In this document: positions 1 through 64,000 of the stretch, piece by piece
How positions within the stretch are numbered: the first letter of the stretch is position 1
Layout of the letters: every line of letters starts with the position of its first letter
Assembly: GCF_001314875.1 (NCBI RefSeq)
Contig: NZ_LJZS01000010.1
Span: forward strand, 1 to 64,000
Reading direction: 5' to 3'
DNA length: 64,000 bases
Origin: Halomonas sp. HL-48
GTDB taxonomy: Bacteria > Pseudomonadota > Gammaproteobacteria > Pseudomonadales > Halomonadaceae
Made by a program: the position numbers and the translations under genes
The notes under the pieces: generated by a model
Told to the model about the DNA's origin: nothing
Databases searched by the model: none
What the model saw: only the letters and a program-made list of their open reading frames with translations

Positions 1-128
1 ATGGCGGCTCGGTCTTCAGCAGAAAGATGGCGATAACAATGAGTCATGGCAATACCTTACCTGATAGGTTAGGTGTTGCACTTGGTCATTGAGACCGCCG
101 ACCGTCCGCTGCTGTACCTTGTTCAAAT

Positions 129-374
129 TTATTTTTTCTTTAACTCCACACCTACCTCAAGAAGGCAGTCACTTCCATGAAAATTTGCTTTTTCCCACCC
201 TTCTTTTTTTGCCTGATCTACATACCACTTCTTAACAGATTCTACGACTCTCTCCTTTTTCTCGTTTTTATTGTGCGCATTGTAATAGCCCAAAACCTGG
301 GTACCGCTGGCAATACAAGATGGTGAGTTTACAGATCGGTCTTTTGGATCAGGCATTGAGTGTGGTTTTGCCAT
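129..374 (-). CDS. Small hypothetical protein (81 aa)
   Basis: I do not recognise this protein. It is 81 residues, hydrophilic and lysine-rich toward the C-terminus (it ends ELKKK), with two cysteines (SPSCIAS and SDCLLE) and no signal peptide or membrane segment. Support for a real gene is a strong AAGGAG Shine-Dalgarno eight bases before the ATG on the minus strand. The DNA is clearly AT-richer than the rest of the window, as in horizontally acquired accessory DNA. It may be the edge of a small genomic island whose left part lies outside the window. No function can be assigned. Confidence 0.5.
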   Translation of the reverse strand: MAKPHSMPDPKDRSVNSPSCIASGTQVLGYYNAHNKNEKKERVVESVKKWYVDQAKKEGWEKANFHGSDCLLEVGVELKKK

Positions 375-457
375 AAATTAACTCCTTACTTTGGTTTATG
401 AGTTTGAACAGTTAATCTACACCCAGCTACAAAACCTCAATAAACGCGACGGCACAT

Positions 458-736
458 TCATTTGGATTTTCCAGCCACCAGTTTTGACTCTACCCCATTG
501 ATTCTGCTGGTGGCAAAGGAAATTTTGGCTGCATATCCAAAATTCGCGTGCTTGCGCGACTTGCCATCTTTAATAAAGCTGTATATAAAACCAGCACAAA
601 AGCCACATAAGTACAACCGATTAAACTGATGGAGAGGGTGAAAACTGCCCTCAGAGTCAAGCGCTATAGCCTTCGCATTGAGAAAACCTATTGCTACTGG
701 ATTCGCTTTTTCATTCGTTTCCACAGAATGCGGCAT
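458..736 (-). CDS. Hypothetical protein (92 aa), uncertain
   Basis: This is a 92-residue minus-strand ORF with no family I recognise. It has a short hydrophobic, Cys/Phe-rich stretch in the middle (LYLCGFCAGFIYSF) that could be a weak membrane segment, and a basic C-terminus. The start has only a moderate purine-rich upstream sequence (GGTGG). Like its neighbour at 129-374 it lies in AT-richer DNA, and the two point the same way with an 83-bp gap. It could be a decayed fragment rather than an intact gene. Confidence 0.3.
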   Translation of the reverse strand: MPHSVETNEKANPVAIGFLNAKAIALDSEGSFHPLHQFNRLYLCGFCAGFIYSFIKDGKSRKHANFGYAAKISFATSRINGVESKLVAGKSK

Positions 737-864
737 CCTGCCACCATGGCGGGTTGTTAGTACGGCAATTTTGGAAGTATCTGGCGAGCCAGCGGCACAT
801 CGTCCTGAGCTTACTCAACCCTTGCATCTCCCCCACCCGCCTCCTACACTCCGCTAACGAACAG

Positions 865-965
865 CTTGACGGGGTGCCGGTGAAATCCGGCTGAGATGGC
901 GCAGGGCGTAGCAATTAATGCTGCCGAGCGCTGGTCCCGCTGAACCTGATCCGGCTAATGCGCTG
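865..965 (+). promoter_or_regulatory. TPP (THI-box) riboswitch
   Basis: The conserved THI-box blocks are all present in order: GGGGTGCC at 871-878, GGCTGAGAT at 889-897, and CTGAACCTGATCCGGCTAATGC ending at about 962 (given here as family motifs GAACCTGATC and CGGCTAATGC). In the known family this RNA binds thiamine pyrophosphate and turns off thiamine biosynthesis genes. It lies upstream of tenA and thiC, which fits. The ATG inside the last block (958) opens a longer frame into tenA but is part of the aptamer and is not a credible start. Confidence 0.93.
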
Positions 966-1082
966 CTGCTCACATGAGTTGCACGCGGGTACCGGCGTAG
1001 GGATCAAGCGATGGCCTTGGCTAGCTCTCTTTCATAATCGCAAGCCACCTTCCGCGCCATTCCCTCGATCTTTTTCGCCCAC

Positions 1083-1106
1083 CCTCCGGATCATTACTAC
1101 CGGAGG
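1083..1106 (+). promoter_or_regulatory. Shine-Dalgarno-sequestering hairpin of the TPP riboswitch
   Basis: CCTCCGG (1083-1089) pairs perfectly with CCGGAGG (1100-1106) across a 10-nt loop. The right arm contains the GGAGG Shine-Dalgarno of tenA, whose ATG is at 1111. This is the expected expression platform of a translational TPP switch: with ligand bound the hairpin would form and block ribosome binding. The pairing is seen directly; the switching is inferred. Confidence 0.7.
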
Positions 1107-1110
1107 CATC

Positions 1111-3733
<2,623 letters not shown>

Positions 3734-3770
3734 CGGGAACACCGACTGTACAGCCACACTGTTGAACCGC

Positions 3771-3799
3771 GCGCTTGAGGGTCAGGAGACCTCAAGCGC
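3771..3799. terminator. Convergent hairpin between thiC and the alcohol dehydrogenase gene
   Basis: GCGCTTGAG (3771-3779) and CTCAAGCGC (3791-3799) form a 9-bp perfect stem. It sits between convergent thiC and the dehydrogenase gene and overlaps the last codons of the latter. There is no strong T-run on either side, so it may be a weak bidirectional terminator or simply a 3' stabilising structure. Confidence 0.4.
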
Positions 3800-4861
3800 C
3801 ACTTTCAGCACGCCGTCGCGCTGGTGGGAGAAGAGATCGTAGGCATCGACGATATCCTCCAGCACGTAGCGGTGGGTGACCATGGGGCCAAGATCCAACC
3901 GACCGGCAGCGATGATGCTCATCAGCCTACGCATGCGCTCTTTGCCGCCGGGGCACAGCGAGGTAATGATCTTGTGGTCGCCCAGGCCCGCGCAGAACGC
4001 GCCCAGCGGAATCGTAAGGTCTTCGGAGTAGACGCCAAGGCTGGATAACGTTCCACCGGGTTTGAGGACACGCAGGGCAGACTCGAACGTCTGCTGCAGG
4101 CCGAGGGCTTCGATAGCCACGTCCACGCCGCGCCCGCCGGTGAGCTTGAGGATTTCATCCACCACGTCGACCTTGCGGAAATCCAGCGTGACGTCGGCGC
4201 CCATCTGCTTGGCCATGGTCAGGCGCTCATCCACGCCGTCAACGGCAATGATCATGCCCGCGCCGCGCAGCCTTGCGCCCGCCGTGGCGCATAGGCCAAT
4301 CGGTCCTTGGGCGAACACCACCACAGTGTCACCAATCTTGATACCTCCCGCTTCGGCCCCGGCAAAGCCAGTGGACATGATGTCCGGGCACATCAGCACC
4401 TGTTCGTCAGTCAGGCCGTCGGGCACCGGCGAAAGGTTGGCCTGGGCGTCGGGCACCAGCAGGTACTCCGCCTGGGCACCGTCGATGGTGTTGCCGAAAC
4501 GCCAGCCGCCCATGGGTTTGTAGCCGTGACTGTGGTGGCCGCCATCCTGGGAGGAGCAGCCATCCTGGCAGCCGTAGGAGGTGAAGCTCGGGCAGATCGC
4601 CCCGGCAATCACCCGCTGGCCTTCCTGGTAGCCCTGAACGTTGGCGCCCAGCTTTTCGATGATCCCCACTGGCTCGTGGCCAATGGTCAGGCCGCGCTCC
4701 ACCGGGTACTCGCCTTTGAGGATATGGATATCGGTGCCGCAGATCGTGGTGGTGGTGACGCGCACGAGGGCGTCGTTAGGGCCGATATCGGGAATGGGTT
4801 TGTCGTCGATTTCGATGCGGCCGGGCTCGACATAGATGGCCGCTTTCATCATGGCAGGCAT
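3782..4861 (-). CDS. Zinc-dependent alcohol dehydrogenase, secondary-alcohol (TbADH-like) type
   Basis: This 359-residue MDR-family enzyme should interconvert an alcohol and a carbonyl compound using NAD(P). The catalytic zinc ligands are Cys41 (ICGTDIH), His62 and Glu63 (GHEPVG); a further acidic ligand is likely in MCPDIMSTG. A Rossmann nucleotide-binding stretch follows (VVVFAQGPIGLCATAGARLR). The C-terminal LCPGGKERM and the layout resemble Thermoanaerobacter-type isopropanol dehydrogenases. An unusual Cys/His-rich loop (about residues 100-125: YGCQDGCSSQDGGHHSHGY) replaces the usual structural-zinc lobe. The start is supported by GAGGAAA upstream. The substrate is unknown, and no neighbour helps. 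Confidence 0.85.
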   Translation of the reverse strand: MPAMMKAAIYVEPGRIEIDDKPIPDIGPNDALVRVTTTTICGTDIHILKGEYPVERGLTIGHEPVGIIEKLGANVQGYQEGQRVIAGAICPSFTSYGCQDGCSSQDGGHHSHGYKPMGGWRFGNTIDGAQAEYLLVPDAQANLSPVPDGLTDEQVLMCPDIMSTGFAGAEAGGIKIGDTVVVFAQGPIGLCATAGARLRGAGMIIAVDGVDERLTMAKQMGADVTLDFRKVDVVDEILKLTGGRGVDVAIEALGLQQTFESALRVLKPGGTLSSLGVYSEDLTIPLGAFCAGLGDHKIITSLCPGGKERMRRLMSIIAAGRLDLGPMVTHRYVLEDIVDAYDLFSHQRDGVLKVALEVS

Positions 4862-4975
4862 AGAGCGTTTCCTCTATCAGGGGAATCGAAGCACATCGCC
4901 ATTACGTCACAGTGAAGGCGGGATAACGTTGCGCTACATCAACGTTTGCCCAATTAACGCGCAAACGCCAAACGG

Positions 4976-5002
4976 CAACAGGGGGCCAAGCGCCCCCTGT
5001 TG
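4976..5002 (-). terminator. Intrinsic terminator of the CsbD-type gene
   Basis: CAACAGGGGGC (4976-4986) and GCCCCCTGTTG (4992-5002) make an 11-bp stem with a 5-nt loop. On the minus strand it follows the stop codon of the small gene ending at 5019 by 17 bases and is followed by a T-rich stretch. Confidence 0.7.
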
Positions 5003-5018
5003 GTTGTCATTTGAACGA

Positions 5019-5204
5019 CTAGCGTTGTTTCTTGTGAGTATCCTTGGCTGCACCTACGCCTTTTTGGACGCCGCCCTTTGCCTGCTGGGCCTTGCCTTTG
5101 GCTTCGGTTTTGCCGCTTCCGGTAGCCTTGCCCGCCGCTTCCTTCACCTTGCCAGCAGCCTGGTTGGCAGCGCCTTTCGCTTTATCTTTTTTGCCACTTG
5201 CCAT
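5019..5204 (-). CDS. CsbD-family stress-response protein (61 aa)
   Basis: A very basic Lys/Ala/Gly-rich protein made of short KGKxxxAAGK-type repeats, typical of the CsbD family (Pfam PF05532), small hydrophilic proteins induced by general stress. The ATG at 5204 is chosen (AGAGGTG about eight bases upstream); an upstream in-frame GTG at 5213 would overlap that site. It is monocistronic with its own terminator at 4976-5002. A second, differently composed CsbD protein is encoded at 37706. The molecular role of the family is not established. Confidence 0.8.
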   Translation of the reverse strand: MASGKKDKAKGAANQAAGKVKEAAGKATGSGKTEAKGKAQQAKGGVQKGVGAAKDTHKKQR

Positions 5205-5455
5205 GATGAACACCTCTAATCCGTTAGTGGATATGATATCGCGCGCTAGTAAATACTTACTTCATGCACGACTCAGTCATCAGCGTAGTCGGTATTGGCA
5301 AAGTTACCTCAACTCGTTTCAGGTAAATGGTCGGGTAGCCGCGTCGGCGAGCGCCACCTTTACCCAGCGGGCAAATCGTTGTTCGGAGGACATGCAAAGC
5401 TCGTTAGCGTGATAATTACTCCGCTAGCTTAGAATTTGATTAGCACGCTAAAAGA

Positions 5456-6382
5456 TTAGCGTTGTTTCGAGAGGCTCAACACCACGATGCCACCCACCAC
5501 GACAGCGCCGCCGACGAGCTGGCTTGGGGTGAGCATTTGCCCCAGCACGAAGTAACCAATCACTAACGAGGCCACCGGTTCGATATTCATCACCGGCGCG
5601 TTGCGCGCCATGTTTAGGCGCGGCACGAAAATGAATAGCGTCGAGAACGCCGAGCCATACAGCACGCCCAAAAGCGCCAGGCCCAGCCACCCCGTGGCGT
5701 TATCGGGCGGGCTCATGCCCTCCGGTACCACGCCGACTATGCCGCCGATAATCATGGCGATAAAGACGGTTTGCATGGTCAGCAAACTACGCAGCGTGCT
5801 GCCCACGCGTGCCAGGCGGTGTTCGGTGATCCACAGCGCGCAGGCGAAGGCAAACGCCGCCGTCAGGCCAAAGCCGATGCCCGCCAACCACCCTGGGCCC
5901 ATGCCCTCGGCGCTGGCAAACCAGGCCGGTATGTCGAGCACCACCAAAAGGCCGATCAGAATGGTGCCCATGATCAAGCAGCTGCGCAGCGTGGGCCGCG
6001 GGCCGCCCAGCGCCCAGCTAAGCAGGGCCAGTTGGATGGGAAAGGTATTGACCAGCAGCAAGGCGATGACCACCGGCAGGCGCGCCACCGCTGAATAAAG
6101 GCACACGCTCTGCACCGTGATGCACAGCCCGACGGCAAGCTGCCATGGCCAGGTGCCGGGCGGCAGCCACAGGCGTTTCCGTTGCGCCACGACGAGACAC
6201 AGCAGGATTAAGCACGCAACACCGGACCGGGTCAGCACGGCCAGCAGCAGCCCGGTGCCGTTATCGAAGGCCAACCTGGCCGAGACATGGTTGGCCGCAA
6301 ACATGGTGGCCACCGTCATCAGCAACAGGATCGCCAGATGGCGGGGCAGAAAGGACGGCAGCGAAGGGGATGGCATCGTCAA
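5456..6382 (-). CDS. DMT-superfamily transporter with EamA domains
   Basis: An inner-membrane protein of about 308 residues with ten predicted hydrophobic helices arranged as two EamA repeats, typical of drug/metabolite transporters that export amino acids or other small solutes. The first repeat begins near residue 18 and the second near residue 160. The start is uncertain: a TTG at 6382 lies six bases after a GAG, and an ATG at 6376 gives a protein two residues shorter. The gene is divergent from ackA. The substrate cannot be told from sequence. Confidence 0.85.
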   Translation of the reverse strand: MTMPSPSLPSFLPRHLAILLLMTVATMFAANHVSARLAFDNGTGLLLAVLTRSGVACLILLCLVVAQRKRLWLPPGTWPWQLAVGLCITVQSVCLYSAVARLPVVIALLLVNTFPIQLALLSWALGGPRPTLRSCLIMGTILIGLLVVLDIPAWFASAEGMGPGWLAGIGFGLTAAFAFACALWITEHRLARVGSTLRSLLTMQTVFIAMIIGGIVGVVPEGMSPPDNATGWLGLALLGVLYGSAFSTLFIFVPRLNMARNAPVMNIEPVASLVIGYFVLGQMLTPSQLVGGAVVVGGIVVLSLSKQR

Positions 6383-6546
6383 AACAGGCTCTTTTTATGG
6401 GTGTGGAATACACTGGCGGTATTACCTAGCATGCCGGGATTAACGCTTGAAGGCTAACGACAACGACACGCTGATCGCGACAGCATCGCCTCATGTTATA
6501 CTAAGGTCTAAATTTCTACATCCTCTCTCTTTGCTGAAGGGCCCCC

Positions 6547-7731
6547 ATGAACGCATCGGTATTGGTCATCAACTGCGGTTCCTCCTCGATTAAATACGCC
6601 TTGATCGACGAAGATCCCCAGGCGCCACGCCTTGACGGCATCGCCGAGCGGCTGGGCAGCAAAGAGGCCGTGCTGGAAGGCAACGACAGCGCAGGCGAAC
6701 GCTTCAACCAGCCGCTGCCCGGCGCAGATCACGCCCAGGCGTTGAGCGCGATTCTCGAGCGCCTGGAGGGCCGCAAGCCCAGCGCCGTTGGCCATCGCAT
6801 CGTGCACGGCGGCGAGCACTTCACCCAGGCGGCACTGATCGATGACGACGTCATCGCCGCGATCGACAGCACCGCAGCCCTGGCCCCGCTGCATAACCCC
6901 GCCAACCTGACCGGCGTTGCCGCCACTCGGCAGGTGTTTCCCAACCTGCCCCAGGTCGCGGTGTTTGATACCGCCTTTCATCAAACCCTGCCGCCCCGCG
7001 CTTACCGCTATGCGCTGCCCGAGTCGCTTTACCGTGATCACGGCATTCGGCGCTACGGCTTTCACGGCACCAGCCATGCGTATGTCAGCCAGCGCGCCGG
7101 AGAGCTAAGCACGCATGGCGCGGGTGGCTGGTTGACGGCGCACCTGGGCAACGGCTGCTCGACCAGCGCGGTATGGCAGAACCAGAGCCTGGATACCAGC
7201 ATGGGGCTCACCCCGCTGGAAGGCCTGGTGATGGGCACGCGAAGCGGCGATGTCGACCCCGGCCTGCACGCTCACCTTCACCGCCAGCTTGGCTGGTCGC
7301 TGGACGAGATCGATAACGTGCTGAACAAGCAAAGCGGGCTGCTGGGGCTTTCCGGCCTGACCAACGACATGCGCGAAATCGAACAGGCCGCCGAACAGGG
7401 CCACGCGGGGGCTTCGCTGGCGGTGGAGGTGTTCTGTTACCGTATCGCCAAATCACTGGCCGGGCTGTCCTGCGCGCTGCCCTCACTCGATGGCGTGATT
7501 TTTACCGGTGGTATCGGCGAAAACTCGCCGCAGGTGCGTCGCCGGGTGATTCAACTGATGCCTCACTTCGGCTTTGCGCTGGACGACGCGGCCAACGACG
7601 CCACGGTTCGCGGCCGGGAAGGCGCGCTGGATCGCGCCGATCATCGCGGCCCAGAGGTGTGGGTGATCCCCACCGACGAGGAAGCCCGTATCGCCATGGA
7701 AACCCGCCACTGCCTGGAGGCCCACGCATGA
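6547..7731 (+). CDS. ackA: Acetate kinase
   Basis: AckA interconverts acetate plus ATP with acetyl phosphate. The 394-residue protein shows the family's N-terminal [15 protein letters not shown], the HRIVHGGE and [13 protein letters not shown] motifs with the catalytic His/Arg region, and the C-terminal [20 protein letters not shown] lies just before the ATG. The stop codon overlaps the start of pta by four bases, so the two are translationally coupled and form the acetate/acetyl-phosphate node of overflow metabolism. Confidence 0.97.
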
Positions 7732-9917
7732 ATACAGCCGCCGATACACCGCAGGCCTTGTTACTGGTACCGACCCGTCAAGGGGTCGGCCTGACCTCGG
7801 CCTGCCTGGGCCTGATCCAGGCGCTCGATACCATCGGGCTTAAAGCGGGTTTTCTCAAGCCGTTCATGCAAAATGAGCTGAACGGCCCGGGCCTCGACCG
7901 CTCAACCGCGCTGGTATCACGCACATTGAGCCAGCGCCCGCCCTCACCTATTTCCCAGGCTCGACTGGAGCGTCTGTTGCGCGACGACCAGAGCGACGAG
8001 CTGATGGAAAACGTGATGGAGCTTTTCGACCAGGTGACCCAACAGGCCTATCGCGACGGCAGCGCGCTGGACCTGGTGGTGGTCGAAGGTGTGGTGCCCA
8101 CCCAGCACACCACCTACGCCACCCAGACCAATGCCCAGCTCGCCCATGCGCTCAACGCGCGGATTATTCTGGTGGGCACGGGCGACTTGGATGACCCACA
8201 GGGGCTCGCCGAAGAGCTCGACATGCACGCCCGCAGCTTCGGCGGGGTGAGTTCGACCCGTACCCTGGGCGGCATTTTGATGCGTATGAAGCACCTGCCC
8301 TACGCCCAGGAAGATGACCTTTCCGCCGCGCCGGGGACCATCAAGCCGCAGCTCGAAGCCTCGCTGCTCGACGAGCTACGCCGCTATTCACCGTCGCTTG
8401 CCACCGACAAGTTCCACCTGATCGGCGTTGTGCCCTACAGCAACACCCTCAGCGCACTGCGCACGCTGGACGTCGCCCGGGCGCTGGATGCCCGGCTGCT
8501 CAACGAAGGCGAGGCGTCCACCCGCCGGGTGCTCTCCACCAGCCTGTGTGCCCGCAGCGCGGCCAACGCCCTGCATATCTTCAAGCCGGGGACGCTGGTT
8601 GTGGCTTCCGGCGACCGCGACGACGTCATACTCGCCTCGGCGCTTGCCACCATGAACGGCACCCGGCTGGCCGGCGTTCTGCTGACCAACGGCTTCATGC
8701 CCAACGACAACATGATCGAGATGTGTCGGCCGGCATTGAAAACCGGCCTGCCGGTGCTGGCGGTGGATACCGACAGCCTGACCACCGCGCAAAACCTGAG
8801 CCAGCTGAGCAGCGAAATTCCCATGGACGACTTCGAGCGCGCCGAACAGGTCGCCCGCTACGTCGCCGCGCACATCGACCTGGACTGGCTGAAGGCCAAC
8901 CTCAGCCGCGGCTACACCCACCGGCTGTCGCCTTCCGCCTTTCGCCATCAGCTGGTCAAGCTGGCTCAGCAGGCCAAGAAACGTATCGTGCTCCCTGAAG
9001 GCGATGAGCCGCGCACCATCGAGGCGGCGATCATCTGTCAGCGGCGCGGCATTGCCGACTGCGTGCTGCTGGGCAAGCGCGATGACATTGACAATATCGC
9101 GCGTAACCGGGGCCTGACGCTGCCGGAAGAACTGACCATCATTGATCCGGAAAGCATCCGCGCGCGTTACATTGCCCCGATGGTGGACCGCCGTCGCGGC
9201 AAGCTCAACGAGCTAACCGCCGAGGCGCAGCTGCAGGATACCGTCGTACTGGGCACTATGATGCTGGCGCTGGATGAGGTGGACGGCCTGGTCTCCGGGG
9301 CAGTGCATACCACGGCCAATACCGTGCGCCCGGCCTTCCAACTGATCAAGACCGCACCGCAGTACCATCAGGTGTCGTCGATCTTCTTCATGCTGCTGCC
9401 CGAGCAGGTCGTGGTGTACGGGGACTGCGCGGTCAACCCCGACCCGGACGCCGAAACGCTGGCGGAAATTGCCCTGCAAAGCGCCCATTCGGCGCAGGCC
9501 TTCGGTATCGAGCCGCGCGTGGCGATGATTAGCTATTCGACGGGAGATTCGGGCACCGGGGCCGATGTGGATAAAGTCCGCGAGGCGACGCGCATCGCCA
9601 AACAGCGCGCCCCGGATCTGCTGATCGACGGGCCGTTGCAGTACGACGCCGCCGCCATCGAAAGCGTCGGCCGGCAAAAGGCCCCCGATTCGCCGGTCGC
9701 AGGCAGAGCCACGGTGTTTGTATTCCCCGACCTGAACACGGGCAACACCACCTACAAGGCGGTTCAGCGCAGTGCCCGCGTGGTCAGTGTTGGTCCCATG
9801 CTGCAGGGCCTCAACAAGCCGGTGAACGACCTCTCCCGCGGCGCGCTGGTCGACGATATCGTCTACACCATCGCCCTGACGGCCATTCAAGCCAGTCAGC
9901 GCACGGCAAACGAATAA
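7728..9917 (+). CDS. pta: Phosphate acetyltransferase (long, three-domain form)
   Basis: Pta exchanges phosphate and CoA on acetyl groups, linking acetyl-CoA to acetyl phosphate. At 729 residues it is the long form: an N-terminal P-loop-like AAA/dethiobiotin-synthetase-type domain (about 1-230), a central DRTGG domain (about 230-370), and the C-terminal catalytic PTA/PTB domain (from about 400; [27 protein letters not shown]). The start at 7728 (MNTAADTPQ) is chosen because it overlaps the ackA stop as ATGA; a longer upstream frame lies inside ackA. Confidence 0.97.
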
Positions 9918-9930
9918 TGTCCCAACGCCA

Positions 9931-9963
9931 CCGCCGCCTCATCGTGACCGATTGAGGCGGCGG
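9931..9963. terminator. GC-rich hairpin after pta
   Basis: CCGCCGCCTCA (9931-9941) pairs perfectly with TGAGGCGGCGG (9953-9963), an 11-bp stem 14 bases after the pta stop and between convergent genes. There is no T-run, so it may protect the 3' end or need Rho for termination. Confidence 0.5.
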
Positions 9964-10006
9964 GCAGTCAATTGCCTAGCAGGCGTAGCGAATGAAGCTT
10001 TAATAG

Positions 10007-10612
10007 TTATTGAAGGAGACCCAGGATAATCTGCTCACCGTAGCCCCACAGCAGCACGGTCGCCGCCAGCAGCATCTCAAGCACCAGCACGCCGATCGCA
10101 AGCGTAGCGCTCGAAACGATGAAGCCTTGCTCATCAGTAATATCCAGGAAATTGGGTATCCCGACGTAGAGCAGATAACCCGACCAGCACAGCCCGATAA
10201 CCCCGGCCAGCAGGCACAGCCAGACAATGGGATAGAGGGCGACAATACCGCTGAGCAACATGGGCGTTGCCACATACCCGGCAAACTTGACGCAGCGACG
10301 ACGATTCGGGGGATCAACAAACCGCTGGGCCATCCAGTGAATGACGCTGCCCATGAACCAGACGGCCGACAGTATCACCAGATAGAAGACGATGCCCGCG
10401 TAAAACGCATCCAGCAGTCCAAGCTGAATGGTCCGTTCACCGCCAAGCCCCCAGCCGAACTGGGTGGTGCCGATAAACGAGCAGATAACGGGGACAGCAC
10501 TTAGAATTAATACGTGGTGAGCATAAAGGTGAAACACCGTTTCATGCTCGTCGTGCATTTGTTTCCATTCGCGCTGAGGATGGGCCATCAAGCCCCAGAC
10601 ATGTGTCAGCAT
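10007..10612 (-). CDS. Yip1-domain inner-membrane protein
   Basis: A 201-residue protein with five hydrophobic segments and the layout of bacterial YIP1-domain (PF04893) proteins, which have a short cytosolic N-terminus (LMAHPQREWKQM) and then a helical bundle. The function of the bacterial members is unknown. AGGAGG eight bases before the ATG supports the start. It lies downstream of cyoE on the same strand, but a strong hairpin at 10685-10711 in the 113-bp gap suggests separate transcription. Confidence 0.75.
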   Translation of the reverse strand: MLTHVWGLMAHPQREWKQMHDEHETVFHLYAHHVLILSAVPVICSFIGTTQFGWGLGGERTIQLGLLDAFYAGIVFYLVILSAVWFMGSVIHWMAQRFVDPPNRRRCVKFAGYVATPMLLSGIVALYPIVWLCLLAGVIGLCWSGYLLYVGIPNFLDITDEQGFIVSSATLAIGVLVLEMLLAATVLLWGYGEQIILGLLQ

Positions 10613-10684
10613 GGGTACGCCTCCTACTGTCCTTTCAAACCGGCGGGATAGCCGATTACACCCAAGACGGGCTTACAGACAGTA

Positions 10685-10711
10685 TAGGCAGGAGCATTGC
10701 ACTCCTGCCTA
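10685..10711 (-). terminator. Hairpin terminating the cyo operon
   Basis: TAGGCAGGAG (10685-10694) and CTCCTGCCTA (10702-10711) form a perfect 10-bp stem with a 7-nt loop immediately after the cyoE stop (10726). The following minus-strand sequence is only weakly T-rich, so termination may be partial. Confidence 0.55.
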
Positions 10712-10725
10712 CTTTCTGGCGTGCA

Positions 10726-11616
10726 TTACGACCAACGATCTAACAACGGTGGCAACGACAGCAGGCTGGCGTCCAGCGACATGGCGAGGCTCAATGCCGT
10801 AATCGCCAGGATCGACACGCCGAACACGCGCTTGGCCCAGCGCACTTCGTCGCCCTGATAGCCCTGAACCGCCAGGTACAGCCAGTAGCTGCCCATGACC
10901 AATGCGACGATCAGATAACCAATACCCGCGTATCCGGCCAGCGCCAAGGCAAGCGAAGCGGCAATAAACGCGACGATATAGCCGAGGATATAGCGGCGTG
11001 CCGAGGCGATACCGCGTACCACCGGCAATACGGGGATGGACGCGGCGCGGTAATCATCCATCCGGAAAATGGCAATCGCATAGGAGTGCGGCATTTGCCA
11101 CAGACAGAAGATGAGTAACAGCGTCAGTGCACCGGCGTCGAGCTGATTGGTGACCGCACAGTAGCCCACCACCGGCGGTATTGCGCCGGAGAGGCTACCC
11201 ACCAGGGTGCCGAACTCTGAATGCCGCTTCATGTAAAGGCTGTACGCCCCGACATAAATCGCATAGCCAAAGCCGGCAAGCCCGACGGTGAGCGCATTGG
11301 TGCCCAATGCCAGTACCGTGAAGCCTGCTATGCCGAGCAATGTTGCAAAGCAAAGTGCCGCAAAGGGCGTGATGCGACCCTGTACCAGGGCCCGCGTACG
11401 CGTGCGGCTCATCACCGCATCGATATCGCGATCAATCACGTTATTGAAAGCACAACCCGACGCGATTACCAGCGCCAGGCCCACCACCGCGCTTATGAAC
11501 AGCAGCAGATCAAATTGACCGCGGGCGGCTAAAAAGTAGCCGCCCATGACCGAAATGGTATTGCCACCGATGATGCCCGGTTTGGTGAGGGCGAAATAAT
11601 CGCCCATCTTTGCCAT
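10726..11616 (-). CDS. cyoE: Protoheme IX farnesyltransferase (heme O synthase)
   Basis: CyoE adds a farnesyl group to heme B to make the heme O used by the cyo oxidase. The 296-residue protein has about nine membrane helices and the UbiA-type prenyltransferase Asp motifs: [15 protein letters not shown] and a second in the [12 protein letters not shown] loop. The start is at 11616 ([14 protein letters not shown]); the longer frame to 11811 overlaps cyoD and is a shadow. It is the last gene of cyoABCDE, five bases after cyoD. Confidence 0.95.
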
Positions 11617-11621
11617 AAACG

Positions 11622-11939
11622 TTACCCGATGTGCAGATTGAGGTGCAGGTGATGCATGATCCACAACGAACCTCCAACTACCAGGCCGAGAATAATCAAG
11701 GTGAAGACAAAGGACATGAAGTTCCAGCCTTCCTCTTGCTTGGTGTCCATGTGCATGAACATCACAAGCTGCACCAATATCTGGGCAATGGCGGTAATCA
11801 CGATCGTCCAAACGGTGGCATTCATGCTCAGCGCGCCGCTCATTACCGCCGCGAACGGGATAATGGTCAGCACGATGGAGAGAATCAGCCCCGTCACATA
11901 AGACTTAACGCTGCCGTGTGCAGTGGGTGAGTCCTTCAT
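11622..11939 (-). CDS. cyoD: Cytochrome o ubiquinol oxidase subunit IV
   Basis: A 105-residue protein with three membrane helices ([58 protein letters not shown]), matching the CyoD/CtaF family. The subunit assists assembly of the binuclear centre of subunit I. It is located between cyoC (one base gap) and cyoE in the standard gene order. Confidence 0.95.
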
Positions 11940-11940
11940 A

Positions 11941-12561
11941 TTACAGAGCCCCCATCAGGTAGACGAACGAAAATACGCAAATCCACACGATATCCAGGAA
12001 GTGCCAGAACAAGCTTAGGCACAAAATACGCGGGCGTGTCATATCGTTCAGACCTTTGGTACGCAATTGATAGAGTACCACCAGGATCCAGACCAGCCCG
12101 AAGAATACGTGCAGACCGTGTGTGCCAACCAATGTAAAGAAGGCAGATAAAAAGGCGCTGCGATCAGGCCCGTAGCCGAGATGAATGAGATGCTGGAACT
12201 CATAAATCTCGAGGGCGATAAAGCCCGCCCCCAGCACGAAGGTGATCCATAGCCATTTCTTGACCTGGTCAACCTTCTCGGCGGTCATTGAAAGCACCGC
12301 CATGCCGTAGGTGAAACTACTGATCAACAGCATGAACGTACCGGCTAGAATCAGCGGTAGATCAAAGATCTCGGAGCCGTCGGGTCCACCGGCCGTGCCC
12401 CGAAGGAGCACGGCGAAGGTTGCGAATAGTGTTCCGAAGATCACCAAATCGCTCATCAGGTAAACCCAGAAACCGAACACCTTGATGCTGCCGGTATCGT
12501 GGTGATCATGCGATTCTGGATGCGCGTGATCGTCGTGGTTAGTTACTGCTTCGCTCGCCAT
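11941..12561 (-). CDS. cyoC: Cytochrome o ubiquinol oxidase subunit III
   Basis: A 206-residue protein with five membrane helices and the heme-copper oxidase subunit III signature ([53 protein letters not shown]). The N-terminus is His/Asp-rich. It is a structural subunit of the proton-pumping quinol oxidase in the cytoplasmic membrane, and lies two bases after cyoB. Confidence 0.96.
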
Positions 12562-12563
12562 GG

Positions 12564-14603
12564 TTACCCCTGCATCCGAACCTGTAGATGAGACGCTTCT
12601 TCGGGATGCTGCTTAACCCACTCCCGATACTCTTCGAGGCGTTGCTTATGCTCAGTCTCAATACGCTCGACTTCAGCCGCCGGCACGTAGTAATCGATAT
12701 CGTCGTTGGCTACGCGGGCGATAAAGGCAACAAACATACCGATACCACCGACAATCGCCAGCCACCAGATATGCCATACCAAGGCAAAACCAAAGATCAT
12801 CGAGAACAGACTGATCACCGGTCCGGCAATGGTGTTGCGCGGCATATGGATGTCCTGGTAAGGCCCAGTACCAATAGCTTCACGACCTTCCTGCTTCTGG
12901 CGCCAGAAATCATCAATACCGCTGATTTTGGGCAGATGCGCGAAGTTATAGAAAGGCGCAGGCGAAGAGGTTGCCCACTCTAGGGTACGGCCATCCCAAG
13001 GGTCACCGCTCAAGTCTGCATACTTCATGCTATGACGATTCTTGATGCTGACCGCCACCATGATCAGTGTCGACAAGATACCCAGCATGATGATACATGC
13101 GCCGATAAAGGCGACGATCATCATCGGCTGCCATTCAGTGGCTTCGTAAGACGACATGCGACGCACGGCCCCATCGAAGCTGAGCACATACAGCGGCATA
13201 AAGGCCATGAGAAAGCCGATCAACCAGCACCAGAAGCTGCGCTTGCCCCACTTTTCGTCGAGCTTGAAGCCAAACGCCTTCGGGAACCAGTAGTACATTC
13301 CCGCCATCATGCCGAAGACCACGCCGCCGATAATCACGTTGTGGAAGTGGGCGATAACGAACAGGCTGTTATGCAGCACGAAGTTGGCTGCCGGTAGCGA
13401 CAGCATCACACCGGTCATACCACCGATGGTAAAGACGATGATGAAACCGATGAGCCACAGCATGGGCACAGACAGCTCGATGCTGCCGCGGTACATGGTG
13501 AACAGCCAGTTAAATACCTTCACACCCGTGGGAATGGCAATGATCATCGTCATGATGCCGAAGAAGGCATTGACGTTGGCCCCCGCCCCCATGGTGAAGA
13601 AGTGGTGCAGCCATACGACAAACGACAGAATCGTAATCGCAACGGTCGCCCAAACCATGGTGGTATAGCCAAACAATCGCTTACGGGCGTACGTCGCCAC
13701 GACTTCAGAGAACACCCCGAAGGCCGGCAGAATCAGGATGTACACCTCAGGATGGCCCCAGGCCCAGATGAGGTTGACGTACATCATCACGTTGCCGCCA
13801 AGATCGTTGGTGAAGAAGTTCATCCCCAGGTAGCGATCAAGGGTCAGCAGTACAATCGTCGCGGTCAGAATCGGGAACGACGCGATGATCAGTACGTTGG
13901 CGCACAGCGATGTCCACGTAAAGATCGGCATGCGGAACATCTTCATGCCCGGCGCACGCATTTTCAGGATCGTCACGAAGAAGTTGATACCCGTCAACGT
14001 GGTCCCGATGCCGGATATCTGCAACGCCCATATCCAGTAATCGACCCCGACCCCGGGACTGTACTCAATCCCCGAGAGAGGCGCGTAGGCCAACCAGCCG
14101 GTGGTACCAAACTCGCCGATAAACAGAGACAGGTTGACGATCATCGCACCAGATACAAACAACCAGAAACTGAGGTTGTTCAGGAACGGGTAGGCAACGT
14201 CGCGAGCACCGATCTGTAGCGGAACGATCAGGTTCATCAAGCCGATGACCATGGGCATGGCCACGAAGAAGATCATGATCACGCCGTGGGTCGTGAACAG
14301 CTGGTCGTAGTGCTCCGGCGGCAGGAAACCCTCTGACCCGCCAGAGGCAATTGCCAACTGCAAACGCATCATCAGCGCTTCGCCAATACCGCGGATCAGC
14401 ATCACCAGGGCCACGATGAAATACATGATCCCGATCTTTTTATGATCGACCGAGGTTACCCACTCGCTCCACAGGTAGCCCCACTTGCGGTAGTAGGTAA
14501 CACCCCCTACCACTACCGCTCCGCCCAAGGCGGTCATGATCATGAGCGATACGATGATAGGATCGTAGAAGGGGATCGAGTCTAAACCGAGTTTTCCAAA
14601 CAT
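12564..14603 (-). CDS. cyoB: Cytochrome o ubiquinol oxidase subunit I
   Basis: The catalytic subunit, 679 residues with about 15 membrane helices, carrying heme b, heme o3 and CuB. The diagnostic stretches are [20 protein letters not shown] with a heme b His, [20 protein letters not shown] with the CuB His and the cross-linked Tyr, [12 protein letters not shown] with the paired CuB His, and [13 protein letters not shown] with the remaining heme ligands. Length and motifs are those of E. coli-type bo3 quinol oxidase. It oxidises ubiquinol, reduces oxygen and pumps protons. Confidence 0.98.
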
Positions 14604-14606
14604 AGT

Positions 14607-15560
14607 TTACTCCGCTGCCTCAGCGCTATCCGACATGTCTTGCTCGTCTTGATCGTCGCTTTTGGCAAATTTGTATCCGGTCTCATTAGGCAACACTTCA
14701 ACAGGCTCACCGCTGTGGTAAGTGTGGAGAATGTCGTCATAAAGGGTCGGCGATACTTCAGAGAAGTACTCGACCGGATGATTACGGCTTGGCTTTAACA
14801 ACTCGAGATAGCCATCGTCGAAGCTAATCGAATCAGAGGACTCTCTCACTTCGTCCACCCACTCATCGAAGCCTTCATCAGAGGTCGCATGCGCTTCAAA
14901 GGTCATGCCCGAGAAGCCTGAACCGCTGTAGTTGGTGGAACGGCCTGGGTAAGTGCCTTCCTCATCAGCAATCAGATGAACGTCATTGTCCATACCCGCC
15001 ATGGCATAGATCTGGCTGCCAAGATCAGGGATGAAGAAAGAATTCATCACAGACGCGGAGCTCACCCGGAAACGTACCGGCGTGTCCGCAGGGAACGCCA
15101 CCTCGTTAACCGAGGCAATGCCTTGCTCGGGATAGATGAACAGCCACTTCCAGTCCATCGCTACGGCCTGGATTTCAAACGTCTCTTCGTCTTCCTCAGC
15201 AATGGACTTGTGCGGATCCAGGCTGTTCGAGGTGTACCACGTCAACCCCGCAAGGAAGAGAACGATGACGCATGGAATCAGCCACACCACCACTTCTACC
15301 CAGGTGTTGTGTGCCCAATCAGGCGTGTAGGCAGCATTATGGTTGCTGCGGCGGTAACGCCACGCAAAGAACAGCGTCATCCCGATAACGGGAAGCACGA
15401 CGATCTGCATAATGCCAAAGGCTGTCAGAATCAGGGTGCGTTGCTCGGCGCCGATTTGACCTTTCGGGTCCATCAACGCCGAGCTACAACCACCCAGCAG
15501 TAAAAATAAAGAAAGCAACAGTAGAAGACCTGCCGCTTTGGCGTAGAGGTTTTTTCTCAT
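14607..15560 (-). CDS. cyoA: Cytochrome o ubiquinol oxidase subunit II
   Basis: Subunit II, 317 residues: a lipoprotein signal ending LLLGGC with lipidated Cys at 25, two membrane helices, then a periplasmic cupredoxin-like domain (about 125-285). The CuA ligands of cytochrome c oxidases are absent, as expected for a quinol oxidase. A Glu/Asp-rich tail at the C-terminus is longer than usual. First gene of cyoABCDE, with GAGG just upstream of the ATG; the operon promoter must lie in 15561-15862. Confidence 0.96.
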   Translation of the reverse strand: MRKNLYAKAAGLLLLLSLFLLLGGCSSALMDPKGQIGAEQRTLILTAFGIMQIVVLPVIGMTLFFAWRYRRSNHNAAYTPDWAHNTWVEVVVWLIPCVIVLFLAGLTWYTSNSLDPHKSIAEEDEETFEIQAVAMDWKWLFIYPEQGIASVNEVAFPADTPVRFRVSSASVMNSFFIPDLGSQIYAMAGMDNDVHLIADEEGTYPGRSTNYSGSGFSGMTFEAHATSDEGFDEWVDEVRESSDSISFDDGYLELLKPSRNHPVEYFSEVSPTLYDDILHTYHSGEPVEVLPNETGYKFAKSDDQDEQDMSDSAEAAE

Positions 15561-15862
15561 GTTACGACCTCGTCAGGGCTGGGAGGCAAACATTGTGAAC
15601 AAGCTGCTAAGTAGCGAGCTAACAAAGTCTCTTGAACAAACGCGGCCGAAAAGCAGGTGCTTGACGTTGGTGTCTGATCGCGAGAGAGGACCGTTTGGCA
15701 GGCTAACGCCAAACACAATTACCGCAGACGCTGGCTATTCTCGCATCAATGACGCAGAAGAGAAGAGACGATTTGCCGCAGGTAAACGCCGCGGATTTTG
15801 CCACGATTGGTCCACGGCTTAAAGCTAACTTGGCTAATTTAATCCAAAAACCCGGCAAGAAA
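15561..15862. other. Intergenic region upstream of cyoA (302 bp)
   Basis: No credible gene: the short frames crossing it lack ribosome sites and resemble no family. It separates the start of cyoA from the 3' end of the deoR-like gene on the same strand, so it should hold the cyo promoter and any deoR terminator. I could not pick a convincing promoter or a T-tailed hairpin by eye. Confidence 0.6.
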
Positions 15863-16630
15863 TCATGGCGCGGTGATCGTAGGCGAGGCGCTTTGTGCGT
15901 CGCGCAGCAAGGTCGGGGCGCCCTCCTCGTCGGTGACAATGACATCAAATTCATTCACCGACGCAAAGTAGGCCGGGCGCACCACACCAAACTTGCTGGC
16001 ATCTACGACCAATAGACGCTGCATGGCCGCCGCCATCGCCGCCTGCTTGGGCAATACCTCGTGGAAGTGGAAACAGCTTACCCCGCGCTGCACGTCCACC
16101 CCCGCCGCTGAAATAAACGCCTTGTTGATGCCCAATCGCTCGATGGACTCGGCCATGGTGTCACTGGCAAAGGTTTGCGACGCCGGATAGAACAGCCCGC
16201 CCAGCAGCACCAGCCGGACATTGGGCAGCGGCGCCACGGCATTGGCCACGTTGAGGGCATAGGTAATGACCGTCAGCTCGCGATAATCCCCCAACTGATT
16301 CATTAGCGGCATCAGGGTCGAGCCGCAATCCACGAACAGCGTATCGCCGTCTTCGATAAAGCGTTGCGCCCGCTGGCATAACCGGCTTTTCGCCTGATAG
16401 CGACTGGCCTGCTGCTCGCTCAAATCGTAGACCGGTGTTACGCCAGGGGTATGCGCCATGACCAGGCGCCCGCCCAGCAGGCTGATCACGTGAGGGTGGG
16501 CATTCAGATCTCGGCGAATGGTCATTTCCGACACCCCGCAAAGCGCCGCCGCATCGCGCAAATGCAGCGTCCCGCCGCTTGCAAGCGCCTCCTGCAATGT
16601 TGCCAAGCGCAATGCGCTCCGATCTTTCAT
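15863..16630 (-). CDS. deoR: DeoR-family transcriptional repressor
   Basis: A 255-residue DeoR/GlpR-type regulator. The N-terminal helix-turn-helix (about residues 18-50, AALCGVSEMTIRRDLNAH) is followed by a sugar-phosphate sensor domain related to ribose-5-phosphate isomerase (VDCGSTLMPL, LLGGLFYPASQTFA, DASKFGVVRPAYFA). The gene diverges from tsx-nupC-deo, and the 310-bp gap holds two palindromes resembling the E. coli DeoR operator. I infer that it represses nucleoside uptake and catabolism and is induced by a deoxyribose phosphate. AGGAG nine bases before the ATG supports the start. Confidence 0.85.
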   Translation of the reverse strand: MKDRSALRLATLQEALASGGTLHLRDAAALCGVSEMTIRRDLNAHPHVISLLGGRLVMAHTPGVTPVYDLSEQQASRYQAKSRLCQRAQRFIEDGDTLFVDCGSTLMPLMNQLGDYRELTVITYALNVANAVAPLPNVRLVLLGGLFYPASQTFASDTMAESIERLGINKAFISAAGVDVQRGVSCFHFHEVLPKQAAMAAAMQRLLVVDASKFGVVRPAYFASVNEFDVIVTDEEGAPTLLRDAQSASPTITAP

Positions 16631-16940
16631 TGGCAGCTTCTCCTGGTAACGGCCTGTTGTCGTTGAGTGGGCCTAGGTTATCGCTGAGCGCTTTCACGCC
16701 TGCCGCTGAGGGCAACCCCTATGCTGAGCGACTGCTGAGGGAATTACCATTACATCAACGGCTTTTGAATGACATGTCAGCGGTTTTTCATTTAATCACC
16801 GTTGGCGCGATAAAATTTGCAAATACGCGTTAGAAAAATAACACTAAATGTTATAATTTTAACATTACAACAAAACGCCAGCCCTCACGTCCGTCGTCGA
16901 GGCGGATCAAAACTGCAACTAACAACCTGTTGAGGCTCTC
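16631..16940. other. Divergent regulatory region deoR / tsx (310 bp)
   Basis: No gene. The right half is AT-rich and holds a TATAAT -10 box and two DeoR-like palindromes, described separately. The remaining sequence toward deoR shows nothing I can name. Confidence 0.6.
16828..16864 (+). promoter_or_regulatory. tsx promoter with two tandem DeoR-like operators
   Basis: TGTTATAATTTTAACA (16849-16864) matches 14 of 16 bases of the known E. coli DeoR palindrome TGTTAGAATTCTAACA. A second site, CGTTAGAAAAATAACA (16828-16843), matches 12 of 16. Their centres are 21 bp apart, two helical turns. A perfect TATAAT at 16852-16857 with TTAGAA 16 bp upstream (16830-16835) places the sites over the -10 and -35 boxes. 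This arrangement would let the adjacent DeoR-type protein block tsx transcription. Binding itself is inferred. Confidence 0.7.
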
Positions 16941-17768
16941 ATGACTGCTCGTACGTATTTTACTACCGCCCTGTCTTCACGTGCGTCCCTCGCGGCGCTC
17001 GGCGCTGGTGTATTGATGGCCGGCGCCACAAGTACTGCCAACGCCGACACCTTCGATCCTGTCTGGTCATTCGCCAATGTCTCCGTCAACTACCTCGACT
17101 GGTCCGACGGCACTGAAGAGCGCTCCGGTAAAAGCGATTTCATGTATCTCGAGGTCGAAGGCGGCCTGGGCTACGAATGGGGTGAATTCTACGGGTTCTT
17201 CGATTTTGAGAACCCCACCAATGACCAATTCGATGAAGCAAGCAACGGCGCCGACAATTTCCGTACGGCGGGCAAGCTGACCTCACATATTTACCTGGGC
17301 GACAGCCCACTTTCCCTTTATGCGCACGTGTATGATTTCCGCGACTACGGCTTCGACGTTCGCGAACAGGACCAGATCCTCGGCCTTGGCTACTTAGCCA
17401 ACTTCGACAACGGCCTGTGGTTCAAACCCTTTATCGGCGCCGCACGTGTGCAGAGCGATGGCTATACCGGCTCGAACGGCTTCATGGCCGGCTGGGTCGC
17501 AGGTTATGATTTCAGCGCCTTTGGCCAAGACTTTGGTGTCACCAACTGGCACGAGCAGACCTTTGGCCGTGACGATGAGTATCTGGAGCAAAACTACGTC
17601 GGCGGCAAGGCGGACAGCGTGGGTACTAACGGTGCCGTGAGCCTGTGGTGGCATCCATCTGAGCGGCTGACGACCGGTATCCAGTACCGTTACTCTGATG
17701 AAAAGTTGGGCACGCCTGACAACTATCAGAATGCGATGATTTACACCGTGAAGCTCAACTTGCTGTAA
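16941..17768 (+). CDS. tsx: Nucleoside-specific outer-membrane channel, Tsx-like
   Basis: A 275-residue protein with a signal peptide (about 1-35, ending TANA) and then a 12-strand barrel with the Tsx/OmpK family pattern (VSVNYLDWSDG, FFDFENPTNDQF, LGDSPLSLYAHVYDF, GIQYRYSDEKL). It ends in a hydrophobic residue run typical of barrels recognised by BAM. Tsx lets nucleosides cross the outer membrane. It is the first gene of the nucleoside locus, 31 bp before nupC, and sits directly under the DeoR-like operators. Confidence 0.88.
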   Translation: MTARTYFTTALSSRASLAALGAGVLMAGATSTANADTFDPVWSFANVSVNYLDWSDGTEERSGKSDFMYLEVEGGLGYEWGEFYGFFDFENPTNDQFDEASNGADNFRTAGKLTSHIYLGDSPLSLYAHVYDFRDYGFDVREQDQILGLGYLANFDNGLWFKPFIGAARVQSDGYTGSNGFMAGWVAGYDFSAFGQDFGVTNWHEQTFGRDDEYLEQNYVGGKADSVGTNGAVSLWWHPSERLTTGIQYRYSDEKLGTPDNYQNAMIYTVKLNLL

Positions 17769-17799
17769 CACCGCCTAACGCGATGCGAAGGATTTCCCT

Positions 17800-19083
17800 A
17801 TGACACTCCTGATGAGCCTGGTCGGCATGGTCACTCTGGTGACCATCGCCCTGATCTTTTCATACGATCGCAAGTCGATCCGCTTACGTACTGTGCTCGG
17901 CGCGTTTGGCATTCAAGCGGGTATCGGCGCCTTTGTACTCTACGTCCCTTTTGGCCAGACGGTGCTGCAAACCATTTCGGCGGGCGTCAGCCAGATTCTG
18001 GTGTTCGCCGATGACGGCATCGAGTTCCTGTTCGGCGGCCTGGCCGATGCTGACGAAGTTGGTTTCGTGTTTGCCATCAAGGTATTGCCGGTCATCATCT
18101 TTTTCTCCTCGCTGATTGCGGTGCTGTATTACCTCGGCATCATGCAGTGGGTGATTCGCATCCTGGGCGGCGCGCTGCAAAAGGCGCTCGGCACTTCGCG
18201 TACCGAATCGCTGTCCGCCACCGCGAACATCTTCGTTGGTCAGACCGAAGCGCCTTTGGTGGTGCGTCCGTTTATCGCCCGGATGACCCCCTCCCAGCTG
18301 TTTGCCGTCATGTGCGGCGGCCTGGCATCGGTGGCGGGCTCTGTATTGGCCGGCTATGCCGCGCTGGGCATTCCCATGGAATACCTGGTGGCTGCCTCCT
18401 TTATGGCGGCTCCCGGCGGCCTGCTGTTCGCCAAGCTGATCATGCCGGAAACCCAGGATGCCCAGGACAGCGACAGCGTCTCCAAAGTGGAAGAAGAGCT
18501 TAAAGAACAGGAAGACAAACCCACCAACGTGCTGGACGCGGCTGCATCCGGTGCGACCTCTGGTCTTATGCTGGCCGCTAACGTCGGCGCCATGCTGCTG
18601 GCCTTCATCGCGCTGATTGCCCTGATCAACGGCATTCTGGGTGGCGTTGGCGGCTGGGTAGGTTTCGAATCGTTGAGCCTTGAGTGGATTTTGGGCTGGC
18701 TGTTTGCCCCGCTGGCGTTCCTGCTGGGCGTGCCGTGGGAAGAGGCCACGCTTGCCGGTTCGTTCATCGGCCAGAAGCTGGTGGTCAACGAGTTTGTCGC
18801 CTATATCAACCTGGCCCCCTATATTGAAGGCGAGCAGATGGTCGCGGCGACCGGCCAGGCCATGACGCCGCACACCATGGCGATCCTTTCCTTTGCCCTG
18901 TGTGGCTTTGCGAATTTATCGTCAATTGCGATTCTGCTCGGCGGTCTGGGAAGCATTGCCCCCACCCGTCGCAAAGAAATCGCCCGGTTTGGCGTCAAGG
19001 CGGTATTGGCCGGTACACTGTCCAACCTGATGTCGGCGTCGATTGCGGGCTTCTTCCTTGCCCTGGGCAGCGCCGCTTCCTAA
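17800..19083 (+). CDS. nupC: Concentrative nucleoside transporter, NupC family
   Basis: A 427-residue inner-membrane symporter of the CNT family. It has the N-terminal helices, the core with [14 protein letters not shown] and the NEFVAYINL and [11 protein letters not shown] signatures that line the nucleoside site, and about ten membrane segments in total. A charged loop at about residues 215-245 ([10 protein letters not shown]) splits the transport repeats, as in relatives. Together with Tsx it brings nucleosides to the deo enzymes. A strong terminator follows at 19105-19141. Confidence 0.94.
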
Positions 19084-19104
19084 ACGCGACATACGGCTAT
19101 ATCC

Positions 19105-19141
19105 CGGGCGCTGCTGTCTATACGGCAGTGCCCGTTTTTTT
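19105..19141 (+). terminator. Intrinsic terminator between nupC and deoC
   Basis: CGGGCGCTGC (19105-19114) pairs with GCAGTGCCCG (19125-19134; one G-U) and is followed by seven T. This is a textbook Rho-independent terminator on the plus strand. Only 31 bp separate it from deoC, so deoC must depend on readthrough or on a promoter overlapping the hairpin. Confidence 0.85.
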
Positions 19142-19172
19142 CAGTTATTGATTAACCCTACCACTGTGCGAG

Positions 19173-19964
19173 ATGTCCATGACCGCTTCGATTAACGTGA
19201 TCCTTGCCGCGCGCCAGGCGCTTTCACTAATGGACTTGACCAGTCTCAACGACACCGATACCGATGCGACCATCGAATCGCTCTGCCAGCATGTGAAAAC
19301 GCCCCACGGCCATCCGGCGGCGGTATGCGTCTTCCCGCAGTTTGTGGTGACCGCACGGCGTGCGCTTACCGCCCACAAACTCAACGGCGAGGTCAAGATT
19401 GCTACCGTGACCAACTTCCCCCACGGCGGTGACGACATCATGGCAGCCGCCCGGGAAACCCGCGAAGCCGTTGCTTCGGGCGCTGACGAAGTCGATGTGG
19501 TGTTCCCCTACCGCGCGCTGATGGCAGGCGATGAAGAAACCGGCCGCGAGCTGGTGGAAATGTGCCACGCCGCCTGCGGCGGCCAGGCGCTGTTGAAAGT
19601 CATCATCGAGTCCGGCGAACTCAAGGACCCCGCGCTGATCAAACGGGCAAGCGAGCTGGCCATCGAGGGCGGTGCAGACTTCATCAAGACCTCGACCGGC
19701 AAGGTGGCCGTCAACGCGACGCTCGACGCCGCCGAGATCATGCTCCAGGCGATCAAGGCCAGCGGCAAGGATGTCGGTTTTAAAGCGGCCGGTGGCGTCA
19801 AGACCGCCGAAGACGCCGCCGAGTATCTGTCCCTGGCCGCCAATATCATGGGCGATCAGTGGGTCTCGGCTCGCCACTTCCGCTTCGGCGCGTCGAGTCT
19901 TTTGAGTAATCTGCTCGACGTCCTCAACGGCAACCCGCGCTCGACTACCGACGGAGGCTACTAA
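19173..19964 (+). CDS. deoC: Deoxyribose-phosphate aldolase
   Basis: DeoC splits 2-deoxyribose 5-phosphate into acetaldehyde and glyceraldehyde 3-phosphate, the last step of deoxynucleoside breakdown. The 263-residue TIM-barrel shows [14 protein letters not shown] with the Schiff-base lysine (about residue 172) and [14 protein letters not shown] with the second active-site lysine, plus EVDVVFPY. Start could be 19173 or 19179 (MSM). It overlaps deoA by one base. Confidence 0.96.
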
Positions 19965-21316
19965 TGGCGTCAACTGCCCCTCAGCACACCCTGCTCCCCC
20001 AGGAACTGATTCGCCTTAAACGCGACGCTCAGCCGCTGCCCGCCGATGAAATCAAGGCCTTTGTGCAGAGCATTGCCGACGACCGCATCAGCGACGCGCA
20101 AATTGGCGCCTTCACCATGGCGGTATATTTGAACGGCATGAGCCGCGAAGAAGTCGTCGCCCTGACCACCGCGACACGCGACTCCGGCCACGTCATGCAG
20201 TGGGATTCACTCAACCTGCCAGGGCCGATCGTCGACAAGCATTCCACCGGCGGCGTAGGGGATCTCGTCTCGCTGGTACTGGGCCCCTGGGTCGCCGCCT
20301 GCGGCGCGTTCGTGCCGATGATCTCCGGCCGTGGCCTGGGCCACACCGGCGGCACGCTGGACAAGCTTGAGTCGATTCCTGGCTACAACCCCTACCCCGC
20401 CCCGGAACGCTTCGGCGATGTGGTGAAATCCACCGGCGTGGCGATTATCGGTCAGACCGGCAACCTCGCCCCGGCGGACAAGCGCATCTATGGGGTGCGC
20501 GACGTGACCGCCACGGTGGAATCCATTCCGCTGATCACCGCCTCGATCCTGGGTAAAAAGCTGGCGTCGGGCCTCGACGCCCTGGTGATGGACGTCAAAG
20601 TCGGCAGCGGCGCTTTCATGCCGACGCCGGAAAAATCCCGCGAACTGGCTAAGAGCATTGCCAACGTGGCCACCCAGGCCGGCACACCCACCACCGCGCT
20701 GCTTACCGACATGAGCCAACCGCTGGCCCCCTGCGCCGGTAACGCGGTCGAGATCGTCGAAACCCTGGCGCTGCTGCGCGGCGAGCGCTCCGATAGCCGC
20801 GTCATGCAGGTAACCCGCGAACTGGCCGTCGAAATGCTGATGGCCGGCAAGCTGGCCGCCAGCCGTGACGACGCGCTGGCCAAGCTCGACAAAGCACTCA
20901 CCTCGGGTGCTGCCGCTGAAGTCTTCGCCCGCATGGTGAGCGAGCTTGGCGGCCCGGCCGACTTTATGGAGCGCTCGGATAGCTATCTGGCCACCGCCCC
21001 GGTGGTTCAGGCCGTCTACCCCGAGCAGGCCGGTATCCTCCAGCGTATTGATACCCGCGCCGTGGGAATGAGCGTTGTGGAGCTCGGCGGTGGCCGCCTG
21101 CGCAACGACGCCAGCGTCGACCACAGCGTCGGCTTCAGCGATATCGCCGAAATCGGCGATCGGGTGGATAACCAGCGCCCGCTGGCCATCGTTCACGCCC
21201 AAAGCGAAGACGCCGCCGCCCGCGCCGCCGCCCAGCTTCGCGCCGCAGTCACGCTGGGTGAACAGCCCGCCACCGCCGACACGCTACTTCAAGACACCTT
21301 CCGAGGAGAAGCCTAA
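19964..21316 (+). CDS. deoA: Thymidine phosphorylase
   Basis: DeoA phosphorolyses thymidine and deoxyuridine to the free base and deoxyribose 1-phosphate. The 450-residue protein has the anthranilate-phosphoribosyltransferase-like fold motifs: [11 protein letters not shown] phosphate-binding stretch, [20 protein letters not shown], and [11 protein letters not shown]. The start codon ATGG overlaps the deoC stop, and the stop overlaps the deoB start (TAATG), so deoC-deoA-deoB are translationally coupled. Confidence 0.97.
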
Positions 21317-22560
21317 TGCGCCGTGCCATTGTCGTGGTTCTCGATTCGTTTGGCATCGGCAGCGCGCCGGACGCCGACACATTCGGTGACCAGGGGGCCG
21401 ACACCCTGGGCCACATCGCCGCCGCCTGCGCGCGCGGTGAGGCCGACACCGCCGAACGTTCCGGGCCGCTGAAACTACCCAACATGGCCGCGCTGGGGCT
21501 CTTTCACGCCCACCGCGATGCCACCGGCAGCGTTGCCGAAGGCGTCACGCTTCCAGAAAACCTGAAAGGCGCCTACGCCCACGCCAAAGAGATTTCCAGC
21601 GGCAAGGATACGCCGTCGGGCCACTGGGAAATTGCCGGCGTGCCGGTCCGCTTTGACTGGGGCTACTTTCTCGATAAGACCAATAGCTTCCCGGCTGAGC
21701 TGCTCGATAAGATTGTCGATGAGGCCAACCTTCCCGGCGTGATCGGCAACTGCCACGCCTCGGGCACCGAGATCATCGCCCGCCTGGGCGAAGCGCACGT
21801 TGCCACGGGCAAGCCGATCGTCTACACCTCGGCGGATTCCGTCTTCCAGATTGCCGCCCATGAGGAGCACTTCGGCCTTGAGCGGCTCTATGAACTGTGC
21901 GAAACCGTGCGCGGGTTGCTTGAGCCTTACAACATCGGCCGGGTAATCGCCCGCCCGTTCATTGGCGACGACAGCACAAGCTTTGCCCGCACCGGCAACC
22001 GCCGCGACTACAGCGTCGAGCCGCCGACGCCTACCGTGCTGCAAAAGCTTGCCGAGGCCGGTGGCGAAGTGGTCTCGATCGGCAAGATTGCCGATATCTA
22101 CGCCCACTGCGGGATCACCCACAAGGTCAAAGCCAGCGGTCACGACGCGCTGATGGAAGCGACGCTTGGCGAGATAGCGCGTACTGCCAAGGAAACCAGC
22201 GACCGCCCGACCATGATCATGACCAACTTCGTCGATTTTGACTCGGTTTACGGTCACCGCCGCGACGTGCCGGGCTATGCCGCGGCGCTTGAGCACTTCG
22301 ATGCCCGCCTGCCCGAGCTTTTTGCCGCCCTAAACGATGACGACCTGCTGCTGCTCACCGCTGACCACGGCTGTGACCCCAGTTGGGAAGGCACCGAGCA
22401 CACACGTGAATACGTGCCGGTCATGGTACGTGGCGCGGGCTTTGCCCCCGGCCCCATGGGCGAACGCGGCACCTTCGCCGATATCGGCCAGACGCTCGCC
22501 GACTACTTCGCGCTCGAGGCCATGACCGACGGCGACAGTTTTTTGCCCAACGCGGCTTGA
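21316..22560 (+). CDS. deoB: Phosphopentomutase
   Basis: DeoB moves phosphate between C1 and C5 of (deoxy)ribose, connecting the phosphorylases to DeoC. The 414-residue alkaline-phosphatase-superfamily enzyme carries the metal-binding [15 protein letters not shown] near the N-terminus, the [11 protein letters not shown] catalytic Thr region, and the C-terminal [18 protein letters not shown]sp/His ligands. GGAG lies upstream of the ATG. A 159-bp structured gap separates it from deoD. Confidence 0.97.
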
Positions 22561-22604
22561 GTGCGGCAACAAACGACTAGCACCATACAGTGCAAGGTCA
22601 GAAT

Positions 22605-22697
22605 CAACCCGTAGCGGGGGTTTTTCGCCATGGATGGCGAAAGTAGCGCCCAGGGATGGGTTTACAGCGCCCCCGCGGAGGGTTGTTCGGACCTCCC
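22605..22697. repeat. Structured intergenic element between deoB and deoD
   Basis: Three potential hairpins follow one another in less than 100 bp. They are AACCCG/CGGG-GGTT with a TTTTT tail (22605-22625), TTTCGCCAT/ATGGCGAAA (22623-22642, perfect 9-bp arms), and GGAGG/CCTCC (22677-22696). The density of inverted repeats resembles an intergenic REP/BIME-like dispersed element. Within this window it occurs once, so its repeat nature is unproven. The first hairpin with its T-tract could also attenuate transcription into deoD. Confidence 0.5.
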
Positions 22698-22719
22698 GTA
22701 ATAGACATAGGAGATTTTC

Positions 22720-23445
22720 ATGGCAACTCCACACATTAACGCTGCCCCAGGTGATTTCGCCGATACCGTGCTGATGCCCGGCGATCCGCTGCGCGCCAAG
22801 TACATTGCCGACACCTACCTGGAAAACGTTCGCCAGGTGAACGACGTGCGCAGCATGTTTGGTTACACCGGCACCTACAAAGGCCGCAAGATTTCGGTCA
22901 TGGGCCACGGCATGGGCATCCCTTCGGTATCGATTTACGCCAAAGAGTTGATCACCGACTACGGCGTTAAGTCCGTTATTCGCGTGGGCTCCTGCGGTGC
23001 CGTGCGCGACGACGTCAATGTTCGCGATGTGGTCATCGGCATGGGCGCCTGCACTGACTCCAAGGTCAACCGCATGCGCTTCAACGACCACGACTTTGCC
23101 GCGATTGCCGACTTTGACCTGACCCAGCACGCCGTGGCCGCTGCCAACGCCCAGAACGTACCGGTCAAGGTGGGCAACATCTTCTCGGCGGATCTGTTCT
23201 ACAACCCGCAAACCGAGATGGCCGAGCTGCTCAAGCGCTACGGCATTGTCGGCGTCGAGATGGAAGCCGCAGGCCTCTACGGCGTGGCGGCGGAATTCGG
23301 TGCCCGGGCGCTGACCATCTGCACCGTGTCAGACCACATCCTGAAAGGCGACTCGTTGTCGAGCGCCGACCGTCAGACCACCTTCGACGACATGATGATC
23401 ATTGCGCTGGATACGGTGCTGCGCGACGACGCCGCGCACGCCTGA
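22720..23445 (+). CDS. deoD: Purine nucleoside phosphorylase, DeoD type
   Basis: DeoD releases purine bases from (deoxy)nucleosides with phosphate. The 241-residue protein has the hexameric family motifs: [40 protein letters not shown] and [12 protein letters not shown] with the base-recognition Asp. AGGAG lies seven bases before the ATG. It continues the deo locus after the structured gap and is followed 23 bp later by cdd. Confidence 0.97.
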
Positions 23446-23468
23446 AAGCCAACCCTAAGGAAATCGCC

Positions 23469-23876
23469 ATGAGCCAAGTCGCCCCCGCGCTGGTTGAAAC
23501 ACTGCTCAAAACGCTGGGCAATGCCTATGCGCCCTACTCCCACCACCCGGTGGCATCGGTGGTAGAGACACCCGACGGGCAGCAGTTTGCTGGCGCCAAC
23601 GTGGAAGTCGCCCACTACAAGGGACTGTGTGCCGAAGCCTCGGCGATTTCCGCCATGGCGACCGCCGGGCAGCGCGAGCTTGCAAAAGTCTATGTCATGG
23701 GCCCCGGCGAGCATCTGTGTACGCCCTGCGGCGACTGCCGCCAGCGTATCCGCGAATTTGCCACGCCCGACACGCAGATCCTGGTGCTTTCCCGCGAAGG
23801 CGAGGTGCTGAAAACCTACACCATGGAAACGCTGCTGCCCGACGCCTTCGGCCCCGAGCAACTGCCGCCGCGCTAA
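23469..23876 (+). CDS. cdd: Cytidine deaminase (tetrameric type)
   Basis: Cdd converts cytidine and deoxycytidine to uridine and deoxyuridine so they can enter the phosphorylase route. At 135 residues it is the short homotetrameric type. Zinc is bound by the Cys of CAEASAIS (with the catalytic Glu) and the two Cys of PCGDCRQRI. It is the last gene of the nucleoside locus and is followed by a terminator at 23899. Confidence 0.95.
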   Translation: MSQVAPALVETLLKTLGNAYAPYSHHPVASVVETPDGQQFAGANVEVAHYKGLCAEASAISAMATAGQRELAKVYVMGPGEHLCTPCGDCRQRIREFATPDTQILVLSREGEVLKTYTMETLLPDAFGPEQLPPR

Positions 23877-23898
23877 GCCGTCAGGTACCCCACCACAG

Positions 23899-23919
23899 AC
23901 CAGCCCACGGGCTGGTTTT
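23899..23919 (+). terminator. Terminator of the deo-cdd operon
   Basis: ACCAGCC (23899-23905) and GGCTGGT (23910-23916) form a 7-bp stem with a CACG loop, followed by TTTTG. It lies 23 bases after the cdd stop. Confidence 0.7.
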
Positions 23920-24006
23920 GTGCGTTTATTACTCGTACTCTTAAGCTCACGCTTTTGTTGACTCAGAGTGTGCCGTCAAGAGCACACCACTTCTTTGGAG
24001 AACGCC

Positions 24007-25131
24007 ATGGCTGGCTTACTGCCCAACGTTGATCCCGACGGCCTGCTGGAATATTCGGTGGTCTACACCGACCGCTCGCTGAACCATATGTCGCAGCAGT
24101 TTCAGGGCGTGATGCGCGACATCTCCGCCACGCTGAAGGAGGTCTACAACGCCCACGCCAGCGTTATCGTGCCGGGTAGCGGCACCTTCGGCATGGAAGC
24201 GGTGGCGCGGCAGTTTGCCGTCGACCAGCCGACGCTGGTGATTCGTAACGGCTGGTTCAGCTACCGCTGGACGCAGATTATTGAGATGGGTCGCCTGACC
24301 GACCAGCATACGGTGCTCAAGGCGCGGCGGCTCGACGCCAGCGACCCGCACTCCCCCTTCGCGCCGGTGCCCGCCGACGACGTCGCCGCGCGTATTCGTG
24401 AGGAAAAGCCTGCCGTGGTGTTTGCCCCGCAGGTGGAGACCTCGGCCGGGCTGCTGCTACCGGACGACTATATCCGCACCGTTGCCCAGGCGACCCATGA
24501 CGTGGGCGGCCTGTTCGTGCTCGACGCCATTGCCGCCGGTACGCTGTGGGTGGATATGCAGGCGCTGGGGGTGGATGTCGTGGTCAGCGCGCCGCAGAAA
24601 GGCTGGAGCGGCTCGCCCTGCTGCGCCATGGTCATGCTCTCGGAGCGCGCCACCCAGCGTCTTGCCGAGACGCAAAGCAACAGCTTCGCCTGCGATCTGG
24701 GCAAGTGGCACAGCATTATGCAGGCCTACGAAAACGGCGGGCACGCTTATCACGCGACCATGCCCACCGATGCCCTGCGCAAGCTTCGCGACATCATGCA
24801 GGAAACCCGCGAGTATGGGTTTGCCAAGGTCAAAGCCGAGCAGCAGACGATTGGCCGCGAGGTCCGCGCCATGCTCACGCGCCACGGGTTTAAAAGCGTG
24901 GCCGCCGGGGGCTTCGAAGCCCCCGGCGTCGTGGTCTGCTACACCGACGACGCCGGCCTGGTCGGCAGGCTTGCCCAGGCGGGCGTTCAGGTCGCCGGCG
25001 GCGTACCGCTGATGTGCGATGAGGGCGACAGCTTCCAGACCTTCCGCATTGGCCTGTTTGGTCTCGACAAGCTGCACCATACGGAGCGCAGTGTGGGTAG
25101 CCTGGAAAACGCCATCGACGCGGTCAGCTAG
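24007..25131 (+). CDS. Class V aminotransferase (alanine-glyoxylate / serine-pyruvate type)
   Basis: A 374-residue PLP enzyme of the class V family, similar in layout to alanine-glyoxylate and serine-pyruvate aminotransferases. It has a GSGTFGMEAVAR cofactor-binding loop, VLDAIAAGTLWVD with the pyridine-binding Asp, and APQKGWSGSP with the Schiff-base Lys at about 198. The ATG at 24007 is preferred to 23968 because GGAG precedes it. It is monocistronic between two terminators, with no metabolic neighbour to fix the substrate. Confidence 0.85.
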   Translation: MAGLLPNVDPDGLLEYSVVYTDRSLNHMSQQFQGVMRDISATLKEVYNAHASVIVPGSGTFGMEAVARQFAVDQPTLVIRNGWFSYRWTQIIEMGRLTDQHTVLKARRLDASDPHSPFAPVPADDVAARIREEKPAVVFAPQVETSAGLLLPDDYIRTVAQATHDVGGLFVLDAIAAGTLWVDMQALGVDVVVSAPQKGWSGSPCCAMVMLSERATQRLAETQSNSFACDLGKWHSIMQAYENGGHAYHATMPTDALRKLRDIMQETREYGFAKVKAEQQTIGREVRAMLTRHGFKSVAAGGFEAPGVVVCYTDDAGLVGRLAQAGVQVAGGVPLMCDEGDSFQTFRIGLFGLDKLHHTERSVGSLENAIDAVS

Positions 25132-25171
25132 GCCTAAAAAAGCCCGCTATCAGCGATAGCGGGCTTTAGGC
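25132..25171. terminator. Bidirectional terminator
   Basis: AAAGCCCGCTATC and GATAGCGGGCTTT form a 13-bp stem with a 3-nt loop, extended by CCTAAA/TTTAGG. It lies between the convergent aminotransferase and CBS genes. The T-run is longer on the minus strand. Confidence 0.9.
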
Positions 25172-25205
25172 ATGTCAGGCTAGCCGACGCGAAACGAGCC
25201 ATGGG

Positions 25206-25898
25206 TTACATATAGCCCACGCCACGGGGCATCATGCCCAGATGGTTCTCGACCTGCGTCACCCCGGAAACGTTTTCCGCCGCGACGCTGACGGCCTTTT
25301 TCTGCTCGAGAGAATCCACCAGCCCCCAGATTTCCACGGCCCCGCCGTCAACGATAACGCTGATGTTTTCGGTCCGCACGTCCGTGCCATGCTCGACCTC
25401 ATTGAGAATGGCTTCACGAATCGCCCGGTCGTCGCTGGGCGATTGCGTCGGGCCCACCGCGGCATTGGCAATGCCCTGCAGCAAATTGGCCCGGCTGACG
25501 ATACCCACCAGCTTGCCTTCACGCAGCACCGGCACGCGTTTGATATGGTGCTTTTCCAGCAATCGCGCGATGCTGTGCAGCGGCGTATTTTCCTCAACGG
25601 TCAGCGGGTCAGCGGTCATGATTTCCTGGGCTTTGCGGCCGTGCGCCTTCACATACTCGCCGGCATTCTTCCCTGCGCTGAAAAGCGATAGCCATCCGCC
25701 GTGATCCTCGCCGCTGTCATCCTTTAGCCGGCGCATCAGATCGCCCTCGCTGACAATCCCGACCACTTGGTGCTGAGCATCCACGACGGGCACGGCGCTG
25801 ATGCGATGCTTGAGCAGCAGTTGGGCAATATCTCGCACCTCTGTGTCAGGCGATACGCTGACGACTTTGGGGGTCATAATATCGATTGCTTGCATCAT
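25206..25898 (-). CDS. CBS-domain pair plus BON domain protein
   Basis: A 230-residue soluble protein with two CBS domains (about 7-60 and 92-145; TPKVVSVSPDTEVRDIAQLL and TADPLTVEENTPLHSIARLL) followed by a BON domain (about 155-222, ending GVTQVENHLGMM). CBS pairs usually sense adenosine nucleotides, and BON domains bind membranes or other proteins. Such CBS-BON proteins are common in proteobacteria without an assigned role. The start has an AAGGAGA ribosome site. No operon partner is visible. Confidence 0.85.
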   Translation of the reverse strand: MMQAIDIMTPKVVSVSPDTEVRDIAQLLLKHRISAVPVVDAQHQVVGIVSEGDLMRRLKDDSGEDHGGWLSLFSAGKNAGEYVKAHGRKAQEIMTADPLTVEENTPLHSIARLLEKHHIKRVPVLREGKLVGIVSRANLLQGIANAAVGPTQSPSDDRAIREAILNEVEHGTDVRTENISVIVDGGAVEIWGLVDSLEQKKAVSVAAENVSGVTQVENHLGMMPRGVGYM

Positions 25899-26030
25899 TT
25901 TTCTCCTTGCGACGCGTATTGAGATGACGTCGCCAATGCGGGGGCATTGCCTATCAATAAGCCTAGTTCGCCCCCAGGCATTTGCCTATGCAAGCTTGAG
26001 CTGGATGACACAACCTTGATCCAGCGCAGT

Positions 26031-27446
26031 TTATGGCGGCTGGTGAGCCTCGTTTTCCTCGACTTTCTCCACCGAAACAATCCCCGAGCGGCTGACCACG
26101 ACCTTCCAACGGGCCAGGTAGGGCTGGTCTTCGCTGCCGGTCTCGCGGATCACCAGGTTGAACAGGTGGCGGCGCTCGACGGTCTCGCGCACGGCCTGAT
26201 CTTCCTTGAGCCGATAGATGGCATGCTTGCCCTTGCTCATCAGTCGCGTGAGCATGGATATATCCAGGGTCAGACTCTCCTGGGTGTGTTCATAGCCACT
26301 CAGGAAACGCGTCGGCGACATGCGCGACTGCGAGCGATAATGCAGCACCACCTCTTCACGCTGGGCGACGGTACGCCGCCGCAGCTGCTGAATTTCCGTG
26401 TCCAGCACGGCGTAGCGCTTATAGTCGAACCATTCGAGCTGATGTCCGACCGGCACATTGCGGTTGGGGTCGACGTACTGGCGCCGCCACTTGGGCCGCC
26501 CCCGCCGAAGCCAGCGCCAGAGCGTGTTGCGCAGATCGTCCTTGAACACCTCGCGCATGGCGTAGAGCACCGCCATGGCGATCACGAACAGCGCGGTTAT
26601 GTCGCCAAGCGTATCGCGCAGGCGCAGCACGCCGAAGGAGACAAACCCCATGACCACGGCGGTCGCCAGGGCCTTGACGGCTTTCTGCTCACCGCCGCCG
26701 AGTTCCTGGGAACGCTGCTTGAGGGTAATCGGGTACTCGATTAAACGGCGTAACAGGCGCATCTTGTTCGACATGCGCGTGGGGTCTTCCATCACTCGCA
26801 TGGCGTTGTATTCCTGCTCCTGACGGTACTCGGCCTCACGCTGGCAAATCGCCACGAAGCGGTGACGGATGGGGGTAAATTCGCCGCCCCTGGGCATGTG
26901 CGCCACCAAGGCCAATAGCTGCTGCTCGGTGAACCACGACAGGTAATTGTCGATATTGGCAAAATATTTATACAGCCGATCGTCCTTGGGTGGATGGCGG
27001 CGCAGACGCCTCAGGATACTCTCGCTCAAGTCGCTGGTCTCTTGAAGCTCCTCGCACAGGCGGTCGACGCTTGGCTGATCGACCTGCTGTTTGTCCTGCC
27101 CACGGCGAATCTCCCGGGCACGGTCGAGCATGCTCTGGGTGGTGCGCTCCATGGCGCCAACGTACTGGTAGGCGTAAAGGCTTAAGCTCAATCGGTAGGA
27201 GTCGCTGCCCAGTTGGTTGCGTGTGGCCAGGCGACTGTGCACCAGCGGCAGGTGGTGCTGGTCGCTGTAATAGGTCCGCGATATCTGGATCGCCGCGTGA
27301 TAGAACGCTTCTTCGGAGATCAGTTGGGTCGACAGGCCCAGTTCCCCCGGCACGAACAGATAGACGTCCAGCGTGTGCGAGGTCTCCTCTTTCAGGCGTC
27401 GTGAAATACGCAGCTGATAGCTGTTTTTGCGCTCAACATTGATCAA
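26031..27446 (-). CDS. Unknown 471-residue protein with two membrane helices
   Basis: I do not recognise a named family. The N-terminal 230 residues are charged and mainly helical (repeated Arg/Glu/Gln). Two adjacent hydrophobic helices follow at about 253-290 (AVVMGFVSFGVLRL, ITALFVIAMAVLYAM), and then a basic cytosolic-looking C-terminal region with a predicted beta-rich end. It diverges from the TerB/J-domain-like gene at 27582 with a 135-bp gap. Its membrane hairpin and regulatory-looking flanks would suit a scaffold or sensor, but that is a guess. Confidence 0.7.
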   Translation of the reverse strand: MINVERKNSYQLRISRRLKEETSHTLDVYLFVPGELGLSTQLISEEAFYHAAIQISRTYYSDQHHLPLVHSRLATRNQLGSDSYRLSLSLYAYQYVGAMERTTQSMLDRAREIRRGQDKQQVDQPSVDRLCEELQETSDLSESILRRLRRHPPKDDRLYKYFANIDNYLSWFTEQQLLALVAHMPRGGEFTPIRHRFVAICQREAEYRQEQEYNAMRVMEDPTRMSNKMRLLRRLIEYPITLKQRSQELGGGEQKAVKALATAVVMGFVSFGVLRLRDTLGDITALFVIAMAVLYAMREVFKDDLRNTLWRWLRRGRPKWRRQYVDPNRNVPVGHQLEWFDYKRYAVLDTEIQQLRRRTVAQREEVVLHYRSQSRMSPTRFLSGYEHTQESLTLDISMLTRLMSKGKHAIYRLKEDQAVRETVERRHLFNLVIRETGSEDQPYLARWKVVVSRSGIVSVEKVEENEAHQPP

Positions 27447-27581
27447 CGACCAATCTCCTACTTCCCTGTATGTGGTGATGCGATAACATGACTGTGCATC
27501 GGGTATGGGGAGGACTTGCCTTAACGGACGCCGAACGCCACTATTGCTCGCTGTTTACCTCTTCGCATTGGGAGCTTGGGA

Positions 27582-28556
27582 ATGTCCATGGCCCGTTTTT
27601 CACCCTTTGAGCTGGTGCTGTTGAAAAGCCGCAGCCAAGTGGATACGGCAACGCTGTTATTGCTGGCCTGGGTGCTGGTGCACCGTCAGCATGTGTCCGA
27701 AGGTCAGCGGCGCCGCCGCCTGGCCCAGGTCACGGCACGGTTCCGTCATGGACACGAGCTCGGGCCGGTCATGGGCATCGCCCATAGCCAGGACCTGCAG
27801 GCCATTCAGCTGGCCGCCGAAATTCTGCGCAAGGAATGCTCCAAGGAGCGTAGCTTAAGCGTACTGCACCAGTCGATCACCGTTGCCACCGACGACGGCG
27901 AGCTGTCGTTAGCCAACCACTATATCCTGCGCTTTCTTGCCGACTTGCTCAACGTGACGCCCACCACGCTGAGCACGCTGTTTTACGAACTCACCGGGCG
28001 CCCCATGGGCACCCCCGAAGATCCCAGCCGGCATGCCTATTGGCAGCAGCATAACCCCGACTATTTCAGTCAAAAAGCACACGAGGCCGCCGCCGAACAG
28101 CAAGCCCGCGAAGCCGCCGAACGCCAGGCCCGGGAGCAAGCCGAGCAGCGCGAACAGAAGAAAAAGCGCAGGCAGCAGGAAAAGCAGCGCCAGCAGGAGC
28201 AGGCGCACGCGCGAAAGGAACAGACCCGACAGGAACGCGAACGTCAGCGCCAGCGCGACGAGCAGCAGCGCCGTGAACAGGCCCAGCAAGAGCAGGCGCG
28301 TCACGAGCGCGCCCAGGGCGGGCAACGTCAGTCGTCTTACACCCCGCCCCCGCCGGATAGAACCACCCGGGCGCTGGCCGTGCTTGGACTGCCGCCGGGC
28401 GCCAGCCGCGGCGACGTCAGGCTCGCCTACCGGCGCATGGCCCAACTGCACCATCCGGACCGCTTCTTCAGTGAAAGCGAGCATCAGGTCGCGCTGGCAT
28501 CCGCCCGTTTCCAGCGCATCAAAAACGCGTATGATTACCTGATGCAAACCTACTAA
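27582..28556 (+). CDS. TerB-like / J-domain protein (DjlA-like architecture)
   Basis: A 324-residue protein with an N-terminal helical domain resembling TerB/DjlA-N (about 15-145), a highly charged Gln/Arg/Glu-rich helix that looks like a long coiled coil (about 165-250), and a C-terminal J domain (about 262-324) with intact HPD at 291-293. J domains stimulate Hsp70 ATPase, so this should recruit DnaK to some client. Unlike E. coli DjlA it lacks a membrane helix. Start 27582 is chosen (GGAG seven bases upstream); an in-frame ATG at 27588 is possible. A second, degenerate J-like gene follows 38 bp later. Confidence 0.8.
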   Translation: MSMARFSPFELVLLKSRSQVDTATLLLLAWVLVHRQHVSEGQRRRRLAQVTARFRHGHELGPVMGIAHSQDLQAIQLAAEILRKECSKERSLSVLHQSITVATDDGELSLANHYILRFLADLLNVTPTTLSTLFYELTGRPMGTPEDPSRHAYWQQHNPDYFSQKAHEAAAEQQAREAAERQAREQAEQREQKKKRRQQEKQRQQEQAHARKEQTRQERERQRQRDEQQRREQAQQEQARHERAQGGQRQSSYTPPPPDRTTRALAVLGLPPGASRGDVRLAYRRMAQLHHPDRFFSESEHQVALASARFQRIKNAYDYLMQTY

Positions 28557-28594
28557 ACCGACGCGGCGGCCACCGACGGAACAAGACCACCCTT

Positions 28595-29026
28595 ATGCGC
28601 GATTTGTATCAACGCCTATCGCTTTCATCAGCGGCCAGCGAGCACGACATCCAGAACGCCGTGGAGCGCTGCCAAAACAGCGCCCTGCGTCAGGATGCCG
28701 AAACCGTGCTGGCGGTCAATGCGCATCGTGAAGCCTACGACACGCTACATCAGACACTCAACGATATTGGCTGCCTGCGCGCGCGTCTGGGGTTGACCCA
28801 TGGTGCGCACTGGCAGGGCGATGTGGCCAATGACTTTTCGCTGCCCCCCGATCACGCCATTTCACGCCACGATGAACTGGTCGACCGCGTCAGTAACGCG
28901 GTCTCCCTGTATAACCGCTGGCGTCGGTGGCGAGGCCCGTGGCTACTCGTCGCCATGTTCGCGACCGGGGCCGGCATCGGTATCGTGGTAGGGTTTGCCC
29001 TTTGCCTGGGCCTTGCCGCCGGGTAA
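28595..29026 (+). CDS. Degenerate J-domain-like membrane protein (143 aa)
   Basis: The N-terminal 60 residues resemble a J domain in helix I (DLYQRLSLSSAASEHDIQNA) and helix III (VNAHREAYDTL), but the HPD tripeptide needed to activate Hsp70 is missing. The C-terminus has one membrane helix (about 109-140, LLVAMFATGAGIGIVVGFAL). It probably forms an operon with the TerB/J protein upstream and could anchor or modulate it at the membrane. Its last 84 bases overlap the 3' end of the convergent MscS-type gene. Confidence 0.6.
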   Translation: MRDLYQRLSLSSAASEHDIQNAVERCQNSALRQDAETVLAVNAHREAYDTLHQTLNDIGCLRARLGLTHGAHWQGDVANDFSLPPDHAISRHDELVDRVSNAVSLYNRWRRWRGPWLLVAMFATGAGIGIVVGFALCLGLAAG

Positions 29027-31408
29027 CCCCTTGCCTTGGCTGTTACCCTTGCGCTGACGCTCGTCCTGTTTAATTTCGGTTTGGGTCGGCAATGGCGCAG
29101 GCTTAGGAGCTGTTGGCCGCTCCCGGTCCTCGGGCAGCGCCTCGTCGTCACCTTTGTCTTCCGCCCCATCGCTGGCTTCGTCCAGGTCCATGTCAGCGCG
29201 GCTATCCGGCGCCATCGGACCGCCTGCCTGCCCCTCCATGCTGACACTCAGGCGCGGCACGCCCAGATCAACACCATCCGCTTCCATACGCTGTTTGAGC
29301 ATCAGGTTAAAGGCGCGAGCTACATCCCACTGCATTTCCGGCGCGGTGCGGAACCGCATACGCAGGATGGCACCGCCGTCGTCAAAGCTGTCGATCCCCT
29401 GCATCTCCAGCGGCGACCAGATGTAGTGACGCATCATCGGATCCTTGCGCAGCTCCTGAGCGGTTTCCTGCATTAGATGGATGGCGTCGTCTATGTTCAT
29501 GTCGTGGGGAATGCGGATGCGCATTAGCGCAATCCCGAACTGGCGAGACATGTTGTGGATCGATTCGATCCGGCTGAAGGTGATGATATGCACGATGCCA
29601 TCGAGGTCACGCAGCCTTACCGTACGCAGGGTCAGGCCTTCGACCGTGCCCGTGTGGCTATTGATTTCGACGAAATCATCAACTGCCAGGGAGTCTTCGA
29701 TCAGGATAAATATCCCGGTGATCAAATCCTGGACCAGGGTTTGTGCCCCGAAACCAATCGCCAGGCCGATGACACCGGCACCCGCCAGCAAGGGCGTCAC
29801 GTTGACACCCAGATTGGCAAGCCCGGCAATGACCGCAATAATCAGAATCGTCACAAAAATGACGTTGCGAATCATCGGCGTAATGGTTTGCGCACGGGCC
29901 TGATTGACCCGTTTACCGCGCGAGCGGGTTGATGAAACCAGCGCCCGCTGAATGGCGGTATCGGCAAAGATCCATACCAGCCATGCCAGCAGCAGCGTTC
30001 CCCCCAGGCTCACCAGGGCTGGGCCGAGCTGTGCCCCTGCCAGGCCGCGCTGGCCCAAGCCAAACATCGAGCTACCCCATACCTGCATCGACAGTTCGGC
30101 AAAGACCACCCAGGCACAAATATGTGCCAGCACGAACCCAAAGCGCTCCAGCCGTTTACGGTACTGGCTTTGACGACGGCGGCGGCGTTTACCCAGGCGC
30201 TCCGCCTGACGACGCATCAGGCCGGTCACTACCAGGGTCAGCACCAGCAGGCTGGCAGAAATGATCGACCGAGCAAGCGCCGTGCCCACGTCGCCAACGG
30301 TAATAAAGATCGCCAGCAACGAACCACCGACCAGCAATAGCGCGGGAATATGCCACAGCCCACCCAGCGCGCGGATCATCTCGACCGCGGTGTTAGCATC
30401 CCGGCGCTGCTTGTAGGGCCGGTTACAGATCAGGTGACGCACCGGGCGTTTGAATTTGATGACAAAGCGCGCGGAGATCAGCGCTGCCAACATATTGGCC
30501 AGCACCGACACCAGGCTGGAAAGCTCTTGGCCCAGCATCTCGACGATACGACTGGAATTCACCGCATCGCCCAGCGCAATCAGCGCGCCAATCACGAACA
30601 GGCCACGCAGCGCCTGCTGATGAAGTAGCTGCACGGCGGTAAAACGATGCCCACGGCTGAAAAATGCCACCACGGTCTCAAACACCACCGACAGCAGCCG
30701 ACCGCAGACGCAAATGTAGGCCACTACCAGCACCATGGTCCTGCCGGGGCTATAAGCCATCAACTGGCCGATCCCCAAGGTAATCGCAAACGCCAGTATC
30801 CAGGGCAGGATGCGGCGGAAAAAGTGCACCACCATCAGCCAGCCTTTGGGGTCGCGGGGCAAATCCAGAGGCCACTCGCGACGCTTTGCAATCACCCGTC
30901 CTGCGCCTATCATGGCCACCAGCAGCATGACCCAGACAACGGCCAGCACCGTGCCCTCAACCACGGCTCGAAACGTCTCGCCACGACTGGCGTTGCTTAC
31001 GAGGGCGCGCATCTCCTCGCCGCCGTTGACCAACTGACGCTGCCACTCTTCAAGGGGAGAACCGCCTGCCTGTGCCTGCTCGCCGATGTCGGTGAGCGTA
31101 TCGGCGAGTGCGCCTAGCACCCCCTGGCGAACGACGCCCTCATCCGCGCTTGCTTCTTCCGAGGTGGTTTGTAGCTCGCGCAGCGAATTGAGCAGTTCGC
31201 TGCGGCGCTCTTCATCTTCGAGCAAGGTGATCACGTCATCCAGCGACCCCTGAAACTCCTCGCTGTTGACGTCGTTCTGCTCCTCCGAATCACCGCCTCC
31301 CAGGCCCGGCAGGGTGATCGATTGCGCCTGGGCCTGTGTGGCCACGCCGCCCATCATCACGATGAAAACGAGGCTTAGAACGGTATTGATTAGCCAGTGC
31401 GATCGCAC
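28943..31408 (-). CDS. Large mechanosensitive channel, MscS family
   Basis: An 821-residue membrane protein with a signal peptide (about 1-28, ending TQAQAQ), a periplasmic acidic region (about 30-125), about ten membrane helices, and then the MscS pore helix and beta domain (AGVIGLAIGFGAQTLVQDLITG, IEDSLAVDDFVEI, GTVEGLTLRTVRLRDLDG). The pore helix is at about 555-580. MscS channels open under membrane tension to release solutes on hypo-osmotic shock, important in a halophile. The last 100 residues are a low-complexity charged tail that overlaps the convergent gene. Confidence 0.9.
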   Translation of the reverse strand: MRSHWLINTVLSLVFIVMMGGVATQAQAQSITLPGLGGGDSEEQNDVNSEEFQGSLDDVITLLEDEERRSELLNSLRELQTTSEEASADEGVVRQGVLGALADTLTDIGEQAQAGGSPLEEWQRQLVNGGEEMRALVSNASRGETFRAVVEGTVLAVVWVMLLVAMIGAGRVIAKRREWPLDLPRDPKGWLMVVHFFRRILPWILAFAITLGIGQLMAYSPGRTMVLVVAYICVCGRLLSVVFETVVAFFSRGHRFTAVQLLHQQALRGLFVIGALIALGDAVNSSRIVEMLGQELSSLVSVLANMLAALISARFVIKFKRPVRHLICNRPYKQRRDANTAVEMIRALGGLWHIPALLLVGGSLLAIFITVGDVGTALARSIISASLLVLTLVVTGLMRRQAERLGKRRRRRQSQYRKRLERFGFVLAHICAWVVFAELSMQVWGSSMFGLGQRGLAGAQLGPALVSLGGTLLLAWLVWIFADTAIQRALVSSTRSRGKRVNQARAQTITPMIRNVIFVTILIIAVIAGLANLGVNVTPLLAGAGVIGLAIGFGAQTLVQDLITGIFILIEDSLAVDDFVEINSHTGTVEGLTLRTVRLRDLDGIVHIITFSRIESIHNMSRQFGIALMRIRIPHDMNIDDAIHLMQETAQELRKDPMMRHYIWSPLEMQGIDSFDDGGAILRMRFRTAPEMQWDVARAFNLMLKQRMEADGVDLGVPRLSVSMEGQAGGPMAPDSRADMDLDEASDGAEDKGDDEALPEDRERPTAPKPAPLPTQTEIKQDERQRKGNSQGKGLPGGKAQAKGKPYHDTDAGPGREHGDE

Positions 31409-31547
31409 ATGTTACTCCTGGACCAAGGCGTGAATAGACGTTGCCACACGGTAACGCTTAAGTGGCGCGCTGAGCGATTATTCTCAGCCCGCACGCGTGA
31501 TTATGATAGGCTGAGCGCATGAATCGTTCACCTCACAGGATGCCGAG

Positions 31548-32570
31548 ATGACGTTAGATGCGCCACCTAACGGACGCAATGCAAAGGGCCAAACCCGCCG
31601 AGTCGGTGTTGAAATCGAGTTTGCCGGTCTTCCGCCTCGCGATACGGCACAGATTGTACGCGAGCTGTTTGGTGGCGAGCTTAACGTGGTCAGCCCTCAT
31701 CGGCTACTGGTCGAGGGCACCCGTTGGGGGGAGTTTGGCATTGAGCTGGATACCCAGTATGCCCATCCGGACAAGGCGCTACTGGAAGCGGGTCAAGCGC
31801 AGGACAGCGAATGGGCCCGCCAGCACCACCATCACCGCCTGGAGTTCCACCGCAAAACCCGCGAGCTGATTGGCGACATGGTGACCGGCCTGGTACCCAC
31901 CGAAATCGTCTGCCCACCGGTGCCCTGGGACGAGCTTTCCGATCTCGATAGCCTTTTCGAGGCGTTGCGGGCGCACGGCGCCAAGGGCACGGATGCCAGT
32001 TTACTCTACGGCTTCGGGCTGCACCTCAACCCCGAAATCGAGCGCGATGACGTGGATTACCTGCTGTCGATGCTCCGCGCTTACCTGCTGATGGCAAGCT
32101 GGCTTCGCGATGAAATCAAGGTGGATATCACCCGCGAGGTCCTCCCTCACGCCAATCCTTTTCCCAAAGAGTACGCGCTCAAGGTGCTGGATCGTCAGTA
32201 CACGCCGGATCTCGACACGCTGATTGACGACTACCTGCATTTTAATCCGACCCGCAACCGCGAGCTGGACTTGTTGCCGCTGTTTGCCTATCTGCGCCCC
32301 GACCATCCCCACAAGCTACTGCATAGCGAGCTGACCAAGCCGCGGCCGACGTTTCACTACCGGCTGCCCAATGCGCAGCTATCGGAGCCTCACTGGGGGG
32401 CCGTTACCGAATGGAATCGCTGGGCCGCCGTCGAGCATCTGGCCGCCGCTCAGGAGTCCCTGTCTGCTCGTTGCGACGACTACATCGCCCTGCATAATCG
32501 GCCCTGGACCATCCGTATGACCAGCCGTATCAAGCGCTGGTGGCACGGTGTTGCGGCGACGAAACGCTGA
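31548..32570 (+). CDS. Amidoligase-family protein
   Basis: A 340-residue protein with the amidoligase signature (PF12224): RVGVEIEFAGLP near residue 20, IELDTQYAHPD, LYGFGLHLNPEI and DLLPLFAYLRPD. These glutamine-synthetase-like ATP-dependent enzymes are predicted to form amide bonds on peptides or small molecules. It is followed 45 bp later by a class I amidohydrolase, a pairing noted in comparative studies of amidoligases. The substrate is unknown. The pair may build and edit a gamma-glutamyl-type amide. Confidence 0.8.
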   Translation: MTLDAPPNGRNAKGQTRRVGVEIEFAGLPPRDTAQIVRELFGGELNVVSPHRLLVEGTRWGEFGIELDTQYAHPDKALLEAGQAQDSEWARQHHHHRLEFHRKTRELIGDMVTGLVPTEIVCPPVPWDELSDLDSLFEALRAHGAKGTDASLLYGFGLHLNPEIERDDVDYLLSMLRAYLLMASWLRDEIKVDITREVLPHANPFPKEYALKVLDRQYTPDLDTLIDDYLHFNPTRNRELDLLPLFAYLRPDHPHKLLHSELTKPRPTFHYRLPNAQLSEPHWGAVTEWNRWAAVEHLAAAQESLSARCDDYIALHNRPWTIRMTSRIKRWWHGVAATKR

Positions 32571-32615
32571 TACCTTGAAATCGACCCATCCACATCGACC
32601 AAAGAGTGCCGTTGC

Positions 32616-33299
32616 ATGGCCCGCCCGTTAATTGGCATCACCACCTCCGACGCAAAAAGCCAGCTTGCCTGGTGGTTCGACTGGTTCGCCGTCTGGCGCC
32701 ATGGTGGGCGACCGCTACGCCTGTCTCCGTCAAGGCCCAAGCCCAAGCACCTGGATGGACTGATCATTGGCGGCGGCGATGATATTGAAGCGTCACTGTA
32801 TGGTGGGGAGGTGCAGCTTGATGTGCGCCTGGACCTTGCTCGGGATGAACTGGAGCTCAACCTGCTCGAACGCTTCATCCCTCAACATACCCCGGTCCTG
32901 GGTATCTGTCGGGGTGCTCAACTGATCAACGTGCACCTCGGCGGCACCCTCGACCCGGATATCTACACGACCCACGAAGGGCTCAAGCGTCGAAGGACGG
33001 TACTGCCGCGCAAAACGGTGGATATCGTCGGGGCCAGCCAGCTCCATCGCCTGCTCGGCGTTACCTGGTGCCGGGTGAATAGCCTTCATCACCAGGCCGT
33101 CAACCGGGCGGGTGAGGGTATCGACATTGTCGCCCGCGATCGCGACGGCCTGGTGCAGGGTATCGAGTCCCGGGACCACGACTTCCTGATTGGCGTGCAG
33201 TGGCACCCCGAGTGGCTGATCTTCAACCGCCCCCAGCAGCGGCTGATTCGCGCGCTAGTGGCGGCGGCTGAGCGCCATCAGTTGGGCATCACGCGTTAA
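32616..33299 (+). CDS. Class I glutamine amidotransferase-like hydrolase (peptidase C26)
   Basis: A 227-residue protein of the gamma-glutamyl-GABA hydrolase/PuuD type. The catalytic triad is visible: nucleophile Cys98 in LGICRGAQLINV, and His197 with Glu199 in GVQWHPEW. The N-terminal PLIGITTSD is shortened relative to PuuD. It forms a likely two-gene operon with the amidoligase and may remove or supply the amide group that the amidoligase handles. Its end overlaps the convergent tpx gene by 11 bp. Confidence 0.82.
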   Translation: MARPLIGITTSDAKSQLAWWFDWFAVWRHGGRPLRLSPSRPKPKHLDGLIIGGGDDIEASLYGGEVQLDVRLDLARDELELNLLERFIPQHTPVLGICRGAQLINVHLGGTLDPDIYTTHEGLKRRRTVLPRKTVDIVGASQLHRLLGVTWCRVNSLHHQAVNRAGEGIDIVARDRDGLVQGIESRDHDFLIGVQWHPEWLIFNRPQQRLIRALVAAAERHQLGITR

Positions 33300-33792
33300 G
33301 CACGGCCAGCGCGGCGGCGTAGTCCGGCTCGTTCTTGAGCTCGCTGACAAGCTCGCTGTGCAACACGCGGTTGTCAACATCCAGAACCACGACCGCACGG
33401 GCGCAAAGCCCTTCCATCGCACTGTTGCAAAGCGCCACGCCCCAGGCTTCCTGGAACTCACGATGACGGAAGGTGGAGAGCGTCTCGACCTCATCGAGCC
33501 CTTCCGCGCCGCAAAAGCGCTTGGCCGCAAACGGCAGGTCGGCGGACACCACCAGTACCACGGTGTTGTCCAGCTTGGAGGCCAGCTCATTGAACTGCCG
33601 GGTCGACATCGCACAGGTCGGCGTATCGACGCTGGGAATGATGTTGAGCACCTTGCGCTTGCCCTGGTAAGTATCCAGGGTGACATCCTTGAGCTCGCCG
33701 TTGGTCAGCGTCATCGCCGGGGCTTGCTGGCCGGGGGCAGGCAGGTTGCCGGCCACGTCCATCGGTTCACCCGCACGGGTTATCTGTTGCAT
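33289..33792 (-). CDS. tpx: Thiol peroxidase
   Basis: Tpx reduces hydrogen peroxide and alkyl hydroperoxides with thioredoxin. The 167-residue atypical 2-Cys peroxiredoxin has the peroxidatic Cys60 in VDTPTCAMSTRQFNE and the resolving Cys94 in FCGAEGLDEVETLS, one residue offset from the E. coli enzyme. AGGAG precedes the ATG. The gene is convergent with the C26 hydrolase and divergent from the amidotransferase at 33927. Confidence 0.95.
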   Translation of the reverse strand: MQQITRAGEPMDVAGNLPAPGQQAPAMTLTNGELKDVTLDTYQGKRKVLNIIPSVDTPTCAMSTRQFNELASKLDNTVVLVVSADLPFAAKRFCGAEGLDEVETLSTFRHREFQEAWGVALCNSAMEGLCARAVVVLDVDNRVLHSELVSELKNEPDYAAALAVLNA

Positions 33793-33926
33793 ATCAGGCT
33801 CCTAAACGTAATATGGGCTTACGGATGCACCTTACATGGGAATCGCCCCGGCAGGCTATTGTTTCTGTCGTTGTTGACGACCTTGACACCCTTCAACGAC
33901 CCCTCGGCGCCAGGGTGGGAGCCAGC

Positions 33927-34643
33927 ATGTCCTCTTTAGTGATTATTAAAACCGGTGACGCCTTCCCGGAAGTCGTCGATGCGCACGGCGACTTCGAACA
34001 GCTTTTTATCCGCCCGCTTCGCGAGGCGCTGCCGAAAGCGCTGACGTTAAGCGTGTGGGATGCCCGCGATGAGGTGCCGACCATGCCCGCCGCGGCGTAT
34101 GCCGGCGTTATCATCACCGGCTCGCACAGCATGGTCAGCGAAGCACCTCCCTGGAGCGAGGCGCTCAAGCCCTGGCTGCGCCAGGCGCTGGCGGACGAGG
34201 TGCCGATGCTGGGGGTGTGCTACGGCCATCAGTTGATGGCTGCGGCATTCGACGGTATCAGCGATTACCATCCTGCCGGCCGCGAGTCGGGCACGCATTC
34301 GGTGCGCCTCACCCAGGCGGGCCAGGAAGACCCGCTATTCGGCCAGCTGCCGGCGTGTTTCACGGCCCACCTGACCCATGCCCAGTCGGTCATGCAGCTG
34401 CCGCCCGGCACCACGATTCTGGCGCATAACCGCCACGACGCGCACCAGGCACTGCGCTACGGGCCACGCCAGTGGAGCGTACAGTTTCACCCGGAATTCA
34501 CCGCGCCGGTCATGCGCGCTTACCTGGAACGGCAGCAGGCCGCGCTGCGCGATCAGGGCGACGACCCCGAGGCATTGCTCCAAAGCGTGGAAGACACCCC
34601 GGCGGCCTCCAGCCTGCTGCGCCGCTTTTTGGCCTTCGTCTAG
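33927..34643 (+). CDS. Glutamine amidotransferase class I protein (YfeJ-like)
   Basis: A stand-alone 238-residue GATase1 domain, similar to GMP-synthase-like YfeJ proteins. The triad is Cys98 in LGVCYGHQLM with His188 and Glu190 in QFHPEF. ATG 33927 (MSSLVIIKTG) has GGTGGGA upstream; the longer frame from 33813 lies in the divergent promoter region. No partner synthase subunit is adjacent, so the physiological acceptor of the ammonia, or the hydrolysed substrate, is unknown. Confidence 0.82.
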   Translation: MSSLVIIKTGDAFPEVVDAHGDFEQLFIRPLREALPKALTLSVWDARDEVPTMPAAAYAGVIITGSHSMVSEAPPWSEALKPWLRQALADEVPMLGVCYGHQLMAAAFDGISDYHPAGRESGTHSVRLTQAGQEDPLFGQLPACFTAHLTHAQSVMQLPPGTTILAHNRHDAHQALRYGPRQWSVQFHPEFTAPVMRAYLERQQAALRDQGDDPEALLQSVEDTPAASSLLRRFLAFV

Positions 34644-34650
34644 CATCGCT

Positions 34651-35373
34651 CTAGCGGGCAGGCGCGCGCTTTTCGTCGCGCTGTGATGCCAGCCGGTCGG
34701 CCAGGCGAGTGGGTTCGGGCAGCTTGGTCGCCCCGAGGCAGCGCATAACCCAGCAAAGCGAGGTGTCCAGACACAGTCTGTGGCCGGGAGAAACGAACAC
34801 CGGTTTGACCTTGGCGCGGGAGCGAAGCACCGCGCCGATCACCTCACCGCCGGCGGTCAGCGGCACCCAGTCGCCCCGCGCCTCACCCACCTCGGCATGC
34901 CTGCCCGTCAGCCGTGATTTGGCAATGCCAATGGTGGGCAGGTCCAGCCACAGGCCTAAGTGGGCCGCGACGCCTAGACGGCGCGGGTGGGCAATGCCCT
35001 GCCCGTCCACCATCACCAGCTCGGGCGTCACGCTGAGTTTCTCGAACGCGCCAAGCGCGGCGGGAATCTCGCGAAACGACAGCAGCCCGGGGATATAGGG
35101 CATGCGTGTCGGCTCACGATGCACCACCTCCTCGACCACGGCCAGGTGGGAGGCAGCGCTCGGGTCCCAGCGTAGCACCACCACCGCCGCCCGGGTGGTG
35201 GCGCCTTGATCTTCGAAGCCAATATCCACTCCGGCGATATGTTGTACCGGATCGATACGGTCGCTAAGCACCAGCCGCTTCGCCAACTGGGTCTGCAGTG
35301 CCATGGCCTGTTTAGGCGCCAGGTTCCATGCGTGTAGCGATGTCGCTATATTTCCTCCCTGATCGTCCATCAT
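34651..35373 (-). CDS. nfi: Endonuclease V
   Basis: Endonuclease V nicks DNA near deoxyinosine and starts repair of deaminated adenine. The protein (240 residues from 35373) has the catalytic Asp50 in AGVDIGF, the substrate-wedge region RMPYIPGLLSFREIP, and the family hallmark MVDGQGIAHPRRLGVAAHLG. The frame stays open to 35421, but those extra codons lie inside the terminator of the upstream helicase gene, so 35373 or the adjacent ATG at 35370 is the better start. No clear ribosome site. Confidence 0.92.
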   Translation of the reverse strand: MMDDQGGNIATSLHAWNLAPKQAMALQTQLAKRLVLSDRIDPVQHIAGVDIGFEDQGATTRAAVVVLRWDPSAASHLAVVEEVVHREPTRMPYIPGLLSFREIPAALGAFEKLSVTPELVMVDGQGIAHPRRLGVAAHLGLWLDLPTIGIAKSRLTGRHAEVGEARGDWVPLTAGGEVIGAVLRSRAKVKPVFVSPGHRLCLDTSLCWVMRCLGATKLPEPTRLADRLASQRDEKRAPAR

Positions 35374-35391
35374 CCTGACGGACAAGGTAGC

Positions 35392-35430
35392 AAAAAAACG
35401 CCCCCGGGCCTGGAAAGGCACGGGGGCGTT
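35392..35430 (-). terminator. Terminator of the DEAD-box helicase gene
   Basis: AACGCCCCCG (35397-35406) and CGGGGGCGTT (35421-35430) form a 10-bp stem, with an inner GCC/GGC pairing. On the minus strand it ends in seven T. It follows the helicase stop codon (35472) by 41 bases and separates it from nfi. Confidence 0.85.
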
Positions 35431-35471
35431 GGGATCTATTCCGTTGCCGCCTGGCGGCAGCCGGTTAGTCC

Positions 35472-37184
35472 TTAGGCGCGTTCGCGGCGACGAATTGGCG
35501 CATCGCCTTCGTCACGACGACGGCGCGGCGCACGCTCGGGTGCGCTGTCTTCGCTGATTTCCAGCGGGCGACCGGCAACCCGGGCACGCGCCATCTTGGT
35601 CAGGATGGTAGACGGCAGGCCGCTGGGCAGCTCGACTACCGAGAAGGCGTTACGGATATCGATGCGGCCGATACGCGCGCCTTCAATACCCCCTTCGTTC
35701 GCCAGGGCGCCTACCAGCTGGCCGGGCTTGACGCCGTCTTTGTGGCCAACGGAAACGCGGTAGCGAGTCATGCCTTCGCTGGGTGTGCTGGAGCGTTCGC
35801 GACGCGCGCCCGGCTTACCGGCTGACGCGCCGTCACGCGAGGGCTTTTCCTTGCGCGGCGCCTGCAGGCGACCAATCGGCGCTTCGTCAGCGCGGGCCAT
35901 GGCGGCAAAGGCACAGGCCAGCTCGACGGGGTCATGACCTTCTTCAACCAGACGCTCGACCAGGGCACGCTGCTCGTCAGCACCCTTGGTGAGTGCGGCC
36001 ACGACGCGATGATGGAAGACATCGTCACGGTGGGCACGGATCGCGGTTTCGTCAGGCAGCGGCATTTCGGACATTTTCTGACCGGTTGCTTGTTCCATCC
36101 AGCCCACTTTGCGGCCTTCACGGAAACCGGCAAAGGTAATCGCGATGCCGCTACGCCCGGCACGACCGGTACGCCCGATACGGTGGGTGTAGGCTTCCGC
36201 ATCCTGGGGCAGGTCGTAATTGATCACGTGGGTGATACGCGACACGTCAAGGCCACGCGCAGCCACATCGGTGGCAATCAGCACATCGACCTTGCCACGC
36301 TTCAAGCGGGTGATGGTGCGCTCGCGCAGGCTCTGATCGAGATCGCCCGAGAGGCCAGCGGCGTTAACGCCACGCGCGGTCAACTGCTCGACCAGGGTGG
36401 TACAGGCGGCACGGGTACGCACAAAGACGATGGCGCCATCGACGGGCTCGACTTCGAGGATACGCGCCAGGGCTTCAAGCTTGGCGCCACCGTCAACACG
36501 GACGATGCGCTGCTCGATGTTTTCACCGGTGGTGGTGCGCGACTCAATCGCCACCTTGACCGGGTCAACCAGATAGCGGTTAACAATGCGCTCGATTTCG
36601 GTCGGCAACGTCGCCGAGAAGAACACACGCTGAGCATCTTTCGGGGTATCGGCAACCACGCGTTTTACGTCGTCGATAAAGCCCATGCGCAGCATTTCGT
36701 CGGCTTCGTCGAGCACCAGGGCAGACAGGCCGTCAAGCTTCAGGCTGCCGCGATCAAGGTGGTCGATAATCCGGCCGGGGGTGCCGACAATCACCTGGGC
36801 GCCGCGCTTCAGCGCGCCCAGCTGTTCACGGTATTCCTGGCCGCCACACAGGATCGCGACTTCGAGACCCTTGAGGTTTTGGCCATACTTGCTGAACGAG
36901 GCGGCAACCTGCTGCGCCAGCTCGCGGGTCGGCGCCATGACGAGCACCTGAGGTTCGCGACGCGTCAGTTCCAGACGCGACAACAATGGCAATGCAAACG
37001 CAGCGGTTTTGCCGGTGCCGGTTTGTGCCTGGCCCAGCATATCGCGGCCTTCCAGCAGCGCAGGAATCGTCTGCGCCTGGATCGGCGAGGGAATTTCGTA
37101 GCCCTGTGCTTCAACAGCAGACAGAACGGCAGGCAATAGAGCCAGATCGCCGAAGCTCGGCGAGGCGACAGAAGTCGAGGTCAT
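35472..37184 (-). CDS. deaD: DEAD-box ATP-dependent RNA helicase, DeaD/CsdA type
   Basis: A 570-residue helicase: Q motif near residue 8, Walker A AQTGTGKT (about 55), DEAD in LVLDEADEM, SAT, the second RecA domain with TDVAARGLD and HRIGRTGRAG, and a C-terminal DbpA-type RNA-binding domain (about 455-535, YRVSVGHKDGVKPGQL). A basic Arg-rich tail follows. CsdA homologs unwind structured RNA in ribosome assembly and cold adaptation. The upstream gap exceeds 500 bp, consistent with a long leader as in cold-shock genes. A GCCGG/CCGGC hairpin sits close to the start. Confidence 0.94.
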   Translation of the reverse strand: MTSTSVASPSFGDLALLPAVLSAVEAQGYEIPSPIQAQTIPALLEGRDMLGQAQTGTGKTAAFALPLLSRLELTRREPQVLVMAPTRELAQQVAASFSKYGQNLKGLEVAILCGGQEYREQLGALKRGAQVIVGTPGRIIDHLDRGSLKLDGLSALVLDEADEMLRMGFIDDVKRVVADTPKDAQRVFFSATLPTEIERIVNRYLVDPVKVAIESRTTTGENIEQRIVRVDGGAKLEALARILEVEPVDGAIVFVRTRAACTTLVEQLTARGVNAAGLSGDLDQSLRERTITRLKRGKVDVLIATDVAARGLDVSRITHVINYDLPQDAEAYTHRIGRTGRAGRSGIAITFAGFREGRKVGWMEQATGQKMSEMPLPDETAIRAHRDDVFHHRVVAALTKGADEQRALVERLVEEGHDPVELACAFAAMARADEAPIGRLQAPRKEKPSRDGASAGKPGARRERSSTPSEGMTRYRVSVGHKDGVKPGQLVGALANEGGIEGARIGRIDIRNAFSVVELPSGLPSTILTKMARARVAGRPLEISEDSAPERAPRRRRDEGDAPIRRRERA

Positions 37185-37705
37185 TAATCACACCTTGGTA
37201 GGCCGGTTGTGCCGGCAAAAAACATCGTAAGCGTCTCTGACTCTGTTAATGATGCGCATCAAGTAAGCAGCATCAAATAACATCGGTCCGCAGAGCGGAT
37301 ATCGTCATCAGTGGAGTCGGAGACGCCGGTCGCACCTAGCATCCGGATCGATCACCCCTAGGGTGGCTCAATCCGCCGTGGCGACCTTACTGCGCCGATT
37401 TCACCCGTTTGGTGAAATGCTGGAGGCGCGCCATCTTCACAGCAGCGAACATCTGCCGATAGGGAGATGTTCCAGCAAACGTTTCCAGGTAGCGAGCAAT
37501 AACTTGACAATGGCTACGCAGGCAAACGCTTATCGTCGTGATGGAGGGGTCAACACATGCGAGGAGCGTGCATCCTAACACTGCTATGGGTGGCTGACCA
37601 GTGATTTCAGCGGCTTTTTTTGGGCTGCCTTCCTTGCAGCGAGCCATATTTGAACTAGCCTGATGGGTGCCTATCAATTTCAAGGCACCTCAAAGGAGTG
37701 ATTCG
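37185..37705. other. Intergenic region between deaD and the CsbD gene (521 bp)
   Basis: No credible gene. The frames crossing it on both strands lack ribosome sites and resemble nothing known. Near deaD, GCCGG-TTGTG-CCGGC (about 37202-37216) could form a 5'-leader hairpin just above that gene's ribosome site. The rest should hold the promoters of the two divergent genes, none of which I can place with confidence. Confidence 0.5.
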
Positions 37706-37903
37706 ATGAACTGGGATCAAGTCGAAGGTAGATGGACCGAAATGAAGGGCAAAGCGCGCGCCAGCTGGGGCGAACTGACCGACGATGAGCTGGATCAGAT
37801 CAACGGTAAACGCGAGCAGCTGGTGGGCAAGCTTCAGCAAAAATATGGCTTGGCTAAGGACGAAGCCGAGCGCAAGGCAGACGAGTGGGCAAGCTCTTTA
37901 TAG
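37706..37903 (+). CDS. CsbD-family protein (65 aa)
   Basis: A canonical CsbD/YjbJ-type small protein: MNWDQVEGRWTEMKGKARA, then WGELTDDELDQINGKREQL and YGLAKDEAERKADEW. The E. coli relative YjbJ is a highly abundant stationary-phase and osmotic-stress protein. Start 37706 has AAAGGAG upstream; the frame to 37667 has none. It is followed by an exported PRC-barrel protein, making a probable stress gene pair. Confidence 0.93.
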   Translation: MNWDQVEGRWTEMKGKARASWGELTDDELDQINGKREQLVGKLQQKYGLAKDEAERKADEWASSL

Positions 37904-38023
37904 TCACCCTTTCTATAGTCAAACTTTGCCTCTACATGTCTGCACGTTTATTTCCCTCAATGCGCCTGTCGCTATACAGCGATGAAACGACGCTTGAGCA
38001 TCGTAGCCACAAGGAGAGACGCT

Positions 38024-38524
38024 ATGCGTAAATCTATCCTCACCACCGCCGTCAGTGCCGCTTTGCTAAGCAGCGTTGCCTTCAATGCCAATGCGGCGTC
38101 TGACGAGCCTCAAGGCATGTATTCCGCCAATGACATCATGGATGCGGATGTCTATCTCGAAGGCGACGATACGAACGAAGAGATTGGCGACGTCGACGAC
38201 ATTCTGTTGAATGAAGACATGAAAGTCAGCGCGCTGGTCGTGGAAAGCGGCTCCGTACTCGGCCTTGGCGGCCGTGAAATCGTTGTCGATACCGACTACT
38301 TCAGCCTGGAAACCGATACCGACGGTGACGACACCGAACATCGGATTCTCGTCAATGCCTCTGAAGATGAAGTCAAATCCTTCCCGACCTATGATCGTGA
38401 CTGGTGGGAACAGACCAAAGCGAATGCCCGCGATGCTTGGGAAAGCACTGAAGAAGGGGTAGAAAGCGCTTGGCAGTCCACCCGCGAAGCCATTAATCCA
38501 GATGATGAAGCGATGGAAGAGTAA
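38024..38524 (+). CDS. Exported PRC-barrel domain protein
   Basis: A 166-residue acidic protein with a signal peptide (about 1-24, ending NANA) and a PRC-barrel-like domain (about 32-110: YSANDIMDADVYLEGD, GDVDDILLNEDMKVSALVVE). A C-terminal helical tail carries repeated WESTEE/WQSTRE segments. AAGGAGA precedes the ATG at 38024. The high Asp/Glu content fits a periplasmic protein of a halophile. Role unknown; linkage to CsbD suggests envelope stress. Confidence 0.82.
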   Translation: MRKSILTTAVSAALLSSVAFNANAASDEPQGMYSANDIMDADVYLEGDDTNEEIGDVDDILLNEDMKVSALVVESGSVLGLGGREIVVDTDYFSLETDTDGDDTEHRILVNASEDEVKSFPTYDRDWWEQTKANARDAWESTEEGVESAWQSTREAINPDDEAMEE

Positions 38525-38572
38525 CGCCGTCGTCTTTACCGCTGATCCCGTTACCCGTTAAGGGATAACGAC

Positions 38573-38598
38573 AAAAAGCCACCGCAAGGTGGCTTTTT
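38573..38598. terminator. Bidirectional terminator with GNRA loop
   Basis: AAAAAGCCACC (38573-38583) and GGTGGCTTTTT (38588-38598) form an 11-bp stem around a GCAA tetraloop. It lies between convergent genes and has T-runs on both strands. Confidence 0.93.
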
Positions 38599-38613
38599 GG
38601 TGTCTGAAGATAC

Positions 38614-39609
38614 TCAGGATTTGCGGCGTATCCCCTTGCCTGGCAGTCGCTCACGATCATGGGGGCGATCAAGATCGAGCGCCGGCCCAACCGGCACGAT
38701 GCGCGTAGGATTGATGGTATCGTGGCTGTAGTAGTAATGGCGTTTGATGTGGTCCATGTTGACCGTTTCCGCCACGCCCGGCCATTGATAAAGCTCACGC
38801 ACGTAGTTGGCCAGGTTGGGGAAGTCTTCGATGCGCTTGATGTTGCACTTGAAATGCCCGTAGTACACGGCGTCAAAGCGTATCAGGGTGGTAAACAGTC
38901 GAATATCTGCTTCGGTTAGCCACTCCCCTGCCAGATAACGATGCTCACCCAGGCGTTTTTCCATACGCTCCAGGGATTCAAAAAGCGCACGCACGTGCTT
39001 TTCGTATACCTGCTGTTCGGTGGCAAAGCCTGATTTGTATACGCCATTATTGATGTGATCGTAGACATCGTCGTTGACCTCATCAATCACATTGCGCAAA
39101 TCGGCAGGATAGAAATCCAGATCATTGCCGGTCAGCCCATCGAAGGCATCATTGAGTATGCGTACCAGATCGGCGGATTCATTATTGACGATGGCGTTAC
39201 GCTGCTTGTCCCAGAGAACGGGAACGGTAACGCGCCCGGTATAGGCAGGGTCCGTCATCGTATAAAGCTGGTGATGAAACTCGGCACCGTTGATAGGGTC
39301 GCCACTGGCCCCTTCGTCCTGATGGTAGGTCCATCCCTGATCGAGCATCAAAGGGCTGACGTGCGAGGCGCCAATCACCGAATCGAGGCCCTTAAGCGTT
39401 CGCATGATGAGGGTGCGGTGAGCCCAGGGGCAGGCAAGCGACACATAAAGGTGGTAACGATCGTGTTCGGCGGGGTGGCAGCGGCGATCGCCGTCAGGGG
39501 TGTCGCCCACCCAGTCGCGTAGCTGGGCGGATTCGCGAACAAATTCGCCGCCATGCTTCTTGGTGTCGTACCACTGATCGTGCCATTTACCTTCAATCAA
39601 CAAGCCCAT
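38614..39609 (-). CDS. yqjG: Glutathionyl-hydroquinone reductase-like protein (Omega/Xi GST)
   Basis: A 331-residue glutathione transferase of the ECM4/YqjG group, which reduce glutathionyl-hydroquinones. It has the thioredoxin-like N-domain with the catalytic Cys60 in LACPWAHRTLIM, and the all-helical C-domain (LAGEWLTEADIRLFTTLIRFD). Start 39609 is chosen because GGAGAGG precedes it; the upstream frame to 39669 has no ribosome site. A LysR gene lies 75 bp upstream on the same strand. Confidence 0.88.
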   Translation of the reverse strand: MGLLIEGKWHDQWYDTKKHGGEFVRESAQLRDWVGDTPDGDRRCHPAEHDRYHLYVSLACPWAHRTLIMRTLKGLDSVIGASHVSPLMLDQGWTYHQDEGASGDPINGAEFHHQLYTMTDPAYTGRVTVPVLWDKQRNAIVNNESADLVRILNDAFDGLTGNDLDFYPADLRNVIDEVNDDVYDHINNGVYKSGFATEQQVYEKHVRALFESLERMEKRLGEHRYLAGEWLTEADIRLFTTLIRFDAVYYGHFKCNIKRIEDFPNLANYVRELYQWPGVAETVNMDHIKRHYYYSHDTINPTRIVPVGPALDLDRPHDRERLPGKGIRRKS

Positions 39610-39684
39610 ATCGCCTCTCCTCAGAACGTTAGCGTTGGCTAAGCATACGCCAGAGGCGACCCGACTCAAGCGGATGTTTTACCG

Positions 39685-40599
39685 CTATTCATTCGACACA
39701 ATCGAATCCTCGGGCGCGCACTCGCGGACCGCCTGGCGAAGTGCTGCCGCCATGGCATGGGCCGCGGGCCCGGCCCGATCCTGATCGCGAAAAATCAATT
39801 GGATGGGCACCTCCCGAATACTGCCCGCGGCCAGTGGTAGCGGCTTGAGCTGGCCATCGCGAAGCTCTTGCTCAATGCGCGTTTCCGGCATCCAGGCAAA
39901 CCCCAGGCCACGCCTGAGCATATCGAGCGAGGTATTGAGATGGCTCACCGTCCAGCGCTGCTCGGCTTTGAGCCACCCGGCATTGGTGGACTGACGCAGC
40001 GCGGAGTCGCGCACCACCAGTTGGCGGTATTGGGCAAGGTCGCGTAGATCCAACGACCGGCCCAGCCGATGCAGCGCGTGCGTTGGGTGAGCCACGGCGA
40101 CAAACCTGACCATTACCAGCGGCTCACCGAGAAACCCTTGCGCCTCGATGCCCGAGATCACCAGATCGGCACGGCCGTCGTAAAGCATTTCGATGCCGCC
40201 ATTTAATACGCTTTCAAATAGCTGCACGCGCACCTGGGGGTAGGTTTCCGAAAATCGCTCCAGCGCTTTTGCCTGGGCCGCGGCGGGGAACACCTGGTCA
40301 ATCGCCAGTACCACTTCAGCTTCGAGTCCGGCCGCAAGCCGCGAGGCGACATCTTCCAATGATTCGGCACTCTCGATCAGCTGACGCGCCCGACGCAGCA
40401 GCAGTTCACCCGCTTCGGTCAACCGCACCTGGCGGCCCACCGGCTCGAGCACCTGAACCCCTAACTGCTCTTCCAATTTATGTACTGCGTGATTCAGCGT
40501 TGAGGGGCTTTTATGCACGGCCTCGGCGGCCCGAGCAAACCCTCCATGGTCAACCACTGCGGCAAGCATCTGCCACTGTGCAAGTGTTACCCGAGACAT
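39685..40599 (-). CDS. LysR-family transcriptional regulator
   Basis: A 304-residue LysR protein. The winged helix-turn-helix is at the N-terminus (about 5-65: GGFARAAEAVHKSPSTLNHAVHKLEEQLG) and the co-inducer-binding domain follows (about 90-295). It is immediately upstream of, and in the same direction as, the glutathionyl-hydroquinone reductase gene, so it may control that gene or the divergent region 40600-41061. The ligand is unknown. Confidence 0.9.
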   Translation of the reverse strand: MSRVTLAQWQMLAAVVDHGGFARAAEAVHKSPSTLNHAVHKLEEQLGVQVLEPVGRQVRLTEAGELLLRRARQLIESAESLEDVASRLAAGLEAEVVLAIDQVFPAAAQAKALERFSETYPQVRVQLFESVLNGGIEMLYDGRADLVISGIEAQGFLGEPLVMVRFVAVAHPTHALHRLGRSLDLRDLAQYRQLVVRDSALRQSTNAGWLKAEQRWTVSHLNTSLDMLRRGLGFAWMPETRIEQELRDGQLKPLPLAAGSIREVPIQLIFRDQDRAGPAAHAMAAALRQAVRECAPEDSIVSNE

Positions 40600-41061
40600 T
40601 TCGATTTCCTCGACGCAAAACAGCGAAACAATCCGCCTACTCTTCGAAAAACGCCTCTAGAATGCCAGCATTTATGCTTGATTACCGTACCCAAAACTAA
40701 CTAATCTAAACGTACATTGTGTTATTTGCCGCGTTTACCTCCCTTGATGCGTCAGCAGTAGCCCCATACCTCCAGCAGTGTTAAACACGACTTATATAGT
40801 CACTTTACAAAATACAGATCACGTCTATGCTTCACGTTCACAGTTTAGCCCCTTCAACAAGGACGACTATCGCCTACCGTTACAATTTTTAGCAAACAGT
40901 GTTCAAAAATCGTAAAGTCTGCTTAAATCTTGCGTAATTTAGCGTAAGTTTACTTTATGTATGAATATACAGTCTAGGCACCCCCGTTATCATGGGTTAT
41001 GGTTCATGGGTTTATTCGCTTTTGTTACTTTCAAATCACGAAATCGGCGGCCCATTTACCC
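40600..41061. other. AT-rich divergent intergenic region (462 bp)
   Basis: No gene: short frames near the LysR start overlap its promoter and look like nothing known. The sequence from about 40690 to 40980 is much AT-richer than its surroundings and should hold the promoters of the LysR gene and the M23 peptidase gene. No convincing -35/-10 pair or palindrome stands out. Confidence 0.5.
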
Positions 41062-42759
41062 ATGTTGCGAATCCTTCATTCGCTGCCCCGCACGCACAAA
41101 TTGTTATTGTTACCCGTAGCCACCATGGTTACCGTGCTGGGCACACAAAAATTATTAACGACATATCATGACCTTAACCAACCCCATGCTTCAATGGAAA
41201 GCGTTCTGGTCCCTCTTCCAAGCGATTCCGCCCCGGGTGTTCCTTCCTTACATAAAGAACGTACGCCCGTTGCCGATGCGATCGACCGCGCCTCCCGCGC
41301 CTTTGACGCTACCCGAGAAAATATTCCCCTCAGCGAGTTGAAAGCGACTGAAATCGTCGACCTTGGCGTTATCGACGGTGCCGAAGCCGACATCGATGTG
41401 CAAACGGCAGGCGTACTGATCCCCGACCCCGAGGCGATTAACGTCAGCACATTGAATGACGGCGCCCTGCACATGGCGATCGTGGTGGGCACTTTGACCA
41501 ATGGCATGCTGGACGTTGATGACGCGCCAGCTAATCAGCTTGCCGATGCCTCCAGCGACGCGACCTCCTATGAAGATTATGGCACCGACCTTTTCGGCGA
41601 TGTGTCTTTCCTCGATCTGGAACTAGCGGCTGAAGAGTCCTTCGTCCCAGAATGGGAAACTCACATCGTCGAATCCGGTGAAACCTTCGCTATTCTGGCG
41701 CAAAACCAGTTTGGCATGGGGTACAGCGAAGTCCTCCGGCTGCTTGACGAGGTCCCCGACCCGAAGATGCTCACGCACTGGCGTGCCGGGCATAGCTTCG
41801 ACTACCAGTTGGACGAGGAAGGCCGCCTGCTGTCGCTTCGCATGATGAAGAATACCCGCGAAGGGGTGCTGGTCGAGCGCGAAGATGACAACTACGCCAT
41901 CACCGGCATCGAGCGCCAGGGCGAACCTGTTCAGCGTCTGTATGCCGGTACCGTCAGCGGCAGCTTTGCACGTTCAGCCCAGTCGACGGGCCTCAACAGC
42001 AGCGCCGTCACGGAACTGACCCGCATTCTTGAGAAGAAACTCGATTTCCGCCGCGACAGCCGTCGCGGCGATCGTTTTCAGGTACTGGTCGAATCCGACA
42101 TGATCGAAGGCGAAACGCTGGATTCTCGTGTTCTGGCGGTAAAGTACCAGGGCGAGCGCATGGATATGACGGTGGTGCGGAACGCCAACGACGACAATTT
42201 TTACACGCCTGAAGGCAGCAGCCTGGACCCGGCCTTTGCGCGCCGGCCCTTTGAAGGCAATTATCGGTTGAGCTCAAATTTCAATCCGCAGCGCAAGCAT
42301 CCGGTCACCGGGCGGGTAAGTCCGCATAACGGCACCGACTTTGCCATGCCGATTGGCACGCCCATCACGGCTCCGGCCACCGGACGTGTCGAGCGTATTG
42401 GCAATCACCATGCTGCAGGGCGCTTTGTTGTCATCCGTCACGACAACGGCTACCGCACGCGGTACCTGCACCTTTCCGAGCCGCTGGTGAGCAAGGGCGA
42501 GCGGGTTGACATGGGCGAGCGCATCGCGCTTTCGGGCAACTCCGGCCGCAGTACCGGCCCGCACCTGCATTATGAGGTCATCGTCGACAACTCCCCGGTG
42601 AACGCCATGACCGTGGATCTACCTGAGAACACCAGCCTTGAGGGCGATACGCTGGTGGCGTTTCAGCGCCAGGCGGAACCCATGATGGCCGCGCTGGAAA
42701 GCGGCGAAACCGGCAACATCAGCCTGGTCGATAACGACGCAGAGGACGCTGACGAGTAA
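41062..42759 (+). CDS. M23 murein endopeptidase with OapA-type N-terminus (MepM-like)
   Basis: A 565-residue envelope protein: an N-terminal membrane anchor preceded by LPRTHKLLLLPV, as in MepM/OapA; an acidic linker (about 50-195); a LysM/OapA-like domain (about 200-290: WETHIVESGETFAILAQ); and a C-terminal LytM/M23 peptidase. The zinc ligands are His422 and Asp426 (HNGTDFAMP) and His503, with His501 (GPHLHYEV). It should cut peptidoglycan cross-links to allow growth. Start 41062 is favoured by similarity; an in-frame ATG at 40999 exists, and neither has a strong ribosome site. Confidence 0.88.
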   Translation: MLRILHSLPRTHKLLLLPVATMVTVLGTQKLLTTYHDLNQPHASMESVLVPLPSDSAPGVPSLHKERTPVADAIDRASRAFDATRENIPLSELKATEIVDLGVIDGAEADIDVQTAGVLIPDPEAINVSTLNDGALHMAIVVGTLTNGMLDVDDAPANQLADASSDATSYEDYGTDLFGDVSFLDLELAAEESFVPEWETHIVESGETFAILAQNQFGMGYSEVLRLLDEVPDPKMLTHWRAGHSFDYQLDEEGRLLSLRMMKNTREGVLVEREDDNYAITGIERQGEPVQRLYAGTVSGSFARSAQSTGLNSSAVTELTRILEKKLDFRRDSRRGDRFQVLVESDMIEGETLDSRVLAVKYQGERMDMTVVRNANDDNFYTPEGSSLDPAFARRPFEGNYRLSSNFNPQRKHPVTGRVSPHNGTDFAMPIGTPITAPATGRVERIGNHHAAGRFVVIRHDNGYRTRYLHLSEPLVSKGERVDMGERIALSGNSGRSTGPHLHYEVIVDNSPVNAMTVDLPENTSLEGDTLVAFQRQAEPMMAALESGETGNISLVDNDAEDADE

Positions 42760-42786
42760 GCAGGATAGCGTCTCGCAGCCAAACGG

Positions 42787-42813
42787 AAGCGCCACTTTAT
42801 GTGGCGCTTTTTT
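42787..42813 (+). terminator. Terminator of the M23 peptidase gene
   Basis: AAGCGCCAC (42787-42795) and GTGGCGCTT (42801-42809) form a 9-bp stem with a 5-nt loop, followed by a T-run on the plus strand. It lies between convergent genes. Confidence 0.88.
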
Positions 42814-42835
42814 GTGTCGGTCACCCTGGCGCCAT

Positions 42836-44470
42836 TCAGCCAGATAGCCGTAATGATTGATTAAGCGCCGATTCCACATCGGCATCGTGACCGTAAATAT
42901 CCGGGCGAAACTCAACCTCGCCCTCGGCATTGGGCCAGGCGGTCAAATAATGCAGCGCAATCGGCACGCGCTGGGGCAAATTCACCTGGCGGTCGCTGTC
43001 GCTGCTGGCCATCAGGCGCGTTAACTGCGCCGAACTGCCGGTATCCTGGAGCAGCAGCTGAGCAAACTGGGTGACGCCCTCCACCCTGACACAGCCCGAG
43101 CTCAGCGCGCGCCGGTGCTGCTGAAAAAGCCCCTGGGCAGGCGTGTCGTGCAGGTAGATCATGTGGTTATTGGGAAAACGCACCACCACGCGCCCAAGCG
43201 GGTTCGCGCTACCCGCCACCTGGCGCAGCATGATATTCCCCGGTCGCTGCCAGTCGACCGTGCCGGCATCCACCGGATTGCCGGAAAAATCCACGATCTG
43301 AATATTTTCGTCGGCGAGATAGCCGACATCCTCGCGCACCCGGGGCAAGACATCCTCGCGCAGAATAGTCGGCGGAATCGTCCAGCTAGGATTAACGGTC
43401 AGATGGGTAATCGCCGACTGGATCATCGGCGTCGCACGCTGCGGCGAGCCCACGATGACGCGGGTCTGCCAGTGCTCGCCGTTTGGCCGGGTGTAGTGCA
43501 GCCGGTAGCCCGCAAGATCAACCCATACGTTCGGCGCCGCATCCGGTTGAGCGCCCATCCAGCGGGCGCGTTCAAGATTGACCTTGAGCTGCTCGACCCG
43601 TGAAGACAACGGCACATTGAGCGCGCGACGCGTCTGCTCGCCGACGACGCCATCGTCCTCGAGCAGATGCCGGCGCTGGAAACGCTTTACCGCTGCGGCC
43701 AGCGACGCGTCAAACTGACGCTGGTCCGGAGCAGCGGCGCCGATTTGCGGGTAAGCCTCGGGATTGGCCGCCAGCAGGTGCGATTCGCCCCAATGGGTCA
43801 GCCGCCGACGCAAGGTAAGCACGTCGTCGTGTTGATCCCCCAACTGCAACGAGGCATCACGCCGGTCGAGATAAGGCACGCTGGACTGCGACGCACGCGA
43901 CTGGAAGTCTGCATAGGCCGCCTTTAGCTGGCGATACGCCGGGGAATCAGGACGCGCCTGATCAAGCACTGCCGCCATGTCCATCTGATTGACCGCCTCG
44001 ACCACCCGCGCCATCGAATAGCCACGCGATGGCCGCTCGCCATCCCACTGACTGCTCAGTTGGCGGGGATTCAGCTGTCCGCGGTTCAGGTCGTCCAGCG
44101 CCTGCAACAGCGCCTGACTGGCCTGTAGCTCAAAGGCCACCTGAGCCGCTGTCCCGGCTGCCTGGCTACGTTCAAACGCCCCCATCAAAGCCCCAGCCTC
44201 GTAATGGTCTGGATTGAGGCCGTCTTGCGCGAGCTCGTTGAGCCCGGCGATCAGCGCCGCCACACTTGCTGCATCCGTCCACACCGGCTGGTAGTCGCGG
44301 TACGCATAAAAGCGCTCGACGGGCAGCCGCTGATCACTTTGGGTCACACGCGCTTCCAGTGCCTCGCTCAAGAGCGGCGAGGCATCGCCCCCCGCGCTTC
44401 CGACCACGCCTACGCTCAGGCAAAGCGCCACCCCTATCGCCCATCGTCTTAATGGCTGCCGCTCGTTCAT
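42836..44470 (-). CDS. L,D-transpeptidase, YcbB (LdtD) type
   Basis: A 544-residue periplasmic enzyme: signal peptide (about 1-30), an N-terminal scaffold, a peptidoglycan-binding domain (about 210-285: VKRFQRRHLLEDDGVVGEQT), and a YkuD catalytic domain with HDTPAQGLFQQHRRALSSGC (catalytic Cys460). It makes 3-3 cross-links or attaches proteins to peptidoglycan. Length and order match YcbB. It is divergent from a second murein transpeptidase-fold gene. Confidence 0.92.
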   Translation of the reverse strand: MNERQPLRRWAIGVALCLSVGVVGSAGGDASPLLSEALEARVTQSDQRLPVERFYAYRDYQPVWTDAASVAALIAGLNELAQDGLNPDHYEAGALMGAFERSQAAGTAAQVAFELQASQALLQALDDLNRGQLNPRQLSSQWDGERPSRGYSMARVVEAVNQMDMAAVLDQARPDSPAYRQLKAAYADFQSRASQSSVPYLDRRDASLQLGDQHDDVLTLRRRLTHWGESHLLAANPEAYPQIGAAAPDQRQFDASLAAAVKRFQRRHLLEDDGVVGEQTRRALNVPLSSRVEQLKVNLERARWMGAQPDAAPNVWVDLAGYRLHYTRPNGEHWQTRVIVGSPQRATPMIQSAITHLTVNPSWTIPPTILREDVLPRVREDVGYLADENIQIVDFSGNPVDAGTVDWQRPGNIMLRQVAGSANPLGRVVVRFPNNHMIYLHDTPAQGLFQQHRRALSSGCVRVEGVTQFAQLLLQDTGSSAQLTRLMASSDSDRQVNLPQRVPIALHYLTAWPNAEGEVEFRPDIYGHDADVESALNQSLRLSG

Positions 44471-44579
44471 TGCCCACTCCTTGCGTTACTATGATCATCC
44501 CGACAATGCGGTGTACTTCCCTTTTATAATAGCCGGTTGGCATCAGCCTCACCGCGTGCCACTTGCAGGATGGACTTCT

Positions 44580-45302
44580 ATGATGCCACTTTTTTCGTCG
44601 CGTGCATGGCTTGCCTGCCTACCATTCACGTTATTGAGTCTGCCGCTTCACGCAGCCAGCTTTTTCAGCCAGGTCAATGCCGCCCCGCCTCACGGTGTTC
44701 TGCCCCTGCATCACCAGTTGCTCCAGCTTGCCCCCAGCGCCAGCCCGGAGGCACTCCGCCTGGCCGCCCAGGCGCTTAGCTGCCGCGATCCCCATGCAGA
44801 GCGCTTGGCCGTAATTGATTACTCGCTACCGTCAACTGAACCGCGCCTCTGGGTGTTCGACCTGGCGCAGCACGAGCTGATGTTCAAGGAGCTTGTCTCC
44901 CACGGGCAAGGGTCCGGCGATGCCGTGGCGGAAAACTTTTCCAATATTCCCGACAGCCATCAGTCGAGCATCGGCCTGTTCAAGACAATGAACAGCTACT
45001 ACGGCCGCAACGGCTACTCGCTGCGCCTTGAAGGACTGGAAGCCAACGTTAACGATAACGCCTTTGAGCGCGCCATCGTGATTCACGGCGCCGACTACGT
45101 CAGCGAAGCCTTCATCGATCAAACCGGGCGGCTAGGGCGAAGTCATGGCTGCCCGGCGGTTCGCGAAGAAGTGACCTACCCGCTGATCGACAGCCTGAAA
45201 GAAGACCACTATGTTTTCGCGTACTATCCGGATCAAGAATGGTTAGCCACGTCCCAGGTGATCAACTGCCCGAATACGCCGTCGCTCGCACAGCGCGACT
45301 AG
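44580..45302 (+). CDS. Murein L,D-transpeptidase catalytic-domain family protein (YkuD_2)
   Basis: A 240-residue exported protein with a signal peptide (about 1-24) and the YkuD_2 (PF13645) fold: LWVFDLAQHELMFKELVSHG, VIHGADYVSEAFI, and the catalytic RSHGCPAVREE with His189 and Cys191. The start at 44580 has CAGGA nine bases upstream; an adjacent ATG at 44583 is equivalent. Its closeness to the YcbB-type gene (110 bp, divergent) makes a peptidoglycan-remodelling locus. Whether it cross-links or modifies another substrate is not known. Confidence 0.85.
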   Translation: MMPLFSSRAWLACLPFTLLSLPLHAASFFSQVNAAPPHGVLPLHHQLLQLAPSASPEALRLAAQALSCRDPHAERLAVIDYSLPSTEPRLWVFDLAQHELMFKELVSHGQGSGDAVAENFSNIPDSHQSSIGLFKTMNSYYGRNGYSLRLEGLEANVNDNAFERAIVIHGADYVSEAFIDQTGRLGRSHGCPAVREEVTYPLIDSLKEDHYVFAYYPDQEWLATSQVINCPNTPSLAQRD

Positions 45303-45335
45303 CCGAATGGCAGGGCCGAATGGCAGGGCCGAATG
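45302..45335 (+). repeat. 13-bp tandem repeat, 2.6 copies
   Basis: The unit GCCGAATGGCAGG is repeated exactly twice and then partly (GCCGAATG) directly after the stop codon of the transpeptidase-fold gene. It is a short slippage-type repeat with no visible coding or regulatory role. Confidence 0.85.
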
Positions 45336-45435
45336 ACCGCCAAATCACCCGGAGGATAACGGTTCCAGACCTCGATGTGCCATGCTGGTAGCCACTTGGT
45401 GGTTTATCGATCACCCACTGCACGGAGGCAAGCCG

Positions 45436-46482
45436 ATGGTTCAACCCAAATCGTTAGACCTGGCCTTACAGGGGGGCGGCGCCCACGGTGCCTATACCTG
45501 GGGCGTCATTGATCGCTTACTGGCGGATGACCGCATCGAGATCGAGGGTATCAGCGGCACCAGCGCCGGGGCGATGAACGGCGTGGTGATGGCCGATGCC
45601 CTGACCCGCGGCAACAAGGAAACCGCCCGCACCGCCCTCCACGACTTCTGGCAGGCAGTCAGCCGTGCAGGCATGGCAAGCCCTATCCGACGCACGCCGC
45701 TTGATAAACTGACCGGCAACTGGAGCCTTGCGCACTCGCCGGGCTATATCGCCATGGACCTGATGAGCCGCCTGGTCTCGCCGTATCAGTTCAACCCATT
45801 AAACGTGAACCCGCTGCGTGAAATTGTCGCTGAGCGAATCGACTTTGACCGGGTTCGCCGCTGCGAGCAGCTCAAGCTGTTCGTGACGGCCACTAACGTG
45901 CGCACCGGTAAGCAACGGGTGTTCCGCCGCCAGGAGATGACCCTGGAAGCCATCATGGCGTCGGCCTGCCTGCCGTTTGTTTTCCAGGCCGTTGAAATTG
46001 ACGGGGAAGCCTACTGGGACGGCGGGTATATGGGCAATCCGGCGCTGTTTCCGCTGATGGAGGAATGTAGCGCCCGGGACATTCTGCTGGTTCAGATCAA
46101 CCCCATTCGCCGGGACACGGTCCCGACCACCGCTTCGGGCATCATGAACCGCCTCAACGAGATCACCTTCAATTCGGCGCTGATAAAAGAGATACGCATG
46201 ATCGCCATGCTGAAGCAGGTGCTTGACGCCCAGGGCATCGAGAACTGCTATCAGCAGGCACTGTTTCACCGCATCAGCGGCGAGGGCGCGCTGCAGGAGC
46301 TCTCTGTGTCCAGCAAGCTCAACGCCGAATGGCCTTTCCTGTGCCATCTGTTTGAACAGGGGCGCGCGGCGGCCGACCGCTGGCTGGAGGACAACATCGA
46401 CGCGCTGGGCCATCACTCGACGCTGGATATCGATGACGTCTATCTGGACGACAGCTCGGCGCCTGCCGAGGCACCAATATAA
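45436..46482 (+). CDS. Patatin-like phospholipase
   Basis: A 348-residue protein of the bacterial patatin/RssA type with a Ser-Asp dyad: oxyanion GGGAHG (13-18), nucleophile Ser43 in GTSAG, and Asp195 in YWDGGY. Patatins hydrolyse acyl esters of phospholipids. ATG 45436 with GGAGG upstream is chosen over 45382. No signal peptide, so it acts from the cytosol or at the membrane face. It is monocistronic; the next gene is reached after a 284-bp regulated leader. Confidence 0.9.
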   Translation: MVQPKSLDLALQGGGAHGAYTWGVIDRLLADDRIEIEGISGTSAGAMNGVVMADALTRGNKETARTALHDFWQAVSRAGMASPIRRTPLDKLTGNWSLAHSPGYIAMDLMSRLVSPYQFNPLNVNPLREIVAERIDFDRVRRCEQLKLFVTATNVRTGKQRVFRRQEMTLEAIMASACLPFVFQAVEIDGEAYWDGGYMGNPALFPLMEECSARDILLVQINPIRRDTVPTTASGIMNRLNEITFNSALIKEIRMIAMLKQVLDAQGIENCYQQALFHRISGEGALQELSVSSKLNAEWPFLCHLFEQGRAAADRWLEDNIDALGHHSTLDIDDVYLDDSSAPAEAPI

Positions 46483-46515
46483 GTCAAACCGCGTATGCCA
46501 GTGCCCAACAATGCA

Positions 46516-46530
46516 GCACGGGTCGGGTGC
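46516..46530 (+). promoter_or_regulatory. NtrC-type binding site
   Basis: GCAC-N7-GTGC (GCACGGGTCGGGTGC) matches the known NtrC enhancer spacing and half-sites. It lies 64 bp upstream of a -24/-12 promoter, in the position expected for a nitrogen-controlled enhancer. Confidence 0.6.
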
Positions 46531-46594
46531 TATCCCCTTGCATCATCCGATCTATTAAATGTAATTAGCTGATAAAAATAAAAAAACAACGCCA

Positions 46595-46610
46595 TGGCAA
46601 CCACTTTGCA
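46595..46610 (+). promoter_or_regulatory. Sigma-54 (-24/-12) promoter of the narK-type gene
   Basis: TGGCAACCACTTTGCA has the invariant GG and GC exactly 10 bases apart and TGGCA/TTGCA blocks of the sigma-54 consensus. Transcription would start about 46622, giving a 145-nt leader. Together with the NtrC-type site upstream it suggests control by nitrogen limitation. Confidence 0.75.
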
Positions 46611-46674
46611 TAGTATTGGGCAGTGGTGGTAGGCGTGGACCAGGCCCTTCTGGGTACGAGTGCGTCGAACCTGA

Positions 46675-46690
46675 CCTTCAATGAAGAAGG
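46675..46690 (+). promoter_or_regulatory. ANTAR-type hexaloop hairpin in the narK leader
   Basis: CCTTC and GAAGG form a 5-bp stem around AATGAA, a six-base loop with A at position 1 and G at position 4, the known recognition feature of ANTAR antiterminators. A second 5-bp hexaloop hairpin (CTGCG-TGATTG-CGCAG, 46714-46729) follows but lacks A1/G4. The downstream gene at 48186 encodes an NIT-ANTAR protein. I do not see the usual T-tailed terminator. Confidence 0.55.
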
Positions 46691-46766
46691 CATGTTCTCG
46701 TGAACCGATGACGCTGCGTGATTGCGCAGGGTATTGAACTCGTAATAGGACCCGTGAGGCCATCCC

Positions 46767-48119
46767 ATGGATATTCGCAACAAAGCCAACCGCATCCGGT
46801 TGCTCAATTTTTCGACGCCGCAAATGCGCGCGTTCCATTTTTCCTAGTTTGCTTTCCACCTTTGCTTTTTCGGCTGGTTCGGCATCGCCCCGCTCATGGC
46901 GGTGGTGCGCGAAGATCTTGCCCTTACCCAGACCCAGATTGGCAACACGATCATTGCTTCGGTCGCCATTACCGTCATCGTCCGCCTGGTGATTGGCGTA
47001 TTGTGTGACCGGCTGGGGCCGCGCAAAACCTATTCGGGGCTGCTGCTGCTCGGCTCGATCCCGGTCATGGGCATTGGCCTGGCCGATAGCTTCGAGACCT
47101 TCCTCATGGCGCGGCTCGCCATCGGCGCCATCGGCGCATCATTCGTGATTACCCAGTACCATACCTCTATCATGTTCGCGCCCAACGTCGTTGGCACAGC
47201 CAACGCCACCAGCGCGGGCTGGGGCAACCTGGGCGGGGGTACCACCCAGATCGTGATGCCGCTGATCTTTGCCGGCATGCTGATGCTGGGCGTCAACGAA
47301 GCCCTGGGCTGGCGGTTAGCCATGGTCGTGCCGGGCGTCGTGCTGTTCTTTACCGGCATTGCCTATTGGCTGTTTACCCAGGATGCCCCTGATGGCAACT
47401 TCGACGAGCTGCGCGCTCGCGGCGAGTTACCGCCCGCCAGTGGCGAACACGGCGCGCTACAAAGCTTTATCGTAGCGGCGAAGGATATTCGCGTATGGGC
47501 CCTGTTTGTGGTGTATGGCATTTGTTTTGGCGTAGAGCTGACGATCAACAACATTGCCGCGATCTACTTTTTCGATAATTTCGAGCTGACGCTTGCAACC
47601 GCCGGTATGATTGCCGGGCTATTTGGGCTGATGAATATTTTCGCGCGTACCCTGGGCGGCATGTTTTCCGATCTGTTCGCCAAACAGGGCGGCCTGAAAG
47701 GACGCGTGCGCTGGTTATTGGTGGCGCTGATTTGCGAAGGGATTGCGCTGGTTGCCTTCTCGCAGATGCATGTATTAAGCCTGGCCATCGGTATCATGCT
47801 GGTCTTCAGCCTGTTTGTGCAGATGGCCGAGGGCGCGACCTATGGCGTGGTTCCGTTCATCAATAAAAAGGCCCTGGGGGCAGTGGCCGGTATCGTCGGC
47901 GCGGGCGGCAACGTCGGTGCGGTGTCCGCTGCCTTTCTGTTCCGGAGCGAAAGCCTGACCTATCAGCAGGGGCTGCTCTATCTTGGCCTGGCGGTATTGG
48001 CGCTGGCCTCATGCGTGTTGCTGGTGCGCTTCAGCGATGCGCAGGAAGCCGAAGAAGCCATGGCCTATCGCGAGGCGGTGGGTGACGACACAGGTGCCGG
48101 TGCCCTATCGTTACGTTAA
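46767..48119 (+). pseudogene. narK: NarK/NasA-type nitrate-nitrite transporter with in-frame amber stop
   Basis: An MFS transporter of the nitrate/nitrite porter family, expected to import nitrate for assimilation. Reading from ATG 46767 (GAGG seven bases upstream) gives MDIRNKANRIRLLNF, then STPQMRAFHFS, a TAG at 46845-46847 (codon 27), and then FAFHLCFFGWFGIAPLM in the same frame. Relatives have Trp at that point, so TGG to TAG explains it. Restart at the ATG at 46896 would lose the first helix. The rest (12-helix layout, GNLGGGTTQIVMPLIF, GAGGNVGAVSAAFLF) is intact. It precedes nasR. Could be a true recent null, a polymorphism or a sequencing error. Confidence 0.85.
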
Positions 48120-48185
48120 ACGACGCCGACGGCGCGCCTTTACGCAGGTGCGCCGTCCTGGCGGTGAGCCACAAGGAAACGCACT

Positions 48186-49448
48186 ATGTCTTCAGCTCAA
48201 CAGTTACTGTTAACCGCCAAACGTTGCGATATCGACAACCTGACCCATCTGGCCACGACGTGCGACATTGTCGGCGATATCAGCCACTTCATCCATATGC
48301 TGCAGCGTGAACGGGGGGCGTCGACGATTTTTCTCGTCTCCCAGGGTGCGCGCTTCAAGGAGCGGCGTGCGACTTACCAGCAGCACAGTCAGGATGCTGA
48401 AGCCCTGATGCGCCGTCGGCTCGAGGCGTTGAGCCAGGAAGCCAGGCCTCAGGCGGCGGCCCGCCTACTGCGCCGGATTGCCACGGTTTGGGCCGCGCTG
48501 GACGAGCTTGGCGCATTGCGCCACGCCATCGACACCTTTGCCATTACTCCCGATGCGGCCACTCAGGCGTTTAACCAGTTGACCAGCGGGTTGCTGGCGA
48601 TCGTCTTCGAAGCCGCCGATACAGCCGTCGATCCGGATATCACCCGCGCGCTGGTGGCCATTTTTCATTTGATGCAGGGTAAAGAGTTGGCCGGGCAGGA
48701 ACGCGCCTGCGGTGCCTTTGGCTTTACCCAGGGGTACTTTGACGATGCCCACGGTGCCCTGCTCACCCAGCTTATCAATGACCAGCAACGCTGCTTTGAT
48801 ACCTTTGAGGAGTTTGCCTCACCCGACGCCCAGGAGTGCTGGCAGCAGGAACTGTCGCCGCGCACCCTGTCCGGCATCGGCCATTTGCGCGACATAGCCT
48901 GCCAGCGGCGTTCACATCCTGATTCGTCGGATTCGCTGGGAGAAACCTGGTACGAGCTGACCACCTTGCGTATCGACAGCATCAAGAACGTCGAGGACAC
49001 GCTCAATGCCCAGCTCACCGCGCTTTGCCATCGCAAGATCGATCAGGCCAACGCCGCGCTGGAAAAAGCCAAGACAGACCCCTGCACAAACACCCCGGCT
49101 CCCTGCGCACAGCTGCTGGCGTTGACCAGCGCCGAGCCGCTGGGCGACCTGACCGCCAGTGCGCTCAACTCGCCACTGGGCCGGTCGCTCATCGAGCTTA
49201 CCCAGGCCCAGTCCAGCCGCCTGCAAGGGCTCAGCGACGAGCTGGAAAACACCCGAAAAGCGCTGCGCGAGCGCAAGCTGATCGAGCGGGCGAAAGGCCT
49301 GATCATGGCTCACCAGGGAATGACGGAGGAAGAGGCTTATCGCTTTCTGCGTACCACCTCCATGAATCAGAGCAAAAGCATGGCGGACATGGCCCAGTCG
49401 ATTCTCGACCTTTCCACCATATTAAAGCGCAAGGAAGCCCAACCCTGA
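48186..49448 (+). CDS. nasR: Nitrate/nitrite-responsive antiterminator, NasR-like (NIT + ANTAR)
   Basis: A 420-residue cytosolic regulator with an N-terminal NIT nitrate-sensing domain (about 35-290; HMLQRERGASTIFLVSQG) and a C-terminal ANTAR RNA-binding domain (about 345-415; LIERAKGLIMAHQGMTEEEA). NasR in Klebsiella binds nitrate and then leader RNA hairpins to prevent early termination of the nas operon. An AAGGAAA site precedes the ATG. It follows the disrupted transporter by 66 bp and its likely RNA target lies in that gene's leader. Confidence 0.92.
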   Translation: MSSAQQLLLTAKRCDIDNLTHLATTCDIVGDISHFIHMLQRERGASTIFLVSQGARFKERRATYQQHSQDAEALMRRRLEALSQEARPQAAARLLRRIATVWAALDELGALRHAIDTFAITPDAATQAFNQLTSGLLAIVFEAADTAVDPDITRALVAIFHLMQGKELAGQERACGAFGFTQGYFDDAHGALLTQLINDQQRCFDTFEEFASPDAQECWQQELSPRTLSGIGHLRDIACQRRSHPDSSDSLGETWYELTTLRIDSIKNVEDTLNAQLTALCHRKIDQANAALEKAKTDPCTNTPAPCAQLLALTSAEPLGDLTASALNSPLGRSLIELTQAQSSRLQGLSDELENTRKALRERKLIERAKGLIMAHQGMTEEEAYRFLRTTSMNQSKSMADMAQSILDLSTILKRKEAQP

Positions 49449-49548
49449 AACACGCGACCCAGTCGTTTGCAGGCTTATGATTTGCACAATGGCGCTTCGT
49501 TAGCCATCCTGAGGGGATACTTATGGTTAACCGCAAGGAGCGCAAAGG

Positions 49549-50235
49549 ATGCACAAAGGCGTATTACTGATCACGGGAGCCTCAAGCGGCATCGGTGCTG
49601 CTACGGCGCGCGCAGCGGCCCGGGAAGGCTACAAACTGGTGTTGGCGGCCCGCTCCACGGATAAGCTCAGTGCGCTCGCCCAGGAACTTGGGCCTGAGAA
49701 CGTGCTGACCTGTGAACTCGACGTTACCCGGATGGACGCCCAGCAGGCGATGGTCGACGAAGCCCTGGAAACCTTCGGCCGCCTCGATGCGGTTTTCGCC
49801 AATGCCGGGTGCGGCGGAACGCCAGGTGGCTTTAGTGGCGCCGACCATGAGCGCTGGAAAGACATGATCCTGACCAACGTCTACGGCGTCGGGTTAACGC
49901 TTCAGGCCTGCCTGCCAGCGCTCAAACGTAGCAAAGGCCATGTGTTGCTGACCGGCTCGGCCGCCGGGCGCGCGACCATCCCGGGCTCAATGTACAGCGC
50001 CACCAAGTGGGCAGTGACCGGCATCGGCTATAACCTTCGCGAGGAGCTGCGTGGTACCGGCATGCGAGTCACGCTGATAGAACCCGGCATGGTCGACACC
50101 CCTTTCTTTGACGAACCGCCCGAGCATGCGCTGGAAGATCGCGACATTGCCAATGCGGTGGTCTATGCGCTGTCACAGCCCGCCCATGTCGACGTCAATG
50201 AAATATTGATCCGCCCCACCCCGCCGGTTGAATGA
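49549..50235 (+). CDS. Short-chain dehydrogenase/reductase
   Basis: A 228-residue classical SDR: cofactor site TGASSGIGAA (about 9-18), FANAGCGGTP in place of the usual NNAG stretch, the catalytic Ser in LLTGSAAG, and YSATKWAV with catalytic Tyr and Lys. It should use NAD(P) on an unknown alcohol or ketone. It stands 100 bp after nasR and before a flavin monooxygenase-type gene with no obvious pathway link. Confidence 0.88.
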   Translation: MHKGVLLITGASSGIGAATARAAAREGYKLVLAARSTDKLSALAQELGPENVLTCELDVTRMDAQQAMVDEALETFGRLDAVFANAGCGGTPGGFSGADHERWKDMILTNVYGVGLTLQACLPALKRSKGHVLLTGSAAGRATIPGSMYSATKWAVTGIGYNLREELRGTGMRVTLIEPGMVDTPFFDEPPEHALEDRDIANAVVYALSQPAHVDVNEILIRPTPPVE

Positions 50236-50377
50236 CCGCTTTTATAGCGCCCCGCCTTGCAATTCAACGGTACCGGCCGCATAACGAGTAAATAACAAGC
50301 GTGCTAATGATCCGCTCGACGTCACCACGTCGAGCCATGTCGGGCACGCCTTCTCTGTACGGCTCAACAGGTGATGC

Positions 50378-51370
50378 ATGAGCGAACTCGCGTCTACCGC
50401 GCTATCGGTATTGGATCTAGCCCCGATTCGTCAGGGCGGCAGCGCTGCCGAAACGTTTCAGGATAGCGTGTCACTTGCCCAACTGGCCGAACAGCTGGGC
50501 TATGAACGTTACTGGCTGGCGGAACACCACAACATCGAGGGAATCGCCAGCGCCGCGACGGCGGTGCTGATCGGCCATATCGCCGGGCAAACCTCGCGTA
50601 TTCGCGTCGGCAGCGGCGGCATCATGCTGCCCAACCATCCCCCGCTGGTGGTGGCCGAGCAGTTTGGCACGCTCGAAACGCTTTACCCGGGGCGCATCGA
50701 CCTGGGCCTTGGCCGCGCGCCCGGGTCCGACGGTGCCACCATGCAGGCGATGCGTCGCCATGCCCGGGCCGGGGTGGACGACTTCCCCGCCCAGCTCGAC
50801 GAACTACGCGGCTATCTTGGCGATGCCTCGCCCCAGCAACGCGTCAAGGCCGTGCCCGGCCAGGGCACCCACGTGCCTATCTGGCTGCTGGGGTCGAGCG
50901 GCTTCAGCGCACAGCTGGCCGCCAAGCTGGGTCTGCCTTTTGCCTTTGCCGCCCAGTTCGCGCCCGGTTACCTGTTCGAGGCGCTACGCCTGTATCGCGA
51001 CAACTTCCAGCCGTCGGCCCATCTGGATGCCCCCTACGCAACGGTCGGTCTGCCAGTGATCGCAGCCGAGAGCGACGCCATGGCCCATTATCTGGCGACC
51101 ACGGCCCAGCAGAAATTCCTCAACCTGATCCGCGGCAAGCCCACGGTGTCCATGCCCCCGGTTGAGCAGTTGGACTGGACGCCCATGGAACGCGCCCAGG
51201 TCGAGCAATTCCTGGGCGCTGCCATCATTGGCGGCCCCGAAACGGTCAAAGCCCAACTGGGCGAGTTTCAGGCACGCACGGGGGCCAACGAGCTGATGAT
51301 CAACAGCGATTTCTACGACCATCAGGATCGGCTGAAAAGCTACCAGATCGTTGCCGACGCGGCGCGCTGA
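50378..51370 (+). CDS. Luciferase-like (LLM class) flavin oxidoreductase
   Basis: A 330-residue TIM-barrel protein of the bacterial luciferase-like family, near the YhbW/group with [15 protein letters not shown] and [16 protein letters not shown] near the N-terminus and [24 protein letters not shown]. These enzymes use reduced FMN with oxygen or F420. A second barrel motif, [17 protein letters not shown], is intact. No reductase partner is adjacent, so the substrate is unknown. Confidence 0.88.
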
Positions 51371-51468
51371 AGGATAAGCGCCGCCCCACCCGTGACCCCG
51401 GCCACTGCCAGCGTTAAAACCGCGCACGTCAATAGCATGAATGTGGGTTGTTGATCCCGGCCCAGCAT
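51340..51468 (-). CDS. Possible small membrane protein (42 aa)
   Basis: A short minus-strand frame ([13 protein letters not shown]...) encodes one clear membrane helix ([20 protein letters not shown]). It fills the gap between the flavin oxidoreductase and cyclase genes and overlaps the former by 31 bp. The ribosome site is weak (GAGAG further upstream). It may be a chance frame; kept because the hydrophobic stretch is well formed. Confidence 0.2.
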
Positions 51469-51520
51469 GGTTCTATGACTCACATTCTCTCGACGCTTCC
51501 CCATCACTGAGACGCTGGTA

Positions 51521-53176
51521 ATGCCTGATCTTGTGCGGTTACGCCGCATTTCCCTTCGTACGCGCTTTACGCTGCTGGTGGTCGCCCTGGTGTTTGGCAT
51601 TACCGCGCTGCTTGGCTGGGTCGCCGCTCGCCAGTCGGCTGATCAATTAGAAGCCAACATCGGCGCGTCCACGGCAGAGTCCGCCTACCAGATGGTCGAC
51701 AAACTCGACCGCAGCATGGATGCCCGCATCAAGGAAGTGAAACTGCTGCTGGGCATCGAAGCGCTGACCAGCGGTATTGACAACGACCAGCTCCGCGCCC
51801 AGCTGGAAGCCCTGCAGGACAACTATAACGTGGTGTCCTGGATTGGCTTTACCGACGACAAGGGTGTGGTCCAGGCCGCAACCGGGGGGATTCTGGAAGG
51901 CACCTCCATTGCCGAGCGCCCGGTATTTCAGAACGGCCGCGACGGCATGTGGATAGGCGATGTTCATGACGCCGTCCTGCTCTCCCAGCGTCTCCCCAAT
52001 CCCTACGGCGAAGCGCTGCAGTTCGTCGATGTTGCCACGCCGGTTTACGGCCAGAACGACGGTTTTCTGGGCGTGCTTGCCGTTCACCTCAGTTGGGAAT
52101 GGGCCGCCTATATTCAGCGCGCCATGTTCTCCCCCGCGCAAGCCCGGCAAGACACCGAAATGCTGTTGCTGTCCGCCGAAGGCACCGTCCTGCTCGGCCC
52201 CGACGAGATGCTGGGCAACCCCATTGAGGGACTGTCACCGCTGCCATCCTCCGATACATCGAGTCCTTCCTGGAGCATCGAGACCTGGCCCGACGGCCGG
52301 CGCTACGTCACCGGCATGGCGCGAAGCCAGGGCTTTGAAGACTTTCCGGGGCTGGGCTGGGTGGCGGTCAGCCGCCAGCCCGTCGACCAGGCGTTTGCGC
52401 CGGTGCAGCGTCTGCAACGGGTGATCATGGGCATTGGCCTGGTGTTGGCGCTGGTCTTTGCGGTGATTGGCTGGCTAGTGGCGTCCCGGCTGACGGCCCC
52501 CCTGACCCGGCTCTCCCACGCCGCGGATACTATCCACGACGCGGCCCGGCCGGCCAATAACATTCCCGTTGAAACAGGCTCGCCAGAATTGATGCGCCTT
52601 TCCATTTCGATGCGCAACATGGTCGGACGCCTGCTCGATCAGCACCGTACCATTCGTCAACTCGAAGATCTGGCCAATAGCGACCCGCTGACGGGACTGC
52701 CCAATCGGACCTTTCTCAATCGCTACCTGTTACACCTGCTGCCCGAAGCCAAGCGCGAGCAGCAAAGCATTGCGCTTATCTTCATCGACCTGGACGGCTT
52801 TAAAGAGGTCAATGACGAACTCGGCCATCACGCCGGCGATCTGTTGCTGATCGATATCACCCAGCGCCTGCAGTCGGTTCTGCGGGCCAACGACATTGTC
52901 GCCCGCTGGGGCGGTGACGAATTCGTGATGGTCTTGAAGGCGCCTTCTCACCAGTTGCCGACGCTCACCCAGGCGATCAGCGAACGGCTACTGACGACCA
53001 TCGCCCAGCCGGTCGCTCTTCCCGAAGAACTGCAGGTCACGGTCAACTGCAGCCTGGGGGCTGCCTGGTGGCCGGACCACAGCCGCGATATCGAAGAGGT
53101 CATGCAGTTCGCCGACGCGGCCCTGTATGTCGCCAAAGAAAAGGGCAAGCACCAGCTAGTGATTCATCAGCCTTGA
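51521..53176 (+). CDS. Diguanylate cyclase with dCache sensor, HAMP and GGDEF domains
   Basis: A 551-residue membrane sensor: a first helix (about 14-36), a large periplasmic Cache-type domain (about 37-300), a second helix (about 305-327), HAMP (about 328-380), and GGDEF (about 395-545). The active site is GGDEF at 464-468, intact, with an inhibitory RxxD site (RAND, 455-458) nine residues before it. It should make c-di-GMP in response to an extracellular ligand and be feedback-inhibited. No EAL domain. Its end overlaps the convergent DUF1415 gene by 10 bp. Confidence 0.93.
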   Translation: MPDLVRLRRISLRTRFTLLVVALVFGITALLGWVAARQSADQLEANIGASTAESAYQMVDKLDRSMDARIKEVKLLLGIEALTSGIDNDQLRAQLEALQDNYNVVSWIGFTDDKGVVQAATGGILEGTSIAERPVFQNGRDGMWIGDVHDAVLLSQRLPNPYGEALQFVDVATPVYGQNDGFLGVLAVHLSWEWAAYIQRAMFSPAQARQDTEMLLLSAEGTVLLGPDEMLGNPIEGLSPLPSSDTSSPSWSIETWPDGRRYVTGMARSQGFEDFPGLGWVAVSRQPVDQAFAPVQRLQRVIMGIGLVLALVFAVIGWLVASRLTAPLTRLSHAADTIHDAARPANNIPVETGSPELMRLSISMRNMVGRLLDQHRTIRQLEDLANSDPLTGLPNRTFLNRYLLHLLPEAKREQQSIALIFIDLDGFKEVNDELGHHAGDLLLIDITQRLQSVLRANDIVARWGGDEFVMVLKAPSHQLPTLTQAISERLLTTIAQPVALPEELQVTVNCSLGAAWWPDHSRDIEEVMQFADAALYVAKEKGKHQLVIHQP

Positions 53177-53730
53177 GGATTCACAGCGCAGCTGCGCTGC
53201 CATAGCTGTTCGACGGCGTCACTACCCATACCGTTGAGCAATGCGACGTTGCGCTCAGGGATTGCCGCCGTGTCGCCGTAATAATCGATCGCCCGGGCCA
53301 CACTTTCCTCGCGGAGCAGATGCACCATGGCGTAGGGCGAACGATTGGTATAGTTGGCGGCGTCGCTCGGGTCCGCATCCGCAAAGCAGTAATCCGGGTG
53401 AAAGCTCGCCAACTGATAGATCCCTTCATATCCCTGGTCGACCAGGATGCTTTCTGCCAGGTCGATAAAGTCCAGGTAGTGGTCGAAGCTCTTGAACAGC
53501 GTGGGAAATACTAGCAGCGTCGTTTCCGTGTCCGGGTGCTCATCCAGCCACTGCACCTCGACCATCAGCTCTTCGAGCGCCACCTCGATTTTCTTGGAGC
53601 GCACCACCTCGACACGCACCGCGTCACGCTTAAGCTCTCGCTGCGCAAACGGGCAGATGTCGTGGGCCACAATAAAGCTGTTTACCCAGTTTAGCGTCTG
53701 GGCGATGACCGTTTTATCGGCGTCCTGCAT
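53167..53730 (-). CDS. DUF1415 family protein
   Basis: A 187-residue soluble protein matching the DUF1415 family: FIVAHDICPFAQREL near residue 20, TTLLVFPTLFKSFDHYL, QLASFHPDYCFAD, and NRSPYAMVHLLREESV. The conserved Cys, His and Asp residues suggest metal or nucleotide chemistry, but no function is known. It is monocistronic. Confidence 0.9.
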   Translation of the reverse strand: MQDADKTVIAQTLNWVNSFIVAHDICPFAQRELKRDAVRVEVVRSKKIEVALEELMVEVQWLDEHPDTETTLLVFPTLFKSFDHYLDFIDLAESILVDQGYEGIYQLASFHPDYCFADADPSDAANYTNRSPYAMVHLLREESVARAIDYYGDTAAIPERNVALLNGMGSDAVEQLWQRSCAVNPQG

Positions 53731-53798
53731 GCTGCTCCCCTGTATTGGCGTCGCCGGTGCCCAGCGCGGCGGGCGACAGTTTACACGTCAGCGCCTGA

Positions 53799-54467
53799 TC
53801 AGGCGTGCGCCTCGTAACGTTTTAACGCCACCTGGTAGGATTTTTGAATGTGATCATCCATGAGCGCCCGGGCGGCCTTGCGGTCGCGCTGAAGGGCCAG
53901 CTCCACGAGCTGGTGGTGCTGATCGTCCAGCGTCTGACGAACCGTGGGCATTTTTGGCCCCAGGCGGCGGTAACGGTCAAACTGGTCGTGGAGCTGTTCG
54001 ATAAAGCGCAACAGCCAGACAGAGCCGCAGGGAGCGACCAGCGTGCGGTGAAACTGGCTGTGTAGCGCCTCCCATTCCTCGCCTTTCTCAAGCGACATAT
54101 CCGCACGCTTCAGGCGATGCGCCGCGGCCAGCAGTTCGGCTTCCCACACGGCATCGCCATGCTGAATCGCCCGCTCGAACGCCATGCCCTCCAGTTCAAG
54201 ACGCATGCTGGCAATGTCGTCAAGCTCGGCACGGCTCAGCGTCGGCACTCTGAAGCCACGCTGGTTTTCCTGGATTAACAGGCCATAGGCGGCCAGCTTA
54301 TTTAGCGCCTCACGCAGCGGGCTCAAACCAACGTGATAATGCTCTTTGAGCGCATTGATCGCCAATTTCTCGCCTGCCGCAAATCGCCCGCCGACCAGAT
54401 CCCGCCGCAGCGTTTCATAAATCCGGCTCGACGCCGTACTGATAACCGGTTGAAGATGTTGATTCAT
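53799..54467 (-). CDS. GntR-family regulator (FCD/FadR subfamily)
   Basis: A 222-residue regulator with an N-terminal winged helix-turn-helix (about 12-75: KLAINALKEHYHVGLSPLREALNKLAAYGL) and an all-helical FCD ligand-binding domain (about 85-215) with Asp/His metal-type residues (ALHSQFHRTLV). FCD regulators commonly bind organic acids. It diverges from the ChrA/Tct/GGT cluster; a palindrome covering that cluster's -10 box is its probable operator. Confidence 0.9.
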   Translation of the reverse strand: MNQHLQPVISTASSRIYETLRRDLVGGRFAAGEKLAINALKEHYHVGLSPLREALNKLAAYGLLIQENQRGFRVPTLSRAELDDIASMRLELEGMAFERAIQHGDAVWEAELLAAAHRLKRADMSLEKGEEWEALHSQFHRTLVAPCGSVWLLRFIEQLHDQFDRYRRLGPKMPTVRQTLDDQHHQLVELALQRDRKAARALMDDHIQKSYQVALKRYEAHA

Positions 54468-54513
54468 GTAAGGTCCTTTCTCATTCCGGCTTCCATGCTA
54501 AACCACACAGTAG

Positions 54514-54560
54514 TTGACGCCCTAGGAAGCCCTCGCCTATATTCTATTTTATATAGAATA
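54514..54560 (+). promoter_or_regulatory. Promoter and GntR operator of the ChrA-Tct cluster
   Basis: TTGACG (54514-54519) and TATATT (54538-54543) are 18 bp apart, a good sigma-70 promoter. The perfect palindrome TATTCTAT-TTTAT-ATAGAATA (54540-54560) covers the -10 box and start region, where repressors usually bind. The divergent GntR gene is the natural candidate to bind it. Confidence 0.65.
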
Positions 54561-54641
54561 ATCGATTTTTTAACTGACAAACGATAAATAAGGGTCGGCT
54601 ATGCGCTATTTCACGTTTTTGGCCTTGCAAGGCCGTCACCG

Positions 54642-55211
54642 ATGACCTCATCGACGCCCATCTGGCAACTTTTCTGGGCTTTCTTTCGCGTCGGTCTGCT
54701 GGGGTTCGGCGGCGGGCCTGCCATGATACCGCTGGTGCACGCAGAAGTCGTCACCCGCCACCACTGGCTCAGCGATGAAGAATTCGCCGACGTGCTGGCC
54801 ATCGGCAATACGTTACCCGGCCCTATCGCCACCAAGATGCCCGGCTACATCGGCTATCGGGTAGCCGGTGTTGCTGGCTGTATCGCTGCCGTCGTCGCGA
54901 TCATCGTCCCCATGATCATCGCCATGATCGTCATGTTAGGCATTTTCAGCCGCTACCGCGATGTCGCCTGGATCCGCGGCATGGGCCAGGCGGTGGTGCC
55001 CGTGGTCATGATCATGATGGCACAGCTCACCTGGGATTTTTTCGACAAATCCCAGGCGGCGCTGGGCTGGCTGGCCAGCGGCTTCATGGCAATCATTGCG
55101 GCGGGGCTAATTTATTGGCTTGGCATCCATCCCGGCTGGGTAATAGGCGCCATTCTGCTTGTCGCCCTGCTGCGCCCCACGGGTAACAAAAACGCCAAGG
55201 AGTCAGCATGA
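54642..55211 (+). CDS. Chromate transporter family protein, first half
   Basis: A 189-residue membrane protein with the CHR-family signature FRVGLLGFGGGPAMIPLVHAE, then GNTLPGPIATKMPGYIGYRV, and about five to six helices. Full-length ChrA has two such halves in one chain; here each half is its own gene, as in short-chain CHR pairs. Characterised pairs export chromate together, but sequence-based naming is weak evidence for that substrate. Its stop overlaps the next start (ATGA). Confidence 0.85.
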   Translation: MTSSTPIWQLFWAFFRVGLLGFGGGPAMIPLVHAEVVTRHHWLSDEEFADVLAIGNTLPGPIATKMPGYIGYRVAGVAGCIAAVVAIIVPMIIAMIVMLGIFSRYRDVAWIRGMGQAVVPVVMIMMAQLTWDFFDKSQAALGWLASGFMAIIAAGLIYWLGIHPGWVIGAILLVALLRPTGNKNAKESA

Positions 55212-55738
55212 TCTACTGGGACGTGTTTCTCGCGTTTTTTATCCCTAACGTCATCGGCTACGGCGGCGGCCCGGCGATCATTCCACTCATCGAGGCTGAA
55301 GTGGTGGGCCGCTATGACTGGATGACCGCGCAGACCTTTGCTGAAACCCTGGCGCTTGGCAATGCGCTGCCAAGTCCCATCGCCACCAAAATGGCCGGTT
55401 ATATCGGCTACGAAGTGGCCGGCATTGGCGGCGCTGTCGTCGCGGTCGTCGCTACGGTCGTTCCAACGCTGCTGCTGATGCTGGGTGCGCTGGGCCTTTT
55501 GTACCGCCATCGCGAATCGCCACGGGTCAAACGCATGAGCCAATGGGTTCGCCCGGTCATCGCCATGATGATGGGGTGGCTGACGCTTGGTTTTTTGCTG
55601 GAAAGTATTAATACCAGCGGCACGGTACACACGCTGATCATTGGCGCAATAGCGGCACTTGCGTTGGTCAGATTCAATATCCACCCCGCCTACGTGGTAT
55701 TGGGGGCACTTGCTTACGGAGGATTGCTTCTCGGCTAA
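55208..55738 (+). CDS. Chromate transporter family protein, second half
   Basis: A 176-residue partner of the preceding gene, with the parallel signature FFIPNVIGYGGGPAIIPLIE and GNALPSPIATKMAGYIGYEV. The four-base overlap implies translational coupling and a heterodimer in the membrane. It precedes tctC by 117 bp. The natural substrate may be an organic or inorganic anion handled by the rest of the cluster rather than chromate. Confidence 0.85.
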   Translation: MIYWDVFLAFFIPNVIGYGGGPAIIPLIEAEVVGRYDWMTAQTFAETLALGNALPSPIATKMAGYIGYEVAGIGGAVVAVVATVVPTLLLMLGALGLLYRHRESPRVKRMSQWVRPVIAMMMGWLTLGFLLESINTSGTVHTLIIGAIAALALVRFNIHPAYVVLGALAYGGLLLG

Positions 55739-55855
55739 AAAGTGGTATCCGAATATCTCAGAAAACAAAAACCCGGAAAGGATCACGCGCTCACCGTGCC
55801 GTCACAGCTCCGACGGCCATCATCACACCAACCTTAACCATAAAGGTGTAACAAA

Positions 55856-56836
55856 ATGACGCGTTCAAAATTCACTCTACGTTCGACCCTAACCGCCATC
55901 GGACTTGTGTCTGGTATGGCCGTTGCCACCACTTCTCACGCTGACTATCCAGAACAGGATGTCCGCCTAATCATTCCTTACGGACCTGGCGGCGCCACGG
56001 ACATCATTTTCCGCCTTATTTCCCAGGAAGCGGAAAAAACGCTGGGCGAGTCCATCGTCCCCGTCAACATGGCAGGCGCAGGGGCGACGCTTGGCTCTCG
56101 TGACGTGAAAGATGCCGATCCAGATGGCTACACGGTACTCGGCAGCCACGATACCATTGCCCTTTCAAAGCTTGCTGGCACTGTTGACTATTCCTACGAC
56201 GCCTTTGAACCTGTTGCCCTGCTGACACAGACCATCAATATTCCCACGGCTCACTCCGACCACCCTGTCCAGAGTGCTGACGAAATTGCCGATTACGTGA
56301 GTGAGAACCCAGGCGACGTTCGCTTTAGCATGATTCCCGGTTCGACCGATCACTTCTTCTGGGCGCAATTTTTCCAGGAAGCCGGCATTGAGATGGATGA
56401 CGTGAGGCTTGTCGGCTATCCAGACACTGGTGAACAAGTGTCTGCTTTAATGGCAGAGGAAGTCGACTTCGCCATGTTCAATCTGCCTTCTGGTGGTTCT
56501 TACTTTGAAGATGGCAGCTTCCGACCTTTAGGCATTGCCCACCCTGAGCGTCTTGAAAGCATGCCCGATGTCGAAACGCTGCGTGAACAGGGCATCGAAA
56601 TGGATCACTCCACCAGCCGTGGCATTTTCGCACCGAAAGGAACACCGCAGGAAGTCATCGATACCATCGCCGAAGCCTACGGCGAAGCACTGGAAAATGA
56701 AGAAGTACAGAGCCGCATCGAAAATGAATTTGGTTCTGTGGTGCAGTTTCTTGCCGGTGAGGACTATCACGAATTCCTTGAAGACAACGAAGCCGCCCTT
56801 TCAGCCGCCGCTGAAAACATTGAATTCCAGAACTGA
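55856..56836 (+). CDS. tctC: Tripartite tricarboxylate transporter substrate-binding protein
   Basis: A 326-residue periplasmic protein: signal peptide (about 1-29, ending SHA), then the TctC/Bug fold with VRLIIPYGPGGATDIIFR and VPVNMAGAGATLGSRDVKDA near the ligand site. It delivers a carboxylate-type ligand to TctAB. The C-terminal part is very acidic. A strong hairpin follows at 56843-56873 and may favour this gene's message over the membrane subunits. Confidence 0.92.
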   Translation: MTRSKFTLRSTLTAIGLVSGMAVATTSHADYPEQDVRLIIPYGPGGATDIIFRLISQEAEKTLGESIVPVNMAGAGATLGSRDVKDADPDGYTVLGSHDTIALSKLAGTVDYSYDAFEPVALLTQTINIPTAHSDHPVQSADEIADYVSENPGDVRFSMIPGSTDHFFWAQFFQEAGIEMDDVRLVGYPDTGEQVSALMAEEVDFAMFNLPSGGSYFEDGSFRPLGIAHPERLESMPDVETLREQGIEMDHSTSRGIFAPKGTPQEVIDTIAEAYGEALENEEVQSRIENEFGSVVQFLAGEDYHEFLEDNEAALSAAAENIEFQN

Positions 56837-56842
56837 TGACGT

Positions 56843-56873
56843 CCTCCCTGGCCCTAATTCAAGGCCAGGGAGG
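56843..56873 (+). promoter_or_regulatory. Intergenic stem-loop between tctC and tctB
   Basis: CCTCCCTGGCC (56843-56853) and GGCCAGGGAGG (56863-56873) form a perfect 11-bp stem with a 9-nt loop. There is no T-tract, so it is not a standard terminator. Such hairpins after binding-protein genes often stabilise the upstream mRNA and give excess binding protein. Here that role is inferred. Confidence 0.7.
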
Positions 56874-56889
56874 CCGGGAGGCTTCTATC

Positions 56890-57360
56890 ATGCTAACCCT
56901 AACCAAAGACCGCGCCTTGGCGTTGGCGCTATTGCTTATTGTTGCGGTCATGTGGATCGCATCGGGTGATATCCGCCCACCTACCGCTTGGCAGCCTTAT
57001 GGGTCAGCACTTTTTCCGCGTATTTTATTGGTCGTGATTGGGCTGTTGTCACTATTGATTTTAGTGCGTTCCCTATTGGTAAAAGTGCCTGAACAGGCGG
57101 GGCTGGGCACCCGCATCAACGAATGGTTTCAACGTCGACGTACCATTCTTGCACTCTTTCTACTGTTTGGGCTTTATGCAGCACTCCTTCCGTTAGTGGG
57201 CTATATCGCTGCCACCCTGGGCTTCCTGATCGCGTCCTTTGCACTCCTCATGGGCATTGATACACGTCGCAAGTGGGTTATTAACCTCACGATCAGTTGC
57301 ACCTTGGCTATCGCGATATTTGTCATTTTTCGCTATGGCCTGAATGTCTGGCTGCCCTAA
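56890..57360 (+). CDS. tctB: Tripartite tricarboxylate transporter small membrane subunit
   Basis: A 156-residue protein with four membrane helices in the TctB pattern (ALALALLLIVAVMWI, ILLVVIGLLSLLILV, TILALFLLFGLYAAL, and a C-terminal helix). Start 56890 is chosen because GGGAGG precedes it; the upstream frame from 56836 would run through the hairpin. It lies 15 bp before tctA. Confidence 0.9.
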   Translation: MLTLTKDRALALALLLIVAVMWIASGDIRPPTAWQPYGSALFPRILLVVIGLLSLLILVRSLLVKVPEQAGLGTRINEWFQRRRTILALFLLFGLYAALLPLVGYIAATLGFLIASFALLMGIDTRRKWVINLTISCTLAIAIFVIFRYGLNVWLP

Positions 57361-57375
57361 CCTGTGGAGTCAATA

Positions 57376-58890
57376 ATGACGAACTTTTTTCTCCAAGCCC
57401 TCACTGAGGTGGGCTCACCATCGGTTTTGGGCCTCATACTTATCGGCGTGCTGTTCGGTATCATCGGCGGCAGCATTCCCGGCTTTACTGTCACCATGGC
57501 GATTCTGGTGGTATTTCCGTTCACCTTTGCCATGGACCCCGTTAGCGGTGTGTCGTTGATGGTCGGCGTGTTTGTAGGGGGATACTCCGGCGGGATCGTG
57601 TCCGGCGTTATGCTCGGTATTCCCGGCACGCCTTCCTCTATCACCACCGTCTATGACGGCTACCCCATGGCGCAAAAAGGCGAGCCGGGGCGCGCCCTCG
57701 GTATAGGGGTTGCGGCCTCTTTCCTGGGCACCCTGATCAGCGTGGCGGTACTGGTCTTTTTCGGGCCGTTAATTGCCAGCTTCAGCATGAACTTTCGCCC
57801 GTGGGAAATCACCGCGCTGATTGTATTCGCACTGACACTGGTCGCGGGGCTATCAAATGGTGCGCTACTTAAAGGCCTACTCGCCGCTGCCTTGGGGCTT
57901 TTGATCACCACCGTTGGCTATGATCGTAACAGCAACCTTCGCTTTGATTTTGGCCTACCTGCCTTGGGTTCAGGGTTTGAAATTCTACCGGTCATGATTG
58001 GTATTTTTGCTTTTTCTCAGTTACTTGGAAACATTGAAAAAATAAAAGATGAAGGTCACGACGCTAAAAAAGTCGACACCAATGTCACCATTCCCTACGG
58101 CCAAATTATCAAGGACATGGCGGGGCAAAAGCTAAATACCCTACGCTCTTCATTAATAGGCAGCCTCGTCGGTGCATTGCCGGGTACTGGCGGCACGGTG
58201 GCTAACTTTTTAAGCTACGACCAAGCCAAGAAGTTCTCCCGTCATCCGGAAGAATTTGGCACGGGTACGCCTAGCGGCATCGTTGCTTCGGAAGCGTCCA
58301 ACAGCGCGGTGGCGGGCGGTGCCTTTGTCCCCACACTGGCACTCGGCATCCCTGGCGATCTTCCCATGGCGATCATGATGGGCGTACTGATTCTCCACGG
58401 CATTACGCCGGGGCCGATGATGTTTGAACAAAACCCGGTATTGGTGGGTGCCATTTACGCCAGCCTGCTGATTGGTGCGGTGGTCATGGTGCTATGTAAC
58501 CTGCTACTGGTGCGCTGGTTTGCCAAGATATCGTTGATCCCCCAACAGATCCTCGTTCCCGTTGTGTTAATGCTGTGTGCCATTGGCGCTTATGCCCTGA
58601 ATAACAACCTGTTTGATATTTGGGTGCTGTTTATTTTTGGCGTTATCGGCTACCTACTTTGGAAAGCCGAGGTGCCTCTTACACCGCTAATACTGGGCGT
58701 CGTACTTGGCGAAAACCTTGAGCGGCAGCTATTTCGTGCCCTGGAACTCAATGACAACTGGTTAACATTCTTAACCCGCCCTCTCTCGGCTCTTTTCTTG
58801 GCACTGGCCATCGCCTCCATCCTGTTTTCTCTCTATCAGGATCGAAAGATACGGCGTTTAAAACAGGCGGCCCAACAAGAAAACGTTTGA
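57376..58890 (+). CDS. tctA: Tripartite tricarboxylate transporter large membrane subunit
   Basis: A 504-residue channel subunit with about twelve helices and the TctA signatures GGSIPGFTVTMAILVVFPFT, GIPGTPSSITTVYDGYPM and ALPGTGGTVANFLSYDQAKK. It uses the proton or sodium gradient to import the ligand captured by TctC. ATG 57376 follows TGGAG. The next gene is 19 bp away, so the hydrolase is likely in the same transcript. Confidence 0.95.
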   Translation: MTNFFLQALTEVGSPSVLGLILIGVLFGIIGGSIPGFTVTMAILVVFPFTFAMDPVSGVSLMVGVFVGGYSGGIVSGVMLGIPGTPSSITTVYDGYPMAQKGEPGRALGIGVAASFLGTLISVAVLVFFGPLIASFSMNFRPWEITALIVFALTLVAGLSNGALLKGLLAAALGLLITTVGYDRNSNLRFDFGLPALGSGFEILPVMIGIFAFSQLLGNIEKIKDEGHDAKKVDTNVTIPYGQIIKDMAGQKLNTLRSSLIGSLVGALPGTGGTVANFLSYDQAKKFSRHPEEFGTGTPSGIVASEASNSAVAGGAFVPTLALGIPGDLPMAIMMGVLILHGITPGPMMFEQNPVLVGAIYASLLIGAVVMVLCNLLLVRWFAKISLIPQQILVPVVLMLCAIGAYALNNNLFDIWVLFIFGVIGYLLWKAEVPLTPLILGVVLGENLERQLFRALELNDNWLTFLTRPLSALFLALAIASILFSLYQDRKIRRLKQAAQQENV

Positions 58891-58909
58891 TCGTTAAAAG
58901 GACTCTGAT

Positions 58910-60517
58910 ATGCAACACGATGCACTCTACTACCCCAGCGCCTCGCGACGTATGGCAACCTTCGGCAAACGTGGCATGGTCGCGACCTCTCAGCCATTGG
59001 CGGCGCAAGTGGGTATCACTATTTTGCAGCAAGGCGGTAATGCCATTGACGCCGCCATTGCCACTGCAGCGGCATTGACGGTGGTCGAACCCACGTCCAA
59101 CGGGATTGGCAGCGATGCCTTCGCTATTGTGTGGGTAAACGGTAAGCTGCATGGCCTGAATGCCAGTGGGCCTGCGCCTCAAGCGGCAACCATTGAAAAG
59201 CTCAAATCACTAGGCCATGACGCGATACCCAACCACGGCATGTTGCCTGTCACGGTACCCGGCGCTCCCGCTGCCTGGTCGGCATTGTCTGAGCGCTTCG
59301 GCAAGCTGCCGTTTGCTGAGTTGTTAGCTCCGGCCATCGCCTTGGCCGATGAAGGCTTCCCCGTTTCTCCCGTCATCCATCAAATGTGGAAGGACGCTTT
59401 TACTAACTACTCAGCCTATGACGACGCCTCCTTCAAACCCTGGTTCGACACCTTTGCACCCGAAGGTCGAGCGCCGCAGCCCGGTGAGCTTTGGCGCTCT
59501 GAAGGTCATGCAAAAAGCCTAAAAGCGATTGCTGACACCCACGCCAACGCGTTTTACAAAGGCGAACTGGCCGACGCCATTGATGCTTTTTCCCGCGAAA
59601 GTGGCGGTCTATTACGCAAAGAAGATCTTGCGGCTTACCAGCCGGAGTGGGTCGATCCGATTAGCGTGAAATACAAAGGCCACGACATCTGGGAAATCCC
59701 CCCCAACGGCAGCGGCATGATCGTGCTGCAAGCGCTGGGTATGCTTGAGCGTCTTGGCGAAGCAGGATCGGACCCGGTCGAAACGCTCCACCGCCGCATT
59801 GAAGCCACTAAACTGGCTTACGTTGATGGTTTCGCGCACGTTACCGATCTGGATGCCATGCGCCCCACTGTTGATCAGATGCTGGACGATGATTACTTAA
59901 AAGCGCGTGCCGCGTTGATCGGTGAACAGGCCGTTGACCCCAAGCACGGCAACCCGATCAAGGGTGGCACCGTGTATCTTGCGACGGCCGACAGCGACGG
60001 CAATATGGTGTCGCTGATTCAGAGCAACTTCAAAGGTTTTGGCTCTGGCATGGTGGTACCTGGGACCGGCATCAGCCTGCAAAACCGCGGCTGGTCGTTC
60101 TCACTCGACCCGCAGCACCCGAATGCACTCGCCCCCGGCAAGCGCACCTACCACACCATCATCCCGGGCTTTATTACCAAGGATAACCAGGCCGTTGGGC
60201 CCTTTGGTGTGATGGGCGGCTACATGCAGCCCCAAGGCCATGTGCAAGTGGTGACGGCAATGCTGGAGGATCAACTTAATCCCCAGGCGGCGCTTGATAT
60301 GCCACGCTGGAAGTGGACCCAAGGCAAGACCATCGAAGTCGAAGCCGATTTCCCCAATCACTTAGCGCTTGCCCTGGCCCGGCGTGGCCACAACATCGTC
60401 AAGGTTGCCGACTCCATCAGCTTTGGCCGTGGTCAAATCATTCTGCGCAATGCTGACACCGGCGTGCTCCAAGGCGGCACCGAGCCACGCACCGATGGGG
60501 CTGTCCTTCCCTGGTAA
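58910..60517 (+). CDS. Gamma-glutamyltransferase-family hydrolase (YwrD/HpxW-like)
   Basis: A 535-residue Ntn-hydrolase without signal peptide, nearest in look to YwrD and the oxamate amidohydrolase HpxW. The autocleavage and catalytic Thr is 354 in KGGTVYLATADSDG, followed by the GFGSGMVVPGTGISLQN substrate loop and the C-terminal TYHTIIPGF. It is cytosolic, unlike true periplasmic Ggt. Being last in the Tct operon, it probably hydrolyses the imported compound. The substrate could be a gamma-glutamyl amide or an oxamate-type amide. Confidence 0.85.
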   Translation: MQHDALYYPSASRRMATFGKRGMVATSQPLAAQVGITILQQGGNAIDAAIATAAALTVVEPTSNGIGSDAFAIVWVNGKLHGLNASGPAPQAATIEKLKSLGHDAIPNHGMLPVTVPGAPAAWSALSERFGKLPFAELLAPAIALADEGFPVSPVIHQMWKDAFTNYSAYDDASFKPWFDTFAPEGRAPQPGELWRSEGHAKSLKAIADTHANAFYKGELADAIDAFSRESGGLLRKEDLAAYQPEWVDPISVKYKGHDIWEIPPNGSGMIVLQALGMLERLGEAGSDPVETLHRRIEATKLAYVDGFAHVTDLDAMRPTVDQMLDDDYLKARAALIGEQAVDPKHGNPIKGGTVYLATADSDGNMVSLIQSNFKGFGSGMVVPGTGISLQNRGWSFSLDPQHPNALAPGKRTYHTIIPGFITKDNQAVGPFGVMGGYMQPQGHVQVVTAMLEDQLNPQAALDMPRWKWTQGKTIEVEADFPNHLALALARRGHNIVKVADSISFGRGQIILRNADTGVLQGGTEPRTDGAVLPW

Positions 60518-60686
60518 TATCTCACCCCTAACACTGGCTCTCCGCCGTATTGCCGTTGCAGGCAAACGGCGGTTGGGATGGCTAATTATCTGCTTATGGC
60601 GGGCTTTTGCTGGGTTGAACTGGCTATCCACGGTTAACCATCGCATCATGGCTCTCCGTATCTGCCAGGTCCTTGCCCGTTCTATT

Positions 60687-62540
60687 ATGTCGCCACCCTC
60701 GTCCCCCGATGCTTCTTCGTCATCGCCGCTCAGCAGCTTTTTTGGTGTCTTCCGCTATAGCCGCCGGGCGCTCGGCCTGGTATGGGAGACCTCACGGTGG
60801 ATGATGCTTGGCCTGGCGCTGTGCACGCTGGTGGCCGGGGTGCTGCCCGCCGTGGCGGCCTGGGTCGGCCAGTTGATCGTTGATGGCGTGGTCAATGCGA
60901 TGGAAACGCATCAAGCCGCCACCGACCCCAACCTGCTGGTGTCCATCACGCCGGTGCTCAAACTGGTGGCCTTCGAGGCGCTTATCATTGCGCTTATCGC
61001 GCTCGCCCAGCGAGGCCTGTCGGCTCAGCAGTCGCTGCTGCGGGCACTACTGGGGCAAAAGGTCAATGTGATGATCCTGGAGAAGGCGGGCCAGCTGTCG
61101 CTTAGCCAGTTCGAGGATTCCGAGCTCTATGACCAGCTAACTCGGGCGCGGCGCGAGGCCTCAACGCGCCCTCTCGCCCTGGTGAATAAAACCTTTGGGC
61201 TATTACAGAACGCGATCTCGCTGGGCAGCTTTGGGGTCTTGCTGGTGCAGTTCTCACCCTGGGCATTGCTGATTCTAGTGGCCGGTGCCCTGCCGGTATT
61301 TATGTCCGAAGCCAAGTTCTCGGGCGATGGCTTTCGCTTGTTTCGCCGACGCTCGCCACAAAGCCGCATGCAAATTTATCTGGAAACCGTGCTCGCCCGA
61401 GAAGACAGCATAAAAGAGGTCAAGCTGTTTGGCCTGGAGAAGCTTTTCCTCAAGCGCTACCGCGATATTTTTACCCAGCTGTTTGCCGAAGACCGGAGCC
61501 TGACGCTGCGCCGGGAAAGCTGGGGCTTTGTGCTGGGGTTGCTTGGCACGCTCACCTTTTACGCGGCCTATGCCTGGGTGGTGATTGAAACGATTACCGG
61601 CGCGCTGACCCTCGGCCAGATGACCATGTACCTGATGGTCTTCAAGCAGGGCCAGGCCGCGCTTTCCGCCAGCCTGACCGCGATCAGCGGCATGTATGAA
61701 GATAACCTCTATCTGTCCAACCTTTATGAGTATCTGGAGCAGCCGGTCGAGACACACGCAGGAACACTGACCCAGGGCGTGTTGCCCGGCGACGGCCTTC
61801 GCTTTGAGAATGTCAGCTTTGCCTACCCCGGCAGTTCACCGGTATTGCACGATATTTCCCTGCACTTGTCTCCTGGGCAGAGCCTGGCGCTGGTAGGTGA
61901 AAACGGCTCGGGTAAAACGACCTTGATCAAGCTGTTGACGCGGCTCTATCACCCCACCGAAGGCCGAATATTGCTCGACGGCAGCGATTTGCGCGACTGG
62001 AGCACCCAGGCGCTACGCGAACGTACCGGCGTTATTTTCCAGGACTTTGTGCGTTACCAGTTACAGGTGGGTGAAAATCTGGGCGTCGGCGACACCCATG
62101 CCTATGAGGATGAGCAGCGCTGGCAGCAAGCCGCCCGACACGGCATGGCGGATGATTTCATCAGCGCCATGGCCAGCGGCTACCAGACCCAGTTGGGTCG
62201 CTGGTTCAAAAACGGCCAGGAACTCTCCGGTGGCCAGTGGCAGAAAATCGCCCTTTCCCGCGCCTACATGCGCGAGAACGCCGACATCATCGTGCTGGAT
62301 GAACCCACTGCCGCCATGGATGCCGCTGCGGAGGCCGCAGTATTCGCCCGCTTCCGCGAGCACAGCCGGGACAAGATGGCGATTCTGATCTCCCACCGCT
62401 TCTCCACCGTGCGCAGCGCCGACCTCATCCTGGTAATCGACCAGGGCCACATCATCGAACGCGGCACCCACGAAGAACTGCTCGCGGCAGACGGCCGCTA
62501 TGCGAAGCTGTTTCGACTTCAGGCCAAGGGTTATCAGTAG
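60687..62540 (+). CDS. ABC transporter with fused membrane and ATPase domains
   Basis: A 617-residue half-transporter: six membrane helices (about 35-345) and an ATPase domain with Walker A GENGSGKT (404-411), signature LSGGQWQK, Walker B IIVLDEP, and the switch His in ISHRFSTV. It should dimerise and export a peptide or lipid. The start is uncertain: ATG 60687 (MSPPSSPD) or ATG 60648; the frame stays open back into the previous gene, but that part is a shadow. It has no clear ribosome site. Confidence 0.85.
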   Translation: MSPPSSPDASSSSPLSSFFGVFRYSRRALGLVWETSRWMMLGLALCTLVAGVLPAVAAWVGQLIVDGVVNAMETHQAATDPNLLVSITPVLKLVAFEALIIALIALAQRGLSAQQSLLRALLGQKVNVMILEKAGQLSLSQFEDSELYDQLTRARREASTRPLALVNKTFGLLQNAISLGSFGVLLVQFSPWALLILVAGALPVFMSEAKFSGDGFRLFRRRSPQSRMQIYLETVLAREDSIKEVKLFGLEKLFLKRYRDIFTQLFAEDRSLTLRRESWGFVLGLLGTLTFYAAYAWVVIETITGALTLGQMTMYLMVFKQGQAALSASLTAISGMYEDNLYLSNLYEYLEQPVETHAGTLTQGVLPGDGLRFENVSFAYPGSSPVLHDISLHLSPGQSLALVGENGSGKTTLIKLLTRLYHPTEGRILLDGSDLRDWSTQALRERTGVIFQDFVRYQLQVGENLGVGDTHAYEDEQRWQQAARHGMADDFISAMASGYQTQLGRWFKNGQELSGGQWQKIALSRAYMRENADIIVLDEPTAAMDAAAEAAVFARFREHSRDKMAILISHRFSTVRSADLILVIDQGHIIERGTHEELLAADGRYAKLFRLQAKGYQ

Positions 62541-62646
62541 CCCTTGCTGATTCAACACTTTTCATTGCGCACGCCCCCGAACCCACTATCTTTAATGACA
62601 CGCTCAGCAACGATGTTGCTGTCACATTCTTGGGTTGGGGATTCGG

Positions 62647-64000
62647 GTGACATTCTTTAAACAATTTGTTCGTTGGTTACGACGTCTGGGCGTTGTGGTT
62701 TTGGTCTTACTCACCTTCTATTTCACCCTCATGGCGTACCATCAGCTAAAGCCGTTGCCACCCGGCATTTCCCACGCCAGCCCGGTTTACCAAACTGACA
62801 ATGTTGAGTTCTTCCGCGACCTGACGCACCACGCGGATGACGAACGGCAAGTGGACCAGGAAATTTTTGACCAGGTCGAGCGTATGATCGAACGCGCCGA
62901 TGACTTTATCGTGATCGATAACTTCATGGTCAATGGCTTGGTCAATGATCCCTCCGAAGATTACCCCGCGCTGAGCGATAACCTTGTTGATCAGTTAGTT
63001 CGCAAACGCGACGCCCATCCCGATATGCCGATTGTGTTTATCAGCGACGCCATTAATTCTGGCTACGGCTCCTACCCCGCCGAGTGGCTCGATCGCCTGC
63101 GGGAGGCCGATATCGACGTGGTGATCTCCAACCTGACCCGGCTGCGCGATTCAACGCCGGTGTATTCATCGCTGTGGCGTATGGGGCCGCAGTGGCTGGG
63201 CGATCTGGGTGGCGAATGGTGGGAAAACCCGTTTGTTGACGGTGGGCCCAAATTCAACCTGGGCGGCTACTTGGATATGTTTAATATCAAAGCCAATCAC
63301 CGCAAAGTGGTGATCACCGAGCGAACGGCGCTGGTCGCCTCCGCCAATGCCCACGATGAATCCGGCTTTCATGAGAACGTCGCGTTTGAAATCGATGGGC
63401 CGATCATCGGCGACCTGTTACGCGCCGAGCAGGCGGTCATCGACCTGGGCGACAGCGGTATTCAGTTGCCAAACTACACCCCTGAAGAACAGCCCGAGAA
63501 CGGTGAGTTAAGCATTCAGTACACCACCGAAGCCCAGACCCTGAACAACGTGCTCGACACCATCGAACGCGCCAGGGAGGACGACGAACTGTGGCTGGCG
63601 ATGTACTACCTCGCCGACCGGGAGATCGTCAACGCGCTGACCGACGCCAGCCAGCGCGGCGTCCAGGTATCGTTGATCCTTGATCCCAATAAGAAAGCTT
63701 TTGGCCGCGAAAAGACCGGCCTGCCCAACCGTCCGGTGGTGGAAGAGCTTGTTGAGGATACCGACGGTAACGTGCGCGTGCGCTGGTACGACGTTGAGAT
63801 CGAGCAGTTTCATCCCAAGATGATGATGCTGCGCCAGGCCCAACAAAGCACCATTATCAGCGGCTCCACCAACTTCACCAGCCGCAACATGGATAACTAC
63901 AACCTTGAGGCGAGCCTTACGATCTCAGGCCCCAACGATGCCGACGTGATGCGCGAGGTCGACGACTACTTTCTGATGTTATGGCATAACGAAGGCGGTG
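62647..64000 (+). CDS. Phospholipase D-like protein, C-terminus beyond window
   Basis: A GTG start with GGGG eight bases upstream opens a frame that runs to the window end (at least 451 residues). An N-terminal membrane anchor (about 14-32, LGVVVLVLLTFYFTLMA) precedes two PLD domains. The HKD motifs are altered: NHRKVVITE has Glu where Asp is usual, and FHPKMMMLR has Arg there, although both keep His and Lys and the GSTNFTSRN downstream element. It resembles cardiolipin synthase-like or PLD family proteins of the inner membrane. Substrate unknown. Confidence 0.8.
   Translation, partial: MTFFKQFVRWLRRLGVVVLVLLTFYFTLMAYHQLKPLPPGISHASPVYQTDNVEFFRDLTHHADDERQVDQEIFDQVERMIERADDFIVIDNFMVNGLVNDPSEDYPALSDNLVDQLVRKRDAHPDMPIVFISDAINSGYGSYPAEWLDRLREADIDVVISNLTRLRDSTPVYSSLWRMGPQWLGDLGGEWWENPFVDGGPKFNLGGYLDMFNIKANHRKVVITERTALVASANAHDESGFHENVAFEIDGPIIGDLLRAEQAVIDLGDSGIQLPNYTPEEQPENGELSIQYTTEAQTLNNVLDTIERAREDDELWLAMYYLADREIVNALTDASQRGVQVSLILDPNKKAFGREKTGLPNRPVVEELVEDTDGNVRVRWYDVEIEQFHPKMMMLRQAQQSTIISGSTNFTSRNMDNYNLEASLTISGPNDADVMREVDDYFLMLWHNEGG

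Follow-up and report, generated by a model that had tools for sequence, protein, structure and literature searches.

A probable recent nonsense codon in the only recognised narK gene of Halomonas sp. HL-48

Why does the nitrate transporter gene of Halomonas sp. HL-48 carry an amber codon near its start, and does the gene still yield a transporter? The window analysed here, a stretch of 64,000 nucleotides of contig NZ_LJZS01000010.1, contains a narK gene in which codon 27 is TAG (Table 1); this codon is in phase with the ATG at 46767 and with the terminal stop at 48117-48119, and the reading frame crosses it without a frameshift (MDIRNKANRIRLLNFSTPQMRAFHFS*FAFHLCFFGWFGIAPLMAVVRE...). A sequence-only reading had reported this unshifted in-frame TAG, and the given sequence confirms it; the peptide MRAFHFS, which that reading gave ahead of the TAG, is in frame; it begins at codon 20, and the start codon lies at 46767. 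Because codon 27 is a stop, the list of open reading frames shows just the 407-codon portion from 46896. The sequence comparisons point to a private, very recent TGG to TAG nonsense mutation as the likely explanation, one that would abolish the only recognised NarK of this genome; the stop most likely reflects an ordinary loss of function and not a novel reading of the genetic code, and a base-call error is the main rival to the nonsense allele.

Table 1. Features of the narK locus, in window coordinates
Feature	Position	Strand	Details
narK gene, NarK-type (NNP) nitrate/nitrite transporter	46767..48119	+	450 codons, codon 27 is a stop
In-frame amber TAG	46845..46847	+	codon 27; TGG (Trp) in relatives
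Ribosome-binding site GTGAGG of the true start	46754..46759	+	duplex energy -5.7 kcal/mol
Candidate restart ATG, codon 44	46896..46898	+	duplex energy -2.7 kcal/mol
Sigma-54-type promoter-like element, TGGC-N7-TTGC	46595..46610	+	GG-N10-GC spacing; GG and GC invariant in 11/11 upstream regions
Strongly conserved leader RNA region	46630..46714	+	mostly invariant, 11 aligned sequences
Hairpin CCUUC-AAUGAA-GAAGG	46675..46690	+	hexaloop with A at position 1 and G at position 4
NasR-like regulator, NIT and ANTAR domains, intact	48186..49448	+	PF08376 E 1.6e-47; PF03861 E 1.3e-20

The gene was compared with Halomonadaceae relatives (Vreelandella, Halomonas, Billgrantia, and others), namely the best 80 of 380 from a scan of genome contigs. 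In all of these best 80, codon 27 is TGG and the frame is open across the stretch, and all 80 have an ATG and an open frame from the equivalent of position 46767. The tryptophan that the sequence-only reading had given for codon 27 is present throughout, and its claim of an interrupted gene survives the alignment, with the relatives starting at 46767 and not at 46896. A degenerate pattern bearing the TAG was found in one of 201 genomes of the family, the match being the window's own genome; because the residues on either side are fixed in this pattern, a stop next to altered residues would escape it. Apart from the TAG, narK has a single residue of its own in a column that is otherwise invariant, F404L (codon 404, 47976-47978; Leu here, Phe in 80 of 80 relatives), and at least one such private residue occurs in 21 of the 81 sequences. 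Within the genus, some transporter match was obtained in 74 of 82 genomes and none in the other eight; a full-length match of at least 85% identity is present in 65 of the 82, the window's genome included (rows counted by eye), and the other 64 have an open frame of at least 453 codons without a stop, compared with 423 here (also by eye). Broken transporter copies occur in two genus genomes of low completeness (G031 and G074), and genus genome G003 retains no more than a 46-residue remnant containing a TAG. Genus genome G032 has nirB over the cut-off, yet no match to the transporter; the transporter may have been lost more than once within the genus (compare G032 and G003).

The remainder of the gene shows no decay, and the stop is absent from the close relatives examined, as in a recent nonsense allele. 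A crude branch estimate on three taxa (the window and the two nearest genomes fetched, G016 and G006; Nei-Gojobori) assigned 46.3 synonymous and 3.7 nonsynonymous changes to the window branch of narK, an omega of 0.022, next to 0.039 and 0.023 on the two sister branches; narK on the window branch is under normal purifying selection, and the very recent loss suggested by the sequence-only reading fits this value. About 167 nonsynonymous changes would be expected on a fully neutral branch and about 5 under constant constraint, against the 3.7 observed; in a simple Poisson model, which presumes clock-like change along the branch and a function that was truly lost, the 95% bound on the unconstrained share of the branch is about 2.6%. 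If the TAG inactivates narK, this simple model would place the inactivation within roughly the final 3% of the branch. Among the 19 genes compared, synonymous divergence on the window branch ranges from 0.06 to 0.44; single stops in the relatives' aligned pieces of gst (one, in G006), M23 and the FAD protein (two each, both relatives) probably lie upstream of the true starts. Private nonsense alleles, or fresh pseudogenes, are an ordinary event in bacterial isolates, and the narK stop resembles them in affecting one base in one strain with no further decay; we name no point of difference. As a caveat, an undecayed gene would be expected just as much from an erroneous TAG or from a product that is still functional.

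In the sister L002 the changed base is part of a CCTGG site, and CCTGG is found in 29 of the 80 relatives; such a context would suit deamination of a methylated cytosine on the opposite strand. A Dcm-type deamination hotspot was rejected because the genome lacks the enzyme: PF00145 has no match there, vs. matches in 10 of 14 control genomes. The absence of a C5-cytosine methyltransferase family match extends over the window's own whole genome (G000).

A base-call or assembly error, with an intact gene in the living strain, is an unlikely explanation. It would be in keeping with a TAG found in this genome alone of the 201 searched, and with a gene and pathway otherwise free of decay; against it, the region looks clean, with most conserved ORFs intact, and the genome is listed as 100% complete with 0.02 contamination. 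Relatives' ORFs of at least 120 residues that were conserved in another relative and matched the window were intact there in 44 of 50 (G016), 42 of 49 (G006) and 49 of 56 cases (G073). Flagged in all three sets were narK and one ORF at 12621; this ORF and another flagged at 33822 proved to be merely misplaced starts in the mechanical ORF list (narK, 12621 and 33822 were examined singly; the three sets hold 3, 5 and 5 further flagged ORFs). The region is without sign of many errors, and one wrong base is possible. In this single genome sequence a strain polymorphism, which the sequence-only reading also proposed, would look the same as a fixed recent loss, and so would a base-call error.

If the TAG is real, a functional protein could still arise by restart downstream or by readthrough, both of which the sequence-only reading had entertained; neither gains by the comparison. 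Restart at 46896, giving a shortened, still working transporter, is very improbable: the remaining 407 codons are open and constrained on the window branch, but the ribosome-binding site of this ATG is weak (-2.7 kcal/mol, a value reached by 41.5% of the 1021 plus-strand ATGs of the window, vs. -5.7 kcal/mol for the start at 46767, reached by 13.1%; both computed against the anti-Shine-Dalgarno end), all 80 relatives keep the 43 codons that precede it, and relatives do not begin there. No other in-frame ATG, GTG or TTG occurs between the TAG and 46896. At the true start, GTGAGG is found in 10 of 11 aligned upstream sequences and GAGAGG in the remaining one. The restart product would also miss the segment before codon 44, which falls in a predicted helix at residues 18-51, and would presumably drop the first helix of the transporter. 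This helix comes from an AlphaFold model built on 12 sequences (mean pLDDT 46.6, low confidence). A solved structure was sought as a map of TM1 without success: phmmer, started from the protein of a relative, and hmmsearch, built on 12 sequences, gave no relevant match (three matches, all synaptojanin, E 0.28). It is thus the family, together with the weak AlphaFold model, that puts codons 27-44 in the first helix.

Low-level readthrough or suppression of the amber codon, giving some full-length transporter, is likewise very improbable. The frame continues without a shift and the branch is normally constrained, as readthrough would allow; against this, a CTA anticodon is absent from all 56 tRNA genes found, the TAG is conserved in no examined relative, and the portion of the window inspected yielded no other recognised gene with an interior in-frame TAG. 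All 56 Rfam tRNA places have an ARAGORN gene, the anticodon count applying to the assembled sequence; tRNA-Ile(GAT) and tRNA-Ala(TGC) are absent from the assembly, so that the tRNA set is incomplete and unassembled tRNA genes exist. These two are probably missing through unassembled ribosomal operons. It is also barely conceivable that narK still gives a working or regulatory product by leaky readthrough or restart, with nitrate uptake deliberately throttled and the pathway kept under selection.

With its one internal TAG read through by the search tool, the whole frame scored 313.7 bits with TIGR00886, over the cut-off of 311.7, and the uninterrupted 407-residue part alone scored 284.6, below it. 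This places the product in the NarK/NNP branch of the MFS family, of which E. coli NarK is a described transporter (PMC4432589); the position beside a NIT-ANTAR regulator gene, on a contig with nitrate-assimilation genes, agrees with this assignment. The gene differs from the family in the TAG at codon 27, and no solved structure was matched by its sequence. Across the genome TIGR00886 had two matches, of which the interrupted gene is over the cut-off and the other is a 32-bit partial; the transporter protein, used as query against its own genome, returned one match only and no other copy. A nitrate-type ABC ATPase over the cut-off was not found in the genome (87 ABC matches, best 199 bits vs. 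291.8). Judged by these searches, narK is the only recognised NarK-type nitrate transporter of the genome; some anion uptake is conceivable, since two formate/nitrite-family channels are present.

The control region and the regulator of narK appear to be in order, as the sequence-only reading had maintained: the promoter-like and leader elements are conserved in the 11 aligned sequences, and the regulator is an open frame that contains both the NIT and the ANTAR domain of NasR-type proteins. The promoter-like element was recognised by the sigma-54 consensus. The conserved leader is likely to be the target of the NIT-ANTAR regulator; its hairpin, with stem and loop A and G invariant in 11 of 11 sequences, agrees with ANTAR targets described as having a hexaloop whose first and fourth letters are A and G (PMC3369931). 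One hairpin of the two-hairpin ANTAR motif was recognised in the leader. The leader's folding energy by itself is unremarkable (z -0.65 and -1.60), support from covariation is weak (2 of 42 pairs), and no Rfam family matched the leader up to E 5, the sole match being a chance hit to mir-204 elsewhere. The arrangement recalls the Klebsiella nas operon with NasR antitermination, as presented in PMC3369931, in its NIT-ANTAR protein, sigma-54-like promoter, and conserved leader with one ANTAR-type hexaloop hairpin; in contrast to Klebsiella, the regulator gene follows directly behind the transporter, and a second hairpin and terminator were not identified here. The leader at 46620-46766, with one ANTAR-type hairpin and no Rfam family, may be an unlisted ANTAR target.

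The genes for nitrate and nitrite reduction appear intact. Between 18 and 27 kb downstream of the start of narK, the same contig carries genes for a PP2C phosphatase-kinase, sumT, a nasA-like molybdopterin oxidoreductase, an FAD protein and nirB; all are long open frames, nirB scoring 1052 bits against a cut-off of 578. With the nasA-like oxidoreductase, of which a 906-residue part was scanned, no NCBIfam model reached its curated cut-off (440.5 against 1100 for NasC, 444.6 against 666 for formate dehydrogenase alpha), and its name, taken from context, is therefore tentative. Pathway decay as the cause of the stop was rejected, the pathway genes being open and constrained; nirB (omega 0.033) and the NIT-ANTAR gene (omega 0.031) are under strong constraint on the same branch, and thus no decay of the pathway accompanies the TAG, a point that counts against the loss of NarK.

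Taking the base as real, the single change from TGG to TAG at codon 27 would interrupt narK; translation from 46767 would stop after 26 residues and leave no transporter, nitrate uptake would be impaired, and the lost translation of narK may also lower expression of the downstream regulator gene. Both the gene family and the type of event are known, the latter being ordinary microevolution. The literature search, judged by titles and abstract openings, found no report of a natural narK nonsense allele and none of a pseudogenised nitrate transporter in Halomonas nitrate assimilation. A real stop would make this strain a clean natural knock-out of its only recognised nitrate transporter, caught before any decay and with the nitrate and nitrite reduction genes intact; this bears on strain physiology and on annotation, where the gene should be marked as disrupted.

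Elsewhere in the window, a segment of about 4.9 kb (55740-60594) is absent at the same place in the three relatives compared (G006, G016 and G073), in which the matches that end near 55.7 kb and resume near 60.6 kb are separated by few bases or none. From their translations, the genes in this segment presumably encode a TctC-like binding protein, a TctA-like permease and a gamma-glutamyltransferase-like protein.
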